A stretch of 64,000 bases of DNA from Candidatus Saccharimonadota bacterium (lineage in GTDB: Bacteria; Patescibacteriota; Saccharimonadia; Saccharimonadales; Saccharimonadaceae). The stretch covers positions 343,978-407,977 of the forward strand of contig QJZZ01000001.1 in NCBI GenBank assembly GCA_003246575.1. The letters are read 5' to 3'. The notes beneath the pieces were generated by a model, which saw nothing but the letters and a program-made list of their open reading frames with translations, searched no databases and was not told the origin of the DNA. Below are positions 1 to 64,000 of the stretch, in pieces. How positions within the stretch are numbered: the first letter of the stretch is position 1; each line of letters begins with the position of its first letter. The translations under genes and the position numbers were made by a program.

Positions 1-1
1 G

Positions 2-757
2 ATTACTCCTCGAGCTCGCGTGGCATTTTCGCACCTTGGCGAATTATTACGATCAGCGCAAGTCAAAGTCCAAAACGAGATTGGTCCAAGCGAACTCGTT
101 GAATGGCTTCTCGACGCGGCGGGGTACCGTGATCACGTGCTCGATGGTACGCCAGCAAGCGAAGAGCGTATCGAAAACCTTGACGCACTGATTTCTGATG
201 CGCGTTCATTTGCGACTGTGCCAGATTTTCTCGAAGAAGTAAGCTTGATGTCGAGCGCCGATACGGCGAGCTCGGGCGAAAAAGTGACGTTGATGACGCT
301 TCACGCCGCCAAGGGTCTGGAATTTCCAGTCGTGTGGATGGTTGGACTTGAAGAAGGGGTCTTTCCGCATTCGCGCGTGTTTGATGCCGGTCCAAGCGAG
401 CTCGAGGAAGAACGTCGTCTCTGCTATGTTGGTATGACCCGTGCGCGTGAGGAGCTGCACATGAGCTACGCCTCGAGTCGTTTGCAGCATGGACAGCGTG
501 ACTACAATATGCCAAGCCGATTCCTGTCAGATATGGGTCACAAGGTCGCCTCGATGCCGCTTGGGCGCGCACGTGCGACGAGTGATTTTGACGAGTTTTC
601 TCAAGAGCCACAATTTGATATCGGGGATCGAGTCAAGTCGATGCAATTCGGCATGGGTGAGATCGTTGATATTGACGGAATGGCCGTGACGGTTGAGTTT
701 GATTCGGGAACACGCAAGAAGCTCAACGTTGAGTATGCGCGCCTCGAACGGCTCTAA
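2..757 (+). CDS. pcrA: UvrD/PcrA-type DNA helicase, C-terminal part (5' end outside window)
   Basis: This is the last ~251 residues of a superfamily 1A 3'-5' DNA helicase used in repair and replication restart; the reading frame is open to the left window edge. The helicase motif V segment VTLMTLHAAKGLEF and the motif VI segment ERRLCYVGMTRAREEL are intact. The C-terminal ~45 residues (FDIGDRVKSMQFGMGEIVDI onward) look like the small Tudor-like domain that ends PcrA/UvrD and binds RNA polymerase. The N-terminal Walker A part cannot be seen. PcrA versus another UvrD paralog is not certain, but the terminal domain favours PcrA. Confidence 0.93.
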   Translation: MTPRARVAFSHLGELLRSAQVKVQNEIGPSELVEWLLDAAGYRDHVLDGTPASEERIENLDALISDARSFATVPDFLEEVSLMSSADTASSGEKVTLMTLHAAKGLEFPVVWMVGLEEGVFPHSRVFDAGPSELEEERRLCYVGMTRAREELHMSYASSRLQHGQRDYNMPSRFLSDMGHKVASMPLGRARATSDFDEFSQEPQFDIGDRVKSMQFGMGEIVDIDGMAVTVEFDSGTRKKLNVEYARLERL

Positions 758-807
758 TACAGAGGTAGCGACACGGTTCGGAATTCGTATTTTTTGTGTC
801 GTTTTGC

Positions 808-813
808 TATAAT
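808..813 (+). promoter_or_regulatory. -10 box TATAAT for the DUF348-G5 gene
   Basis: Perfect TATAAT ending 8 nt before the ATG at 822. The expected start site would fall at or next to that ATG, so the message would be leaderless; this decides the start over the upstream TTG at 813 and ATG at 816, which overlap or touch the -10 box. Confidence 0.75.
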
Positions 814-821
814 TGATGGCA

Positions 822-2051
822 ATGATATCTCTTGGAGAATCTACAACGAGACCAACGTTGCGCATTGGCTCACGGTTTATCGATCGACGGCACGTGATTG
901 TTGCGTTTGTCGCCCTGCTTTTCGTGTTGTTTTTGAGTTTTGCCGTCCGTGCGACCTATGCAGAAAGCGACAATGTGTCCCGAACTGGTCGCCATGTTCT
1001 AACGGTATATGATGATGGCGTCGAGAAGGGTGTCCTAACAGAGGCGAACACGCTTCGTGGGGCGCTTGACCAGGCCGGCATCGAAGTCGGTGATAACGAC
1101 GTGACTGAGCCGAGCCTAGACGAAGAGCTCGTGGCTGCGACGTATGATGTTAACATCTACCGAGCTCGCCCCGTGTCTATTCATGATGGCGCGGTTGTTA
1201 TGAAGGTCATGACACCGTACCGCTCTGCGCAGCAGATCGCAAAACAGGTTGGACTGTCACTTCACACCGAAGACGTCGTATCGCTTGAATCATCGAATGA
1301 TGTTGTGAGCGACGGTGCGATTGAGCGCCTTGTCGTTGACCGTGCAACACCGGTCTCGTTTACATTTTATGGTGATACCAAAACAGCCTACACGCAAGGT
1401 GTGACTGTAGGTGAGATGCTAACCGCAAAGGGCATCGAACTGGGCGAGAATGACAAAGTCTCGCCGAGTCTCGATACGCCGATCACCGCTGGCATGGAAG
1501 TGAATCTCTGGCGCGAAGGCACGCAAACGGTAACGCGTGATGAGGCGATTGAATATCCGACACGAGAAATCCAAGACGCAGATCATCCCGTCGGCTATCG
1601 CAAGGTGACGACCGAGGGTGTCGATGGTGCGCGAACCGTTACCTATGAAATTACTATGAAAAATGGCGTTGAAGTCGCAAAGAAAGAAATTAACGCCGTT
1701 GTACACAAAGAGGCGACCGAAGAAGTCGTCGTGGTCGGTATCAAAGTTGAGTTGCCTGCGGGATCTCATGAGGATTGGATGGCAGCAGCTGGTATCGCAT
1801 CGAGTGATTATGGCTACGTCAATTATATCGTTGGTCGCGAGTCGGGCTGGTCACCGACCAAATCCAACTACGCAGGATCTGGTGCCTACGGACTTTGTCA
1901 GGCACTGCCTGCGAGCAAGATGTCGTCTGCTGGTGGCGATTACCTAACAAACCCAATCACACAGCTCAAATGGTGTAATGGCTATGCAGTTGGTCGGTAT
2001 GGTTCATGGTATGGTGCATGGAAATTTTGGCAAACGCATAATTGGTGGTAG
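822..2051 (+). CDS. DUF348-G5 cell-wall protein with lysozyme-like C-terminal domain (Rpf/YabE/Apf-like)
   Basis: 409-residue exported wall protein. After a basic N-terminus there is one membrane segment (about residues 26-46). Three repeats of DUF348 type follow, each with a run like 'TLRGALDQAGI' or 'TVGEMLTAKGI', then a G5 domain at about 230-310. The C-terminal ~90 residues resemble the lysozyme-like domain of actinobacterial and lactobacillar aggregation-promoting/Rpf-type proteins: GRESGW carries the likely catalytic Glu, followed by SGAYGLCQALP and a terminal WKFWQTHNWW. Three DUF348 repeats plus G5 is the architecture of YabE/RpfB. Probable role: muralytic remodelling of the cell's own or a host's peptidoglycan. 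Muralytic activity is inferred from the family. rsmA follows after 6 nt. Confidence 0.88.
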   Translation: MISLGESTTRPTLRIGSRFIDRRHVIVAFVALLFVLFLSFAVRATYAESDNVSRTGRHVLTVYDDGVEKGVLTEANTLRGALDQAGIEVGDNDVTEPSLDEELVAATYDVNIYRARPVSIHDGAVVMKVMTPYRSAQQIAKQVGLSLHTEDVVSLESSNDVVSDGAIERLVVDRATPVSFTFYGDTKTAYTQGVTVGEMLTAKGIELGENDKVSPSLDTPITAGMEVNLWREGTQTVTRDEAIEYPTREIQDADHPVGYRKVTTEGVDGARTVTYEITMKNGVEVAKKEINAVVHKEATEEVVVVGIKVELPAGSHEDWMAAAGIASSDYGYVNYIVGRESGWSPTKSNYAGSGAYGLCQALPASKMSSAGGDYLTNPITQLKWCNGYAVGRYGSWYGAWKFWQTHNWW

Positions 2052-2057
2052 AAGCAT

Positions 2058-2834
2058 ATGGCGCTGTCGAATAATACCTCACTAGGGCAGCACTGGCTGC
2101 GGGATCGCGATATGCTCGCCGGTATTGCTGATGCGGCCGAAATTGAACCAGGCGATACGATTCTCGAAATTGGTCCTGGGCTCGGTACACTGACGAGCGA
2201 ATTACTTCGCCGCACCGACACTGTCATTGCCGTCGAATACGACGAGGCGTTAGCCCGCAAGCTACCTGGTCAATTTCCTGGCAAACAACTCAAGGTTGTC
2301 AATGATGATATTTTGCAATTTGATCTCACGACGCTACCCGCAGACTATAAGGTCGTCGCAAATGTCCCGTACTATATCACCAGTAAGATTGTCGAAAAAC
2401 TTGTCACGGCCACGAACAAGCCGTCGATTGCCGTCCTGCTCGTACAAAAAGAAGTCGCTGAGCGTATCGCCGCTGGCCCGGGTGACATGAGCCTCCTGGG
2501 GTTGAGTGCGCAATTGTATGCCGAAACAGTTCTCGATATTGAGGTGCCGCGCGAGTTCTTTACGCCACCACCACGAGTGGATTCTCAGGTTGTGGTGCTG
2601 AGGCTCCGCTCCCATCCACTCGTGCCTGAAGCAGAGCAAAAAGCTTTCTGGCGTGTTGCGCATGCAGGATTCGCAAACAAACGCAAAAAACTACGGAGCT
2701 CTCTCGCGGCAGGACTCGCGCGCGAAAAATCTGACATCGAGTCCGCACTTACCCGCATCGATGTCGATCCGGATGCACGCGCACAAGATCTCACGATTGA
2801 GCAGTGGCGTCGAATAGCGAAAGAACTCGTATGA
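2058..2834 (+). CDS. rsmA: 16S rRNA dimethyladenosine transferase RsmA (KsgA)
   Basis: 258-residue SAM-dependent enzyme that dimethylates two adjacent adenines in helix 45 of 16S rRNA during 30S maturation. The SAM-binding motif ILEIGPGLGTLTSELL is near residue 35, and the Dim1/KsgA catalytic motif appears as VVANVPYYITSKIV at about 97-110. The C-terminal small helical domain is present (FANKRKKLRSSLAAGL). Length matches the family. It lies 6 nt behind the G5 wall gene and its TGA overlaps the ATG of the next gene (ATGA), so the three are probably co-transcribed. Confidence 0.96.
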   Translation: MALSNNTSLGQHWLRDRDMLAGIADAAEIEPGDTILEIGPGLGTLTSELLRRTDTVIAVEYDEALARKLPGQFPGKQLKVVNDDILQFDLTTLPADYKVVANVPYYITSKIVEKLVTATNKPSIAVLLVQKEVAERIAAGPGDMSLLGLSAQLYAETVLDIEVPREFFTPPPRVDSQVVVLRLRSHPLVPEAEQKAFWRVAHAGFANKRKKLRSSLAAGLAREKSDIESALTRIDVDPDARAQDLTIEQWRRIAKELV

Positions 2835-3559
2835 TCGCTGCCGACCAACCGGCGGTTTTCCCTGAAGCTCTCCGGGTAGCCGTATCGTCGCGTCAGGACG
2901 GCACAATGTTGAGTCGATCGAAGCAATCGTTTGCCGACAAGGCTGATGTCTCGCGGCGTCGGCAATTTTGCGATCGAGCTGGCGTTGCCTACGATGACTG
3001 CGTGTACCAAATCATTTCCTATGGCGAAGATATGACGTATGATTCGATCGTCGAAGTTGGCACGCCGCATATCGATCCTGGCGTCGAGGCGGATGTGCTC
3101 TATACCGAGCAGCCTGGTGTTGGGTTGTTTTTGCCGACTGCCGATTGTATCGCAACAGTGCTATATGACACCAAGCGCCACGCACTCGCATTGGCACATC
3201 TCGGGCGACACGCTTCCGTGGCGAAAACCATGACGCGTGCTGTTGAGCGGTTCGTCGACAAGGGGAGTGACGCAGCTGACATTCTCATATGGATGGCGCC
3301 GAGTGTAGGACCCGAGGACTACGTGATGGACTATTTTGATTCAACTGATGATCCTGATTGGCGCACCTTCGCTGTAGCTCGAGATGACGGCATCCACCTT
3401 GATCTCGCTGGCTATAATCGTCAGTTGGCTATCAATGCCGGTGTGGTGCCGACAAACGTTCATACCTCTCCGGTCACTACTGCCCGAAGTGACGACTATT
3501 ACTCGCACTCTCACGGCGACAGTGACGGACGATTTGCGGTTGTTGCGATGATGCGCTAG
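2831..3559 (+). CDS. PgeF/YfiH-like laccase-domain protein, metal site incomplete
   Basis: 242 residues; start taken at the ATG overlapping the rsmA stop. The fold is the YfiH/PgeF (LACC1) family, whose members act as purine nucleoside phosphorylases or edit peptidoglycan precursors. TADCIATVLYD holds the conserved Cys and ALAHLG one of the metal-binding His. The usual first His in 'QvHg' is absent (local sequence VYQIISYGED), and the usual 'CT' before the C-terminal 'FFSHRR' motif reads HTSPVTTARSDDYYSHSHGD. The overall family match is good but the active site looks altered, so activity is uncertain. It lies between rsmA and metG. Confidence 0.8.
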   Translation: MIAADQPAVFPEALRVAVSSRQDGTMLSRSKQSFADKADVSRRRQFCDRAGVAYDDCVYQIISYGEDMTYDSIVEVGTPHIDPGVEADVLYTEQPGVGLFLPTADCIATVLYDTKRHALALAHLGRHASVAKTMTRAVERFVDKGSDAADILIWMAPSVGPEDYVMDYFDSTDDPDWRTFAVARDDGIHLDLAGYNRQLAINAGVVPTNVHTSPVTTARSDDYYSHSHGDSDGRFAVVAMMR

Positions 3560-3573
3560 AGGTTGACCTCTGC

Positions 3574-3579
3574 TATACT
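3574..3579 (+). promoter_or_regulatory. -10 box TATACT (extended TGC) for metG
   Basis: TGCTATACT with 9 nt to the metG ATG; leaderless configuration. The nearby TTGACC at 3563 is too close (5 nt) to serve as its -35 element. Confidence 0.72.
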
Positions 3580-3588
3580 AGGAAGCAT

Positions 3589-5073
3589 ATGGGAAAAAAC
3601 CTCTACATCACGACCGCAATTCCGTACGTAAACGGTGTACCGCACATCGGACACGCACTCGATTATTTATTGGCTGACATCTGGACGCGCTACCAAATGC
3701 AAAACGGCAAACAAGTCCGTTTCCAGATTGGTACCGATGAGCATGGCAACAAAAACGCTATGAAGGCAGCCACGATGGGACTGACCCCACAGGCGTATGC
3801 CGATCAGGCACACGCACCGTTCAAGGCAATGGCTGAGAAGGTCGGTTCGAGCTACACTGACTTCATTCGTACCACAGACACGCACCACAAGGCGGCAGTC
3901 CAGTATATTTGGCAGCAGCTCAAGTCGCACATCTACAAAGATACCTACGAAGGCTGGTACTGTAACGGCTGTGAGCAGTTCTATACCGATAAAGAAGTCC
4001 AGGCAAACAACGGCACCTGCCCGAACCACCAAACGCCGTTTGAACATCTCTCCGAGGAAAACTACTACCTTCGCTGTAGCGATTTTTCTGACCAGATTCG
4101 TCAGGCGATCGAAACCAACAAGATGCAGATCGTCCCAGAGTTCCGCAAAAAAGAACTGCTCGAAATGATCAAAGACGGCGTCAAAGATGTTTCGATTAGC
4201 CGTCCACGCAAAAATCTGAGCTGGGGCGTGCCGGTACCTGACGATCCAGACCAGGTGATTTATGTCTGGATTGACGCGCTGAGCAATTACATCACCGTAC
4301 TCGGGTATCCCGACCAAGCCGGCTATCAGGATTTTTGGCCGGCAGATGTTCAGGTCGTTGGCAAAGATATTCTGCGCTTCCACGCTATCATTTGGCCAGC
4401 AATCTTGCTTGGTATCGGACTATCACTCCCAAAAAAGCTACTTGTTCACGGCTTTATCAATGTTGATGGATCAAAGATTTCGAAATCCCTCGGTAACGGC
4501 ATCGACCCAGTTGAAGTGATCGATACCTATGGTCTCGATGCGTTTCGTTACTTCTTCTCACGCCACATTCCGACGCAGGAAGATGGTGACTTTAGTTGGG
4601 AAAAGTTCGAATCAGCCTACAACAATGAACTTGGCAATGACCTCGGCAACCTCGTGCAGCGCACGGCGAGTATGATTAAGCGCTACGAAGCCGGTGTTAT
4701 CGGTGAGCTCAAGGCGGGCGAACACGATATGGGTCCGTACCACAAAGCGATGGAAGCGCTCGACTTCAATCAAGCCTTTGATGAGGTCTGGGTAATGGTT
4801 CGGTCACTCAATCAATTTATCGAGCAAGTCAAACCATGGGAGATCGCCAAAGCGCGCGAAACCGATACTGATGCAGAAGCTCATCTGAGTGAGGTCTTGT
4901 CGCATGCAGCTGGTACGCTCCTGCAGATTGCTGACATGCTCGTACCATTCCTACCGGAAACAGCGAAGCGCATGCACGAACTCTTTGAAAACGCGGTGGT
5001 GCCAGATGAGATCACGCCACTCTTTCCAAAACTCTATGTTCACACACCTGATCCACGCGCGCCAAAAGCTTAG
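3589..5073 (+). CDS. metG: Methionyl-tRNA synthetase
   Basis: 494-residue class I synthetase that charges tRNA-Met. The HIGH signature appears as PHIGHA near residue 20 and the KMSKS signature as KISKS near residue 295. A zinc-knuckle-like insertion with CNGCEQFY and TCPNHQ sits at about 124-145. VPVPDDPDQVIYVWIDALSN is typical of the catalytic core. The C-terminal EMAP-like tRNA-binding domain of longer MetRS is absent, which is common in compact bacteria. tatD follows after 2 nt, so they form an operon. Confidence 0.96.
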   Translation: MGKNLYITTAIPYVNGVPHIGHALDYLLADIWTRYQMQNGKQVRFQIGTDEHGNKNAMKAATMGLTPQAYADQAHAPFKAMAEKVGSSYTDFIRTTDTHHKAAVQYIWQQLKSHIYKDTYEGWYCNGCEQFYTDKEVQANNGTCPNHQTPFEHLSEENYYLRCSDFSDQIRQAIETNKMQIVPEFRKKELLEMIKDGVKDVSISRPRKNLSWGVPVPDDPDQVIYVWIDALSNYITVLGYPDQAGYQDFWPADVQVVGKDILRFHAIIWPAILLGIGLSLPKKLLVHGFINVDGSKISKSLGNGIDPVEVIDTYGLDAFRYFFSRHIPTQEDGDFSWEKFESAYNNELGNDLGNLVQRTASMIKRYEAGVIGELKAGEHDMGPYHKAMEALDFNQAFDEVWVMVRSLNQFIEQVKPWEIAKARETDTDAEAHLSEVLSHAAGTLLQIADMLVPFLPETAKRMHELFENAVVPDEITPLFPKLYVHTPDPRAPKA

Positions 5074-5075
5074 CT

Positions 5076-5855
5076 ATGAAGCTCATCGATACACACTGCC
5101 ACATTCATGATTCGGAGTTTTTCACTCCTGAGTTACAGAATGACGTCTACGCACAAGCGATTGAGAGTCAAACGGGCATGATCTGCGTTGCGACGAGTGA
5201 AAAATCTTCTCAGCAGGCGGTTGATTTTGCCAGTAGTCACGCTGATGCCTGGGCAATCGTTGGCGTTCACCCGCACGATACCAAGGATGGGTGGAACGCG
5301 GTCGGAGAGCTACTTTCGAGCCGACGCGAGGGTATCGTTGGCATTGGTGAGATCGGTCTGGATTATTTCTATATGAATTCTGATCGCGATACGCAAATTG
5401 CGGGACTGGAACAACAACTCCAGTGGGCGCTCGACTATGACTTGCCGATTAGCTTTCATGTTCGAGACGAAAAGCAAGCGAGTGGCGCCGTGTGGGATGA
5501 TTTTTGGCCTTTGTTTGATAATTTCCCGGGCCTGCGTGGTGCACTACATAGTTTCACGGACACTAAAGCACAGCTTGAACAGGGGTTGTCGCGTGGATTG
5601 TACGTTGGCGTCAACGGCATCAGTACATTCACGAAGGACACTGCGCAGCAGGAACTATATGCGTGGATTCCACTCGAGAAGATATTGCTCGAAACGGACG
5701 CTCCCTTCTTGACTCCAGCGCCATTTCGTGGTACAATGAACCAGCCTAAGTTTGTCGGGAGGGTGGCAGAACATATGGCGACAGTCCGTGGAGTGTCGCT
5801 TGATTTGGTTTCTGAGTCCACGACCGCAAACGCACGCACATTATTCAGTATCTAG
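5076..5855 (+). CDS. tatD: TatD-family metal-dependent DNase/hydrolase
   Basis: 259-residue TIM-barrel hydrolase. The metal ligands are visible in order: DTHCHIHD at the N-terminus, GIGEIGLDYF with the Glu at about residue 93, SFHVRDE and GALHSFTD with the two His, and LLETDAPFLTP with the Asp near 210. Family members are 3'-5' exonucleases or deoxyribonucleases acting in DNA repair or turnover. It is translationally close to metG upstream (2 nt). Confidence 0.93.
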   Translation: MKLIDTHCHIHDSEFFTPELQNDVYAQAIESQTGMICVATSEKSSQQAVDFASSHADAWAIVGVHPHDTKDGWNAVGELLSSRREGIVGIGEIGLDYFYMNSDRDTQIAGLEQQLQWALDYDLPISFHVRDEKQASGAVWDDFWPLFDNFPGLRGALHSFTDTKAQLEQGLSRGLYVGVNGISTFTKDTAQQELYAWIPLEKILLETDAPFLTPAPFRGTMNQPKFVGRVAEHMATVRGVSLDLVSESTTANARTLFSI

Positions 5856-5862
5856 CGCTACT

Positions 5863-6162
5863 ATGAACGAGAACGATCAATATCAAATTCCGAAGCACGA
5901 AATCGACAATCAGTTTGCCGAAATTGCTGGCGAGAATCCCGAACTCACGGAAATTGGCCGCGAGATCACCGAATCATACAATAATGATCGCTCTGCTGTT
6001 GGCGCTGCTGCTATCGACACAACTCGCCTCGAGTACGGTGGTACGACCCCTGAACAGCAAGTGCATCCTTCGATCGTGGCAATTTCCGATATGGGCACGC
6101 ACATTCACGAACTTCGCAACGACCGCCTCGGTAACCGATCTGACTATACACTAGGAGCGTAA
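5863..6162 (+). CDS. Small acidic protein of unknown function
   Basis: 99 residues, start ATG 7 nt after tatD. No membrane segment, no cysteine. The N-terminal half is highly acidic and amide-rich (MNENDQYQIPKHEIDNQFAE), the rest is plausible soluble protein with a DMGTHIHEL stretch near residue 75. I do not recognise the family. Its position between tatD and a second unknown gene, with only 1 nt to the latter, suggests co-translation. Codon usage resembles the neighbours. Confidence 0.7.
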   Translation: MNENDQYQIPKHEIDNQFAEIAGENPELTEIGREITESYNNDRSAVGAAAIDTTRLEYGGTTPEQQVHPSIVAISDMGTHIHELRNDRLGNRSDYTLGA

Positions 6163-6163
6163 T

Positions 6164-6592
6164 ATGCCCTCAATTCTCTCAAAAGCCCTTAGCCTACTCA
6201 CCGGAAGTGAGGCGAAGGTTAATACCGACTGGCTCAAAATGCCAGCCAATCGTGCACTCAAACCCCTCACCGAGCGTGAGCTTATTCGGCTAGAGGCGGA
6301 GATTGGTGCGAAGTTATTTGGTCCAATCCCAGCTGGCCACCGCCGTGAGTTTTTTTGCCTCGATGCCAAGACCTGGATCTGGCACGAAGAATGGGTCGAT
6401 GATACTCGCAAGCTGCAAACCGCAACTACTCGCTACGAGGTGCAAGAGCGCGGAATTTTGAAGGTTCAAGAGGGCGCACGGTACGCCTACGTCGAAGGTC
6501 AAGAGCTCGAGAATCTGACGATGGCAATTCGCATGTATTACGAACGCGTGGCTCGAGACGTTTACAACACCAATCCGAAGTCGATAGCCTGA
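6164..6592 (+). CDS. Conserved-looking soluble protein of unknown function
   Basis: 142 residues. AGGAG lies 6 nt before the ATG, a clear Shine-Dalgarno inside the operon. The sequence reads like a globular alpha/beta protein: a leading helix (PSILSKALSLLTGSE), then ERELIRLEAEIGAKLFG, a Trp-rich strand region (FFCLDAKTWIWHEEWVD) and a strand-rich end. No catalytic motif, membrane span or nucleotide-binding loop was recognised. It may work with the preceding 99-residue protein, since the two genes are 1 nt apart. Confidence 0.78.
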   Translation: MPSILSKALSLLTGSEAKVNTDWLKMPANRALKPLTERELIRLEAEIGAKLFGPIPAGHRREFFCLDAKTWIWHEEWVDDTRKLQTATTRYEVQERGILKVQEGARYAYVEGQELENLTMAIRMYYERVARDVYNTNPKSIA

Positions 6593-6598
6593 TATAAT
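6593..6598 (+). promoter_or_regulatory. -10 box TATAAT for the cysteine desulfurase operon
   Basis: Perfect TATAAT, 7 nt before the ATG at 6606; leaderless configuration. Overlaps the end of the preceding gene (stop at 6590-6592) by none. Confidence 0.75.
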
Positions 6599-6605
6599 AG
6601 AGTCT

Positions 6606-7766
6606 ATGTCTGAAGACGGTCTATTATATTTTGATTACGCTGCTGCAACGCCACTCTCTGACGTGGCGCTCCGAGCAATGCGGCCGTATTTTTCTGAGAA
6701 ATTCTTCAATCCTTCGAGTCCCTACGCACCGGCAATTCAGGTCCATCGTGAGTATGAGGCTGCCAAGCACGAACTGGCGGTTGCGATTGGTGGCAAGGCG
6801 GATGATATTGTCGTCACTGCCGGTGCAACCGAATCAATTAATCTCGCGATGACTGCAGCGGGCGGGGGACATATCGTCACGTCTGCCATAGAGCATCACG
6901 CAGTTCTTCATGCTGCTCGTCGCCACGATGTAAGTATTGTCGATGTTCCTCGTAGCGGTATCGTCGATGCACAGGCGATCAGGCAAGCAATTCGTTCTGA
7001 TACTCAGCTTGTTTCGATTGCGTTGGCAAACAATGAACTCGGTACGATTCAGCCACTGCGGGATATCGCGACCGTTATCGAGGCGGAGCGTCTCGCGCGT
7101 CGCAATCGTGGCGACAAAACGCCGCTGTGGTTTCATAGTGATGCCTCCCAAGGTGTTGGTCAAATTGATATCAACGTCGCGCGCCTTGGTGTGGATTTGA
7201 TTACGATCAATGCAGCAAAATGTTATGGTCCAAAGCAAGTGGCGCTTTTGTGGCGTAAGCCAGGCGTTGCGCTGACGCCGCTGGTGTATGGCGGCGGGCA
7301 AGAACTGGGACTCAGGAGCGGTACGGAAAATGTCGCTGGTACGATTGGGTTTGCTGCGGCACTGACCGATGCCTCGCAAAAGCGCAAGAGCGAATCAAAG
7401 CGTCTCGGCGATCTCAGAGACCTGTTTGAGCAGCTACTCGTAGAGGGTAATGATCCACTTCAGGTGACGATACCTGGCAAGAAGCGTTTGCCCGGTTCAC
7501 TTCACGTTATGATTCCGGGAGTTGATGCTGAGCGTTTGATTTTTCTGCTAGAAACCAAAGGCGTGTTTGTCGCAACGGGTAGCGCATGCGCGGCCAATAG
7601 TGGTACTCGTAGCCATGTTTTGACGGCGATCGGTTTGACTGACGCTGAGGCGGATGGCAGTCTGCGTATTACGCTTGGTCGTCATTCGACCGAAGCGCAG
7701 GTTCGCCGCGGCGCTGAGGCGATTATCGACGCCGTGCGCAGTGAGATCGAAAGGGTGCGAAAGTGA
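6606..7766 (+). CDS. iscS: Cysteine desulfurase (IscS/NifS family)
   Basis: 386-residue PLP enzyme that removes sulfur from cysteine. The PLP lysine is in NAAKCYGPKQVALLW (near 205) and the persulfide-forming cysteine is in ATGSACAANSGTRSHVL (near 325), in the position used by IscS-type enzymes. Immediately downstream, through 4-nt overlaps, come a YdcF-like gene and mnmA. Because MnmA needs persulfide sulfur for tRNA 2-thiouridine, this desulfurase is probably its sulfur donor; no IscU scaffold is in the window. The symbol iscS is by class, not by a proven role in Fe-S assembly. Confidence 0.93.
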   Translation: MSEDGLLYFDYAAATPLSDVALRAMRPYFSEKFFNPSSPYAPAIQVHREYEAAKHELAVAIGGKADDIVVTAGATESINLAMTAAGGGHIVTSAIEHHAVLHAARRHDVSIVDVPRSGIVDAQAIRQAIRSDTQLVSIALANNELGTIQPLRDIATVIEAERLARRNRGDKTPLWFHSDASQGVGQIDINVARLGVDLITINAAKCYGPKQVALLWRKPGVALTPLVYGGGQELGLRSGTENVAGTIGFAAALTDASQKRKSESKRLGDLRDLFEQLLVEGNDPLQVTIPGKKRLPGSLHVMIPGVDAERLIFLLETKGVFVATGSACAANSGTRSHVLTAIGLTDAEADGSLRITLGRHSTEAQVRRGAEAIIDAVRSEIERVRK

Positions 7767-8368
7767 TTCGCTGGCTGATTGGTGTAGTCATATTTTTTAC
7801 GGCGCTTATCGTCGGTATATCACTGTTTTTGACACCAAACAATCTCATGAATTGTAGCGACACACCGTCAACGATCACTGGGTGCGACAAGGCGGACGCA
7901 GTGATTGCAATCAGTGGCGGTGACACGACTGCACGAGCACAAAAAGCGATTGACCTTTATCAAGCTGGCTGGGCAAAAGAGATTGTCTTTTCTGGTGCTG
8001 CTGCTGATACCTCTGGGCCAAGCAATGCTGAAGTGATGCGTGAGCAAGCATTGGCGCAGGGCGTACCGCTTGCTGTAATTCGTATCGAGGAAATGAGCAC
8101 TAGTACTCGCCAGAATGCCGAAGACACGGCGCCAATTCTCGATGAAGATAAGGTTGAGACGGCGATACTCGTCACTTCTCGCTATCACATGAAACGCGCG
8201 ATGCTCGAATTTCAAAAACAAGCCCCGAATGTGCAGTTCCGAGCTAGTCCTGTCGACAGCGACAATCAGTGGTCGGCGGTTTGGTGGTGGACGACGCCAT
8301 ATGGATGGATGCTTGCTGTTAGCGAGCTCGTCAAAATCATTATCTTCTATACCGGAGGCTCGGTATGA
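7763..8368 (+). CDS. YdcF/SanA-like DUF218 membrane-anchored protein
   Basis: 201 residues starting at a GTG whose GTGA overlaps the stop of the desulfurase gene. An N-terminal membrane segment (about residues 2-22) is followed by a DUF218 domain: ADAVIAISGGDTTARAQKAI, then EIVFSGAA, the STSTRQNAED motif and AILVTSRYHMKRAM. Family members (SanA, YdcF, ElyC) bind nucleotides or affect envelope polysaccharide metabolism; the actual substrate is unknown. Sandwiched by 4-nt overlaps between a cysteine desulfurase and mnmA, probably only through operon packing. Confidence 0.85.
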   Translation: MIRWLIGVVIFFTALIVGISLFLTPNNLMNCSDTPSTITGCDKADAVIAISGGDTTARAQKAIDLYQAGWAKEIVFSGAAADTSGPSNAEVMREQALAQGVPLAVIRIEEMSTSTRQNAEDTAPILDEDKVETAILVTSRYHMKRAMLEFQKQAPNVQFRASPVDSDNQWSAVWWWTTPYGWMLAVSELVKIIIFYTGGSV

Positions 8369-9396
8369 CGCGTGTATTTGTCGGTATGAGTGGTGGCGTT
8401 GACTCGTCGGTGACAGCTGCGCTGCTTGTTGAGCAAGGCTATGATGTCACGGGCGTCTACATGAAAAACTGGAGCCAGGATCTGCCTGGCATGAAGTGTC
8501 CATGGGCTGAAGATTTGGCAGATGCTAAACGTGTGGCTGTCGGTCTCGGTATTGATTTTCGCGTCTTTGATTTTGAGACCGAATACCGCGAGCGCGTTGT
8601 GCAATATATGATTGATGAGTATAAGCTGGGTCGGACGCCGAATCCAGACATCATGTGTAACCAAGAGGTGAAATTCAAGCTCTTTTTGGACGTTGCGCTT
8701 GAGAATGGCGCCGATATGATCGCAACTGGACATTATGCTCGAACGCACGATGGCACGTTGCTGCGGGCTAAAGACGAGAACAAGGACCAGACGTATTTCC
8801 TCTATCGCGTGACAGAAGATGCGCTGCGCAAAACACTGTTTCCACTTGGTGACTACACCAAGGCTGAAGTGCGCGCCATGGCCCAGGAGCGCGGGCTATG
8901 GACGGCGAGCAAAAAAGAGTCAATGGGCGTTTGTTTTGTTGGCCAGGTCGGTATGCGCGACTTTTTGAGCCAATATGTCGAAACCGTGCCGGGAGATATT
9001 ATCGATCGGGATTCTGGCGAGACAGTCGGCCGTCACGATGGTGCGATTTTTTATACACTCGGTCAGCGTCACGGCCTCGATCTTGGCGGCGGTTTGCCGT
9101 ATTATGTCGTCGACAAAAACATGGATGAAAATATCGTATATGTGAGCCGTAATTTGAACGCCGAAGAAATGTGGCTTTCAACGATCGAACTGAACAACAT
9201 CCATTGGATCGATCGCACGCCAGAGAACGGCGCGCAGGTCCAGGCGCGCATCCGTCACCGCGCACCGCTCGTGCCTGCAGTGCTTGAAGGTAGCCGTCTC
9301 GTCCTCGATGAGGCGCAGCGTGCCGTCACCTCTGGTCAATCCGTTGTCATCTATGACGGTGACGTGGTCCTCGGGGGTGGAGTTGTGATATCATAA
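8365..9396 (+). CDS. mnmA: tRNA-specific 2-thiouridylase MnmA
   Basis: 343-residue enzyme that makes 2-thiouridine at wobble position 34 of tRNA-Glu, -Gln and -Lys. The PP-loop GMSGGVDSSVTA is at the N-terminus. The two catalytic cysteines are visible: C98 in NPDIMCNQ and C190 in GVCFVGQ. The C-terminal beta-barrel is present. ATGA overlap with the upstream YdcF gene and co-transcription with a cysteine desulfurase give a complete sulfur-transfer module. Confidence 0.96.
   Translation: MTRVFVGMSGGVDSSVTAALLVEQGYDVTGVYMKNWSQDLPGMKCPWAEDLADAKRVAVGLGIDFRVFDFETEYRERVVQYMIDEYKLGRTPNPDIMCNQEVKFKLFLDVALENGADMIATGHYARTHDGTLLRAKDENKDQTYFLYRVTEDALRKTLFPLGDYTKAEVRAMAQERGLWTASKKESMGVCFVGQVGMRDFLSQYVETVPGDIIDRDSGETVGRHDGAIFYTLGQRHGLDLGGGLPYYVVDKNMDENIVYVSRNLNAEEMWLSTIELNNIHWIDRTPENGAQVQARIRHRAPLVPAVLEGSRLVLDEAQRAVTSGQSVVIYDGDVVLGGGVVIS
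9389..9394 (+). promoter_or_regulatory. -10 box TATCAT (extended TGA) for alaS
   Basis: TGATATCAT at the end of mnmA, 10 nt before the alaS ATG; leaderless or near-leaderless. Confidence 0.55.
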
Positions 9397-9404
9397 CTCC
9401 AGAT

Positions 9405-11339
9405 ATGAATACCCAAGACATCCGCAACGCCTACCTAGAATTTTTTACCAAACGTAGCCATGCCGTCATTGATCGTGCGCCGCTCGTTCTCAAAGACGAC
9501 CCGACGACGCTTTTCACTGGTAGCGGCATGCAGCCGATGATTCCGTATCTTCTCGGACAACCACACCCAGAAGGAAAGCGCATCGTCGACAGCCAAACGT
9601 GTCTGCGCGCACAAGACATTGATGACATTGGTGACAACCGTCATACGACATTCTTTGAGATGCTCGGCAACTGGAGCATGGGAGATTATTTCAAGGCAAA
9701 GCAAGTGCCATGGATGTTTGAGTTTCTGACGGAAGTTGTCGGCCTCGATCCAAGTAAGCTGTATGTTACGTGCTACATGGGTAACGAAGAATTCGGCATT
9801 GCCAAAGACACCGAAGCAGCTGATTTATGGGCGAATCTCTTTGTAGAAAAGGGTCTCTCGAACGGTGTCGCTGATATGGGTTCAGAAGAAGCGGGCTATG
9901 CGCGTGGCGTGAAGGACGGCGAGCGCATTTTCTTTTACGATGGCAGCAAAAACTGGTGGAGCCGCAATGGCAACGAAGCCAATACGCCGGTTGGCGATCC
10001 ATGTGGTCCCGACAGCGAAATGTTCTATCTCTTTGATTCGGTCAAGCATGATACGTCATTTGGTGAATTCTGTCATCCAAACTGTGACTGTGGCCGCTTC
10101 ATGGAAGTTGGCAACAACGTCTTTATGGCCTACAAAAAAGTAGCCGAAGGTCAGTTTGAGCCACTCGAAAAACCAAACATTGACCATGGTTCAGGCCTCG
10201 AGCGCATTGCTGCTGCAGCCAACAACGATCCAGACGTCTTCAAAATTAGCCTGATGTGGCCAATTGTCGAAAAGCTCCAGACTCTCAGTGGTAAAAAGTA
10301 CGAGAGTTACACCGAAAGTATGCGTGTGATCGCTGATCACTTGCGTGCTGCAACTTTCCTGGCTGTCGATGGCTGCGTTCCGAGCAACAAGGAACAGGGC
10401 TATGTCATGCGTCGCTTGCTGCGTCGTGCGATTCGTTACAGTTTCGATCTCGGCATCGAGCAGAACTTCCTCGAAGAGATTGTCCCTGTCATCGCTGACC
10501 TCTATGTCGAAGATTTTCCAGAAGTCAAAGAGCAGCGCGAAACAATCATCGCTGTGCTCGTGAAAGAGGAAAAAGCCTTCCGTCAGACACTGCGCAAGGG
10601 TATTAAAGAGTTTGAGAAAATGTACGAAAAAACTCTTATGAAAGACGTAACAGATGGCGGAACGGTAGACTTCACTCCTGATTGGGTGACTGGTGACATG
10701 CTCTTTACGCTGTACGACACCTATGGGTTCCCCGTGGAGCTTTCAGTCGAAGAGGCCTCCAAGCGAAGCTTAGATTTACATGATAATTGGCGTGAACAAT
10801 TCGACGCCAAGATGGCAGAGCAGCGTGCCCGTTCGCAGACGGCCGCTAAAGGCACCTTCAAGGGTGGTCTTGGTGGTCAAGATATGATTCACAAAAAGTA
10901 CCACACGGCGACGCACTTGCTGCAATCGGCCTTGCGCACTATTTTCGGCGAAGAATTACGCCAGCACGGTAGCAACATCACTGAAGATCGCTTGCGTTTC
11001 GACTTCAACCTCGACCGCAAAATGACGCCAGAAGAAATTGCCCAGGCAGAAGAGCTTGTAAACGGCTGGATTGCCGAAGACTTACCTGTCAGTTACAAGA
11101 TGTATCCAACCCAAGAAGCCCTCGATATGGGTGCAATTGGTCCGTTCGGCGAACGGTATGCAGATGAAGTAAAAGTCTATCAAATGGGCGAAGGCGAGCA
11201 TATGGCGAGCCTGGAGATTTGTGGCGGTCCGCACGTCGACCATACCGGACAACTCGGTGAAGATGGCAAAGTCTTCAAGATTTCCAAAGAAGAATCATCG
11301 AGCGCCGGCATCCGCCGCATCAAAGCAATTTTGGTCTAG
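9405..11339 (+). CDS. alaS: Alanyl-tRNA synthetase, short form without C-Ala domain
   Basis: 644 residues against about 875 in typical bacteria. The class II core is present (GSGMQPMIPYLLGQPHPEGK; EMLGNWSMGDYF), as is the tRNA-recognition region. The editing site, which clears Ser- and Gly-tRNA, is seen as the HxxxH motif in KYHTATHLLQSAL and the Cys/His pair in EICGGPHVDHT. The protein stops right after the editing domain (SSAGIRRIKAIL), so the coiled-coil and C-Ala (DHHA1-like) domains are missing. No frameshift is apparent downstream; the stop is followed by a strong hairpin. Truncation looks evolved rather than recent. Confidence 0.95.
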   Translation: MNTQDIRNAYLEFFTKRSHAVIDRAPLVLKDDPTTLFTGSGMQPMIPYLLGQPHPEGKRIVDSQTCLRAQDIDDIGDNRHTTFFEMLGNWSMGDYFKAKQVPWMFEFLTEVVGLDPSKLYVTCYMGNEEFGIAKDTEAADLWANLFVEKGLSNGVADMGSEEAGYARGVKDGERIFFYDGSKNWWSRNGNEANTPVGDPCGPDSEMFYLFDSVKHDTSFGEFCHPNCDCGRFMEVGNNVFMAYKKVAEGQFEPLEKPNIDHGSGLERIAAAANNDPDVFKISLMWPIVEKLQTLSGKKYESYTESMRVIADHLRAATFLAVDGCVPSNKEQGYVMRRLLRRAIRYSFDLGIEQNFLEEIVPVIADLYVEDFPEVKEQRETIIAVLVKEEKAFRQTLRKGIKEFEKMYEKTLMKDVTDGGTVDFTPDWVTGDMLFTLYDTYGFPVELSVEEASKRSLDLHDNWREQFDAKMAEQRARSQTAAKGTFKGGLGGQDMIHKKYHTATHLLQSALRTIFGEELRQHGSNITEDRLRFDFNLDRKMTPEEIAQAEELVNGWIAEDLPVSYKMYPTQEALDMGAIGPFGERYADEVKVYQMGEGEHMASLEICGGPHVDHTGQLGEDGKVFKISKEESSSAGIRRIKAILV

Positions 11340-11348
11340 ATATGACTC

Positions 11349-11393
11349 AACCCCGGTTGTCGACCTCGCGTGATGCGAGGGACAACCGGGGTT
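11349..11393. terminator. Strong hairpin between alaS and the convergent reverse-strand pair
   Basis: Outer arms of 13 nt (AACCCCGGTTGTC at 11349-11361 with its complement ending at 11393) and an inner arm CTCGC/GCGAG enclose a 4-6 nt loop. No T-run follows on either strand, so intrinsic termination is probable but unproven; it sits exactly between two converging genes. Confidence 0.65.
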
Positions 11394-11412
11394 GCGTCCT
11401 TGTTGAAGGGAG

Positions 11413-11727
11413 TCAGACGTCGGTCTCGAGGACCGAGGTGGGTTGCGCCTTGATCCAGTTGACCATGGTGGCGTCTGAGCCGATGACATCCCAACGACTG
11501 CGCTCGTCGAGATACCCCGAGGCCCAGGGGTCGGCAGTGATGTCGACACCCTCTGCAGCCAGATGGTCAAGGCGTTCCTGGGTAGTCCCGGTGAACACCT
11601 TGGTCTTGTCATGGTAGCACAGCAGGTACGTCCTGCGTGTGCCGATGATGGCGGCAACCGCTTCGGTGACTGCACGTTCAGCGACGGCAATTCCGTATTC
11701 GGAGCCGTCAGAGTCAAACTCTGCCAA
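11413..11727 (-). CDS. Small protein of unknown function
   Basis: 104 residues starting at a TTG: on the reverse strand AAGGAG lies 6 nt before this TTG, and no ATG or GTG lies near. The sequence begins MAEFDSDGSEYGIAVAERAV, has a hydrophobic strand RTYLLCYHD, and ends SDATMVNWIKAQPTSVLETD. No family was recognised. It is 19 nt behind another unknown gene and convergent with alaS. The local base composition is richer in G+C than the neighbouring genes and the strong Shine-Dalgarno contrasts with the leaderless genes around it, so acquisition by transfer is possible. Confidence 0.62.
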   Translation of the reverse strand: MAEFDSDGSEYGIAVAERAVTEAVAAIIGTRRTYLLCYHDKTKVFTGTTQERLDHLAAEGVDITADPWASGYLDERSRWDVIGSDATMVNWIKAQPTSVLETDV

Positions 11728-11746
11728 TGCTTTCTCCTTGCTAGTA

Positions 11747-12133
11747 CTAGGGTCGTTCGAGCCACATGCGGAGGGATCCGCCCGTGGCACCATCCTGGTC
11801 GATCCGGAGGTCGATTTCCAGGAAGATCTTGACGTGCATGTCGACAACCGGCCGGCTATCGATGTCGAGTAGCTGCCCCATCGTTTCGATGATGAGGCTA
11901 TTCTGCTCGAGGCTCGACTTCCAGTTAATGTCAGCCTTCAATTCAGAAAGCGAGACATGCACGAAAAACGTTGAGGTCTCGTGTCGAACGAGAACTCGGA
12001 GTGAACGTGTCCGTGGATGGCCATGTTCGAGCACTTCCTCGAGGAACGGCTTGTAGCCGCCCTCGGGCACGATCACGCGAAATTCTCGACCTTCCAGCTC
12101 AGCAGGGAGGTCGGTCTCGATGGTATTAGCCAT
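11747..12133 (-). CDS. Protein of unknown function
   Basis: 128 residues; start chosen at the ATG giving MANTIETDLPAELEGREFRV, since an upstream in-frame ATG has no ribosome site. The sequence is strand-rich with few cysteines: RVIVPEGGYKPFLEEVLEHG, then LRVLVRHETSTFFVHVSLSE, and a C-terminal half with DMHVKIFLEIDLRIDQDG. No membrane segment and no known motif. GAAGGG lies 12 nt before the ATG on the reverse strand, and a -10-like TGCTATGGT (12177-12185) lies further upstream. Probably an operon with the 104-residue gene. Confidence 0.65.
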   Translation of the reverse strand: MANTIETDLPAELEGREFRVIVPEGGYKPFLEEVLEHGHPRTRSLRVLVRHETSTFFVHVSLSELKADINWKSSLEQNSLIIETMGQLLDIDSRPVVDMHVKIFLEIDLRIDQDGATGGSLRMWLERP

Positions 12134-12176
12134 GAGGCTACCGTTCCCTTCTTGAATTGTTAAGGACGCTTTATAA

Positions 12177-12182
12177 ACCATA
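12177..12182 (-). promoter_or_regulatory. Possible -10 box TATGGT (extended TGC) for the two unknown genes
   Basis: Reverse-strand TGCTATGGT about 44 nt before the ATG at 12133, giving a normal short leader, unlike most genes here. Confidence 0.4.
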
Positions 12183-12232
12183 GCATAATTATGATATTTT
12201 TGCAACAGCTATGACCGTAACCGGTATTGGTA

Positions 12233-12238
12233 TATAAT
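12233..12238 (+). promoter_or_regulatory. -10 box TATAAT for the pilM-like operon
   Basis: TATAAT 11 nt before the ATG at 12250; an alternative TATACT at 12238-12243 is 6 nt before it. Either gives a leaderless or nearly leaderless message. Confidence 0.7.
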
Positions 12239-12249
12239 ATACTATATCT

Positions 12250-13518
12250 ATGGTTTTCGAAAAACTTCGTGCAAAAGTAGCAAACAAGGTAGAAGCTGAC
12301 GAATATATCGTCGGGCTCGATATCGGAACTGAATTCGTTAAGGCGTTGATCGCCAAAATAAAAGGTGATGAGCTTGAAATTGTTGGCGTTGGACGCACTC
12401 GTCAAGGGGTGAGCGATATGCATTCTGGTGCCATTGCGGATATCACTGGCGTGGTTCGCAACTGTGAAGATGCGCTCGCGCAGGCTGAAGAAATGGCTGG
12501 ATTGCAGGCGAAGCGTGCCGTCATCGGTATCGCTGGCGAACTGGTCAAGGGTGTCACGAATACTATTCGCTATCGTCGTCCGCAGCCGAACAAGCCGCTT
12601 GACGTACCGGAGATGGAATTTATCATCGAAAAAGTCCAAGAACGCGCACAGATGAAGGCGCAAAAACAAATCGGTCTCGAGACAGGCAACGATGAAGTTG
12701 AAGTAAAGCTCGTCAACTCGGCGCTCGTCAGTATCCATATCGATGGCTACAAGATTTCAAACCCAATCGGCTTTCAGGGTCGAGATGTTGCTGTCCAAAT
12801 CTACACGGCATTCGCCCCAATGGTTCATATTGGCGCACTCGAAAAAGTTGCTGACGAACTTGCGCTCGATCTCGTTGCGGTGGCCGCTGAGCCATTCGCG
12901 GTGTCACGTAGCGTGCTTGGAAATGACGCCAGTAGCAGTTTTACGGCTATCCTCGCTGATGTTGGTGGCGGTACGACAGACATCGCTGTTGTTGATGATG
13001 GCGGCGTCGAAGGCACTAAGATGTTTGGTATCGGCGGTCGTAGCTTCACGCGGACGATCGCGAGTGATATGGATCTCAATTATGCTGATGCCGAGAAGCT
13101 CAAGTGCAACCTCGATAATGACAAACTCAAAGCCGATATTCGTCACTCGGCCGAAAAGGCAATCGATAAAACGCTTGGTGTGTGGCTCGATGGCGTTGAG
13201 TTGGCGCTTAGTGAATTTGACTCAGTCGATCATTTGCCGAATCGTATCCTACTCTGCGGTGGCGGCGCAAGTCTCGAGCAACTCGTCGAAGCACTCGCTG
13301 AGCGCGAATGGTACAAAGACTTGCCGTTTACCAAGAAGCCAACTGTTCAGCTGATTAAACCATCCGAAGTAGTCGGCATCACCGATCCAAGCGGCACCGT
13401 AACCGATCATACGTTCATCACCGCTATGGGATTGCTCCGAGTCGGGTATGATACAATCGTAGGCGCTGAAGACGCCAATAGCGTCAAGGAAAAAGTTAAT
13501 AAATTGTTGAGAATATAG
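12250..13518 (+). CDS. PilM/FtsA-like actin-fold ATPase
   Basis: 422 residues of the FtsA/PilM branch of actin-like ATPases. The phosphate-1 motif is in YIVGLDIGTEFVKALIA near residue 20, phosphate-2 in ADVGGGTTDIAVVDDGG near 240, and the adenosine motif in ILLCGGGASLEQLVE near 335. The inserted SHS2 (1C) region lies between the first two. The end, VKEKVNKLLRI, could be a short amphipathic membrane-binding helix as in FtsA. In type IV pilus systems PilM recruits PilN, in division FtsA recruits FtsZ. Its partner here is the next gene, a single-pass membrane protein, which favours a PilM-like envelope-assembly role. The exact role is inferred. Confidence 0.85.
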   Translation: MVFEKLRAKVANKVEADEYIVGLDIGTEFVKALIAKIKGDELEIVGVGRTRQGVSDMHSGAIADITGVVRNCEDALAQAEEMAGLQAKRAVIGIAGELVKGVTNTIRYRRPQPNKPLDVPEMEFIIEKVQERAQMKAQKQIGLETGNDEVEVKLVNSALVSIHIDGYKISNPIGFQGRDVAVQIYTAFAPMVHIGALEKVADELALDLVAVAAEPFAVSRSVLGNDASSSFTAILADVGGGTTDIAVVDDGGVEGTKMFGIGGRSFTRTIASDMDLNYADAEKLKCNLDNDKLKADIRHSAEKAIDKTLGVWLDGVELALSEFDSVDHLPNRILLCGGGASLEQLVEALAEREWYKDLPFTKKPTVQLIKPSEVVGITDPSGTVTDHTFITAMGLLRVGYDTIVGAEDANSVKEKVNKLLRI

Positions 13519-13522
13519 CCTG

Positions 13523-15175
13523 ATGGCAGATGCACCACAAAAAGACGTAGTATATATCGATGTCGAAGACGACATCACTGCTATCATTGGCAAACTCAAA
13601 GAGGCCAAGAAGCACATCGTCGCGCTGGTACCGCCGAAGCGAACAGGTATTCTGCAGAGTGCCGTCAACCTTCGTCTGCTCGCTCGAACGGCCGAACAGC
13701 ATGATAAACGTCTGGTGATTATTACTAGCAACTCAGCGCTCATTAGCTTGGCTGCGTCGGCTCGTATACCGGTGGCAAAAAACCTCCAGACCAAACCTGA
13801 ACTCGGTGAAATTGCTGCACTTGATATCGATAACGGCGAAGAGGTGATTGACGGTGCTGAATTGCCTGTCGATGAACACGCTCGCATGGCGACGAATGAT
13901 GATGGCGAGATCGAATCCGCTCTGGGCGCTGCGGCCGTTGGGCGAAGTGAGGCATCTGCGCGCGTGCCAGGTGCTCGCTCGAGCCGTCGTCGATCGGCGT
14001 CACGCGTGCCCGACTTTAATTCATTTCGCAAAAAACTTTTCCTTCTCGGAGCGCTTGGTGCGTTTTTGATTGCATTTTTTGTCTGGGCGATTATGTTCGC
14101 GCCCCATGCAACGGTAGTACTCACGACGCGTACAACGGCAGCAAACGTGAGTCAGCAAGTGACAATTGGACCGAAGGTTGAAACAGACGTGGCAAAATCA
14201 ATGTTGGCTGCTGAAGAGAAGGCTACAACACAGGATATCAGCATTAGCTACGATGCAACAGGCACGATCAATGCCGGTGAAAAGGCAACTGCAACCGTCA
14301 AGTTTTCGCAGCAGGCTCTGTCTTCGAAGACAGTAGCGGCGGGCACGAAGCTCAAATCATCAACTGGCCTCATCTTTGTGACGGACGAGAGTGTTACAGT
14401 TCCTGCAAGTAGTGTTGGTTCTGCGGCATGTTTCCCTACTGCCTGCCCAGGTACTGTAACTGTAAAAGTGACGGCTGACGCTGCGGGTGCCGGCTACAAT
14501 GGCGCAACGGGTAGTCTCTCCGGTGCTGGCGACGGTATATCGGCAAGTTTCACTGCAGCCTCTGCCGGTGGCACCGACAAAGAAGTTGCAGCTGTCACGC
14601 AGGAAGATTTAGATACCGCAAAAAAGCAAATTGATGCTAAGCTCGATGTTGCAGCAGCCAAGCAGACTCTTCAATCGCAGCTCGGTGATGGATATATTGT
14701 GATCGAGGACACATTTACGTCAGACACGTCAAAGATTGAGTCTGATACCACAGTCGACGGCGAGGCGCCGAGTGGCACCGCAAAGCTCGAAGGAACGGTG
14801 ACGTATAGTATGTATGCCGTTAGTAAAGAGGTACTCGGTGCCTATCTCGACGCAGTAGTCGCTCAGCAAATCGATAATACTGACCAGCAGCGGATTTATG
14901 ATAATGGCAGTAACACAGTTCAATTCGCCAATGCACAGAAGACGACCGATGGTATGCTCGTATCATTAACCGCGACGGGTGCGATTGGTCCAAAAATCGA
15001 CGATGCACAGGTCAAGACGATTGCGGCGGGCAAGAACTACGGTGACATTCAGCAGGCCCTGACGGCAATCAGCGGAGTTGACAGCGCGGACACGAAGTTT
15101 TCTCCGTTCTGGGTAACAAAGGCGCCGACTAACGTTGATAAGATTTCGGTCGAGTTCACCCTAAATGAGCAATAA
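13523..15175 (+). CDS. CPR-type single-pass membrane protein with baseplate-J-like extracytosolic region
   Basis: 550 residues. The N-terminal ~120 residues form a cytosolic domain (DVVYIDVEDDITAIIGKLKE, then VALVPPKRTGILQSAVNLRL) of a type I recall from many CPR genomes. A basic Arg/Ser linker precedes one membrane segment at about 172-192. The long outer region is Ala/Thr/Gly-rich, with repeated beta-sandwich-like stretches; CPGTVTVKVTADAAGAGYN resembles the 'baseplate J-like' signature. No phage gene is nearby. Placement directly after the PilM/FtsA-like ATPase suggests a cytosolic ATPase coupled to an envelope-spanning protein. Function is unknown; a structural or adhesin role is inference. 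Confidence 0.72.
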   Translation: MADAPQKDVVYIDVEDDITAIIGKLKEAKKHIVALVPPKRTGILQSAVNLRLLARTAEQHDKRLVIITSNSALISLAASARIPVAKNLQTKPELGEIAALDIDNGEEVIDGAELPVDEHARMATNDDGEIESALGAAAVGRSEASARVPGARSSRRRSASRVPDFNSFRKKLFLLGALGAFLIAFFVWAIMFAPHATVVLTTRTTAANVSQQVTIGPKVETDVAKSMLAAEEKATTQDISISYDATGTINAGEKATATVKFSQQALSSKTVAAGTKLKSSTGLIFVTDESVTVPASSVGSAACFPTACPGTVTVKVTADAAGAGYNGATGSLSGAGDGISASFTAASAGGTDKEVAAVTQEDLDTAKKQIDAKLDVAAAKQTLQSQLGDGYIVIEDTFTSDTSKIESDTTVDGEAPSGTAKLEGTVTYSMYAVSKEVLGAYLDAVVAQQIDNTDQQRIYDNGSNTVQFANAQKTTDGMLVSLTATGAIGPKIDDAQVKTIAAGKNYGDIQQALTAISGVDSADTKFSPFWVTKAPTNVDKISVEFTLNEQ

Positions 15176-15572
15176 ACAGACGCTCATTGCTCTCGATGTT
15201 GGTGAGAAGCGTATTGGCATCGCTCAGGCTGATACATCGATAGGTATTGCTGTTCCGTATGACACAATCGAAGTTGACGGCTACGAAGTTGCGGCTATAG
15301 TTCGTCTCGTGCTTAGTGCGGGTGCAGACAAGATTGTTGTCGGGTATCCGCGCAATCAATCAGGGGAGCCGACGGCACAGACGCAATTCGTTGAAGACTT
15401 TGTCGAAAAATTACGAGACTGTGACGCAGAAATTGTCTACCAAGACGAATCGCTCACCAGTGTACTTGCAGAGCAACAACTTGCGGCACGAAAAAAACCG
15501 TACAGCAAAGGCGATATAGACATGATTGCTGCCAGTATCATTTTGACGGATTATCTGGAGGAACATCGATGA
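15165..15572 (+). CDS. ruvX: RuvX/YqgF-family Holliday-junction-resolvase-like nuclease
   Basis: 135 residues, RNase H fold. LIALDVGEKRIGIAQAD carries the first conserved acidic residue, VVGYPRNQSGEPTAQT the central motif, YQDESLTSVLAEQQL the Glu, and DMIAASIILTDYLE the last Asp. In other bacteria YqgF processes the 5' end of pre-16S rRNA. It overlaps the preceding gene by 11 nt and mltG by 4 nt. The ruvX-mltG pairing is frequent in bacteria. Confidence 0.92.
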   Translation: MSNKQTLIALDVGEKRIGIAQADTSIGIAVPYDTIEVDGYEVAAIVRLVLSAGADKIVVGYPRNQSGEPTAQTQFVEDFVEKLRDCDAEIVYQDESLTSVLAEQQLAARKKPYSKGDIDMIAASIILTDYLEEHR

Positions 15573-16714
15573 CATTTGATGTGATGCGACAACGGATTCG
15601 TGACCGAGCATCAGGGGTTCTCGCGCCAGCCAGGCCCGCTTTGAGTCAGATGCAAATACAGCCACCACGACGCAGAAAATGGCCGTGGATTGTCGCTGGT
15701 TCGGTGCTAGCATTTGTCGTACTGCTCGGAGCTGGGGCGTATACATGGTATACTTTAGCTCAGCGTCCAGTTGACCCAGCCAATAATGAATTAGTCACTG
15801 TGCGTGTCGAAAGTGGACTCGGTCCATCGCAGATCGGAACAATCCTTAAGGATGAGGGGCTGATTCGTGATGAGCTTGCCTATCGTATCTACGTCAAGCT
15901 GCACAAAATTGAGAATACACTCAAAGCCGGCACGTATAAAATTGCACCATCAGAGACGATGGGCCAGGTGATCGCGCACTTGCTAGAAGGGCGCGATGAG
16001 ACGTTTACGATTACCTTTTATCCCGGGGCAACACTATACGATCCTACGGATGTAGACGATACTAGACGCACAGACGCCTACACTATGTTGGCACGCGCGG
16101 GCTATAGCGACGAGCAGATACGCGCCGCTCTTGCTACTACCTATGATTCGCCACTTTTCCAGGATAAGCCGGTCGGTACGTCACTCGAGGGCTATATCTA
16201 CGGCGAGACCTATCAATTTCCGATAACCGCATCGGTGGCGGACATCTTGAATTCTACGTTTACGACCTATTACGATCAGATACAAAAGAACGACATTGTT
16301 TCTGGGGCTGCAAAACATGGCTTGAATTTGTATCAAGCGATTACGCTCGCATCGATTGTTCAGCGTGAAGTGAGTGGCTACGACGATATGCGCAAGGTGG
16401 CACAGGTGTTCTATAGCCGGCTTGAACAGGGTATGACGCTAGGCTCTGACGTGACCTTTATTTATGCTGCTCAACAAGCGAATCAAACACCGACAGTCAC
16501 CTTTGATTCACCATATAATACTCGCATCAATGCGGGACTACCTCCGGGCCCGATTGCCACTCCAGGTATCGATGCGCTCAGGGCCGTGGCTGACCCGGCA
16601 GATACAAGCTATCTGTATTTCGTGGCCGGCGATGATGGCAAGACGTACTTCTCGTACACCGAAGCAGAGCACCAGCAGAATGTCGCTGCACACTGCGGTG
16701 ACCTCTGTAAGTAG
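15569..16714 (+). CDS. mltG: Endolytic peptidoglycan transglycosylase MltG (YceG)
   Basis: 381 residues. A cytosolic basic N-terminus (RRRKWPWIVAG) leads to a membrane segment at about 36-56. A LysM-like subdomain follows (IGTILKDEGLIRDELAYRIY). The catalytic region has LEGYIYGETYQFP with the conserved Glu, LASIVQREVSGYDDMRKVAQ, the F-x-x-R-L motif, and SPYNTRINAGLPPGPIATPG. MltG cuts nascent glycan strands and sets their length. It closes the pilM-like operon. Confidence 0.95.
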   Translation: MTFDVMRQRIRDRASGVLAPARPALSQMQIQPPRRRKWPWIVAGSVLAFVVLLGAGAYTWYTLAQRPVDPANNELVTVRVESGLGPSQIGTILKDEGLIRDELAYRIYVKLHKIENTLKAGTYKIAPSETMGQVIAHLLEGRDETFTITFYPGATLYDPTDVDDTRRTDAYTMLARAGYSDEQIRAALATTYDSPLFQDKPVGTSLEGYIYGETYQFPITASVADILNSTFTTYYDQIQKNDIVSGAAKHGLNLYQAITLASIVQREVSGYDDMRKVAQVFYSRLEQGMTLGSDVTFIYAAQQANQTPTVTFDSPYNTRINAGLPPGPIATPGIDALRAVADPADTSYLYFVAGDDGKTYFSYTEAEHQQNVAAHCGDLCK

Positions 16715-16761
16715 TGATTGACTGCACTATGCAAAACTTGACTTGCATGAGGTATGAGTGA

Positions 16762-16767
16762 TAAAAT
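16762..16767 (+). promoter_or_regulatory. -10 box TAAAAT (extended TGA) upstream of the structured leader
   Basis: TGATAAAAT about 290 nt before the LysM-CHAP gene. A second TAAAAT at 16910-16915 could start a shorter transcript beginning at the second structured module. Confidence 0.5.
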
Positions 16768-16774
16768 AAACGGA

Positions 16775-17061
16775 GCACATTAGCGGTATTGACTCGCAAA
16801 ATAGGTATGGAGTACGACCTATTTCGCCGAGTGGGAATCAAGCCAGCTGATGCGCCTACCTTGAAATGTCGTACGGATGCCGAACAAACGTTTTTAAAAT
16901 AGTAATTAATAAAATGGTCGACACGCGCATCCTGTTCACAACAACAAACAGTGAAGAAAGACAGAGTACGGTAGCAGTCCCGCAGCAATGCGAGCGACGG
17001 GAGAACTATTATTCGTGGCACACAACCCACGACGGGGTCGACAAAATCACTTACACACCGA
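16775..17061 (+). ncRNA. Structured 5' leader of the LysM-CHAP gene, class unknown
   Basis: This 347-nt gap has no credible gene. It holds two foldable modules. Module 1: ACTCG (16792-16796) pairs with CGAGT (16828-16832) around an inner stem AAATAGGT/ACCTATTT (16799-16806 with 16817-16824). Module 2: GTCGAC at 16917-16922 and 17037-17042 can close a multiloop of three hairpins: CTGTT/AACAG (16932-16951), TCCCG/CGGGA (16978-17002) and CGTGG/CCACG (17014-17031). No ribosome site precedes the TTG start. I could not match it to ydaO (c-di-AMP), c-di-GMP or cobalamin riboswitch consensus sequences, though wall-hydrolase genes are common targets of such switches. Confidence 0.45.
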
Positions 17062-18162
17062 TTGCGTCGAAACAAACTGAAAATTAGCTCATTTGCGGGG
17101 TATATCGGGGTCTTTTTCCTGGTTATCGCGCTTGTTTCTATCGGGTATCAACCACCCGAACAAATTAAGGCCGCAGCGAGTGCAGTATCTACAAATACCG
17201 TAGCGAGCGACGCTGTAGATCAACAGGCAATTTCTGTTGATGACCTGGTGGCGACGCAGGTTGCAACTACTATTGCGCAGTCTGCCGATCTTCCAGTTGC
17301 AAGTAACGTTGCCAACCTCTCTCAATCAATTGCGGCCGAAAGCGTTCTTGTACAGAATGACAGCAATATTGTTGCTAAACCACAAGTTGTCCAGGCCTCT
17401 GCAGATACGCGTCAAATCGTTACGTATACGGCCGTGGCGGGTGACACAGTCGAATCGATTGCGCAAAAGTATGGCCTAACGGCACAGACGGTTAAGTGGG
17501 CCAATAATTTGATGTCTGATGCTATTGAGCCAGGTAAGCAGCTAAAGATTCTGCCAACTGATGGTATTTTATATAAAGTAAAATCCGGTGATACGATTGA
17601 GTCGATAGCCAAGAAATATAACGCGAATACTGATCAGATTCGTACCTACAACGATCTCGACCTCAGTGACCTGAATGTCGGTAGTGAAATCGTGGTGCCG
17701 CAGGGCGAGCTTCCTGAACAGGAGCGCCCTGGCTACGTTGCACCTGTGACGACGTATTACTCGACAATTGGTAATTACAGTGGTGGGTACAGTACGTCAA
17801 ACACCTACGGCCAAACATCGGGTAACAGGTATGGCTTCGGTCAGTGTACTTGGTACGCCTACGAACGACGGCTGCAGCTCGGTAGGCCGGTCGGTGGCAT
17901 GTGGGGGAATGCACGTTCATGGGCAAGCTATGCAGCAAATGCGGGTTATCAAGTGAACGGTACGCCTGCTGTCGGTACGGTCATGCAAAATGGCGGTGGC
18001 TGGTACGGTCACGTGGCAATCGTCGAATCGGTTAATCCTGGTGTTTCGATCACGATTAGTGAAATGAATGCTCGTCGCTTCGGCGGTGGCTTCAACCGAA
18101 TTGGCCGCGGTGAAATATCGTGGGCTGAAGCTACGAGCGGTATGTACCGCTACATCTACTAG
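17062..18162 (+). CDS. LysM-CHAP cell-wall hydrolase, exported
   Basis: 366 residues from a TTG start; no ATG or GTG in frame between the upstream TAG (16972) and the membrane segment. A short basic N-terminus and a membrane or signal segment (about 12-32) are followed by a disordered region and two LysM repeats (about 113-160 and 168-212; TYTAVAGDTVESIAQKYGLT, YKVKSGDTIESIAKKYNANT) that bind glycan. The C-terminal ~115 residues are a CHAP amidase/endopeptidase: YGFGQCTWYAYERR with the catalytic Cys, GHVAIVESV with the His, and ITISEMN. Likely cuts stem peptides or cross-bridges, in self or host wall. Confidence 0.88.
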   Translation: MRRNKLKISSFAGYIGVFFLVIALVSIGYQPPEQIKAAASAVSTNTVASDAVDQQAISVDDLVATQVATTIAQSADLPVASNVANLSQSIAAESVLVQNDSNIVAKPQVVQASADTRQIVTYTAVAGDTVESIAQKYGLTAQTVKWANNLMSDAIEPGKQLKILPTDGILYKVKSGDTIESIAKKYNANTDQIRTYNDLDLSDLNVGSEIVVPQGELPEQERPGYVAPVTTYYSTIGNYSGGYSTSNTYGQTSGNRYGFGQCTWYAYERRLQLGRPVGGMWGNARSWASYAANAGYQVNGTPAVGTVMQNGGGWYGHVAIVESVNPGVSITISEMNARRFGGGFNRIGRGEISWAEATSGMYRYIY

Positions 18163-18175
18163 TCGATTAAAATGA

Positions 18176-19519
<1,344 letters not shown>

Positions 19520-19536
19520 AGTTATCGGCGATTTGA

Positions 19537-19542
19537 TACACT
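19537..19542 (+). promoter_or_regulatory. -10 box TACACT for sbcB
   Basis: TACACT 6 nt before the sbcB ATG at 19549; leaderless configuration. Confidence 0.5.
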
Positions 19543-19548
19543 AGGTGT

Positions 19549-20970
19549 ATGTCGCAAACACTTTTCTTTTATGACCTCGAAACGAGCGGCCTAAATGGAC
19601 GCGATGATCGTATCATGCAATTTGCCGGTCAGCGAACTGACATGGATCTCAATCCTATCGGTGAGCCATATAATTTGCTCGTTGCAGTCAATGACGATAC
19701 GCTGCCGAATCCTTATGCGCTGATGATTACTGGCGTGACGCCGCAAAAGACAGTTGACGAAGGTTATACCGAGGCGCAGTTCGCTCGCATCTTCATGGAT
19801 GAAATTGCTACACCGGATACGACTATTGTCGGATACAATAACGTTCGGTTCGACGACGAATTTATACGAGCGCTATTGTGGCGCACGTACTTTGACCCAT
19901 ACGAATGGAGCTATAGTGAAGGACGTAGTCGCTGGGATCTACTTGATGCCGTGCGTATGACGCGCGCACTGCGTCCCGAGGGAATTGAATGGCCTATTGT
20001 TGATGGCAGAGCATCGAATCGCCTCGAAGAGTTGTCGAAAGCGAATGGTATTGAGCATCTTAGTGCTCACGATGCGTTGAGTGACGTCGAGGCATTGATT
20101 GGTGTTGCAAAATTGATCAAAGAAAAACAGCCCGAGCTGTACGACTACTTATATAAGATGCGCGACAAAAACGCCGTCAAACAACTCGTTCACCTTGAAG
20201 ATCCAAAACCGTTTGTGTACACCAGCGGACGCTATACGGCCGAATTCGACAAAACGACTGTTGTCGTACCGATTGCCGCAGCCGAATACGGCAACGTCTA
20301 TGTGTACGATCTTCGTATTGATCCGTCCGACTGGGTAGGCAAGACGGCCGAAGAACTCGAGGCGATTCAGGCGGTACCCTACAAAGAACGAGACGAGTCG
20401 TACATAGCCATCCCCGTGAAGAAGCTGCAATTCAATAGAGTTCCCGCGGTCGCTCCGCTTGGTGTGTTAGAGCAAAAAGATGGCTGGTCTACGCTTGGGC
20501 TCGATGCGGCGACTATTCGGGAGCGTCAGTCACTCCTTCGATCGCACCCTGAGTTTACTGAGCGAATTGGAGCCTTGTTATCCAAGAGGCCAGAGTATCC
20601 TCCACTGCCAGACGCAGAAAACAAGCTTTATGATGGATTCATAGACAATCGAGACAAGTTGCGTATGGAAGCGGTGCGCAATGCAACCGACGAAGAGCTG
20701 AAGCGACTCGATCCGAAATTCCAAGATCAACGGCTCACACAGATGCTGCCGCGCTACAAAGCATATAATTTTCCGCGCAGTTTACAGGACGATGAGCGTG
20801 TAGCCTACGAAGCATATCGTAGTGCACGACTTGCTCGCCAAGCTCCTGGGTTTATGAAAGATATGCAACAAATCGCGTCGAAACAGGATCTGACGGATCA
20901 TCAGCAGTTCATACTTGAAGAGCTGAAGCTCTGGTACGAGGCGGTACTACCGTCTGTAGATTACGACTGA
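19549..20970 (+). CDS. sbcB: Exodeoxyribonuclease I (SbcB)
   Basis: 473-residue 3'-5' single-strand DNA exonuclease of the DEDDh class. The first motif is FFYDLETSG with the catalytic Asp and Glu, the second is YNNVRFDDEFIRALLWRTYF, and the third is LSAHDALSDVEALIGVAK. The family-specific QFAGQRTDMDLNPIGEPYN follows motif I. The SH3-like and C-terminal helical regions characteristic of ExoI are present and length equals that of E. coli SbcB. Its 3' end overlaps the convergent membrane gene by 10 nt. Confidence 0.92.
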   Translation: MSQTLFFYDLETSGLNGRDDRIMQFAGQRTDMDLNPIGEPYNLLVAVNDDTLPNPYALMITGVTPQKTVDEGYTEAQFARIFMDEIATPDTTIVGYNNVRFDDEFIRALLWRTYFDPYEWSYSEGRSRWDLLDAVRMTRALRPEGIEWPIVDGRASNRLEELSKANGIEHLSAHDALSDVEALIGVAKLIKEKQPELYDYLYKMRDKNAVKQLVHLEDPKPFVYTSGRYTAEFDKTTVVVPIAAAEYGNVYVYDLRIDPSDWVGKTAEELEAIQAVPYKERDESYIAIPVKKLQFNRVPAVAPLGVLEQKDGWSTLGLDAATIRERQSLLRSHPEFTERIGALLSKRPEYPPLPDAENKLYDGFIDNRDKLRMEAVRNATDEELKRLDPKFQDQRLTQMLPRYKAYNFPRSLQDDERVAYEAYRSARLARQAPGFMKDMQQIASKQDLTDHQQFILEELKLWYEAVLPSVDYD

Positions 20971-21275
20971 GCTGCAGCTCGTGCGTAGCGGCGACGGGGG
21001 AGCTGTGGACGCTTCTTATGAATACGTAGTTTGCCAGGCTGTTCTCGTAGGTAGCGAACGCTGCTGCTGCCTAGTCCAGACAGGACGATGCCAGCGATGA
21101 CACCCCAAAGAATGAGCATCGTTTCGGGTGATAGCGTATAGCTCGTACCTGGTACGACACCCATTAGTAGGAATAATATTAGTGATGAGATGACACCCGA
21201 AGAGATAACTGCACCAATGCCAAGTACGCTGATGATAGCGATAATGACAGATGCGCGGTAGTCTGAGGCTTTCAT
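20961..21275 (-). CDS. Small two-helix membrane protein of unknown function
   Basis: 104 residues. Three hydrophobic stretches are seen: about 8-28, 30-42 and 52-70, likely two or three membrane spans. The cytosolic tail is strongly basic (REQPGKLRIHKKRPQLPRRR). No family is recognised. Its last codons overlap the 3' end of sbcB (convergent). The -10-like TATATT (reverse strand, 21285-21290) lies 9 nt before its ATG. Confidence 0.7.
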   Translation of the reverse strand: MKASDYRASVIIAIISVLGIGAVISSGVISSLILFLLMGVVPGTSYTLSPETMLILWGVIAGIVLSGLGSSSVRYLREQPGKLRIHKKRPQLPRRRYARAAAQS

Positions 21276-21284
21276 AATTTAAAC

Positions 21285-21290
21285 AATATA
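21285..21290 (-). promoter_or_regulatory. Possible -10 box TATATT for the small membrane protein
   Basis: Reverse-strand TATATT, 9 nt before the ATG at 21275. Confidence 0.45.
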
Positions 21291-21365
21291 GTAGACTAGT
21301 ATGCAACAAAGTGCAAACATAAACATAATCAGAGCACGTATCTAGAAAAATAGCACAAAAAGTGG

Positions 21366-21371
21366 TATACT
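21366..21371 (+). promoter_or_regulatory. -10 box TATACT for uvrA
   Basis: TATACT 8 nt before the ATG at 21380. It excludes the GTG at 21362 as the start. Confidence 0.72.
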
Positions 21372-21379
21372 TTTCACCA

Positions 21380-24193
21380 ATGTCTGAGTCAATACGCGTA
21401 CGTGGAGCTAGGGAACATAACCTTAAGGGTGTCGATGTCGACATCCCACGTGACAAACTTGTTGTCATTACTGGTTTGAGTGGCTCGGGAAAGTCGAGCC
21501 TTGCGTTCGACACTATCTACGCCGAAGGGCAACGACGGTACGTCGAGAGCCTGTCGAGCTACGCGCGCCAGTTCCTTGGTATCATGGATAAACCTGATGT
21601 CGATACAATCGAAGGTCTTAGCCCCGCAATCTCTATTGACCAAAAATCGACCAGTCGTAATCCGCGCAGTACGGTCGCAACGGTTACCGAGATTTATGAT
21701 TATCTTCGTCTCTTGTTTGCGCGCATTGGTGTGCCGCACTGTCCTGTGTGCGGAAAGGCAGTTCACCGCCGTACACCGCAGGTGATCATCGATGAAATTA
21801 TGAAGCTTGGCGACGGCAAGCGCCTGATGCTCCTTGCGCCGATTGTCCAGGCGAAAAAAGGTGAATTCCAGCATATTCCTGAACGCTATTCGCGACTTGG
21901 GTTTGCTCGTGCGCGCGTGGACGGTGTCGTGTATTCACTCGATGAATTCCCCGAGCTACAAAAGAGCTACAAGCACGATATCGATATCGTTGTAGACCGT
22001 GTTGTGCTCGCGGCCGAAGTGGTCAGTCGTGTAACACAGTCAGTTGAACAAGCACTTGATCTTGCCGAAGGCACGGTGCACGTCCTTGATGTTGATTCAG
22101 AAGAAACACATGTATTCAGTCAGCGATATGCGTGTGTCGATCATCCAAACGCTGAGATTCCTGAGCTTGAGCCGCGAATCTTCAGTTTTAACTCACCACA
22201 GGGTGCCTGTCCCGTGTGTACGGGCCTCGGTAACCGCCTCGAAGTTGATCCAGAACTTGTCTTCAATCCGAATTTGACGATCGCCGAGGGCGCTATTCGA
22301 CCATATAACCGCGTCAACTCTGACATGTGGTACGTTAAGCGGCTTGAGGCTGTTGGTGAAGCGCATGGATTCGATCTTCGCACACCTGTTCGTGATATGA
22401 GCGACGACGCAAAGCAGAAGATTTTATATGGAACCGGCGATCAGAAATATCGTGTGCAGCTTGGAACAGGCCGTCACTACGATTCTACCTATGAAGGTGT
22501 GATTCCGAACCTCGAACGTCGGCACAAGGAAACCGATAGCGACTTTATGCGCAAAGATATCGAGCGCTTCATGCGTGAACGCAAGTGCCATGAATGTAAT
22601 GGTGCTCGGCTTAAACCTGCCGTGCTTGCGGTCACGGTTCATGGTATGAGTATCATGGATATTTCTGATCTCAGTGTTGAAGCAGCGCTCGACATGTTTT
22701 TGCATCAGATCAAGCTCGAAGGCGATGAACTATTGATCGGTCAGCCAATTTTCAAAGAAATTACTGAACGACTGGGATTCATGAATAATGTCGGTCTGAA
22801 TTACCTCGAGTTGGGGCGTGCAGCAAACACATTGAGTGGTGGTGAAGCGCAGCGCATTCGTCTTGCGACGCAAATCGGCTCAGGATTACAGGGTGTACTG
22901 TATGTGCTCGACGAGCCATCAATCGGACTTCATCAACGTGACAATGACAGGCTTATCGCGACCCTGAAGCATCTCCGTGATCTTGGCAATACAGTGCTTG
23001 TCGTCGAACATGATGAAGATACCATCCGTGCCAGCGATTATCTTGTTGACGTCGGACCTGGCGCAGGTGTTCATGGTGGTAATATCGTCGCGCAGGGCAC
23101 GCCAGACGAAGTAGCCGCAAACACGAACAGTATCACCGGCGACTATTTGTCTGGACGCCAATCAATCCCTGTGCCGAATAAACGACGAACACCGAAGAAA
23201 GATCAAGAGCTTATCATCCGTGGTGCGCGCGAAAACAACCTCAAAAATATCGATGTGAAATTTCCGCTTGGTGTCCTGACAGTCGTTAGTGGTGTCTCCG
23301 GTAGCGGCAAGTCGACGCTGATCAACGATATCCTTGCCAAAGAGCTGTCTGCGCGCTTGCATCGTGCACAGGAGGTGCCGGGTGCGCACGAAAACATCGA
23401 AGGTATCAAGCACCTCGACAAAGCAATTATTATCGACCAGTCAGCGATTGGCCGTACGCCACGCTCAAATCCTGCAACATACACGGGCGTCTTCACGCAG
23501 ATTCGCGAACTGTTCGCGAACACTCCTGAATCGAATATCCGTGGGTACAAGGCGGGGCGCTTCAGCTTTAATGTCAAGGGCGGACGCTGTGAAAACTGTC
23601 AAGGTGACGGGGTAATCAAAATCGAGATGCACTTCTTGCCTGATGTGTACGTGACCTGTGATGAATGTCATGGTAAGCGGTATAACCGTGAAGCACTTGA
23701 GATTAAGTACAAAGAAAAAACCATCAGCGACGTCCTCGATATGACCGTAGAGCAAGCAGCGCAATTCTTCGCAAATATTCCGGCGATTGCACGCAAGCTC
23801 GACACACTGGTTGATGTTGGCCTTGGGTACATTACACTCGGTCAGCCTGCAACGACCTTCTCTGGCGGAGAGGCGCAGCGCATCAAGCTCGCCAGCGAGC
23901 TCAGTCGCCGCTCAACAGGCAAAACACTGTATATTCTCGATGAACCAACCACAGGGCTGCACTCTGCTGACGTCAAGCGCCTACTCGCGATCCTCAATCA
24001 GTTAGTGGAGGGTGGCAACTCGATGATTATCATCGAGCACAATCTCGACGTCGTGAAATCTGCCGATTATCTCATCGACATGGGCCCGGAAGGTGGATTG
24101 AACGGTGGTCAAGTCGTTGCTGAGGGTACGCCTGAGCAAGTTGCTCGTAGTGCCAACAGCCACACTGGTCGATATCTCAAAGACATTTTGTAA
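21380..24193 (+). CDS. uvrA: Excinuclease ABC subunit A (UvrA)
   Basis: 937-residue damage-recognition ATPase of nucleotide excision repair. It has two ABC cassettes: Walker [15 protein letters not shown] (near 35) and [14 protein letters not shown] (near 640), signatures [12 protein letters not shown] and [12 protein letters not shown], and Walker [11 protein letters not shown] and [10 protein letters not shown]. Zinc modules are visible as CPVC in the first half and CENC...CDEC in the second. Start [15 protein letters not shown] is typical. uvrC is also in the window (41 kb). Transcribed alone from a leaderless-type promoter. Confidence 0.98.
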
Positions 24194-24200
24194 GTTGTAC

Positions 24201-24241
24201 GGACTCTGCCGGCGACGCGATGAAGCGCCGCCGGCAGAGCC
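24201..24241. terminator. G+C-rich hairpin between uvrA and the rRNA-mimic RNA
   Basis: Perfect 11-bp stem CTCTGCCGGCG/CGCCGGCAGAG (24204-24214 with 24229-24239), extendable by GG/CC. No T-run on either strand. It could end uvrA and the reverse-strand RNA. Confidence 0.6.
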
Positions 24242-24442
24242 GAGAGTTTCTCGACTACCTATTGTCTCGGCATATGTTGAAGCCGATATCGTCGGGCGTC
24301 TCCCTTCTGGCGGGAAACGCAGATTGTCGAAGGGAATCCGCAGGCGAGCGCTGGACCAGTGAGCTATTACGCGCTCTTGCAAGGGTGGTTACTTCTAATC
24401 CAACCTATCTGGTTGTCGATGTGCTCTGCCTGCAGGCTACCT
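24201..24442 (-). ncRNA. Stand-alone RNA mimicking the GTPase-associated centre of 23S rRNA
   Basis: The ~266-nt gap between uvrA and dedA has no credible gene. On the reverse strand, 24417 to 24351 reads like the L11-binding domain of 23S rRNA (roughly E. coli 1045-1112), including the near-invariant GCGTAATAGCTCACTGGTC (24372-24354) and TTAGAAG. All helices can form: closing stem ACCAG/CTGGT (24413-24409 with 24359-24355), the helix-43 hairpin (24405-24387) and the helix-44 hairpin GAGC/GCTC (24376-24361). A TGCTATAAT -10 (24457-24449) lies upstream and an 11-bp G+C-rich hairpin (24239-24204) downstream. The remaining ~110 nt is not recognisable as rRNA. Ends are estimates. Confidence 0.75.
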
Positions 24443-24448
24443 GTCGGG

Positions 24449-24454
24449 ATTATA
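24449..24454 (-). promoter_or_regulatory. -10 box TATAAT (extended TGC) for the 23S-mimic RNA
   Basis: Reverse-strand TGCTATAAT immediately after the dedA stop codon (24460-24462). Predicted start site about 24442. Confidence 0.75.
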
Positions 24455-24459
24455 GCACA

Positions 24460-25128
24460 CTAGCGTTTTTCGCGTCGGAAGATGACACGGAGCTCGCGCA
24501 TGGTTCCATCCCAAAGTGCTTTGCGGCGACTTGGCTCGCGGAGCGCATGAAAGAGCATAGGGCTAATCGAAAGAAAGATGATGATCAGTGCCGCAACTTC
24601 GACATTGATTCCTGCGTCGTGAAGGATTTTTCCAGCGTAGTAGCCGAGATACGTGAAGCCGTACGTCCATGTGAAGGCGCCGATAATATTGAACGGCAAG
24701 AATTGTTTGTAGGTCATTTTGCTGACGCCGGCAACAATCGGGACGAACGTACGTACGATGGGAACGTAACAGGCAAGAGAAATGGCAAGCGGGCCGTGCT
24801 TGTCGTAGAACTCTTCAGTCCTGACGAGATTTTCCTTGCGGAAGAAACGACTGTTTTTGCGGTCAAATAGTTTACGCCCTACGCGCTTACCAAAGAGGTA
24901 GCCTGTACTTTGGCCAAGACTCGCGGACAAGAAGAGGAGGAAGGCAAACAAATGAATCGACATAGGAATTGGGCCTGGAAGGATACCTTGCTGAAACAGG
25001 AATCCGGCCGTGAATAGGAGGCTGTCTCCGGGAAACAGAAACCCAATCAGCAAACCTGATTCGGCAAAAATAACAAACATGATGGCGAAAACGCCGAGTC
25101 CAGTGATGAGGTTGAGGAGGCCTTCCAT
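24460..25128 (-). CDS. dedA: DedA-family membrane protein
   Basis: 222 residues with several membrane helices. The family signature is seen as ESGLLIGFLFPGDSLLFTAG near residue 25 and, after a basic loop (FGKRVGRKLFDRKNSRFFRK), FYDKHGPLAISLACYVPIVRTFVPIVAG, which carries the conserved Arg and Pro of the second half. DedA proteins act in membrane homeostasis, some as flippases for undecaprenyl phosphate or phospholipid. It is divergent from rplY. Confidence 0.92.
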   Translation of the reverse strand: MEGLLNLITGLGVFAIMFVIFAESGLLIGFLFPGDSLLFTAGFLFQQGILPGPIPMSIHLFAFLLFLSASLGQSTGYLFGKRVGRKLFDRKNSRFFRKENLVRTEEFYDKHGPLAISLACYVPIVRTFVPIVAGVSKMTYKQFLPFNIIGAFTWTYGFTYLGYYAGKILHDAGINVEVAALIIIFLSISPMLFHALREPSRRKALWDGTMRELRVIFRREKR

Positions 25129-25136
25129 TAAGCTCT

Positions 25137-25142
25137 ATTTTA
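25137..25142 (-). promoter_or_regulatory. -10 box TAAAAT (extended TGC) for dedA
   Basis: Reverse-strand TGCTAAAAT, 8 nt before the dedA ATG. It forms one arm of a 9-bp inverted repeat with the rplY -10 box. Confidence 0.72.
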
Positions 25143-25152
25143 GCAGATATGC

Positions 25153-25158
25153 TAAAAT
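25153..25158 (+). promoter_or_regulatory. -10 box TAAAAT (extended TGC) for rplY
   Basis: TGCTAAAAT at 25150-25158, the mirror image of the dedA box with 4 nt between. It gives a leader of about 50 nt. Confidence 0.7.
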
Positions 25159-25177
25159 TAGGGTACATACTAAGTAA

Positions 25178-25207
25178 CTCCGAAAAGGTATTCTTCGGGA
25201 AAAGGAG
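25178..25207 (+). promoter_or_regulatory. rplY leader hairpin and Shine-Dalgarno
   Basis: CCGAA (25180-25184) pairs with TTCGG (25194-25198); CTCC (25178-25181) could alternatively pair with the GGAG of the Shine-Dalgarno (25204-25207, AAGGAG, 7 nt before the ATG). Two exclusive pairings could tune L25 translation. Confidence 0.4.
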
Positions 25208-25214
25208 AAGAGAA

Positions 25215-25934
25215 ATGGGAGATAAAATTACCCTTAGTGTCAGCGAACGTGATGTTCATGGCAAGAAAGTTAGGAAGCTGCGTGCCGAAGGCTTAACACC
25301 TGGCGTTGTCTACGGAGCCGGAATGGATCCGCTCAATATCCAGGTTGCAGAAGGTGAGCTCAAGAAAGTTGTCGCCGCAGCTGGCAAGCACAGCCCGGTC
25401 CATCTGACCGGCAAAAAACGACGTATTGCAATGATCAAGGATGTCGAAATTGATCCAGTGCGAAACTCGATCCATCATGTATCATTCCACGCTGTACGCG
25501 CGGATCAACCTGTCGTCACCGAAGTCCCGGTTCACCTTGTCGGCATGGGCGAGTCCGTAGCTGAAAAGAATGGCTTGGTAATTTTGCAGGCGCTTGATCG
25601 CGTGCAGGTGAAGGCCTTGCCAATGGATCTGCCAGAAGCTGTCGAAATTTCCGTCGTAGAACTCGCAGAAGACGGACAGAAGCTCACACTTGCTGCCGCG
25701 GCGTTACCGGAAGGTGTTGAGTTCGTCGAGCATGATGATGGGCATCATGTAGATGACGAAGCCGAGAAGTCACATGTGACCGATCAGGTTGCTGCAACCG
25801 TCTGGGAACCGGGCGCTCTGGCTGCTGCAAATGAGGCGGCTGCTGGTAGTGCTGATGACGAGACCGAAGTTGAGAGCGAGCATGGCGAAGGAGAGCCTGC
25901 TGTGAACGACGAAGAGGCGACCAAAGAAGCTTAG
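25215..25934 (+). CDS. rplY: 50S ribosomal protein L25/TL5 (long, CTC form)
   Basis: 239 residues. The N-terminal L25 domain, which binds 5S rRNA, begins MGDKITLSVSERDVHGKKVR and contains GLTPGVVYGAGMD. The TL5/CTC-type C-terminal beta domain follows (about 95-180). The last ~50 residues are Ala/Glu-rich and acidic (ETEVESEHGEGEPAVNDEEA), probably disordered. The start is set by AAGGAG 7 nt upstream. One of few genes here with both a real leader and a strong Shine-Dalgarno. Confidence 0.95.
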   Translation: MGDKITLSVSERDVHGKKVRKLRAEGLTPGVVYGAGMDPLNIQVAEGELKKVVAAAGKHSPVHLTGKKRRIAMIKDVEIDPVRNSIHHVSFHAVRADQPVVTEVPVHLVGMGESVAEKNGLVILQALDRVQVKALPMDLPEAVEISVVELAEDGQKLTLAAAALPEGVEFVEHDDGHHVDDEAEKSHVTDQVAATVWEPGALAAANEAAAGSADDETEVESEHGEGEPAVNDEEATKEA

Positions 25935-25947
25935 GCAACGCAAACAT

Positions 25948-25980
25948 AAAATATGCCGCTCTCGGAGCGGCATATTTTTA
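25948..25980. terminator. Bidirectional intrinsic terminator between rplY and the ABC exporter
   Basis: A 14-bp stem AAAATATGCCGCTC/GAGCGGCATATTTT with a 3-nt loop and T-rich ends on both strands. It overlaps the final codon of the reverse-strand exporter. Confidence 0.88.
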
Positions 25981-27732
25981 TTCCTCGATAAATCCGCCCG
26001 ATTGGTGTGACCAGAGTTTTGCGTACACTCCGCCACGCGTCAGTAGTTCATTGTGTGTGCCGTCTTCGATTATTTTCCCTGCGTCGAGAACGATGATCCG
26101 GTCGAGTTTGGAAATAGTACTGAGGCGGTGGGCGATGACGATACTGGTACGGCCTTTCATGAGCGTATCGAGGCTACGCTGAATGAGCTTTTCTGATTCT
26201 GAATCGAGCGCACTCGTAGCCTCGTCGAGCACAAGAATCGGTGCATCCTTGAGGATTGCACGAGCGATTGCGATGCGTTGTCGTTGGCCGCCAGAAAGCT
26301 TAACGCCGCGCTCACCAACGAGTGTGTCGAAGCCCTGTGGGAGACTCTCGATGAATTCGAGTGCGTGCGCTTTGCGGGCGGCATCTTCGATTTCAGCCTG
26401 CGATGCATCGATGCGGCCGTACGCGATATTTTCAGATAGACTGCGATGGAACAGCATCGGCTCCTGTGATACGTAGGCAATGGATTGATGGAGGCTTTCT
26501 TGGGTAACTTTACTGATATCTTGGCCATCGATACAAATTGCACCCGCATCAATATCCGAGAATCGAAGCAAGACTCGCGTCAGTGTTGTTTTGCCCGAAC
26601 CACTGCGCCCAACCACGCCAATGCGTTGACCGGCCGGGATAGTGATCGAGAAGTCACTGAAAACGTGTTCGCCCTTGCCGCCATCGTGCGTAAAATCGAC
26701 GTCACTAAATACGACCTCACCTTTGGCGGCTGAAAGTTTTTTGTTTCCGTGGTCGGTAACTTCTTGCTCGCGTGAAAGGATTCTCGTCATTTCGTCTGCA
26801 TCGCCGATGATACGGTTGTAGGTGCGGATGATACTGTTCATTTCAAAAAGCTGTCGATTAATATTGATCGCATACATAAATACCAGGTAAACGAGCCCAG
26901 CGGAGACAAAATTATGCTCGGCCCCGTAGGCTGCGAAGATGAGTGCGCCAATTGCGCCCAGGGCATAGAGTGAACTGAAGGCGCTGGTCGATTTTAGGAC
27001 ACCCCATTTTAGCTGATTGGTTGCATCATACCAGTCACCAATGTAGCGTTTTGCCGACGAATGTTCGTGCTTCTCGCGGCCAAATGCTTTGACGGTCGCA
27101 ACGTTTGTGACCATGTCTGCAAGATAGCCACTCGATCGAGTGCTCATCGCTGCTTCTTTACGATTGAGAATTGTAGTGAAGCGCGAGCCAATAAAAACGG
27201 TGACCGCGAAAATAATAGCATAGACACCAAGGAAGACAGCGTATTGCCATAACCCAACCAAGAACATGCCAATGATTGAACCGACGACGGTTGTTATCAT
27301 CGGTAGGAGACTCCAGATGATAGTATCCCAGAATCGTTCATACGCACCGGTGAATTTTGTGCTTTGGCTGACAAGAGACCCGCCGAAACGATTGGCATGA
27401 AATGTCATGTCTTCGCGTGCCAGCTTATTAAAGATCGTTAAGTAGACGGTGCGCGACGTCTTGGCCTCGAGCGTCCAGGTGAAGTAGAGGGCGAGACGCC
27501 AAATGATAACTTCGCCAACAAAGATGAGTGTCGCATAGAGAGTGATGATGTCCCAGCTGCCCGCCAGAGTGATTGACCCAGATTGGAGCGTATCGATGAA
27601 ACGAGACAAAACGTACGGCGCGATAATCGCGTTCATGACGACGGCGACGACCGGCGTGATGAGTGCGAAGTTGCGCTCAACAGCCCGCTCTTTCGAGAAG
27701 TTCCAGAATAACTTGATGATTTGTTTTTGCAT
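25978..27732 (-). CDS. ABC exporter, fused membrane and ATPase domains (MsbA/LmrA type)
   Basis: 584 residues. Six membrane helices in the first ~320 residues are followed by an ATPase: Walker A GVVGRSGSGKTTLTR, Q-loop YVSQEPMLFHRSL, signature LSGGQRQRIAIARA, Walker B ILVLDEATSALD and the switch His in IVIAHRLSTI. Works as a homo- or heterodimer pumping lipid, peptide or drug; the substrate is not predictable. GGGAG lies 6 nt before the ATG on the reverse strand. A second fused ABC protein occurs at 54.3 kb but is not adjacent. Confidence 0.93.
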   Translation of the reverse strand: MQKQIIKLFWNFSKERAVERNFALITPVVAVVMNAIIAPYVLSRFIDTLQSGSITLAGSWDIITLYATLIFVGEVIIWRLALYFTWTLEAKTSRTVYLTIFNKLAREDMTFHANRFGGSLVSQSTKFTGAYERFWDTIIWSLLPMITTVVGSIIGMFLVGLWQYAVFLGVYAIIFAVTVFIGSRFTTILNRKEAAMSTRSSGYLADMVTNVATVKAFGREKHEHSSAKRYIGDWYDATNQLKWGVLKSTSAFSSLYALGAIGALIFAAYGAEHNFVSAGLVYLVFMYAININRQLFEMNSIIRTYNRIIGDADEMTRILSREQEVTDHGNKKLSAAKGEVVFSDVDFTHDGGKGEHVFSDFSITIPAGQRIGVVGRSGSGKTTLTRVLLRFSDIDAGAICIDGQDISKVTQESLHQSIAYVSQEPMLFHRSLSENIAYGRIDASQAEIEDAARKAHALEFIESLPQGFDTLVGERGVKLSGGQRQRIAIARAILKDAPILVLDEATSALDSESEKLIQRSLDTLMKGRTSIVIAHRLSTISKLDRIIVLDAGKIIEDGTHNELLTRGGVYAKLWSHQSGGFIEE

Positions 27733-27825
27733 AGATATCTCCCGGCAGTATATGTACTACGTTTCATTGTAATATAACAGGGGTAGAAAATGCTAGTAAA
27801 TCCGAGGAATCATCTCGAGAGATGG

Positions 27826-27831
27826 TAAAAT
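27826..27831 (+). promoter_or_regulatory. -10 box TAAAAT for trhO
   Basis: TAAAAT 6 nt before the ATG at 27838; leaderless configuration. Confidence 0.68.
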
Positions 27832-27837
27832 AGAAGA

Positions 27838-28749
27838 ATGCAAAAAATCCTGTTGTACTACAAATTTACCCCTATTGCGGATCCGGTTGCCGTCAAACTA
27901 TGGCAGAAAACGCTATGTGATGGGCTTAATCTACGAGGCCGCATATTAGTAAGCCGCCATGGACTCAACGGTACTGTCGGTGGCGAGATGGACGATCTCA
28001 AGGCCTATGTCAAGGCAACTAAACAATTTCCTGGTTTCAAAGATACCGTGTTCAAATGGAGCGACGGGAGTCGCGAAGATTTCCCGCGCATGAGCGTTAA
28101 GGCGCGACGTGAACTTGTTGGCTTCAAGAATTCTGATGATGAATTTGAGGTTGATGAAAACGGTGTTGTTGGTGGTGGTGTCCACCTGAAGCCGGAGCAA
28201 CTACATGACCTGCTAGAAAAATACGGTGATGACGTTGTCTTTTTTGATGGACGCAATGAACACGAAGCACGTATCGGTAAATTCAAAAACGCTGTTGTCC
28301 CTGACACGCGCACGTCACGAGATTTCCTGCGCGAGCTCGACAGTGACAAGTACGACGATATCAAGAACAAAAAAGTCGTTACGTATTGTACCGGTGGTGT
28401 TCGCTGTGAAGTAATCTCGGCAATGATGAAAAAGCGCGGCTTCACTGATGTGTATCAGATCGACGGCGGAATCGTGAAATATGGTGAGAAATATGGTGAT
28501 GATGGCGCATGGGAGGGAAGTCTCCGTGTATTTGATGACCGTATGACCGTCAACTTCAGTGACCACGCGAAAATCATCGGTGAATGTACACACTGCAAGG
28601 CGAATACGTCGAATTTTGAGAACTGCGCATTTGCCGAATGTAATGAATTGGTATTGATCTGCGAGACGTGCAAACAAAATCCCGATCTGCTGTTCCATAG
28701 CGATGAATGTCGTGAGCGCGAGCGAGCGAAACAACTACGGGTTGCGTAA
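27838..28749 (+). CDS. trhO: tRNA uridine(34) hydroxylase TrhO (rhodanese-domain, UPF0176)
   Basis: 303 residues. The N-terminal acylphosphatase-like domain ([31 protein letters not shown]) and the rhodanese domain with the catalytic loop [15 protein letters not shown] (Cys near residue 184) are characteristic of the family that hydroxylates U34 in tRNA. A C-terminal cysteine-rich region ([27 protein letters not shown]) probably binds zinc, a known feature of many members. Hydroxylation activity is inferred from E. coli and Bacillus homologs. Confidence 0.93.
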
Positions 28750-28755
28750 TTTTGC

Positions 28756-28761
28756 TACAAT
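28756..28761 (+). promoter_or_regulatory. -10 box TACAAT (extended TGC) for the MMPL gene
   Basis: TGCTACAAT about 27 nt before the start at 28789; this gene has a short leader with GGAGGG at 28777-28782. Confidence 0.65.
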
Positions 28762-28788
28762 AGAATCAAGATAATTGGAGGGATGAAA

Positions 28789-30975
28789 ATGTCAAAATGG
28801 CTACGGATTGCGACACCAGTACTAATCATTTTTGTCTGGCTCACCGCGGCGGGAATCGGTGGACCGTACTTCGGCAGGATTGATGAAGTTTCTAGTAATG
28901 ACATCAGTACGTTTTTGCCTAAGACCGCTGAATCAACTGAAGTAAGGGAAGAGTTGGAGAGGTTCCAGACGTCTAACGCAATCCCGGCAATCGTTGTCTT
29001 TGAATCTGAATCCGATCTCACTATAGACCAACGGCAACAAGTCCTTGCTGCGAAAGGCGCGATGCAAGGAACAGGTGTTGCTCAGGGGGCAATCCTCGAG
29101 CCTATCATCGCCGATGATGGTAAAGCGGCATTTCTTGTTGTTTCACTCGATAGTGCATCTGAGGTTGCAGATGGTGTTGAGGAGCTCAAGTCGGCGGTCG
29201 CAGACAGTGGCCAGACGCTTGACTATAAGTTTACCGGTCCAGCTATCTTCAGTGGCGAACTAAACAAGGCGTTCGCCGGTATAGACGGTACGCTGCTGCT
29301 TGTCGCACTCAGTGTGGTGTTCGTGATTCTCCTGATTGTCTACCGATCACCTATTCTTCCGATTGTCACTCTCGGTGGTGCGATGATGGCACTTGCGAGT
29401 GCGATTCTGTTGGTGTGGCACCTGGCGGAAGCGGGCGTTATTCAGCTGAATGGACAGGTGCAGGGGATTCTATTTATTCTTGTGATTGGTGCCGCAACCG
29501 ACTATTCTCTACTGTATATTGCGCGATACCGTGAAGAGCTGAAGCACTATGAAAGTTCGTGGGAGGCTACCAAAGCAGCACTGAAAGGATCCTGGGAGCC
29601 GATTGTTGCGGCAGGTGGAACGGTGTCGCTCGGCTTACTTTGCTTACTCGCGAGCGATCTTGGGTCAAACAAAGCGCTTGGTCCAGTTGGGGCGATTGGC
29701 GTTGTCTTTGCGGTGACTATCGCACTGACGTTCTTGCCAGCGGCATTATTCTTGCTCGGACGCGTGTCGTTCTGGCCGCGCCGTCCGCACTATGAGCCGA
29801 AACGCACACAGGATGATTACGCAAGTGAACACCCTGTCTGGTCACGTATCGGTTCGTTCGTTGTTCGCCGCCATCGACCGATTTGGATTGTTGTTTCGAT
29901 TCTTCTTCTTGCAGCGGTATATTTTGTTCCTCAGTTCAAGGCTGAAGGCGTTGCGCAAACGGAGCTGGTTGTCGGTCCGTCTGAGGCGCGCGATGGCCAG
30001 GCGATGCTTGACCGACATTTTGCGAGTGGATCGGGTTCACCAGCTGAAATATTAGTCGATGAGGCATCATGGCAGGACGTTGCGCAGGCGACATTGTCGT
30101 CAGACGGTGTTGATGACGTTTCGGTGTATACCGTGAGTAATGTGGCTATTCCATACGAAACATGGCGTGCCGCTCGCAATGGTATTAGTGCTCGTCTTGA
30201 GCAGCCACTTCCTGCCGCTGCAGAGCTAGAGTTGGAAGCCGGATATACTCAACTCGAGCCGAAAATAGTTGATGGAGTCGCACTGGTTGAGGCAACATTG
30301 AGCGTCCCGGCGAGTTCAATCGAGGCACGAGAAAAAGTTGCGGCATTGCGCGCATCGCTTGAGCAGGACTACCCGAGTGTACGAATCGGTGGATTGAGTG
30401 CGTTGCAGCTCGATACCAATACTGCCTCAGATCGTGACTTACGAGTGGTACTCCCGTTGATCTTGGTTGTTATCACGCTGGTGCTTGCATTCTTGCTACG
30501 GGCGATTGTTGCGCCAATCGTACTCCTCCTGACGACAGTGGTGTCATTTGGTACGACAATCGGTATTTCTGCACTGCTATTCAACCACGTCTGGCAGTAT
30601 GCTGGCGCCGATCCTGCAATTGTTATCTTCGGCTTCGTCTTCTTGGTTGCACTCGGAATTGACTACAATATCTTCTTGATGACGCGTGTTCGCGAAGAGA
30701 CTGCTAAGCGCGGCGTGCAAAAAGGCACACTGAAGGCGGTTGTTGTAACGGGAGGTGTTATCACGAGTGCAGGTGTCGTGCTGGCGGCAACGTTTGCGGC
30801 GCTCGATGTGATTCCAATCCTGTTCTTGGCTCAGATTGCGTTCATCGTTGCGTTTGGCGTGCTGCTTGATACGCTCATCGTGCGTACGTTGCTGGTGCCT
30901 GCGCTGACGCTCGAACTCGGTCGCTGGATGTGGTGGCCATCGAAGCTGGCGAATGCATTGAAGCGAAAAAAGTAA
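28789..30975 (+). CDS. MMPL/RND-family membrane transporter
   Basis: 728 residues with about 11-12 membrane helices in two halves, each preceded by a large extracytosolic domain. The first half has LDYKFTGPAIFSGELNKAF, then a five-helix block with GAATDYSLLYIARYREEL; the second has FGFVFLVALGIDYNIFLMTR, both typical of MmpL/YdgH-type proteins (proton-driven lipid or hydrophobe exporters). The start was chosen at the second ATG because GGAGGG is 6 nt from it and touches the first ATG (28783). The next gene starts within its stop codon (TAATG). Confidence 0.92.
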   Translation: MSKWLRIATPVLIIFVWLTAAGIGGPYFGRIDEVSSNDISTFLPKTAESTEVREELERFQTSNAIPAIVVFESESDLTIDQRQQVLAAKGAMQGTGVAQGAILEPIIADDGKAAFLVVSLDSASEVADGVEELKSAVADSGQTLDYKFTGPAIFSGELNKAFAGIDGTLLLVALSVVFVILLIVYRSPILPIVTLGGAMMALASAILLVWHLAEAGVIQLNGQVQGILFILVIGAATDYSLLYIARYREELKHYESSWEATKAALKGSWEPIVAAGGTVSLGLLCLLASDLGSNKALGPVGAIGVVFAVTIALTFLPAALFLLGRVSFWPRRPHYEPKRTQDDYASEHPVWSRIGSFVVRRHRPIWIVVSILLLAAVYFVPQFKAEGVAQTELVVGPSEARDGQAMLDRHFASGSGSPAEILVDEASWQDVAQATLSSDGVDDVSVYTVSNVAIPYETWRAARNGISARLEQPLPAAAELELEAGYTQLEPKIVDGVALVEATLSVPASSIEAREKVAALRASLEQDYPSVRIGGLSALQLDTNTASDRDLRVVLPLILVVITLVLAFLLRAIVAPIVLLLTTVVSFGTTIGISALLFNHVWQYAGADPAIVIFGFVFLVALGIDYNIFLMTRVREETAKRGVQKGTLKAVVVTGGVITSAGVVLAATFAALDVIPILFLAQIAFIVAFGVLLDTLIVRTLLVPALTLELGRWMWWPSKLANALKRKK

Positions 30976-31625
30976 TGCCAACTATCGCCGTTATTGCTGC
31001 CAGCGGGCGAACCGGGCGTGTATTTGTGGAACAGGCGCTTGCCGCAGGGTACTCTGTTCGCGCGGGCGTGCGAGGAAATGATGTATTTGCTCCACACGAG
31101 CGGCTAGAGGTGATTCAGTGTGATGCAACGAATAGGGCAGATATCGAACGTCTTATCTCGGGGTGTGATATCGTCGTTTCACTGATTGGACACGGTCGCA
31201 AAAGTCCCAAAAACCTGCAGACGATAGCAACGCAGCATATACTTGACGCTATGCGCGCGCAGGGAATCAAGCGTGTCATTAGTCTGACCGGTACGGGTGC
31301 ACGTCGGGCTGGTGATACGCCGAGTTATATTGACAGGCTTGCGACGTTTGCGATTACGACGATTGACCCGAATCGAGTCAAAGACGGTATTGAGCATGCT
31401 GCGGTTCTCGCTGCGAGCGATCGTGAGTGGACGATTGTGCGGGTGCTGAAATTGACAAACGGGAAGCATCGAGGGGATGTTCGTTTTTCACTGACAGGCC
31501 CAGCGGAACTCTTGACGCCACGGCGACGAGTGGCGGCGGCTATTCTTCAGATTATCGAAGACGATAGTTACGTCAAACAGATGCCGATCGTCAGTGGTGT
31601 TCGCGTGGACGCGCAGTTGCAATAA
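30975..31625 (+). CDS. NAD(P)-binding atypical SDR (NmrA/BLVRB-like)
   Basis: 216 residues starting at the ATG that shares one base with the MMPL stop. The Rossmann glycine motif is IAVIAASGRTGRVFVEQAL at the N-terminus. CDATNRADIERLISGCDIVV and RVISLTGTGARRAGDTPSY follow in the pattern of NmrA/flavin-reductase-like atypical short-chain dehydrogenases. The canonical YxxxK pair is not clear, so it could be a reductase or a redox sensor. Substrate unknown. Confidence 0.85.
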   Translation: MPTIAVIAASGRTGRVFVEQALAAGYSVRAGVRGNDVFAPHERLEVIQCDATNRADIERLISGCDIVVSLIGHGRKSPKNLQTIATQHILDAMRAQGIKRVISLTGTGARRAGDTPSYIDRLATFAITTIDPNRVKDGIEHAAVLAASDREWTIVRVLKLTNGKHRGDVRFSLTGPAELLTPRRRVAAAILQIIEDDSYVKQMPIVSGVRVDAQLQ

Positions 31626-31644
31626 TGATGTAAAAAGCATAAGC

Positions 31645-31650
31645 TAAAAT
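31645..31650 (+). promoter_or_regulatory. -10 box TAAAAT for cydAB
   Basis: TAAAAT about 38 nt before cydA. The leader holds a small TGGT/ACCA hairpin and the Shine-Dalgarno GGAAAGGA (31672-31679), 9 nt from the ATG. Confidence 0.5.
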
Positions 31651-31688
31651 CAGCAACTGGTGGGCAACCACGGAAAGGATACAAAATT

Positions 31689-33026
31689 ATGCCAGAAGGC
31701 CTCAATGCAGCTCGTGTGCTGATGAGTGATAGCCTCGGGTTTCATATTATTTTTGTCATGATGAGCCTGACGCTACCGATTATGGTGCTATGGTTCGAGG
31801 CGATGGCAATTCGTCGCAAGGACAAAAAACTACTTGGCGTTGCCAAGTTTTGGTCAAAGTTGATGACACTCATTGTTGTGACCGGTGTGCTATCTGGAAC
31901 GATTATTGCCCTTCAGATGTCTCTTGTCTGGCCGGGTATCCTTCAGTTCGGTGGAGAAGTGATTGGTCTGCCGTTTATGTTTGAGACGTATTTTTTCTTG
32001 ATCGAGGCAATCTTCCTCGGACTCTACATGACGACGTGGGATAGGGTGAAGCCTTGGCTCCACTGGTTCTTTGGCGCAATGGTATTTCTCGGCGCTACTG
32101 GAAGCGCATTTGTTATCACGAGTGTGAATGGATGGATGAATCTGCCAACAGGCTTTGATATCGTTGATGGCCAGTTCGCTAATGTTGATGTCATCGGCGC
32201 AATGTTCTCTTTGACGACAGCAGTAACATTCTTTCACTCAATGCCAGGATATTACGTCGCAGCTGGGTTGTTGCTGGCCGGTGCGTACGCAGTACGCCTA
32301 TTCTTGACGAAAAAGCGTGATCTCGACTCATCAAAGCACAAGCTCGACTACTTTATTATTCAGAAGATCATGATTTTTGTCGCAATCGCGACTGTATTCT
32401 CTGGTATCACTGCTGATATTACGGGTAAGTATTTGGCCGAACACGAACCGACCAAACTTGCTGCGCTTGAGTTGCACTATGAAACTCAGGATAACGCACC
32501 ATTTATTTATGGTGGTGTGAGTGATGGGAACGGCGGTATCTCGGGTCCGTACATAGCAATCCCTAGTGCGCTTAGTATTCTTGCGTGCAATAGTCCAGAC
32601 TGTGTTGTCGAAGGACTTGACGCAACGCCAGTAGACGAACAGCCGCCACTTTATATCCATACATTGTTTGATATCAAACTCGCGCTTGTGGGTGTGATTG
32701 TCGCAACAGTGCTACTCTACTTTGTCCTGAAGAAGTGGCGTCCATCGATGCTAAAGAATAAATTACTTCTGGGCGTCTTCGGGTTCGGAATTAGTATTGT
32801 TGGAATTGTCGTTGTAGAACTTGGCTGGATGATGACCGAAATTGGCCGTCAGCCATGGGCAGTTCGTGGATATGTCACGACTGAAGAGGCATTTACCAAA
32901 ACACATGACGTGACGCAGTTCGGCTATCTATTTCCGCTTGCATACGTTGTTCTCTTCGTATTGACGGTTTGGGCGGTGAGAGTTCTGGTTAAGCGCGAGA
33001 AACGTACAAAGGGAGGTGTGCTATGA
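31689..33026 (+). CDS. cydA: Cytochrome bd quinol oxidase subunit I (CydA)
   Basis: 445 residues with about nine membrane helices. Key residues are in place: SLGFHIIFV (heme b595 His), FMFETYFFLIEAIFLG (the two conserved Glu), TFFHSMPGYYVAA (heme b558 His), the Q-loop Lys/Glu pair in EPTKLAALELHYETQ, and the GRQPWAV motif preceded by a Met in GWMMTEIG. The Q-loop is of the short kind. The enzyme would oxidise a quinol and reduce O2 to water. No quinone biosynthesis gene is visible, so quinol might be scavenged. cydB overlaps by 4 nt. Confidence 0.95.
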   Translation: MPEGLNAARVLMSDSLGFHIIFVMMSLTLPIMVLWFEAMAIRRKDKKLLGVAKFWSKLMTLIVVTGVLSGTIIALQMSLVWPGILQFGGEVIGLPFMFETYFFLIEAIFLGLYMTTWDRVKPWLHWFFGAMVFLGATGSAFVITSVNGWMNLPTGFDIVDGQFANVDVIGAMFSLTTAVTFFHSMPGYYVAAGLLLAGAYAVRLFLTKKRDLDSSKHKLDYFIIQKIMIFVAIATVFSGITADITGKYLAEHEPTKLAALELHYETQDNAPFIYGGVSDGNGGISGPYIAIPSALSILACNSPDCVVEGLDATPVDEQPPLYIHTLFDIKLALVGVIVATVLLYFVLKKWRPSMLKNKLLLGVFGFGISIVGIVVVELGWMMTEIGRQPWAVRGYVTTEEAFTKTHDVTQFGYLFPLAYVVLFVLTVWAVRVLVKREKRTKGGVL

Positions 33027-33562
33027 CGATGACATTCTGGGCCTATGTGCTCATTTATCTACCGATTGCATTATTTGTGCTCGCGTTCTTGTACGAGACG
33101 TACTTGAGTTTTGCTCGTCTTCGCTCAACGAAAGCCGGTCGGGCAGGGTATGTCGATACGACCTGGGAGACGACGCACACGCTACTCGTGTTTGGCGTAG
33201 TGATGATGCTGATGCTGCACACGCAAACGATTGACGCACTTTCATCTGCAATATTCACGGCAACGTTCTGGGCGGCTGTCGCACTGGGTGTGCGCGGTGC
33301 TGCGTATATCTATATCTTTTATATCCGTGATGAAAAAGCAAAGACGAATTGGGTGGATGGGGTATTTGCATTGACGCATATTGTCTCTGCCGCGCTGCTG
33401 GTGACAGTCGTCCTTCAAGCGACACTATACTTCATTGCTGAACATCCACCTGTCAACACGCACTTTATCCCGGCATTTCTACCGGGATTGGCACTCGTTC
33501 TAATTATTGGTGCATTGCCGCTTGCTCGTATCTATCTCGGCAAGCATGGCAAAAAATATTAA
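33023..33562 (+). CDS. Half-length CydB-like subunit of cytochrome bd
   Basis: 179 residues, about half of the usual 330-380. About five membrane helices. YVDTTWETTHTLLVFGVVMM followed ~40 residues later by WAAVALGVRGAAYIYIFYIR matches the first-half CydB pattern (WDGNEVWL...LRG). The stop is genuine; the next gene on the other strand begins within it, and no continuation is found in any frame. CydB consists of two similar four-helix bundles, so this may be a single-bundle partner, perhaps acting as a dimer. Identity rests on the overlap with cydA and the motif match. Confidence 0.75.
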   Translation: MTMTFWAYVLIYLPIALFVLAFLYETYLSFARLRSTKAGRAGYVDTTWETTHTLLVFGVVMMLMLHTQTIDALSSAIFTATFWAAVALGVRGAAYIYIFYIRDEKAKTNWVDGVFALTHIVSAALLVTVVLQATLYFIAEHPPVNTHFIPAFLPGLALVLIIGALPLARIYLGKHGKKY

Positions 33563-33933
33563 GTTGTCGACAGCCCGTATGAGCTGAGGTTTGCGTAGGC
33601 GCCGATGTCGGTGATATTGATGAACCCCGCTGCTGTTAATGCAGCCGTCGCTTGGCCCGATCGGTTTCCGCTGTGGCAGTAGACGGCGATTGGTGTGTCT
33701 TTGTCCATGTCTGGATACGTACCGGCAAGGATAGTCTCGACAGGGAAGTTGATCGCACCCTCGGCATGACCAGCAGCAAACTCTTCGGGAGTGCGAACAT
33801 CATACACTGTCGTTCCCGGGGCGAGCTGGGTAGTGGATGTTGATGACGAGCTGCTCGATGAACCTTGATTTGCCAGGAAGATGCCACCTCCAAACAGGGC
33901 TATGATGATGATAATGATGATAGCTGCACGCAT
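33559..33933 (-). CDS. Membrane-anchored or exported single-domain rhodanese
   Basis: 124 residues. N-terminal hydrophobic helix (AAIIIIIIIALFGGGIFLA) then a poly-Ser/Thr linker and a rhodanese domain: VYDVRTPEEFAAGHAEGAIN, the catalytic loop VYCHSGNRSGQA (Cys near 86) and GFINITDIGAY. The domain would lie outside the cytosol. Possible roles are sulfane-sulfur handling or thiol relay with the DsbA-like protein encoded nearby. It overlaps the cydB end by 4 nt, convergent, and is divergent from fur. Confidence 0.87.
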   Translation of the reverse strand: MRAAIIIIIIIALFGGGIFLANQGSSSSSSSTSTTQLAPGTTVYDVRTPEEFAAGHAEGAINFPVETILAGTYPDMDKDTPIAVYCHSGNRSGQATAALTAAGFINITDIGAYANLSSYGLSTT

Positions 33934-33971
33934 TTTTTATAATTTCCCTTTCATTGCTAATGTAAATAGTT

Positions 33972-33977
33972 TACAAT
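33972..33977 (+). promoter_or_regulatory. -10 box TACAAT for the fur-like gene
   Basis: TACAAT 7 nt before the ATG at 33985; leaderless configuration. Confidence 0.68.
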
Positions 33978-33984
33978 AGTATAA

Positions 33985-34374
33985 ATGGCAATTGCAACAC
34001 GTCGTCGTAGCAAATATACAGACACCGTTCGTTCGGTTCTCATCGAACGTGGTCATGCTACCAACGCGCAGATTGCTGCTGATCTTCGACTATTATTTCC
34101 GACCGTCAGCGACACGACTGTGCATAGAATCACGCAGCGGTTGATCGAAGATGGTGAAGCGCGTCTCGCGCCAAATGCGAGTGACGGTTCAATGCTATTT
34201 GATAGCAATGCCGAGGCACACGATCATTTTGAGTGTGCGGGATGTGGTGAACTGCGAGATATTCATATCCCGCGAGAAGGTCGATCAATGATACGGTCGG
34301 CGATAGGAGACTGTCGCGTAGACGGTCCGCTCAAAATCGTTGGCACTTGTTGCAACTGTATGAATCGAAAGTAA
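33985..34374 (+). CDS. Fur-family metal- or peroxide-responsive repressor
   Basis: 129 residues. N-terminal winged helix (VRSVLIERGHATNAQIAADL, then TTVHRITQRLIEDGEARL) followed by a short dimerisation domain starting AHDHFECAGCGEL. Two CxxC pairs (CAGC; CCNC near the C-terminus) should hold structural zinc, as in Fur, PerR and Zur. The regulatory metal ligands are not distinctive enough to choose among them. It opens the redox gene run (trx, grx-like, dsbA), so PerR-like oxidant sensing or iron sensing is plausible. Confidence 0.9.
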   Translation: MAIATRRRSKYTDTVRSVLIERGHATNAQIAADLRLLFPTVSDTTVHRITQRLIEDGEARLAPNASDGSMLFDSNAEAHDHFECAGCGELRDIHIPREGRSMIRSAIGDCRVDGPLKIVGTCCNCMNRK

Positions 34375-34389
34375 GAAAAAGGAGAAGAC

Positions 34390-34722
34390 ATGGCACTTAT
34401 AAATACAACCACGAACACAGAATTCACAGACAAAGTTATTGATAGTGACAAGGTCGTACTTGTCGATTTTTGGGCACAGTGGTGTATGCCGTGTCGCATG
34501 ATGGCGCCAATTCTGCAGAATGTCGCAGAAACGATGGGCGACTCAGTTGAAGTTGTGAAGGTGGATGTTGAGGCGACTCAGGACAATAATGCACTCGCTG
34601 GCAAGTATGGTGTGCAAGGTATTCCAAACATGCAAATCTTCAAGGGCGGTAAGGTTGTATCGCAAATTATCGGCATGCGCCCACAGGCTGTGCTCGAAGA
34701 AGAACTAAAAAAGTATATCTAA
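34390..34722 (+). CDS. trxA: Thioredoxin
   Basis: 110 residues, cytosolic. The active site is WCMPC (in FWAQWCMPCRMMAP), with Met replacing the usual Gly, which may shift its redox potential. The cis-proline is in GVQGIPNMQIFKGGK. AAGGAG lies 6 nt before the ATG. It is 15 nt behind fur and followed by a glutaredoxin-like gene. Confidence 0.95.
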   Translation: MALINTTTNTEFTDKVIDSDKVVLVDFWAQWCMPCRMMAPILQNVAETMGDSVEVVKVDVEATQDNNALAGKYGVQGIPNMQIFKGGKVVSQIIGMRPQAVLEEELKKYI

Positions 34723-34741
34723 TCGCGACATAGGGGGTGTA

Positions 34742-34990
34742 GTGAAAATTCGCATTTATACCACTGGTAAATGTGCGTACTGTCCACGTGTAAAAGCGTG
34801 GATGGACCAGAGAGGGCTGTCGTACGATGAAATTCGTGTTGACACAAACAATGTTGCGATGCTTGAGATGATTGAAAAAACCTCGCAAACGAGCGTTCCG
34901 ACGACGATAGTTGAACGAGCGGCTGACGAGTATGTCATCTACGGGTTTGATGAGCAGCAGCTATCACGTGCTGTTGGTGTGCTGGCATGA
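34742..34990 (+). CDS. Glutaredoxin/NrdH-like redoxin
   Basis: 82 residues from a GTG preceded by AGGGGGTG. The active site CAYC is in YTTGKCAYCPRVKAWM, the cis-Pro in TSVPTTIV, followed by YVIYGFDEQQLSRAV. It resembles NrdH-type redoxins or small glutaredoxins; no ribonucleotide reductase is nearby. The next gene overlaps by 4 nt (ATGA). Confidence 0.88.
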   Translation: MKIRIYTTGKCAYCPRVKAWMDQRGLSYDEIRVDTNNVAMLEMIEKTSQTSVPTTIVERAADEYVIYGFDEQQLSRAVGVLA

Positions 34991-35703
34991 GAGATTTTTT
35001 AGCTGAATATAAGAATCTACTGGTTGTCTTGGTGATTTTTGCCGTCGGATTCGGACTATTCGTTATGGCGGCGAATAAAGGATCTACGAGTGCGGCTGTT
35101 GACGACGATTACAAACGTATTAATTTCGACAGTCCTATGGTCAAGGGAAGTGCCGATGCCTCTGTGCAGTTGATTCAGTATTCTGATTTTCTGTGCCCGT
35201 CATGTACTGTGGTGAGCACCCAGGTTATGCCGACCATTGAGCAAAAATATATCGATACAGGCAAGGTCGCGTTTGAGTTTCGGCCAATGGCATTCGTTGC
35301 GAGTTCTGCCGTCACGAACTATGCGTCGACTATGGCCGCCGAGGGGGCGTATTGTGCGGCGGATCAAGGTAAGTTTTGGCAGTACCACGACGAAGTCTAC
35401 GCCTATACATTTGAGAAAATTATGAGTAGCTCCATTAATCCGCAGTACATAGCGACAAGTACTGAGGTGCTGACGAATGATATCGTGAAGACGCTTGCGT
35501 CGAGCGCGGGACTAGAGTCGGGGGTGTTTGACGGATGTCTCGATGATAATTCGCATACGACCGACGTTGTGGATGGCAACGAGACGGCAAATAGCAACGG
35601 CATAACGAGTGCACCTACAGTTCTGCTGAACGGTACAGACGTTTCCTCATCCGCAACGAACCTGACGGCGCTTGAGGTGTTGATTGAGGCGCAGCTCAAA
35701 TGA
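34987..35703 (+). CDS. Membrane-anchored DsbA-like thiol oxidoreductase
   Basis: 238 residues. One N-terminal membrane anchor (about 10-30) and a DsbA/thioredoxin_4 domain outside. The active site CPSC is in YSDFLCPSCTVV near residue 75; the cis-Pro is in ITSAPTVLLNG near 210. Four further cysteines or hydrophobic helices lie in between (YCAADQGKFWQYHDEVYAYT is the classic helical insertion). Likely forms disulfides in exported proteins. The partner that reoxidises it may be the next gene, whose start overlaps by 4 nt. Confidence 0.93.
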   Translation: MRDFLAEYKNLLVVLVIFAVGFGLFVMAANKGSTSAAVDDDYKRINFDSPMVKGSADASVQLIQYSDFLCPSCTVVSTQVMPTIEQKYIDTGKVAFEFRPMAFVASSAVTNYASTMAAEGAYCAADQGKFWQYHDEVYAYTFEKIMSSSINPQYIATSTEVLTNDIVKTLASSAGLESGVFDGCLDDNSHTTDVVDGNETANSNGITSAPTVLLNGTDVSSSATNLTALEVLIEAQLK

Positions 35704-36284
35704 CGACGAAGGTGCGATTGGCGCTGGTGAAGGCAAAACTCAAGCTGTCATCAAAAACGACAGTGTGGATCTTTCGTCAGTGGCGCTACAGTGGCTTGGC
35801 CGTCATTGCAGCAATCGGATTCTTCGAGCTGATTTATTGGCTATTCAACTACCAACTCATCTCGCTCCTCTTTTTCAGTCCGGCAATTGATATCGGCACG
35901 AAAATCAACGTGTTTCTGTCACCGCTCACCAGTGCATCGAACGCCAATGGGATGATAGCAACGGTTGAAATGTGGTTGGTTGCGCTGGTCCAGGGCATCA
36001 ATATTGCGTTACTGACTTACGTGGTTCGCCACCAACGAAAAGTTAGCGCGGGCGCCCTGGGAGGGAGTTCATTTGTTGGTATTCTAGCACTCATCGGGCT
36101 GGGTTGTCCGTCATGTGGTACGTCACTTATTACGCCGGTTGTGACGATCTTTGCTTCGGGCTCTGCTGCTGTGGTATCGGAGTCAATCAATGCCATCGTA
36201 TTGCCGCTCGCTATCATGATTGGGCTCTACGGTATGTATTCACTTGGTATCCAGGCGGCGAATGCCCGCGCCGCCTCTCGTTGA
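35700..36284 (+). CDS. Polytopic membrane protein with a CPSC motif, candidate DsbA partner
   Basis: 194 residues with about four or five membrane helices (centred near 35, 60, 85-105, 130 and 165). After a Gly-rich stretch, GILALIGLGCPSCGTSLITP places a CxxC at a helix end near residue 138. I do not recognise it as DsbB or VKOR, which have different Cys arrangements. Co-translation with a DsbA-like gene (4-nt overlap) suggests a membrane redox or metal-handling role. No canonical quinone-binding motif is seen. Confidence 0.72.
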   Translation: MTTKVRLALVKAKLKLSSKTTVWIFRQWRYSGLAVIAAIGFFELIYWLFNYQLISLLFFSPAIDIGTKINVFLSPLTSASNANGMIATVEMWLVALVQGINIALLTYVVRHQRKVSAGALGGSSFVGILALIGLGCPSCGTSLITPVVTIFASGSAAVVSESINAIVLPLAIMIGLYGMYSLGIQAANARAASR

Positions 36285-36326
36285 GACTTGCGGTAATTTC
36301 ACAGGTAGTTTTAAGGATTGATAGAC

Positions 36327-36332
36327 TATACT
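36327..36332 (+). promoter_or_regulatory. -10 box TATACT for the ferric-reductase-like gene
   Basis: TATACT 7 nt before the ATG at 36340; leaderless configuration. Confidence 0.7.
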
Positions 36333-36339
36333 TCGGCCA

Positions 36340-37638
36340 ATGAACGAACAAACAAAACGATATTTTTTGTACAGCGTTATGGCTGTCACATTGCTTCCGG
36401 CATTTTTTATAGTCAATCAACCATTCACGAACACGGTCGCTCAGTGGACCCTGTGGGGATCGGCGGTCGCTGGCTATATCGGCGTCGTCTTTATGCTGTG
36501 GATGTATGCGCTCGGAACTCGGGCCGCCAGTGCACTATTTTTTGTTGACCAGGCAAGCGTACTCAGGGCACACAGTTGGCTCGGAAAATACGGTACGCTG
36601 CTGATTTTTCTTCACCCAATTTTGATCACGATTAGTTACAGCGAGAGTGTTTTGTATAGCTTTCTGCCGCTGCTTTCGACTGAATTCGAAACACATGTGA
36701 CGCTCGGTCGCATCGCATTTTTGGCGCTCTTGATCATATGGGTGACGTCTGCTTTGACGCGTGGTAAATTGTCATACCGCGCGTGGAAATATGTCCACTT
36801 CCTTTCGTATGCAGCCGTGCCATTCGCTCTTCTTCATATACCCGACACTGGTTCGAGTTATGCGACTGAAATTGCTGCTCGATTGTATTTCTTCATGATT
36901 GTACTTGGCTTTTTGTTCTTCGGTCTTCTGAAGGCACGGGATATTCTCGCGTTCAATAAACATCGATATCGGGTGATGCGTAACGTTGAAGTTACACCCG
37001 GTGTATTTTTGCTCGATCTTGCACCGCTCGGCGATCCGATCGTGCCGATGCCTGGACAGTATATTTTTCTCAAACATGATTTTTTGAGCGAAGAACACCC
37101 GTTTTCGGTAACGCAGTATGATGAGTCTGATGGAACACTGACAGTGACGTATAAAGTCTTCGGAAGATACACCGAGCAGCTTCGGCGCGTCGTGAATGGA
37201 GCGGCTGTGTATGCAATGGGACCATTTGGTGAATTTACGAGCAAACTCGATGAGATGCCGGCGACTCCTGCGGTGTACATCGCCGGCGGTATCGGCATCA
37301 CACCATTTATCGAACGCATTATGTCCGAAGGAGAGGAGCGTGAGCAGTGGTTGTTCTACGCGAGCAAAAGTCCAGACAACGCGACATACTCGCGACAGCT
37401 ACAGTCTGCACTGAATGGCAAGATGGTTTCGTTATACAGCGAAGGTATCGACATCCATACTACGCAGTCCGAGCGCGGGCGTATTACTGCGGCGACATTT
37501 ACAAAGTATCTCGGTGACGTTCAGCGCTATGACTACTTTGTTTGTGGGCCTGTCGGTATGATGGACGCTGTTGACGCTGAGCTGACGAGTCTTGGCGTCA
37601 GCGGGCACAAAATACACAAAGAAGAATTTAGTTTCTAG
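36340..37638 (+). CDS. Ferric-reductase-like transmembrane flavoprotein (FRE/NOX fold)
   Basis: 432 residues. The first ~210 form six or seven membrane helices with paired His for two b hemes: one pair in HSWLGKYGTLLIFLHP, the other in VHFLSYAAVPFALLH. A cytosolic FAD domain follows (PMPGQYIFLKHD and EHPFSVTQ) and an NAD(P) domain (VYIAGGIGITPFIERI; CGPVGMMDAV near the end). It should move electrons from NAD(P)H across the membrane to an outside acceptor: iron, O2 or the flavinylated protein encoded convergently. Its stop overlaps the end of apbE. Confidence 0.9.
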   Translation: MNEQTKRYFLYSVMAVTLLPAFFIVNQPFTNTVAQWTLWGSAVAGYIGVVFMLWMYALGTRAASALFFVDQASVLRAHSWLGKYGTLLIFLHPILITISYSESVLYSFLPLLSTEFETHVTLGRIAFLALLIIWVTSALTRGKLSYRAWKYVHFLSYAAVPFALLHIPDTGSSYATEIAARLYFFMIVLGFLFFGLLKARDILAFNKHRYRVMRNVEVTPGVFLLDLAPLGDPIVPMPGQYIFLKHDFLSEEHPFSVTQYDESDGTLTVTYKVFGRYTEQLRRVVNGAAVYAMGPFGEFTSKLDEMPATPAVYIAGGIGITPFIERIMSEGEEREQWLFYASKSPDNATYSRQLQSALNGKMVSLYSEGIDIHTTQSERGRITAATFTKYLGDVQRYDYFVCGPVGMMDAVDAELTSLGVSGHKIHKEEFSF

Positions 37639-38450
37639 ACTATTTTTACGGTGAGATTGTAGCGATCGATAAGCTGTGTTACGCGGTCTGGTCGAACAAA
37701 GATTGCCGTCGCACAGGCATCGGCAATACGCGCGGATGCTGCCTGAACGAAAACACCCGAAGGAATATCGGTTGGAGTATTACGCGCTGATACGATATGC
37801 TGCCGATCGACATCTCCGTCTGACCATGTACGCTTCCCTTGGCTACTGGCTGCGAAGCCGCCTAGAATTTTGACTGTGCCGATCGACTGAGTCGGCTCAC
37901 GGGGATCTTCGAGAGCGATAGTCACCGGTTCATCTGCAGCAATGTACATATCGCCGCCGCCATTGATAACAAATGACTCAACGTCGTGTGACACAAACAG
38001 CGTGGCGATCGCGTCGATGAGCCAGCCTTTGCCAAGGCCGCCAATATCGATGATTGCACCAGCTGGAATCGTTATTTTCGACCGAGAGATGTGTGTTCTA
38101 CTCCAAAACGCCTGTCCTGTAATCGTGCTGGCATGCGTGCGAGACCCATATCCCTGTGCGTGGAGAATGCCACCAACCGAAACGTCGAAGCCGCCATCGC
38201 TGAGTTCGTACAATTCCTTCGAGAAGCTCAACATGTCCACTAGCTCTGGGGGCGGTGAATGGAGGACTCCGGTCCTTGCGAGATCGATGATGAGCGAGTC
38301 CTCACGAAATCGTGAGTAGAGTCGGTCAAAACGGTCTACTTCCGCGATAACTGCGACTTGCAGATCGCTTGGTATTGGATGGGATAACGATTCGCACCAC
38401 CAGTGTGTGCCAATACCGTCAAACTCGTAGAGTGTACTAGACTGCAGCAT
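37635..38450 (-). CDS. apbE: FAD:protein FMN transferase (ApbE)
   Basis: 271 residues from the ATG at 38450. ApbE attaches FMN to a Thr or Ser in target proteins. Motifs: FDRLYSRFREDSLI, FDVSVGGILHAQGYG, IDIGGLGKGWLIDA and SFVINGGGDMYIA, all ApbE-typical. The C-terminal Asp in ARIADACATAIFV matches the Mg-binding region. A signal peptide is not apparent in this start; a longer in-frame N-terminus exists but lies inside the upstream gene. Its target is very likely the upstream FMN-binding protein, which it overlaps by 14 nt. Confidence 0.92.
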   Translation of the reverse strand: MLQSSTLYEFDGIGTHWWCESLSHPIPSDLQVAVIAEVDRFDRLYSRFREDSLIIDLARTGVLHSPPPELVDMLSFSKELYELSDGGFDVSVGGILHAQGYGSRTHASTITGQAFWSRTHISRSKITIPAGAIIDIGGLGKGWLIDAIATLFVSHDVESFVINGGGDMYIAADEPVTIALEDPREPTQSIGTVKILGGFAASSQGKRTWSDGDVDRQHIVSARNTPTDIPSGVFVQAASARIADACATAIFVRPDRVTQLIDRYNLTVKIV

Positions 38451-38910
38451 CAGTTCTGATTTGATCGAGGACGTCAGTGAATGCTTGGGTCGTGAGCGAG
38501 GCGCCGCCAATTCGGCTTGGCGAATAGCTGTCGAGCGACTGGCCGTTGGCGCTGCTGTCGAGATATGACTTGAAGCTATCGATGTACATACCCGATTCGC
38601 GGTCGCTATATTGATCACTTGTCGAGACTGCGGTGATGATGTTATTTTTGATGGTCACAGTTGCTGAGATCGAGTTTGTTCCGTGGGGGACATAATAGCT
38701 CGATGATGCCGAATATGTTCCGTCGGTATACGTGGTTGATGATGTTGAGGCGATTGTATTGCTGGATGAAGCTGATTGAACGGAGTTCGTTGTGACGGTG
38801 CTCGATGACGCCGATTCGTTACTTGAGAATACTTTGACGCCGACCACGCCAGCCGAAGCGATGATCGCGATTGTTCCGATGCCGAGAAACAGAGAGTCTT
38901 TTGTTGTCAT
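38437..38910 (-). CDS. FMN-binding-domain protein with flavinylation motif, membrane-anchored
   Basis: 157 residues. One N-terminal membrane helix or signal (about 8-27), a Ser/Thr-rich linker (about 30-60), then an FMN_bind domain: YTDGTYSASSSYY, the strand TVTIKNNIITAV, and SRIGGASLTTQAF, matching the (S/D)G-A-T/S-x-T flavinylation motif in which the final Thr carries FMN. It would be an extracytosolic one-electron carrier. The ApbE gene follows in the same operon. Confidence 0.9.
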   Translation of the reverse strand: MTTKDSLFLGIGTIAIIASAGVVGVKVFSSNESASSSTVTTNSVQSASSSNTIASTSSTTYTDGTYSASSSYYVPHGTNSISATVTIKNNIITAVSTSDQYSDRESGMYIDSFKSYLDSSANGQSLDSYSPSRIGGASLTTQAFTDVLDQIRTDAAV

Positions 38911-38916
38911 GGACTA

Positions 38917-38922
38917 ATCATA
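38917..38922 (-). promoter_or_regulatory. -10 box TATGAT for the FMN-binding protein and apbE
   Basis: Reverse-strand TATGAT 6 nt before the ATG; leaderless configuration. Confidence 0.6.
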
Positions 38923-39017
38923 GGTACAAAAACTGATAATAACCTTAAAATAATTTCTATCCTAGGTATGATGCACTCTATGAACGGAGCAGCTCATTTC
39001 CTAGCGGGCCTACGTGC

Positions 39018-39023
39018 TATAGT
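39018..39023 (+). promoter_or_regulatory. -10 box TATAGT (extended TGC) for the ABC-2 operon
   Basis: TGCTATAGT 6 nt before the ATG at 39030; leaderless configuration. Confidence 0.65.
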
Positions 39024-39029
39024 GAGTAT

Positions 39030-39740
39030 ATGGATGCACTATCTGCACGAGATGTTACAGTAACAAAAGACAAAAAGACGATACTGGAAAAGCTGAATCT
39101 CAGCGTGAAACGAGGATCGGTGACGGGACTTGTTGGCCCGAGCGGGAGTGGTAAGACGACATTGATGCGTTCTATTGTCGGCGTACAAAAAACAGCGAGC
39201 GGATCGCTTGAGGTTCTCGGAGCGCCTGCCGGGTCACCCTCTCTGCGCTCGCGCATCGGCTACGTGACACAGGACTCAGCGGTCTACGATGACATCACTG
39301 TCGAAGAAAACCTGACATATTTCGGATCATTGGTCGGCGCGAGCAGGTCGTCGATTGATGGTGTACTGGCTGACGTTGACCTCGTGCCTCAGCGCAAACA
39401 AATGGTGTCGAGCTTGAGTGGCGGGCAGCGCGCACGAGTAAACCTGGCTGTGGCACTTCTCGGTGAGCCTGAACTGCTGGTGCTCGATGAGCCAACAGTC
39501 GGTCTTGATCCGATTCTGCGCAACAATCTATGGGATATGTTTATGCGTCTCGCAAAAAACGGCAAGACACTACTTGTGTCGAGTCACGTCATGGACGAGG
39601 CAGAGCGGTGCGAGCAGCTGATTTTGCTGCGAGATGGTGAGGTTCTCTGGAACGATACGAAGCAGAAACTCCTGTCGCACACCCATGCAACGAATGTTGG
39701 CGATGCGTTTGTGAAAGCCATAGAGGAGGCAGAGGTATGA
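39030..39740 (+). CDS. ABC transporter ATPase (ABC-2 type)
   Basis: 236 residues. Walker A is GLVGPSGSGKTTLMRS, Q-loop YVTQDSAVYDDI, signature LSGGQRARVNLAV, Walker B LLVLDEPTVGLDP, switch His LLVSSHVMDEAE. Of the class that drives ABC-2 exporters (drugs, glycolipids, antibiotics). Its stop overlaps the permease gene start. Substrate not predictable. Confidence 0.95.
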   Translation: MDALSARDVTVTKDKKTILEKLNLSVKRGSVTGLVGPSGSGKTTLMRSIVGVQKTASGSLEVLGAPAGSPSLRSRIGYVTQDSAVYDDITVEENLTYFGSLVGASRSSIDGVLADVDLVPQRKQMVSSLSGGQRARVNLAVALLGEPELLVLDEPTVGLDPILRNNLWDMFMRLAKNGKTLLVSSHVMDEAERCEQLILLRDGEVLWNDTKQKLLSHTHATNVGDAFVKAIEEAEV

Positions 39741-40492
39741 TGAAAAAGACCGCCTATCACGCACGAGTGACGCTCGCGACGACACGTCGTGTTTTGTCGC
39801 AGTTGAGGCACGATCATCGCACGGTCGCGCTCATTTTCCTCGTGCCCGTCTTACTGCTGAGCTTGTTACGATGGATGTATCAAGAGAATGACATGGTATT
39901 TAATGCAATTGCGCCGGCGCTACTCGGTATTTTTCCGTTTGTTATCATGTTTTTGATCACGAGTATCACAACGCTTCGCGAGCGATCGGGCGGAACCCTC
40001 GAGCGCCTGATGGCCTCGCCACTGGGTAAACTTGATTTCATCATCGGCTATTTGATTGCGTTTGGTCTGCTCGCCATGGTCCAGGCGGGTCTCGCGAGTG
40101 CGCTGGTAATCTATGGCCTTGATCTGACGATCCAGGGCCCCGAATGGTATTTGTATGTGATGGCAATTCTGGACGCACTCTTAGGGACGGCACTCGGACT
40201 ATTTGTCAGCGCCTTCGCAAAGACCGAGTTTCAAGCAGTGCAGTTCATGCCGGCACTTATCTTCCCACAGTTTCTTATCTGCGGAATCTTGATGCCGCTC
40301 GATCAAATGCCAGCGCTTCTTGAGGCGATTGCCTACTGGTTGCCGCTTACCTATGCCGTTGACGCGTTGCAGGCGGTCGCGCAGAATGTCGACATCACGT
40401 CTGACATGACACGCGACATCTGGACGGTGGCCGCATTCGTCGTCGGTGCCGTCGTTCTCGGAGCCTTGTCGCTCCGACGACAAACCGCCTAG
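39737..40492 (+). CDS. ABC-2 type transporter permease
   Basis: 251 residues with six membrane helices. The amphipathic ABC-2 motif TLRERSGGTLERLMASPLGK near residue 85 and a long final helix pair are typical. QFMPALIFPQFLICGILMP is the characteristic fifth-helix region. It forms the channel for the ATPase encoded just upstream. Four-nucleotide overlap with that gene. Confidence 0.94.
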   Translation: MMKKTAYHARVTLATTRRVLSQLRHDHRTVALIFLVPVLLLSLLRWMYQENDMVFNAIAPALLGIFPFVIMFLITSITTLRERSGGTLERLMASPLGKLDFIIGYLIAFGLLAMVQAGLASALVIYGLDLTIQGPEWYLYVMAILDALLGTALGLFVSAFAKTEFQAVQFMPALIFPQFLICGILMPLDQMPALLEAIAYWLPLTYAVDALQAVAQNVDITSDMTRDIWTVAAFVVGAVVLGALSLRRQTA

Positions 40493-40517
40493 GTTTTTTA
40501 TCGAGAATATGCTATGC

Positions 40518-40523
40518 TATACC
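40518..40523 (+). promoter_or_regulatory. -10 box TATACC (extended TGC) upstream of the RRM gene
   Basis: TGCTATACC with a leader of about 100 nt before the RRM start, long for this genome; AAAGGA lies near 40615. Such a leader could be temperature-responsive, as for cold-shock genes; this is speculation. Confidence 0.45.
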
Positions 40524-40631
40524 ACAGCAAGTGGTTGTATTACCTCTCGTTGCCATATTCGTACCAGAATGTATGTCGCGAGCAGAAAGACGAACGCGAG
40601 CAGACATTACTAAAGAAAGGAACAAATTGTA

Positions 40632-40946
40632 ATGGCAATGAAACTATTTATCGGCAGCCTCGCCTACAGCACGACTGACCAAGAGCTCGAAGAATTCTTC
40701 GCAACTCAAGGTACCGTCGTTAGCGCCGTTGTCATCAAGGACCGCGAAACTGGCCGCTCAAAGGGCTTCGGTTTTGTTGAGTTCGAAGATGTCAAGGAAG
40801 GCCAGAACGCCATCAAAGAGCTCGACGGCAAAGAACTTGGTGGTCGCCAGATCGCTGTCAGCGAAGCACGCCCACGCGAAGATCGCCCACGTCGCGACTT
40901 CGGTGGCAACAATGGTGGCGGTAGTTTCCGCCGCAGCAGCTACTAA
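40632..40946 (+). CDS. Small RRM RNA-binding protein
   Basis: 104 residues: one RRM domain (RNP2 LFIGSL near residue 5 and RNP1 KGFGFVEF near 43) plus a Gly/Arg-rich tail (RRDFGGNNGGGSFRRSSY). Bacterial RRM proteins of this size (Rbp type) are often cold-induced. The tail should bind RNA weakly. Start at 40632; ATG at 40638 is also possible. A terminator follows. Confidence 0.93.
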   Translation: MAMKLFIGSLAYSTTDQELEEFFATQGTVVSAVVIKDRETGRSKGFGFVEFEDVKEGQNAIKELDGKELGGRQIAVSEARPREDRPRRDFGGNNGGGSFRRSSY

Positions 40947-40965
40947 TTGTAGCCTGTCTCGAACT

Positions 40966-40994
40966 ATATCCCCGGTGTAATACCGGGGATATTT
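40966..40994 (+). terminator. Intrinsic terminator after the RRM gene
   Basis: An 11-bp stem ATATCCCCGGT/ACCGGGGATAT with a 5-nt loop and a short T-run. The uvrC -10 box begins 5 nt after it. Confidence 0.82.
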
Positions 40995-40998
40995 CGTA

Positions 40999-41004
40999 TA
41001 TAAT
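40999..41004 (+). promoter_or_regulatory. -10 box TATAAT for uvrC
   Basis: TATAAT 9 nt before the ATG at 41014; leaderless configuration. Confidence 0.75.
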
Positions 41005-41013
41005 GAAAGTTAT

Positions 41014-42570
41014 ATGAACGCAAGACTCGAAGCCAAGCTCAAGACACTCCCGCGCAGCCCGGGCGTGTATTTTCACAAATCTGCGAGCGGTGAGATTATC
41101 TATGTGGGCAAAGCTGCGGTGCTCAAGAACCGCGTTCGGCAATATTTCCAGGATTCACGCGGGCGCGACAACAAGACTCAGGCGCTTGTCGCGGAAATCG
41201 TCGATACTGACTGGACGGAAACAGAGACTGAAATTGATGCGCTCTTCCTCGAAAGCGAAATGGTCAAGCGGTATATGCCGCGCTATAACGTACTCCTAAG
41301 GGACGACAAAAGTCAGCTATTCGTGCGCATCGATATGAAAAATGAGTGGCCAACGGTGACATTTACGCGCAATCCGGGCGGAGACGGTGCGGAGTATATT
41401 GGGCCGTTTTATAACGGCTTTGAGCTCAAAAAAGCCCTGCGGTACCTCAGGCGTGTTTTCCCGTATTTCGTGCGCGAACCTTCGCCGCGCGATAGCCAGC
41501 TCGAGGCGCAGATTGGTCTCAACCCAGATATGCACCAGGGAAGCGAGGCCTACAAACAGAATCTCCGTAAGCTTATCAGTTACGTCAAGGGTAATCGCAA
41601 AGCGCTGACGCGTGAGCTTGAGGCAGAAATGAAACAGGCGGCGACCGAGCAACGGTTCGAAGATGCCGCACGCCTGCGTAATCGTTTACGCGCCATGAAC
41701 GAGCTATCGCGTCGTATTATGTTCGGTGATCAGGAGTTTCTGGATATCTCAAAAGACAAAGCTCTCACTGACCTAGCTGCCATACTTGGTCTGCAGTCAA
41801 CACTCAAGCGCATTGAGGGGTATGATATATCGCATCATGGTGGACGCGATGTCGTGGCAAGCATGGTGGTATTTACAAATGGCGTCAGTGATCGAAGTGA
41901 ATATCGCAAGTTCAAGATGTCGCGTCAGATCAATGATGACACTGGCAATATCCACGAAACGGTACTGCGCAGGCTAGGGCCAAAAAATCTTAGCTCATGG
42001 GGAACACCTGACCTCCTCCTGGTAGATGGAGGTAAGGGCCAGCTTGCGGCGGCAATTCAGGCACAGACGGAGCGCGCTACGCAGATTCCAGTAATCTCAA
42101 TCGCCAAGCGCAACGAAGAAATCATCGTGTCAAAAACGGGGTCAAATATTGCGATTGAAGCAGTCCAGTCATTGCGAGATTCGCTACCCGATGGTGTCGC
42201 AGTCCGTGAAGAGGGCGAGTATTTTATGATCAACTTGCACGTCGGACGCGTTAATGCGGGTAGCCACAGCAAAAACTTGCGTGGTGGTGTGACGCTGAGT
42301 CCTTTTGAGGATGTCGTTCGCCTGTTCCAGCGTCTTCGCGATGAATCGCACCGTTTCGCCATCAGCTACCATTCGACACTGAAGCGTACCGCCCAGACGA
42401 GCGGAACGCTCGATGTAATTCCTGGCATCGGTCCGAAGACGCGCCAAAAATTGCTCAGAACATTCGGTAGTGTCAGTGGCGTGAAAAAAGCGCATCGTGA
42501 TGAACTCGTCGCCTGTGTTGGTGAAAGCCGTGCGCAGGCACTCCTCGATTCTTTGAGTGACACACAATAA
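41014..42570 (+). CDS. uvrC: Excinuclease ABC subunit C (UvrC), compact
   Basis: 518 residues against about 600 in typical UvrC. N-terminal GIY-YIG nuclease: SPGVYFHKSASGEIIYVGKA and VRQYF. UVR motif near 205 (QRFEDAARLRNRLRAMNEL). RNase-H-like C-nuclease: RIEGYDISHHGGRDVVASMV with the first Asp, LLLVDGGKGQLAAA with the second. HhH pair at the end (LDVIPGIGPKTRQKLLRTFG). The cysteine-rich central region seen in longer UvrC is reduced. Cuts both sides of DNA damage with UvrA (at 21 kb) and UvrB (not in window). Confidence 0.96.
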   Translation: MNARLEAKLKTLPRSPGVYFHKSASGEIIYVGKAAVLKNRVRQYFQDSRGRDNKTQALVAEIVDTDWTETETEIDALFLESEMVKRYMPRYNVLLRDDKSQLFVRIDMKNEWPTVTFTRNPGGDGAEYIGPFYNGFELKKALRYLRRVFPYFVREPSPRDSQLEAQIGLNPDMHQGSEAYKQNLRKLISYVKGNRKALTRELEAEMKQAATEQRFEDAARLRNRLRAMNELSRRIMFGDQEFLDISKDKALTDLAAILGLQSTLKRIEGYDISHHGGRDVVASMVVFTNGVSDRSEYRKFKMSRQINDDTGNIHETVLRRLGPKNLSSWGTPDLLLVDGGKGQLAAAIQAQTERATQIPVISIAKRNEEIIVSKTGSNIAIEAVQSLRDSLPDGVAVREEGEYFMINLHVGRVNAGSHSKNLRGGVTLSPFEDVVRLFQRLRDESHRFAISYHSTLKRTAQTSGTLDVIPGIGPKTRQKLLRTFGSVSGVKKAHRDELVACVGESRAQALLDSLSDTQ

Positions 42571-42575
42571 GAACT

Positions 42576-42598
42576 CTATCTTGCGCTGCGTAAGATAG
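42576..42598 (+). terminator. Hairpin after uvrC
   Basis: CTATCTT/AAGATAG stem (42576-42582 with 42592-42598), no T-run; termination uncertain. Confidence 0.45.
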
Positions 42599-42618
42599 GT
42601 AAGCCAGTGTCTCAGTAG

Positions 42619-42624
42619 TATACT
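42619..42624 (+). promoter_or_regulatory. -10 box TATACT for the Xaa-Pro peptidase gene
   Basis: TATACT 8 nt before the ATG at 42633; leaderless configuration. Confidence 0.7.
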
Positions 42625-42632
42625 AAAGCTAT

Positions 42633-43841
42633 ATGATTGACGCGATTTACCGACAGACAAACAGAACGAATCTCATAAAAAGCCTTGGTGGCGGCATCGT
42701 CGTGCTTACTGCACACACGCTCATGCAGCGTGTCAACGATGCGGTGTATGATTTTCAGCAGGAAGCTAATTTCCTTTACCTGACAGGTATAGAGGAACCG
42801 GACTGGTGGCTTATTCTTGATGGCGCGCGCAATAAATCGTGGCTGGTTTCACCAGAAATTGATGATGTTCACAGGATTTTTGAAGGCGGCATGACGAGTG
42901 CGAAAGCAGTTGAGCTGAGCGGTGTGACGCACGTTATTACTCGAGACGAAGCAGAAGCGTTACTGCGTGAATTGGCCGCCCACCACAGCCTGGTGTATGC
43001 GATAGGCGATGATCCGTACGCGTCTCACTACAACTTTTTCCAGAACCCTGCACAAAAAGATATGTGGCGGCGTCTCTCGCGGACATTCGGAGAAGTGCGA
43101 GACTGCCGAAAGTCGCTCGTCGGTCTTCGCGCAATCAAACAGGATTGGGAGATTGATGCGATGAAACGGGCAATACGCCTCACAAATGATGCGTTCCGAA
43201 CGGTTCGGCAGAAACTGCCTGAGCTTCGCTATGAGCATGAGATAGAAGCTGAGTTTGACTACGCATTCCGTCGTGCCGGTAGAGCGACGCACGCGTATGA
43301 TCCAATTATCGCCGCGGGACTAAATGCTTGTACCTTGCATTACACAAAAAACACAGCCCGGCTCAAAAAGACGGACTTGATTCTACTCGATGTCGGGGCG
43401 CGTGTTGATGGCTACGCGGCTGACATCACGCGAACGTATAACTTGAGGCCAACCAAGCGCCAGCAGCAGGTCCATGATGCGGTTGTCGATGCGTCGCGCC
43501 GAATTATCGCCTTGCTTGGACCAGATAGGTTGGTGGTAGATTATTTCGCCCAAGTTGATGAAATTATGAAAGATGCGCTCGAATCGTTAGGGCTCCTCGA
43601 CGATCGAACCGACCAGGAAGCCTATCGCAACTTTTTTCCGCATTCCGTTAGTCATGGTCTGGGGATCGATGTACACGATAGCTTGGGTGGCCCGCGGTAC
43701 TTCCAGCCAGGCATGGTGCTGACGGTTGAGCCGGGTATATATATACCAGAAGAGTCGATCGGCGTTCGTATTGAAGACGATATCTTGATCACGGCGAACG
43801 GGTATCTCAACCTGAGTGCTGATTTGTCGACGGACATCTAG
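42633..43841 (+). CDS. pepP: Xaa-Pro aminopeptidase (M24 family)
   Basis: 402 residues. N-terminal aminopeptidase-P domain (QQEANFLYLTGIEEPDWWLI) and a C-terminal pita-bread fold. Metal ligands are visible: LLDVGARVDGYAADITRTY (two Asp), FPHSVSHGLGIDVHD (His), LTVEPGIYIPE (Glu) and VRIEDDILI (Glu). It removes the first residue from peptides with proline at position 2, so it serves peptide scavenging. No signal peptide. Confidence 0.95.
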   Translation: MIDAIYRQTNRTNLIKSLGGGIVVLTAHTLMQRVNDAVYDFQQEANFLYLTGIEEPDWWLILDGARNKSWLVSPEIDDVHRIFEGGMTSAKAVELSGVTHVITRDEAEALLRELAAHHSLVYAIGDDPYASHYNFFQNPAQKDMWRRLSRTFGEVRDCRKSLVGLRAIKQDWEIDAMKRAIRLTNDAFRTVRQKLPELRYEHEIEAEFDYAFRRAGRATHAYDPIIAAGLNACTLHYTKNTARLKKTDLILLDVGARVDGYAADITRTYNLRPTKRQQQVHDAVVDASRRIIALLGPDRLVVDYFAQVDEIMKDALESLGLLDDRTDQEAYRNFFPHSVSHGLGIDVHDSLGGPRYFQPGMVLTVEPGIYIPEESIGVRIEDDILITANGYLNLSADLSTDI

Positions 43842-43849
43842 CGGTTTGG

Positions 43850-43855
43850 TATAAT
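43850..43855 (+). promoter_or_regulatory. -10 box TATAAT for the holin-like/secG operon
   Basis: TATAAT 8 nt before the ATG at 43864; leaderless configuration. Confidence 0.75.
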
Positions 43856-43863
43856 ACAAGGTA

Positions 43864-44256
43864 ATGCGCAAGCAATTTCAAGGATTTGTCATACGGTGGC
43901 TTCTCAATAGTTTGGGCCTTTGGTTGGCCGTCAAACTATTTGGGACGGGCTACGCTATGGAGACACCGCTTAGTCTATTCGGATTCTTCTTAGCGGGCTT
44001 TATCTTTTCGGTGGTGAACGCTATGCTCCGACCAATTGTTATTATCTTGTCGCTACCAGCGCTCCTGGTGACGCTCGGGTTGTTTATGCTGGTGGTAAAT
44101 GGTTTCATGGTGTACGTATCGATGAAACTGGCGCCAGGAGTAAGCATGACGTTTCTTCACTCTATATTGACCGGAGTCGTCATGAGTCTGGTAAACTATA
44201 TAGTGACTAATGTGATTGATTTTGATAATCGATCCGTAAACAAAGGGAGTGCGTAA
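43864..44256 (+). CDS. Four-helix phage-holin superfamily IV-like membrane protein
   Basis: 130 residues with four membrane helices (about 10-28, 37-56, 60-80, 95-115). FFLAGFIFSVVNAMLRPIVI and LPALLVTLGLFMLVVNGFMV are the hallmark segments of the widespread mycobacterial-type holin family IV (DUF360-like). Despite the name, chromosomal members are not lytic holins and have no proven function. secG starts within its stop codon (TAATG). Confidence 0.9.
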   Translation: MRKQFQGFVIRWLLNSLGLWLAVKLFGTGYAMETPLSLFGFFLAGFIFSVVNAMLRPIVIILSLPALLVTLGLFMLVVNGFMVYVSMKLAPGVSMTFLHSILTGVVMSLVNYIVTNVIDFDNRSVNKGSA

Positions 44257-44483
44257 TGAGTACAGGTGAAATGTTGCAGTGGATAACGGTAGGCTCAGCC
44301 GTTTTGATGATGCTCGCAATTTTGTTGCAGCAGCGAGGTGCGAGTCTGGGTGCGGGATTCGGTGGTTCGAGTGAACTATACACGTCGCGACGAGGTCTCG
44401 ACAAAAACTTGTTTGAAGCAACAATCGTTCTCGCGGTTGTGTTCGTCTTATCAATTGTTGCGGGGCTACTACTACCGTCATAG
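44256..44483 (+). CDS. secG: Preprotein translocase subunit SecG
   Basis: 75 residues. Two membrane helices flank the conserved loop: ILLQQRGASLGAGFGGSSEL is the SecG signature. It stimulates SecYEG translocation. It lies 1 nt into the holin-like gene and 18 nt before a solute-binding protein gene. Confidence 0.93.
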   Translation: MSTGEMLQWITVGSAVLMMLAILLQQRGASLGAGFGGSSELYTSRRGLDKNLFEATIVLAVVFVLSIVAGLLLPS

Positions 44484-44501
44484 TGGGGACGGGCATAGTT
44501 G

Positions 44502-46331
44502 ATGGCCGAGTCTACATCAGATCCAGCGAAATCGGAAAAAACGTCACCGAAGTGGCGTAAGATTTCGTATCGATCTCTGAGTGCAAAGGCGCTTGCTCGG
44601 CGTGTGCGTCAAGCAGAAACCAAAACAACGCGTCATGCGAAGCGCTTTATCGTAGGCAGGATAGATAGTCTACGTGCTGCGCGCGAGCATGTGCTGGCAT
44701 GGTTCCTGGCAGTTGGACTCGTGCTCGCAGCTATTCTTGGTCAATTTATGATTAGCGGCGCCAGCGATATGCAGCGAACCCAAGTTGCTGGCGGAACGTA
44801 TGCCGAAGGCGTCGTAGGCGATATTCGTTCACTCAATCCACTGTATGCGTCAACGAGTGCCGAAGTGTCGCTATCGAAGCTGCTCTTTTCATCACTCTTT
44901 CGGTACGATGCGTCTGGCTCGTTGCATCGAGACTTGGCGGCATCGATTGAAGTGAACGACACGGCAACGACATATACAGTTACAATTCGTCGTGACGCTG
45001 TATGGCAAGACAGCGCTCCGATTACCGCCGATGACGTCGTCTATACAATCAATACGATCAAAAATCCTGAAGCACGTGCAACGTCATCCTTGCAGAATAA
45101 CTGGAGTGAAGTAGCTGTTAAAAAGATCGATGATTACACGGTACAATTTACACTGCCGGCATATGCATCATTTGCCCATGCACTGACGTTCCCAATATTG
45201 CCGTCACACTTACTTCAGGATGTACCTGCAAGTGAACTTTCTGAAAGTGGATTTTCTCAGTCGCCAGTTGGAAGCGGTCCATTTATATTCAAGCTGGCTC
45301 AGAACGCACAGACAATTGGTGGCGAAAAAGTTATCCATATGCTGGCAAATACCCAGTATTACGAGGGAAGTCCCAGGGTAACGCGCTTCGAGCTGCACGC
45401 CTACCAAAATTTGGCCGATCTTGTGAAAGCGCTCAAGACAGATGAACTATCGGGTGCCAGTGACGTGATGGGAAGTGACATCGATGACATCAGTGACAGT
45501 CGGTATGTGAAAGACGCCTATCCGATTAATAACGGCGTCTATGCACTTATGAATAATGCGCAGGGTATATTCACCGATGCGAACGTCCGTAAGGCTATAC
45601 AGGCTATATTAGACACTGCGGCTATTCGCGAATCGGCGGGTGATGGAGTAAAGCCGCTCTACCTGCCGTTCATCGCTTCTCAGGTGAGCTCCGCCAAACT
45701 ACCATCGGCGCCGATAGTGGATGTGACTGCGGCTGCGAAATTACTCGAGGCGTCACAATGGCAACGGGTGGATGGTACATGGACAAAATCAGGTCAGCCG
45801 TTAGCGTTTACGATTACGACAACCAAGAATGATCAGTACGAGCGTGTAGCAAATACAGTCGCGAGCCAGCTTCGTGCCGCAGGAATGAGGGTGCTCGTGT
45901 CTGTGATCGATGACACCCAGCCAAGCTCGAACTTTGTGAGCGATGTACTACAGAACCGCAATTATGACATGCTGGTGTATGAACTGCAGATCGGCGGTGA
46001 TCCAGATGTTTACGCGTACTGGCATTCTTCGCAGACAGGGAATGCTGGCTATAATTTTGCAAGTTACCAAAACGACACGGCAGATGCCGCATTGATTAGT
46101 GCTCGTGATCGTACTGACGAAAAGCTGCGCGATAGCAAATACGCGTTGTTCGCTAAGCAGTGGCTCGCTGATGCGCCAGCGGTTGGTTTGTACCAGCAGG
46201 TATTCGTCTACGCACACAAACCGGGAGCGCAGGCGATGGATACGCAGTCGGAATTCGTGTCGCCAAGCGATCGGTACGCGCGCGTTCAAGATTGGACAGT
46301 TACGCGCCAGGATGTTTACAAAACGCCGTAG
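44502..46331 (+). CDS. Peptide/nickel-type ABC solute-binding protein (SBP_bac_5), membrane-anchored
   Basis: 609 residues. A basic cytosolic N-terminus of about 70 residues precedes one membrane anchor (about 70-90: VLAWFLAVGLVLAAILGQFM), so it is not a lipoprotein. The outer region is a DppA/OppA-type periplasmic-binding fold: VGDIRSLNPLYASTSAEVSL, WQDSAPITADDVVYTINTIK, GSGPFIFKL, and the C-lobe ANVRKAIQAILDTAAIRESA. No permease or ATPase gene is adjacent, so it may work with a distant transporter or have another role. Chosen start is the ATG, 2 nt after a TTG. Confidence 0.88.
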   Translation: MAESTSDPAKSEKTSPKWRKISYRSLSAKALARRVRQAETKTTRHAKRFIVGRIDSLRAAREHVLAWFLAVGLVLAAILGQFMISGASDMQRTQVAGGTYAEGVVGDIRSLNPLYASTSAEVSLSKLLFSSLFRYDASGSLHRDLAASIEVNDTATTYTVTIRRDAVWQDSAPITADDVVYTINTIKNPEARATSSLQNNWSEVAVKKIDDYTVQFTLPAYASFAHALTFPILPSHLLQDVPASELSESGFSQSPVGSGPFIFKLAQNAQTIGGEKVIHMLANTQYYEGSPRVTRFELHAYQNLADLVKALKTDELSGASDVMGSDIDDISDSRYVKDAYPINNGVYALMNNAQGIFTDANVRKAIQAILDTAAIRESAGDGVKPLYLPFIASQVSSAKLPSAPIVDVTAAAKLLEASQWQRVDGTWTKSGQPLAFTITTTKNDQYERVANTVASQLRAAGMRVLVSVIDDTQPSSNFVSDVLQNRNYDMLVYELQIGGDPDVYAYWHSSQTGNAGYNFASYQNDTADAALISARDRTDEKLRDSKYALFAKQWLADAPAVGLYQQVFVYAHKPGAQAMDTQSEFVSPSDRYARVQDWTVTRQDVYKTP

Positions 46332-46337
46332 TGTCGG

Positions 46338-46343
46338 TATAAT
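46338..46343 (+). promoter_or_regulatory. -10 box TATAAT for tRNA-Leu(GAG)
   Basis: TATAAT 25 nt before the tRNA. Confidence 0.7.
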
Positions 46344-46368
46344 CTATTCTTGACCATTTTTACACTAT

Positions 46369-46456
46369 GCACTGGTGGCGGAATTGGTAGACGCGCTAGC
46401 TTGAGGGGCTAGTGGCCATTGCGGCCGTGGAGGTTCAAGTCCTCTTCAGTGCACCA
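46369..46456 (+). tRNA. tRNA-Leu (anticodon GAG)
   Basis: Class II tRNA with a long variable arm. Acceptor GCACTGG pairs with TCAGTGC; anticodon stem-loop around CTTGAGG; T-loop GGTTCAAGTCC; the CCA end is encoded (46454-46456). Discriminator A, as expected for Leu. Confidence 0.95.
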
Positions 46457-46463
46457 CACAATG

Positions 46464-46489
46464 AAGCTATCCATACGGATAGCTTTTTT
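46464..46489 (+). terminator. Intrinsic terminator after tRNA-Leu(GAG)
   Basis: AAGCTATCC/GGATAGCTT stem with a 4-nt loop and a run of six T. Confidence 0.9.
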
Positions 46490-46502
46490 GTTTTTGTCTC
46501 TG

Positions 46503-46508
46503 TATAAT
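46503..46508 (+). promoter_or_regulatory. -10 box TATAAT for tRNA-Cys
   Basis: TATAAT 11 nt before the tRNA-Cys 5' end. Confidence 0.7.
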
Positions 46509-46519
46509 ACGATATCAGT

Positions 46520-46593
46520 GGCGCGTTGGCGGAGCAGTTACGCAGCGGTCTGCAAAACCGCGTAGACGGGTGCAACTCCCGTACGTGCCTCCA
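46520..46593 (+). tRNA. tRNA-Cys (anticodon GCA)
   Basis: Acceptor GGCGCGT pairs with ACGTGCC (one G-T wobble). Anticodon stem GCGGT/ACCGC with loop CTGCAAA. Discriminator T, as required for Cys, and encoded CCA (46591-46593). Confidence 0.95.
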
Positions 46594-46626
46594 CAAAAAT
46601 ATCCTCATTCGTGAGGTTATTTTTGT
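46594..46626. terminator. Bidirectional terminator between tRNA-Cys and the RBBP9-like gene
   Basis: CCTCA/TGAGG core extended by A-rich and T-rich arms (AAAAATA with TATTTTT). T-runs on both strands; overlaps the end of the reverse-strand gene. Confidence 0.85.
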
Positions 46627-47207
46627 TTGAGAAGTGCTTCTAGCTCGGGGAAGTATTCGTCGGCGAAGTGCTCGCGATCTTCAAATGCATGCGTGATTGC
46701 ATCGGGGAGGTCGGCTTGAAATTTAGCAAGTTCAGCGAAGGGGACAACGGGATCGTCCTGGCTATGAAACAAGTGAATTTCTCTTGCGCTTTGGTGTAGG
46801 TGGCGCGCTGATACTACCTTGAAGCTGCCGAGGTCTTCATTTGTTTCGTCGTCGTAGCCACCTGAAATAAGGATAAGGCGTCGGACTGGAGTGGCGAGTG
46901 GGTGAGTATCGAGATACTTTGCGAGAAACATTGCACCGAGCGAATGTCCCACGATCTGGATATCATCTTCGAGTAGTGCAAGTAGTTTTTCGAAATAGAT
47001 AGCCCATTCGTCGTATACAGCATTTGCGCTATTCGGCATAAGGGGGAGCAACACGTCAAAATCAGAGAGAGACTCAGCGAGATGCTCTTTCCAGCGGATG
47101 GGGTGAGTAATTTTCCAATAGTTAAGCTGCCTTGCTTTTAGGCCATCTAGGTACGCCTCGTAGGTCGAGAAACTGTTGCCGCCGTGAATTATCAGTACTT
47201 GCTTCAT
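46617..47207 (-). CDS. RBBP9/YdeN-type serine hydrolase
   Basis: 196 residues, alpha/beta hydrolase. N-terminal VLIIHGGNSFSTYEAYLDGL, nucleophile elbow IVGHSLGAMFLAKYL (Ser near 88), acid FHSQDDPVVPFAE and the His in FEDREHFADEYFPEL. All three catalytic residues are in order. Family members are small serine hydrolases of unknown substrate. Its promoter is the reverse half of a palindromic -10 shared with tRNA-Leu(TAA). Confidence 0.9.
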   Translation of the reverse strand: MKQVLIIHGGNSFSTYEAYLDGLKARQLNYWKITHPIRWKEHLAESLSDFDVLLPLMPNSANAVYDEWAIYFEKLLALLEDDIQIVGHSLGAMFLAKYLDTHPLATPVRRLILISGGYDDETNEDLGSFKVVSARHLHQSAREIHLFHSQDDPVVPFAELAKFQADLPDAITHAFEDREHFADEYFPELEALLKQK

Positions 47208-47213
47208 ATTTCT

Positions 47214-47221
47214 AGTATACT
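47214..47221. promoter_or_regulatory. Palindromic bidirectional -10 box AGTATACT
   Basis: AGTATACT contains TATACT on both strands: forward (47216-47221) for tRNA-Leu(TAA), 9 nt away, and reverse (47214-47219) for the hydrolase gene, 6 nt before its ATG. Confidence 0.65.
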
Positions 47222-47230
47222 AGTTCCTAA

Positions 47231-47316
47231 GCGCGAGTGGCGGAATTGGTAGACGCGAGGGACTTAAAATCCCTTGACCAAAAGTCGTGCGGGTTCGATT
47301 CCCGCCTTGCGCACCA
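47231..47316 (+). tRNA. tRNA-Leu (anticodon TAA)
   Basis: Class II tRNA. Acceptor GCGCGAG pairs with CTTGCGC; anticodon stem-loop GGGACTTAAAATCCC; long variable arm; T-arm CGGGTTCGATTCCCG; encoded CCA (47314-47316). Confidence 0.95.
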
Positions 47317-47323
47317 ACAAATG

Positions 47324-47352
47324 AACCATGGCTTGTCCATGGTTTGTTTGTT
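47324..47352 (+). terminator. Intrinsic terminator after tRNA-Leu(TAA)
   Basis: AACCATGG/CCATGGTT stem, 5-nt loop, followed by TGTTTGTT. Confidence 0.8.
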
Positions 47353-47422
47353 GGGAGTGACAACGTCACGAATTCAACCTGTGGCGCTTTTGCTAGTGGC
47401 TTGCTCGATACCAGCAAAATGC

Positions 47423-47428
47423 TATACT
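47423..47428 (+). promoter_or_regulatory. -10 box TATACT (extended TGC) for lemA
   Basis: TGCTATACT about 35 nt before lemA; the leader has AGGAG at 47446-47450. Confidence 0.65.
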
Positions 47429-47462
47429 AGATACAGTAACCTAACAGGAGAAAAATAACTCA

Positions 47463-48026
47463 ATGGTACCACTTATTATTACGCTCGTTGTTATCGTGCT
47501 GCTTGTCGTTATCGTTATCGGCATGTATAACGGACTTATCAGACTTAAGGTCCGTGTTGAAGAAGCATGGAGTGACATCACTGTGCAGCTGAAGCGCCGC
47601 GCCGACCTCATTCCAAACCTTGTCGAAACTGTTAAGGGCTATGCTGCCCATGAAAAAGAAGTATTCGAAAAGGTCACAGAAGCTCGCTCAGCTGTTATGA
47701 GTGCTACTCAAAAGGGTCCAGCTGAAACCGCAAAAGCAGAGAACGTGTTCGAGGGCGCGCTTAAGAGCCTGTTCGCTGTCGCAGAGGCCTACCCAGATCT
47801 CAAGGCAAACCAGAACTTCTTGCAGCTGCAACAGGAGCTTGTTGATACGGAAGACAAGATTCAGGCAAGCCGCCGATTCTACAACGCTGGTGTTCGTGAC
47901 CTCAACACAAAGATTGAGACAGTGCCAACAAATATCATTGCGGGTATGTTCAGTATTGCAAAGCGTGAATTCTTTGAAGTTGAAGACCTTGCAAGCGTCC
48001 AGAAGCCTGTCGACGTTAAGTTCTAA
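47463..48026 (+). CDS. lemA: LemA-family membrane protein
   Basis: 187 residues: one N-terminal membrane helix (about 2-22) followed by a long helical bundle with the LemA signature [20 protein letters not shown] and [20 protein letters not shown]. Function in bacteria is unclear. Here it precedes htpX by 16 nt, the classic pairing found in many genomes, which suggests involvement in membrane-protein quality control. Confidence 0.95.
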
Positions 48027-48042
48027 CCGAGGCCCTTGGTAG

Positions 48043-48917
48043 ATGTATAGCGCTATTGCGGCAAACAAGCGAAACACCGTCATTATCATGGCGGTGTTTG
48101 TGGGCGTTATCAGCGCAGTTGGATGGGGGGTGAGCACGCTGTACGGTAACGCCTACCTGACGCCGTGGATTATCGCTGGTGCGGTCCTCTACGCCATGAT
48201 CCAATACTTCGCTGCTGGCAAATTAGCTGTTGCGATGACTGGTGCGCAAGAAATCCAAAAGTCGGACAACCCTCGCTTATGGCGAATTGTTGAAAATCTC
48301 GCGATTACGACTGGCATGCCGATGCCAAAAGTCTATAGTATCAATGACCCAGCTCCAAACGCGTTTGCAACTGGTCGAAATCCTGAGAACGCAATTGTTG
48401 CCGCAACAACCGGGATTATGGATATTATGGACGATCGTGAGCTTACTGCGGTTATGGCACATGAAATGGGCCACGTTCAAAACTACGATATTCGCGTTAG
48501 TATGATTGCTTTTGGTCTTGCAAGCGCAATCGGTATCCTGAGTGATATTGGTATTCGTATGCTTTGGTTCGGCGATAACCGTGATCGACAAGGCGGTCCA
48601 GTGATGCTTATCGTTGGTGTTGTTGTCATTATCTTGGCACCAATCGTCGCTGCTCTTATTCAGGCTGCGATCAGTAGGCAGCGCGAGTATCTCGCAGATG
48701 CTACTGGTTCATTAACAACCCGTGACCCTGATTCTCTTGCTGACGCGCTTGCAAAACTTCAACAGTATGGACGCCCACTACAGCGACAATCGAGCTCAAC
48801 CGCTCATTTGTTTATTTCAAATCCACTCAAACCTGGCTTTGTTGCTAATCTCTTTAGTACACATCCTCCCCTTGAAGAACGTATCAAACGTTTACGAAAT
48901 AAGTTGACAGGAATGTA

Positions 48918-48918
<1 letters not shown>
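48043..48918 (+). CDS. htpX: Membrane zinc metalloprotease HtpX
   Basis: 291 residues. Two N-terminal membrane helices, then a protease domain with the zinc site HEMGH (in AVMAHEMGHVQNYD, near residue 140), further membrane segments, and the third ligand Glu in SRQREYLADATGSLTT. M48 family; degrades misfolded membrane proteins. Its stop overlaps the next start by 1 nt. Confidence 0.95.
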
Positions 48919-52579
<3,661 letters not shown>

Positions 52580-52583
<4 letters not shown>

Positions 52584-52813
52584 ACGACGAGCATGTTCCA
52601 GAGATGCAAAAAGGCACCTACTGTCATGCAAAGACAGGAAATGTATACGAAGTCATAGGAGTTGCGATTCACACCGAGACGAATGAACCGCTTGTCGTCT
52701 ATCGGCCAAAATACGAATCGGCTCACGAATATTTCGTTCGACCGTATGAGATGTTTTTTGAGTCTATCGAGATTGATAGGGTTACGCAACCACGATTCAT
52801 GAAGATTGACTGA
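52580..52813 (+). CDS. Small DUF1653 protein
   Basis: 77 residues. QKGTYCHAKTGNVYEVIGVA, then LVVYRPKY and YFVRPYEMFFESIEID are typical of DUF1653, a small beta-rich domain of unknown function often found near nucleotide-pool hydrolases. It overlaps the NTP pyrophosphatase by 4 nt, so the link here is translational. No catalytic residue is clear. Confidence 0.9.
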
Positions 52814-52833
52814 GGCGGTTTCGCTGTGGTGCG

Positions 52834-53160
52834 CTACTCATTCATGCTTCCGTATACTTGGTGAACTGCGTAGGATACCTCGTCTGCCCTTGGCATTGAG
52901 TACGTCCACATCTGATATACTGTGTCGTCGTCTAAGACGATCATCAGTGTAGGAAATGTTGTTAAGCCATAAAACTCTTTTATGCTTAAGCCATCACCTC
53001 TCGTTACGTCGAGTAGTACGACTTGTGTTGTATCGGGTGTACTGGAGTCGATTTCTTCACCTAGTCTAGCGAGCTCATGCTCGACTTCGGGCGGGTTAGC
53101 TGAAAGGACATACACTGCCGGTCCTGGTCTGTCGGGGATACTGGTAAATTCTAGGGCCAT
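52834..53160 (-). CDS. Thioredoxin-fold protein without active-site cysteines
   Basis: 108 residues. The C-terminal half has the thioredoxin pattern (TQVVLLDVTRGDGLSIKEFY, then TTFPTLMIVLDDDTVYQMWT with the cis-Pro), but no CxxC is present and the protein has no cysteine. It may be a binding or regulatory thioredoxin-like domain. The reverse-strand TATGAT at 53167-53172 lies 6 nt before its ATG. Confidence 0.75.
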   Translation of the reverse strand: MALEFTSIPDRPGPAVYVLSANPPEVEHELARLGEEIDSSTPDTTQVVLLDVTRGDGLSIKEFYGLTTFPTLMIVLDDDTVYQMWTYSMPRADEVSYAVHQVYGSMNE

Positions 53161-53166
53161 ACGAAC

Positions 53167-53172
53167 ATCATA
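53167..53172 (-). promoter_or_regulatory. -10 box TATGAT for the thioredoxin-fold gene
   Basis: Reverse-strand TATGAT, 6 nt before the ATG at 53160; leaderless configuration. Confidence 0.6.
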
Positions 53173-53184
53173 CAGTATTTTTGG

Positions 53185-53190
53185 TATACT
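53185..53190 (+). promoter_or_regulatory. -10 box TATACT for the 7TM gene
   Basis: TATACT 9 nt before the ATG at 53200; leaderless configuration, divergent from the previous box. Confidence 0.68.
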
Positions 53191-53199
53191 GTAAGCATT

Positions 53200-53928
53200 A
53201 TGTATAAGAAATTAACATCGAGAACGACCTTTGCCTGTTTTTCGCCCCCGGTTATGCTGGCGACATTTTTGATCGAGACGGGTCTCGCGCTGTATGTCAT
53301 CGTGCGCTATCGACTTACACGAATTTCTCGACTCGTGATCGCGATACTTGTGTCCTTGGCGGTATTCCAACTTGCTGAATACAACGTATGCGAGGCCTCT
53401 ATGGGGTTCAGTAGCCTCGATTGGGCGAGGATTGGATTTGTGGCGATTACGTTACTGCCGCCGCTCGGCATACATCTGGCACTCGAACTCGCTGACAAGG
53501 TAGCACGCCAACGACGACTGCTCTGGCTGGTGTATGGGCTGGCCGCCGCGTTTGCAGTAGCGTTTTTGACGGTGGGTCACGGCATGCAAGGCGGTGCGGC
53601 ATGTCTAGGTAATTACGCAATCTTTCATGTTGCGCCGACGACGATTCGTCTCTATGCGTTTTACTATTACGGACTTCTACTCTTCGGCATGGGACTTGCG
53701 TGGTTTTACGCGCGAAAGTCGCGGGTGAAGGCGACGCGACGCAGTCTATTCGCGCTGATTATTGGGTACTCAGTATTCTTGCTTCCGACAACGACAGTGA
53801 ACATCATAGATCCCGTGACGATTGCCGGGATTCCATCGATCATGTGTGGATTTGCGGTGTTGCTCGCGCTGACGCTCGTAGGCTATGTGCTTCCGTATTC
53901 TACGAAGCAGGCAAAGGCGCATGAGTGA
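53200..53928 (+). CDS. Seven-helix membrane protein (HisKA_7TM-like sensor domain without kinase)
   Basis: 242 residues with seven membrane helices. The pattern of a short first helix, VSLAVFQLAEYNVCEASMGF, DWARIGFVAITLLPPLGIHL and the later YYYGLLLFGMGLAWFYARKS resembles the N-terminal 7TM region of some histidine kinases and GGDEF proteins. No signalling output domain follows; the gene ends and a small PGPGW gene overlaps. It may be a free-standing sensor or a membrane scaffold. Confidence 0.65.
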   Translation: MYKKLTSRTTFACFSPPVMLATFLIETGLALYVIVRYRLTRISRLVIAILVSLAVFQLAEYNVCEASMGFSSLDWARIGFVAITLLPPLGIHLALELADKVARQRRLLWLVYGLAAAFAVAFLTVGHGMQGGAACLGNYAIFHVAPTTIRLYAFYYYGLLLFGMGLAWFYARKSRVKATRRSLFALIIGYSVFLLPTTTVNIIDPVTIAGIPSIMCGFAVLLALTLVGYVLPYSTKQAKAHE

Positions 53929-54266
53929 CGATTAAGCAACTTGGAATCATCGTAGCGGGATGGATAGTTCTTGTGGTTGGCGTTGTTATGATCCCATACC
54001 CGGGTCCTGGATGGCTCACGGTGTTCGCGGGGCTTGCAATACTGTCTCGAGAGTATCACTGGGCACGCCGTGTGCTCGCTTATGCTCGTCATAAATATGA
54101 CGCGTGGAATGAATGGATTGTGAGGCAGCCACTCTACATGCGTTCGTTGACCTTTATCGGAACGTCACTTGTGGTGATTGTAACGCTCTGGCTACTGAAC
54201 GCATATGGATTGTTAACAGAATGGTTTAATGTGCCATATGATTGGCTTCGTTCTCCATTTGTCTAG
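53925..54266 (+). CDS. PGPGW-motif transmembrane protein
   Basis: 113 residues from a GTG overlapping the previous TGA. Two membrane helix pairs (about 6-24 with 30-45, and 75-95). The family motif IPYPGPGWLTVFAGLAILSRE is present as PGPGW followed by GLAIL and the RE pair. Widespread in actinobacteria and of unknown function. Confidence 0.88.
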   Translation: MTIKQLGIIVAGWIVLVVGVVMIPYPGPGWLTVFAGLAILSREYHWARRVLAYARHKYDAWNEWIVRQPLYMRSLTFIGTSLVVIVTLWLLNAYGLLTEWFNVPYDWLRSPFV

Positions 54267-54276
54267 ATGACAGTGC

Positions 54277-54282
54277 TACAAT
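54277..54282 (+). promoter_or_regulatory. -10 box TACAAT (extended TGC) for the second ABC exporter
   Basis: TGCTACAAT 7 nt before the ATG at 54290, which decides the start over an upstream in-frame ATG at 54242. Confidence 0.68.
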
Positions 54283-54289
54283 CATACTC

Positions 54290-56092
54290 ATGACAAAGCA
54301 GCGTCTTCCATTTCGTCAGTATATCAGGTACCTACTTAGTGTCGGTAGGACATCATTCCGTATTGCGCCAGCTGTTGGTATTATTAGACTACTCGATAGC
54401 GTCATCCAGGCGATATTGCCAATTGGAACGACGTATTTGGCGTCACTAACAACGACCGCGCTTGCAGATGCCTACAGTGGCGATAGTTCTGCGTCTGAGC
54501 GAGTGATTGTATATGTGATCGCAACCTCCGCAATCAGTATTATTATGTTGTCCTGGGGCAGTATTAGCAATTACATAGCCCAGAAGACGCGGTACAAAAT
54601 CGAAGCCGCCGTCGAGGATAAAATGATCACTCAGTTTACTTCGCTACCATTTGAGATGTATGACGACAAAACCGTAGTTGATCTTCATGAAAAGGCTAAA
54701 CGGTTTAGCTATTTCTTTAGTTATATCTTTGACACACTCGGTTCAATGGTCACGATGTTTGTCGGAGCGATTACTGCTCTAATCGCCCTAATCGCTATCT
54801 CACCACTGCTTGCGTTGATCGTTTTGGTGGCGGTTATCCCGGGTGTTGTTATCAAAGTACGGCTTGCTCGTCGACAGGCGCAACATTGGGAAGCCAATAT
54901 CACGCGGCGTCGTAGAATGAGCAATCTTAGCTGGATGCTTCAGGAGTCGCAGTATATTGCAGAGATGCGCGTATATGGCGTTGTACGTAAACTGATTCAT
55001 CAGCATAAACGTTTGCGTGAGCTGGATGAAAAAGAGCGGCTCGATATGGAGACCGGGACGATATGGAAGCAACTCGCCGCCGATGTGGGTGAATCACTTG
55101 TTGAACTGGGCTCACTGGTGTGGATTGTGTACGAGATTATCCAGAGAAACCAACCCGTTGGTCAATTTCTGTACGTACAGCAAATGGTCAGCCGGGCAAT
55201 ATCCGAGGCGAGTAGCCTTGCCAACCAGCTCGGGAATACTGACAAAGACCTTGCGAATATCGTTGACTACCAACGATTTATGGAGCTGCAGCCGCAAGAC
55301 GTTACTGGCAAAAAACAGTTGACGGACTCCCCTGAATCCATCGAGATCGAATCAGTTGGTTTCCGCTACCCAAAGACTAAGAAGCAGATTTTGCACGAGG
55401 TATCGATGACGATACGCGCGCGGCAGCATGTGGCGATTGTTGGCGAGAACGGAGCAGGCAAAAGCACGCTTATCAAGCTACTACTAGGATTGTATAGAGC
55501 GAATACAGGCGACATTCGCGTAGATGGCACGCCACTCGCCGATATCGCCAGCGATTCGTGGCATAGGCACATTGGGTTATTGCAGCAAAATTTTGTGAGC
55601 TATTACTTCGCTACAATTCGCGAAAATATCACATATGGTGATATCGACAAAGAGGATTCAGAAGCTGTCGTGCGTAAGGCAATGAACGATGCTGAGTTTA
55701 GTGATGTTGTCGATAAGCTCGAGCGGGGCGATCGTACGTATATCGAGCGTTGGATGGCGGAAGATAATGACGATGCTTCCGGCACTGAGTTAAGTGGAGG
55801 GCAGCAGCAGCGGCTTGCGTTAGCGCGAAACTTTTATCGTGATGCGCCAATTATCATACTCGACGAGCCGACCAGTGCAATTGACGCGCTGGCTGAGGCG
55901 CGCATCTTCAAGCGTCTGTTTGCAAGTGGAAAAACGGTGATTGCGATTAGCCATCGACTGAGCACGATCAGAAAGGCTGATGTTGTGTACATGATGAAAG
56001 ATGGGCGAGTTGTTGAAACGGGAACGGCAGATGAGCTGATTGCTGCACGAGGCGAGTTTTATCGTCTATTTGAGAGCCAGCTCGGGGAATAA
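54290..56092 (+). CDS. ABC exporter, fused membrane and ATPase domains
   Basis: 600 residues. Six membrane helices in the first ~310, then the ATPase: Walker A VGENGAGKSTLIK, Q-loop LLQQNFVSYYFATI, signature LSGGQQQRLALARN, Walker B IIILDEPTSAID, switch His ISHRLSTIRKADVV. The membrane part resembles lipid or peptide exporters without a peptidase domain. It is not paired with another half-transporter, so it probably forms a homodimer. A stand-alone RNA candidate begins about 35 nt after the stop. Confidence 0.92.
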   Translation: MTKQRLPFRQYIRYLLSVGRTSFRIAPAVGIIRLLDSVIQAILPIGTTYLASLTTTALADAYSGDSSASERVIVYVIATSAISIIMLSWGSISNYIAQKTRYKIEAAVEDKMITQFTSLPFEMYDDKTVVDLHEKAKRFSYFFSYIFDTLGSMVTMFVGAITALIALIAISPLLALIVLVAVIPGVVIKVRLARRQAQHWEANITRRRRMSNLSWMLQESQYIAEMRVYGVVRKLIHQHKRLRELDEKERLDMETGTIWKQLAADVGESLVELGSLVWIVYEIIQRNQPVGQFLYVQQMVSRAISEASSLANQLGNTDKDLANIVDYQRFMELQPQDVTGKKQLTDSPESIEIESVGFRYPKTKKQILHEVSMTIRARQHVAIVGENGAGKSTLIKLLLGLYRANTGDIRVDGTPLADIASDSWHRHIGLLQQNFVSYYFATIRENITYGDIDKEDSEAVVRKAMNDAEFSDVVDKLERGDRTYIERWMAEDNDDASGTELSGGQQQRLALARNFYRDAPIIILDEPTSAIDALAEARIFKRLFASGKTVIAISHRLSTIRKADVVYMMKDGRVVETGTADELIAARGEFYRLFESQLGE

Positions 56093-56118
56093 TGCTTGTG
56101 TTTTTCACGAAAAAAGCG

Positions 56119-56124
56119 TATAAT
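56119..56124 (+). promoter_or_regulatory. -10 box TATAAT for the 56.1-kb candidate RNA
   Basis: TATAAT after the ABC exporter stop; predicted start near 56130. Confidence 0.6.
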
Positions 56125-56126
56125 AA

Positions 56127-56268
56127 GAGGTGAGCTGGTACGCCATCGGGTACGATTGGCGTTCACGAGCAAAACAAATACCTCACCCAAACAAAAACCG
56201 TGCCCAGGGTGGGCGCGTAGCAGCTCTCTAGTGAGTATCTCGCCCCTGTTCATTCGGGGCGAGATTTG
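56127..56268 (+). ncRNA. Candidate stand-alone small RNA of unknown class
   Basis: No credible gene lies between the ABC exporter and tRNA-Ala (211 nt). The stretch has its own TATAAT and an intrinsic terminator: ATCTCGCCCC/GGGGCGAGAT (56237-56246 with 56256-56265) followed by TTTGC. Inside are foldable elements: GAGGT near 56127-56131 can pair with ACCTC further on, enclosing ACGCCA/TGGCGT, and GCCCA/TGGGC lies next. I found no SRP GGAA-AGCAG core, no tmRNA or RNase P motif, so the class is open. The nearby reading frame has no plausible protein. Confidence 0.5.
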
Positions 56269-56269
56269 C
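56237..56269 (+). terminator. Terminator of the 56.1-kb candidate RNA
   Basis: A 10-bp stem with a 9-nt loop followed by TTTGCTATTATT. Confidence 0.75.
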
Positions 56270-56303
56270 TATTATTGGCTAGTATTCATCGTTCATCTTT
56301 CGT

Positions 56304-56379
56304 GGGGCATTAGCTCATTTGGTAGAGCGCTTCCATGGCATGGAAGAGGTGAGGAGTTCGATTCTCCTATGCTCCACCA
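56304..56379 (+). tRNA. tRNA-Ala (anticodon GGC)
   Basis: Acceptor GGGGCAT pairs with ATGCTCC. Anticodon stem CTTCC/GGAAG with loop ATGGCAT. T-arm GGAGTTCGATTCTCC. Encoded CCA (56377-56379). Confidence 0.95.
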
Positions 56380-56403
56380 TAGATGTTCGATGAATGCGAC
56401 AAC

Positions 56404-56480
56404 GGGGAATTAGCTCAGTTGGCTAGAGCGCACGATTCACATTCGTGAGGCCACAGGTTCGAGCCCTGTATTCCCCACCA
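56404..56480 (+). tRNA. tRNA-Val (anticodon CAC)
   Basis: Acceptor GGGGAAT pairs with ATTCCCC. Anticodon stem CACGA/TCGTG with loop TTCACAT. T-arm ACAGGTTCGAGCCCTGT. Encoded CCA at the end. Confidence 0.95.
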
Positions 56481-56489
56481 TTGTGTTCA

Positions 56490-56516
56490 AGAGGGGCTCA
56501 CCCCTCTGTTTGTTTT
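56490..56516 (+). terminator. Intrinsic terminator after tRNA-Val
   Basis: AGAGGGG/CCCCTCT stem, 4-nt loop, GTTTGTTTT tail. Confidence 0.88.
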
Positions 56517-56611
56517 GCAAATCAATTCCAAAACTGCACTTTACCCCCTAAAGCTCGGCTAACGCCTCAAGCGCAGGTCGAGTAGCTCTGTATTCTCGGG
56601 CGCAAATATGA

Positions 56612-56617
56612 TATAAT
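56612..56617 (+). promoter_or_regulatory. -10 box TATAAT (extended TGA) for typA
   Basis: TGATATAAT gives a leader of about 35 nt holding a 7-bp hairpin (56631-56637 with 56644-56650) and no Shine-Dalgarno next to the ATG. Confidence 0.72.
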
Positions 56618-56658
56618 CATGCCCAAGGAAGGTCTGTAGTAACACAGGCCGTTATTTT

Positions 56659-58479
56659 ATGAACGACGCTACAAAAATTCGCAACATCGCAATTATCGCA
56701 CACGTCGACCATGGCAAGACGACACTTGTTGATGGTCTTCTGAAGCAATCAAATACATTCCGTGACAATCAGGCCGAGATGGGCCAGCAGCTCATCATGG
56801 ACTCTGGTGACCAAGAGCACGAGCGTGGTATTACCATCACTGCCAAGCAGACGTCTATCTATCACGATGGCTACAAGATCAATATTATTGATACCCCGGG
56901 ACACGCAGACTTCAGCGGTGAGGTTGAACGCACGCTCAATATGGCCGATGGTGTTCTCTTGATTGTTGACGCTCAGGAAGGTCCAATGCCGCAGACAAAG
57001 TTCGTTCTGTCAAAGGCGCTTGAACTTGGCCTCAAGCCAGTAGTTGTGATTAACAAGATTGATAAGCCGGCCCGTCGTGTTGATGAAGTCGAAGATGAGC
57101 TTGCCGACCTCTTTCTGGAGCTTGCAACAGACGACAGCCAGTTGCACTACCCGATCTACTACGCAATTGGTCGCGAAGGCAAAGCGTGGACATCACTCCC
57201 TGACAATCCATCTGAACATGCAGATCTTTCTGTCGTGTTCGACGCGATTGTGAATGACATTCCTGCGCCGTCGGTTGACGCTGATGGTCCGCTGCAGCTA
57301 CTCGTTACGAGCCTTACGTATGATTCATTCCTTGGTAAGTACGCCATTGGGCGCATTACTCGCGGTAGCGTCAAACGCGGTCCTATTGCCTTGATCACTC
57401 GTGAAGGTGAAGTCGTATCGAGCAAGGTAGAAAAAGTCTTTGGCTATCGCGGTCTCGCGAAAGAAGAGATTGAGTCTGCATTCGCGGGTGACATCGTCGC
57501 ACTCGTCGGCTGTGCTGATGCGCGCATCGGTGACACCATTGCCGATAAGGATACACCAGAAGCGCTACCAACGATTGATATCGAAGCACCAACGCTCAGT
57601 ATGTATCTCGGTCCAAACACCAGCCCAATGAAGGGTCGCGAGGGCGAATTCACAACGTCGCGTCAAATTGGTGATCGCCTCAAGAAAGAACTTGAAACAA
57701 ACGTCAGTCTTCGTGTCGAAGAAAATGGTATCGGCTTCACTGTCTCTGGACGTGGTGAACTCCATTTGTCTGTTCTCATCGAAGCAATGCGCCGCGAAGG
57801 GTATGAATTCGAAGTTGGCCGTCCACAAGTAGTGACTATTACTGAAGATGGTGTTGAAAAAGAACCAGTCGAAGAACTCTACATCGAGGTTGCTCCAGAA
57901 TTCGTCGGTGTCATTTCACAAGAACTTGGTGCTCGTCGTGCACTGCTGCGCGGTCAAGAGCAAACATCGAGCGGCACCGCACGTATGGACTACATTTTGC
58001 CAACGCGCGCGTTGATCGGTCTGCGCAACCGCTTGCTGACTGACACGAAAGGCACCGTCATCATGAACAGTCTGCCGCACGGCTATGAGCCCGTCGCAGG
58101 TAAGTTGCCACGTAACCGTAACGGCGTGTTGATTGCATTCGAAGCCGGCACTACAACTCCGTACGCACTTGAAGCTGCTGAAGCGCGTGGCGAATTGCTC
58201 GTCGGCCCAGCCACAGAAGTCTACGCTGGCATGATCGTCGGTATGTACAACCGCGCCGAAGATCTCGAGATCAATGTCTGTAAGGCCAAACACCTCACTA
58301 ATATGCGCTCGAAGTCATCTGATGGCGCAGTTCAGCTAACGCCATTCACTGACTTTAGCCTTGAGCAGTGTATTGACTTCATCGAGGATGATGAGTTGCT
58401 CGAAGTAACACCGAAGAGCCTGCGTCTCCGCAAGCGTGAACTTGACCCAACCAAGCGAAAACGTCTGAACAACAAGTAA
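56659..58479 (+). CDS. typA: Ribosome-associated GTPase TypA/BipA
   Basis: 606 residues. G1 [16 protein letters not shown]2 [11 protein letters not shown]3 [15 protein letters not shown]4 [12 protein letters not shown]-like domains II, III and V follow, and the BipA-specific C-terminal domain ([34 protein letters not shown]). It helps ribosome assembly under stress and cold. Length is standard. A hairpin lies in its short leader. Confidence 0.97.
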
Positions 58480-58510
58480 ATAGCTCTACCCAAGCATAAG
58501 CTTATCTGGG

Positions 58511-58516
58511 TATACT
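58511..58516 (+). promoter_or_regulatory. -10 box TATACT for the trehalase gene
   Basis: TATACT 6 nt before the ATG at 58523, inside the 3' arm of a TACCCA/TGGGTA hairpin that may end typA. Confidence 0.65.
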
Positions 58517-58522
58517 AGAGGT

Positions 58523-60118
58523 ATGATGCGTTTGCCACGTCGACGAATTCCAGTACCACACGACCGTGTGAAAACGGGCATTGCTGTGACTGCAGATGCG
58601 CTGTTGCGAACGCGCCTATCTCCAGACCGTGCGTATGGTGAATTATTTCGTGACGTTCAAAAGCAGAATATTCTCGGTGACGGCAAGACATTTGTCGACT
58701 TAATCCCGCGCGATAGAGAGCGAGCAATTCGACAAGAATATGAACTCGCCAAGCGTGACCCAAATTTTGATCTGCGAGAATTTATTGTGCGACACTTCTA
58801 TGAGTTTGCGCCGCACAAGGACCGAGACGCCTATCAGCCGGGCCCCGATACGACGATTAATGAACATATCGATGCCTTGTGGCACGAGCTTGAGCGAAGA
58901 AATCGTAAGTCGCGCGGCTCACTCCTGACGTTGCCATACCATTATGTTGTGCCTGGCGGGCGCTTCAGTGAGCAATTTTACTGGGATGGCTATTTTATCA
59001 TGCTGGGGCTTGCAGCGAATGGCCACTGGCAACGCGTCAATGGCATGATGAAAAACTACGCCTATATGATTCGTAAGTACGGCTTCGTTCCGACGGCAAA
59101 TCGTACGTATTTCTTGAGTCGTTCGCAGCCGCCGTACTTTGCCCTCATGGTGAAACTACTGGCGAAACATCGGGGTAATCGTCGCACGCACATGGAATAT
59201 TTGCCGTATATGCTTGCAGAATATCGCTGGTGGCTTCGTGGCCGAAATAAGCTCGAAACGCAAGAGCACAAAGCATTTGCACGCATCGTCGAAATGCCTG
59301 ATGGGTCGCATCTTGCACGCTACTATGATAATAAGATGACGCCACGTCCAGAGAGTTTGCGCGAAGATGAAGAGACGGCAGAACATGCCGAGGGTCGTGC
59401 CGCAGACAGGCTGTACTTGCACTTACGCGCCGGTGCGGAGAGCGGCTGGGATTTTAGCTCTCGCTGGTTTTTGCAGCCGAAGGATATCAAATCAATCCAT
59501 ACTGCCGACATCGTGCCCGTTGATTTGAATTGCTTGCTCTATCTCCTGGAGCAGACGATCGCCGAGACGTATCGTATGATGAAGCAGCCGATACTTGCGG
59601 GTAAGTTTGAGCGCTTTGCCGAGCGACGAGCCGCTGCGATTAATAAGTATTGCTGGAACGAAGATGAGCAGGCGTACGTTGACTATAATTTTCATCACTT
59701 CACATCAACGGGGCGAGTAACGCTCGCTACGGTCTATCCGTTGTATGCACGCATAGCATCCAAACAGCAGGCCGACGCAGTTGCGCAGCGATTGCAGCGT
59801 GATTTTTTGAAGCCAGGTGGATTGGTGACGTCGCTCGTCGAGAGCGGTCAGCAGTGGGACGCGCCAAATGGCTGGGCACCACTCCAGTGGATGGCGATAG
59901 TCGGCCTTCGTCACTATGGTCATCACGCGCTCGCAGATGACATCAAACGGCGGTGGATGCAGACGAATGAACGAGTGTTTGAACGAGAGCGAAAGTTGAT
60001 CGAGAAGTACGACGTTGTACATCCGGACGGAATTGGTGGCGGGGGAGAGTACCCGCTACAAGATGGCTTCGGTTGGACGAATGGTGTATACGCGGCTTTG
60101 AAAGCGGAAGATCGCTAA
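58523..60118 (+). CDS. Cytosolic trehalase (GH37)
   Basis: 531 residues. Both trehalase signatures are clear: PGGRFSEQFYWDGYF near 155 and QWDAPNGWAP near 450, and a glycine-rich segment near the C-terminus (DGIGGGGEYPLQDGFGWTNG). FVDLIPRDR is the N-terminal family segment. The catalytic Asp and Glu positions lie in DLNCL... and the GEYPLQDGFGW region. No signal peptide. It would split trehalose into two glucoses. Its 3' end overlaps the convergent rarA by 4 nt. No trehalose transporter is visible. Confidence 0.95.
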   Translation: MMRLPRRRIPVPHDRVKTGIAVTADALLRTRLSPDRAYGELFRDVQKQNILGDGKTFVDLIPRDRERAIRQEYELAKRDPNFDLREFIVRHFYEFAPHKDRDAYQPGPDTTINEHIDALWHELERRNRKSRGSLLTLPYHYVVPGGRFSEQFYWDGYFIMLGLAANGHWQRVNGMMKNYAYMIRKYGFVPTANRTYFLSRSQPPYFALMVKLLAKHRGNRRTHMEYLPYMLAEYRWWLRGRNKLETQEHKAFARIVEMPDGSHLARYYDNKMTPRPESLREDEETAEHAEGRAADRLYLHLRAGAESGWDFSSRWFLQPKDIKSIHTADIVPVDLNCLLYLLEQTIAETYRMMKQPILAGKFERFAERRAAAINKYCWNEDEQAYVDYNFHHFTSTGRVTLATVYPLYARIASKQQADAVAQRLQRDFLKPGGLVTSLVESGQQWDAPNGWAPLQWMAIVGLRHYGHHALADDIKRRWMQTNERVFERERKLIEKYDVVHPDGIGGGGEYPLQDGFGWTNGVYAALKAEDR

Positions 60119-61275
60119 ACGATTTCTTCTGGAAGAAAGCCTTTTTCGTGCTTAAACCCTGGCTGCCATTTGTAGCCATCGCTGTAGCCAAGGTCTTTCA
60201 TGAGCTTGGTTGGAGCGTTTCTGATATGGAGCGGCACTGGCGCGTCGGGGTACTGTCGGGCGAGAGCCTGCGCTTCGTGCATAAGGTCAGTTGTCTCGCG
60301 TGACTTTTCACTGCGCGCGAGAGCTGTTGCGCAGTGATAGAGATTATAGCTTGCTTCGGGAAGGCCGACTCGTTCGACGGCTTGGAACGTCGCGACCGCA
60401 AGGCTGAGTGCGCCATTGCCAGCCAGGCCAATATCCTCGCTCGCGAACACGACCATGCGCCGTGCAATAAACTTCGGATCCTCGCCCGCATCAATCATGC
60501 GCGATAGGTAATAGAGCGTCGCCTGAACGTCGCTGCCGCGCATACTCTTTATGAACGCACTAATCACATCGTAGTGCATATCGCCCTTCTTGTCATAGCC
60601 GGGAACCTTGGTTTGTGCTGCAACTTTTATGGTCTCGGGCGTGACCTTGTCTCCGTTAAGCGCGAGTGCAAGTTCAAGATTGCCGAGCGCGACACGCGCG
60701 TCCCCTCCGGAAAGCTCGGCCAGGTAATCGAGTGCTTTCGGGGTGACTGACTTGGTTTTCTTCAGATGCTTGAGTGCGCGTTTGATAACCTCAATGATTT
60801 CATCCTTCGAAAGTGGCCGCAAGACAAGAACGCGTGAGCGGCTGAGAAGCGGCGTGATGATTTCGAAACTCGGGTTCTCCGTCGTTGCACCAATGAGCGT
60901 AATGAGCCCACTCTCAACGTGTGGCAAAAACGCATCTTGCTGCGCCTTGTTGAATCGATGAATTTCATCAACGAACAGGATTGTGCGAGTGCCGAGGTTC
61001 CAGTTTTGCTTGGCATGCTCGACGACGGTCAGCACATCTTTTTTGCCTGCAGTAACAGCGGAGAGCTCGACGAATTCAGCATCGAGTTCGTGCGCAATGA
61101 TTCGTGCAAGTGTTGTCTTGCCGGTCCCGGGAGGGCCCCACAAAATAAGACTGACCGGCTCCTTGTTTCGTGCGATACTTTTCAGAATCTCATGTTCACC
61201 GAGCAGATGGGACTGACCGATCACTTCATTGAGTGAGGTTGGTCGCATGAGTTCCGCGAGTGGAGTACGCGACAT
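60115..61275 (-). CDS. rarA: RarA/MgsA-type AAA ATPase (replication-associated recombination)
   Basis: 386 residues from the ATG at 61275. Walker A LWGPPGTGKTTLARI near 45, Walker B ILFVDEIHRF near 100, arginine-finger region GATTENPSFEI, and the C-terminal tetramerisation domain (YHCATALARSEKSRETTDLM; PLHIRNAPTKLMKDLGYSDG). It acts at stalled forks with SSB. An upstream in-frame extension was rejected because it overlaps femAB and begins without a ribosome site. One nucleotide separates it from the FemAB-like gene. Confidence 0.94.
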   Translation of the reverse strand: MSRTPLAELMRPTSLNEVIGQSHLLGEHEILKSIARNKEPVSLILWGPPGTGKTTLARIIAHELDAEFVELSAVTAGKKDVLTVVEHAKQNWNLGTRTILFVDEIHRFNKAQQDAFLPHVESGLITLIGATTENPSFEIITPLLSRSRVLVLRPLSKDEIIEVIKRALKHLKKTKSVTPKALDYLAELSGGDARVALGNLELALALNGDKVTPETIKVAAQTKVPGYDKKGDMHYDVISAFIKSMRGSDVQATLYYLSRMIDAGEDPKFIARRMVVFASEDIGLAGNGALSLAVATFQAVERVGLPEASYNLYHCATALARSEKSRETTDLMHEAQALARQYPDAPVPLHIRNAPTKLMKDLGYSDGYKWQPGFKHEKGFLPEEIV

Positions 61276-61276
61276 G

Positions 61277-62299
61277 CTATACCTTCCGCAGCTTGCGACG
61301 AGCAGTTTCGATAGCCAGTGTCTTGAGGTATGCTGTGCGATTGATGACCATGTCGTGTGCGGGTGTATAACGGAGCTCTTCGACGCCGAAACCTCGCTTG
61401 AAGACGCTGACACCATAAAAGCGATGCGAAGTATCTTCTTCGTCGACAATTCCCCAGAAGTTGTATCGCTTGATGCCACGTTCGCGTGCGTCGCGCATTG
61501 CCTGCATATGAAGAAGTGGTGCGCCAGAAAGCTTCGTGCCGAGTTCGGTGCTGACACCGTAGTGATACGACGCTTCATTGCCATAAAAGATCATGAAGTT
61601 CTGCGCCAGTACTTCGCCCTCGCTGCGGGCGGTGTAGAGAACCGCGTTGCCGTTGCCTGCGAACGCTGCAAATTGCTTTTTGAGAAAGTCTTCGCCAAAT
61701 GCGACAAACTGATGTCGCCCGGCGGTTTCGAGCTGTATACGATAAAACTCGTGAATCGCCCCTGGATCTGACGTTGTCTCAACGGTGATGTCGTTTTTCG
61801 CCGCCTTTCGTAGTGCGCGACGCAGGCGTTGTCGCATACCTTCGAGGATTTCATCTTCTGATTTTGCAAGGTCGAGAACACCAGCGAGCTCAACACTGAG
61901 ATACATCGGCGCTCGTCGTAGTCCGAATTGTTTGAATAATGCAAATGATCGTGGCGATGCTTCGAGCTGAGGGCGTACGCGCACATAAACACACGACTGC
62001 TCTTTTGCTTGCTGCTTCATGTCGTCGAAGAGCGCCTGGGTTGCAGCGATATCAGACCAGTTCGTTATCGGTCCGCCGACGATTTGCAGGTGCTTGCCGC
62101 GTCGGGCAGGTTCAACGTGCCCAGTATATACACCGACAAGCGTGTTGCCTTCGTAGACACCGCGTCGCAGGACAGTACGACCACGGCTTGTATGGAACTC
62201 TCCCCATTGCCATGAGTGGAGGAAATTTGCCTCATCGTGGTCTGTGACAAATTGGTCCCATTCTGACTGGTCGATGATTGTCCTGACGTCGTGACTCAT
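61277..62299 (-). CDS. FemAB-family peptidyl transferase (second copy)
   Basis: 340 residues; two GNAT-like halves. Hallmarks: FLHSWQWGEFHTSRGRTVLR at the start, LQIVGGPITNW, the coiled region VRPQLEASPRSFALFKQFGL, and YNFWGIVDEEDTSHRFYGVS VFKRGFG near the end. FemXAB proteins use aminoacyl-tRNA to add amino acids to peptidoglycan bridges. It overlaps the paralog upstream by 4 nt and shares its plan, so the pair may act in sequence on one bridge. Confidence 0.92.
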   Translation of the reverse strand: MSHDVRTIIDQSEWDQFVTDHDEANFLHSWQWGEFHTSRGRTVLRRGVYEGNTLVGVYTGHVEPARRGKHLQIVGGPITNWSDIAATQALFDDMKQQAKEQSCVYVRVRPQLEASPRSFALFKQFGLRRAPMYLSVELAGVLDLAKSEDEILEGMRQRLRRALRKAAKNDITVETTSDPGAIHEFYRIQLETAGRHQFVAFGEDFLKKQFAAFAGNGNAVLYTARSEGEVLAQNFMIFYGNEASYHYGVSTELGTKLSGAPLLHMQAMRDARERGIKRYNFWGIVDEEDTSHRFYGVSVFKRGFGVEELRYTPAHDMVINRTAYLKTLAIETARRKLRKV

Positions 62300-63309
62300 A
62301 GGTGTCTCCGTTTCTTTCGTGCCGCTTCTACGAGGCGAGTAAATTGATAGCGCACTGTCTTGAGGGGGATATCGTAGGCGGGCAGGTATGCGACATCCTC
62401 GCCACCAAAGCCGCGTTTGAATGTCGTGACACCGCTATAGCGGTGATTCGGCGAGTCTGCCGGCGCCGTTCCCCATAGATTGAAGTGCTGTATACCGAGT
62501 GATTTTGCATCCTGCATGGCCTGCCATACGATAGCGTACGCGCCAGGTTCTCTGCGTGCATCGGTCGTCGATGCTGCTTCAAAGTAGGCCGCTTCGGTAC
62601 CGTGCATGATGACAAGGGCAAGGTTGAGGAGTGTGTCATGTTTTGTTGCTTTATACATATATATCTCATCGCCGAATGCAGTACAGAGCGACTCTAGGTA
62701 CTGTGATGATGGTGCATAGAAGTTCTGTCGTTTTGCCGTCTCAACTTGCAGCTCGTGGAACATTTCAAGCGCATCGAGTGCGTTGATTTTTTCGACCACA
62801 ATATCGCGTTTCGGCGCGCGGCGTATTTCGTAGCGAGTTTGTTGGCGCATGGCTGTCATGAGCTCGTCTCGTTTCGGTGTGAGATCGATGATGGAGGTGT
62901 GATCTGCGGTGACGTGCATGAGCGCGGTCTGTCCACTGAGTCCATGCATGAGGGTTCGATACTGTGACGTGTCGGGTAGTTGAGTGCGAATGCGCATGAA
63001 GACGCAGCTATGATGGCGAGCGATTGTCCTAAGTTCGTTCACGACAACATCTACAAGCGCAGAATTGTTCCAGTTGATGAGCGGTCCACCGGCAACCTCC
63101 AGGTAACGTCCCCGACGTGCGTTCTTGACGCTGGCACTGAACAGTCCAATGACCGTATCGCCGTCACGAACAATACGTCGCTCAACGGCGAACCCGAGGA
63201 TGAGCTGTGACTCACCCCATTGCCATGACTGGAGGAGATTCGCTTCTTCGAAACGTCTATACGCTTCATCCCATTCTGACTGCTGGGTGCACTCACTGAT
63301 GTTATACAT
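62296..63309 (-). CDS. FemAB-family peptidyl transferase (first copy)
   Basis: 337 residues, paralogous to the next gene downstream: LLQSWQWGESQLILGFAVER, LEVAGGPLINWNN, then MFHELQVETAKRQNFYAPSS, and HFNLWGTAPADSPNHRYSGV TTFKRGFGGEDVAYLPAYD. Predicted to add a bridge amino acid from aminoacyl-tRNA to lipid-linked peptidoglycan precursors. It overlaps the DegT-like gene by 8 nt, forming a DegT-FemAB-FemAB-rarA operon. Confidence 0.92.
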   Translation of the reverse strand: MYNISECTQQSEWDEAYRRFEEANLLQSWQWGESQLILGFAVERRIVRDGDTVIGLFSASVKNARRGRYLEVAGGPLINWNNSALVDVVVNELRTIARHHSCVFMRIRTQLPDTSQYRTLMHGLSGQTALMHVTADHTSIIDLTPKRDELMTAMRQQTRYEIRRAPKRDIVVEKINALDALEMFHELQVETAKRQNFYAPSSQYLESLCTAFGDEIYMYKATKHDTLLNLALVIMHGTEAAYFEAASTTDARREPGAYAIVWQAMQDAKSLGIQHFNLWGTAPADSPNHRYSGVTTFKRGFGGEDVAYLPAYDIPLKTVRYQFTRLVEAARKKRRHL

Positions 63310-64000
63310 CGCGCCTCACGATCGCAGATATTCGCTCGATGTCGTCAGTGGAAATATGGCTGTGGGTAGGGAGGTTGATGAGCTTTGCGGCAAGTTCAAC
63401 GGCTATGGGTAGGCTATTCGTCGGATAGGCGATTGTCGCGTATTTGCGCGCAGGGCCGATCGGTGTATCGTACCATGTGTCGCGTAGCTCATAGCCGGCT
63501 GCACGGAGTTCTTTGAGCGTTTGGGCGCGATCAGCAACGGCGATTGCTGCGCGGAGCGTTCCATCCTTGCTCACGAGCTCATCGCCAAAGTATCGTTCGT
63601 AGGTAGACATGTGTTCGCGGCGCTGAAGGTTCGTTTGTTCGAGTGAGTCGAGCCGTTTCAGGACGAGTTTTGCTTGCCAGTGCGGCAGGCGTAGTGATCG
63701 ATTGATGCCGCCGTCAGCTGATCGTCGCGCTAGACCGAATTTGTACATTGCAACCAGCAGCGCTTTGCCGAGCCCGCTCACATAAAAGCTGCGAACCTTC
63801 CAAGTGAGGATTGGGTAGATACGATCTTGCCACTGGGTGCGAAGGCGTGGCCAGCGATTTGGCGCAACAACTGTTTCGGTGAGATGTTGCGAGCGGACGA
63901 TGAGCGCGCCACCGTTGACGGCGTCGAGTAATTTGTCTCGGCCAAAAGAAAGCATGACCAGATCACCAACTGTTCCTACCTCGCGACCATCAGGGTATGT
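63302..64000 (-). CDS. DegT/DnrJ/EryC1-type PLP aminotransferase, C-terminal part (5' end outside window)
   Basis: Reads without a stop from the right window edge; 232 residues are visible. DGREVGTVGDLVMLSFGRDK matches the PLP-lysine region of DegT family aminotransferases that make sugar-amines for surface polysaccharide. A longer C-terminal region with helices (RLPHWQAKLVLKRLDSLEQT) and YDTPIGPARKYATIAYPTNS follows. The substrate is unknown; linkage to two FemAB genes is suggestive of surface-glycan or wall chemistry. The internal ATG at 63955 is not the true start. Confidence 0.85.
   Translation of the reverse strand, partial: TYPDGREVGTVGDLVMLSFGRDKLLDAVNGGALIVRSQHLTETVVAPNRWPRLRTQWQDRIYPILTWKVRSFYVSGLGKALLVAMYKFGLARRSADGGINRSLRLPHWQAKLVLKRLDSLEQTNLQRREHMSTYERYFGDELVSKDGTLRAAIAVADRAQTLKELRAAGYELRDTWYDTPIGPARKYATIAYPTNSLPIAVELAAKLINLPTHSHISTDDIERISAIVRRDV

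Follow-up and report, generated by a model that had tools for sequence, protein, structure and literature searches.

Why does a sequence resembling a functional centre of 23S rRNA lie between two protein-coding genes in a member of the Saccharibacteria, tiny bacteria that dwell on other bacteria? The sequence in question, found in the 64,000-nucleotide stretch of DNA analysed here (the window), is a 67-nt domain on the reverse strand (24351..24417) that corresponds to 23S helices 42-44 (h42-h44), the L11-binding or GTPase-associated centre, and reads GACAACCAGATAGGTTGGATTAGAAGTAACCACCCTTGCAAGAGCGCGTAATAGCTCACTGGTCCAG. It is part of a predicted RNA gene of ~240 nt (24201..24442, reverse strand) that extends from a predicted start to the end of a G+C-rich hairpin. 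The upstream neighbour, on the same strand, is a gene for a dedA-family membrane protein (24460..25128), and the downstream neighbour is the convergent uvrA (21362..24193, forward strand).

The similarity of this copy to 23S h42-44 is far above chance. The domain scores 81 bits (E 3e-20) with covariance model R1 in one genome, the model including this same sequence, and its 16-mer GCGTAATAGCTCACTG occurs once in the window, where 0.03 occurrences would be expected by chance at up to two mismatches. When the whole unit was compared by blastn to phage and plasmid records, 23S genes were matched over query positions ~36-127, with E values down to 2e-14. An alignment to Rfam, which the original prediction had proposed, produced no family match to the unit at gathering score, LSU included; the missing LSU match is probably due to the fact that the piece covers 67 of the 2925 model positions.

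All three helices can be placed in the window copy. The h42-like stem (24355..24413, reverse strand) pairs 24413-24409 with 24359-24355, as judged from covariation, and its flanks, GACA.CC/GG.C.AG, resemble the kink-turn region of 23S that forms the L10 site. The h43-like hairpin (24382..24406, reverse strand) carries the heptaloop UAGAAGU (24397-24391), while the h44-like hairpin GAGCGCGUAAUAGCUC (24361..24376, reverse strand) carries the loop GUAAUA (24370-24365). The adenines equivalent to A1067 (24396) and A1095 (24368) are both present, as had been predicted. The complementary arms described for the three stems are borne out by covariation, with the exception of an A24399/A24389 mismatch in the h43 arm, at the place of C1064-G1074 in 23S; in addition, A1084 is replaced by C. 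The domain is mounted on a basal stem, P1 (24338..24435, reverse strand; pairs 24435-24428/24345-24338 and 24426-24423/24349-24346), taken from the minimum-energy fold (z = -3.25).

The genome's own 23S gene is located on a different contig and has an intact h42-44 domain, CTAGGATGTTGGCTTAGAAGCAGCCATTCATTTAAAGAGTGCGTAACAGCTCACTAG, which is 72% identical to the window copy; outside the domain, the unit does not match the genome's own 23S. Thus, the copy is neither a recent local duplication, in agreement with the original prediction, nor a replacement for a missing domain, and the suggestion that it could substitute in trans for a 23S lacking this region is excluded.

We searched for further copies at the DNA level in 151 genomes of the family, and with covariance models R1 and R2 over 393 genomes of the order and 394 of the family. 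In total, eight copies were found in Saccharibacteria outside 23S genes, that of the window and seven others. Five of them, from four genera, occupy the same site between dedA and the convergent uvrA: the window copy, L009 (genome G161) and L010 (G019) of genus g18, L075 (G017) of genus g16, and L076 (G140) of genus g36. The alignment between the window and L009 extends over 100 nt and includes P1. The remaining three lie elsewhere, with L012 (G169, genus g18) adjoining pyrG, and L077 (G076, Candidatus Saccharibacteria HKST-UBA48, family f17) located between der and pth, genes that were named from their translations. L083 (G782), the weakest match at 23 bits, is just upstream of secE-nusG-rplK and 2.3 kb before the L11 gene; secE and nusG were also named by reading translations, and a hairpin and further promoter-like sequence separate L083 from this cluster. 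The eight copies, their synteny in four genera and the strong compensatory changes described below thus support the original proposal of an RNA gene that stands by itself and reproduces the GTPase-associated centre.

The copies are infrequent (~7 of the 394 genomes sampled in the family), in a sampling that was partial and in which the searches over 40 genomes were filtered strictly, so that weak matches were lost and the true distribution is uncertain. In other family members with the convergent pair, the dedA/uvrA gap is mostly 0-75 nt and without such an RNA, and in the close same-genus relatives G001 and G002, in which uvrA does not adjoin dedA, no copy was found. Two longer gaps deserve mention in their own right. 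That of L177 (G112, with a DedA that shares 76% identity with the one in the window) measures 234 nt and contains a strong terminator-like hairpin with the 23S-like domain absent, and likely holds a different RNA or leader at the same site; that of L187 (G116) measures 540 nt and has strong hairpins and no domain copy. In L009 and L010 of genus g18, the 23S-like domain is preceded by an additional 5' domain that TGTGCC.ATC/GAT.GGCACA closes.

Several other candidates were rejected. A check of flanks added no domain copy outside 23S to the eight, as it identified L020 as a 23S variant, L084 as a 23S piece at a contig end and L141 as a short chance match, and the other order-level matches inspected were true 23S, contaminant 23S or chance matches in coding sequence. 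Weak covariance-model matches in dnaJ of G002 and in several other places proved by inspection to be coding sequence and were rejected as chance, as was a weak match at the 3' end of rplK in g18, a stretch that encodes GVEVA of L11. A short-linker pattern scan of a collection of genome contigs returned only the record of L077 and 23S variants, scans of viral contigs found nothing, and Rfam scans of the relatives gave nothing relevant. ARAGORN excluded tmRNA and tRNA identity for L009, L010 and L012.

Signals for expression were sought around the unit. Directly after the dedA stop (24460) lies a predicted extended -10 element, TGCTATAAT (24449..24457, reverse strand), from which a transcription start near 24442 is expected. 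The 40-nt G+C-rich hairpin (24201..24241, reverse strand) is without a clear T tail and probably serves as a terminator, for the end of uvrA as well. Both flanking elements of the original prediction are present, but a simple scanner called no -35/-10 pair in the window unit and no T-tailed terminator either, and the assignments thus rely on the extended -10 element and on comparison with relatives. In every dedA/uvrA copy, a -10-like box follows soon after dedA (TGCTATAGT in L075, AGCTATAGT in L076 and CTCTATACT in both L009 and L010), and T-tailed terminators are found behind L009, L075 and L076. These sequence features suggest that transcription starts at a promoter of the RNA's own and stops at the hairpin.

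The copies share mostly 56-78% pairwise identity, the same-genus pair L009/L010 excepted. Covariation was analyzed on a covariance-model alignment of seven copies, using 16 base pairs of the rRNA structure (a 14-pair version was also run). Changes on both sides were seen at 10 of the 16 pairs, with 90.7% of paired cells compared with 75.6% in shuffles (0 of 500 shuffles as high), as expected if the stems predicted originally are real; since the alignment is fitted to the structure, such counts lean towards it, and controls with slid partners, in which pairing drops to 32-49%, and unconstrained folds agree with them. The pair equivalent to 1051-1108 in h42, for instance, is A-U in four copies and otherwise G-C, U-A or G-U, and the h42 variants include CCAG/CUGG, CCGAG/CUCGG and CAGGU/ACCUG. 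Low identity, combined nonetheless with both-sided changes at the pairs, indicates that the fold is under selection.

Unconstrained folding produced the three-way junction on basal stems in six of the eight copies (L009, L010, L012, L075, L076 and L083). Fold z-scores were strong for L009 (-5.9), L075 (-3.7) and the window (-3.25), and weak for the others. In the window copy, a competing helix, GTTGGATTAG/CTGGTCCAGC, is predicted thermodynamically to be better than the rRNA-like fold by ~3 kcal/mol; a bound protein or tertiary contacts may determine which fold prevails, or the RNA may alternate between the two.

The residues that are conserved point in a particular direction. The C-terminal domain of L11 recognizes the junction and h44, as known from the L11-RNA complex; thiopeptides and EF-G contact the loop tips of h43 and h44 together; and L10 binds the kink-turn region of h42. 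The junction and the h44 hexaloop GUAAYA are nearly invariant among the copies (L083 has UUAACA), and the GACA.CC/GG.C.AG motif of the L10 site is kept in nearly all. The UAGAAG-type h43 loop is present in four of the eight (the window, L075, L076, as AAGAAGC, and L077) and is replaced in L009, L010, L012 and L083. Conservation of the junction, h44 and the L10-site motif, together with a variable A1067 loop, favours L11 as the partner, perhaps joined by L10, over the drug site. We note separately that the h44 loop of most bacteria is GUAAUA, and that Saccharibacterial 23S (the genome's own, L001 2690-2750, and most order-level genes seen) has GUAACA, a U to C change at 1097; GUAAUA is retained in six of the eight free-standing copies.

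The position of the copies outside rRNA, the conserved site, the conserved fold with its compensatory changes and the intact 23S of the genome itself are all established. That they represent a real structured RNA class is close to certain; the support for the class and for its fold is good, and we infer the partner and the role. The functional part would be a structural copy of the stalk base, mounted on a basal stem, to which a protein that recognizes this rRNA fold would bind; the likeliest candidate is L11, via the three-way junction and h44, and L10 could bind as well, on the kink-turn-like h42. Binding of a stalk-base protein is probable. As a decoy or holding site, the RNA could then adjust, in trans, how stalk-base protein is divided between the free and the ribosome-bound state, or alternatively regulate the synthesis of stalk proteins. 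We put the odds at about even for the complete proposal, in which the RNA stands alone and, as a decoy, a store or a regulator acting in trans, offers the stalk base to L11 and possibly to L10 as well.

Binding of L11 or of the stalk base fits best with all copies, and L11 is encoded in all genomes tested. The location of L083 beside the L11 operon of G782 is suggestive, as a single and weak match. Counting against the proposal, most copies have no ribosomal protein genes nearby, and L083, which does lie near rplK, matches most weakly; the family is sparse; the window copy has the A1084 to C change, the h43 A/A mismatch and the better competing fold; and the A1067 loop is lost in four copies.

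A broader reading, to which we give a low weight, is that of a new class of bacterial RNA: a ribosome-free stalk base, perhaps captured at first from the 23S of an actinobacterial host, which in an epibiont would titrate stalk proteins, translation GTPases or antibiotics of the GTPase centre. The L009 core is closest to the 23S of Actinomyces, Streptomyces and Arthrobacter (88-90%), which allows for capture from an actinobacterial host. The window copy is 84-87% identical to the 23S of Arthrobacter, Piscibacillus and one of the two other Patescibacteria compared, and has no clear preference among 23S sources; the h42-44 domain is too conserved to decide the source of the copy.

The RNA could alternatively sense or divert translational GTPases or the stringent factor RelA/SpoT, carrying L10-L12 and L11 as a stalk free of the ribosome. 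Helix 42, the kink-turn-like motif and h44 are indeed conserved together, RelA/SpoT-type proteins are encoded in all eight copy-bearing genomes, and L077 has der and pth as its neighbours. GTPases, however, also need the sarcin-ricin loop, which is not seen in the RNA, and RelA/SpoT proteins are widespread anyway; we consider this role unlikely. We regard as equally unlikely that a captured foreign 23S piece, possibly actinobacterial, now serves the convergent genes as a domesticated, structured spacer or terminator and has no function related to rRNA. The similarity of the L009 core to actinobacterial 23S, the patchy distribution and the single convergent gap shared by five copies are in line with such an origin. 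Nevertheless, compensatory changes in h42 and h43 and the conserved unpaired GUAAYA and UAGAAG would be superfluous in a spacer or terminator, L009, L075 and L076 have separate terminators, and copies are also found at three other sites.

Capture of thiopeptide antibiotics, whose binding site is between L11 and the A1067/A1095 loops, was among the roles originally suggested; such a decoy or trap would be useful to epibionts that dwell on actinobacteria, a group that includes thiopeptide producers. Both loops are present in the window copy, L075, L076 and L077, and the window and L009 copies are nearer to general bacterial or actinobacterial 23S than to their own. However, L009, L010, L012 and L083 have lost the A1067 loop and retain the rest, and high-affinity binding of thiopeptides also requires L11; we thus consider this role improbable. 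A split 23S piece, or a rescue domain that serves the ribosome in trans, is contradicted by the intact h42-44 of the genome's own 23S and by the 72% identity, and is very improbable, even if rRNAs split into small RNAs are known, for example from apicomplexan mitochondria (PMC10948144). Finally, contaminant-looking 23S contigs do occur in relatives G094, G718 and G863, but an assembly artefact or chimeric contaminant is scarcely credible for a copy embedded in a 470-kb contig with no other rRNA around it, and is contradicted by the occurrence of differing sequences at one shared site in five genomes, which represent four genera.

The reading that we prefer, in which the RNA would present the stalk base to L11 in trans, can be compared to known systems. 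Mimicry of rRNA is familiar from the mRNA leaders of ribosomal proteins, which act in cis; the E. coli-type L10 leader (Rfam RF00557) is one such leader. In those of L20 and S15, an RNA outside rRNA mimics the rRNA binding site of the ribosomal protein (PMC7247131); L10 and L11 are unmentioned in the main text of that article. The likeness lies in the copying of a ribosomal protein's rRNA binding site outside rRNA. Those leaders, however, are located in the mRNAs of ribosomal proteins, whereas seven of the eight copies described here are not ahead of a ribosomal protein operon (the window copy is outside any such 5' leader, and L083 alone is upstream of secE-nusG-rplK), and, unlike the leaders, the dedA/uvrA copies have their own predicted start signals. 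Compared to the GTPase-associated centre of 23S itself (E. coli 1051-1108), the RNA has the same three helices and junction, and the same loops in half of the copies, but it stands alone on a different basal stem and shows compensatory changes at base pairs that are almost constant in the 23S of Saccharibacteria. CsrB/RsmZ and 6S are small RNAs that titrate proteins: each imitates the site that its protein naturally binds and thereby keeps the protein sequestered. The mode of titration proposed here would be analogous, with the differences that the copied target is rRNA, that there is one site per RNA and that titration is putative. The rRNA-fragment genes of apicomplexan mitochondria (PMC10948144) are likewise small separate genes with rRNA-like sequence, but their products build the ribosome, whereas the genome analysed here has a 23S that contains this domain.

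In the searchable literature, from which subscription papers are mostly absent, we found no description of a free-standing mimic of an rRNA domain, nor was there an Rfam match, and a stand-alone copy of this rRNA centre appears not to have been described before. A stand-alone gene that preserves a functional centre of rRNA by compensatory change implies that a piece of the ribosome, isolated from the rest, has a role in trans. The idea that a decoy RNA regulates the stalk base in bacteria, or the factors and drugs that dock there, thereby becomes testable, and does so in a group of reduced epibionts.

Elsewhere in the window, the lysM-TM7 RNA motif (RF03005, 101.8 bits), which marks the window as Saccharibacterial, is located at 16854-17003 on the forward strand, upstream of a gene for a LysM-domain protein.
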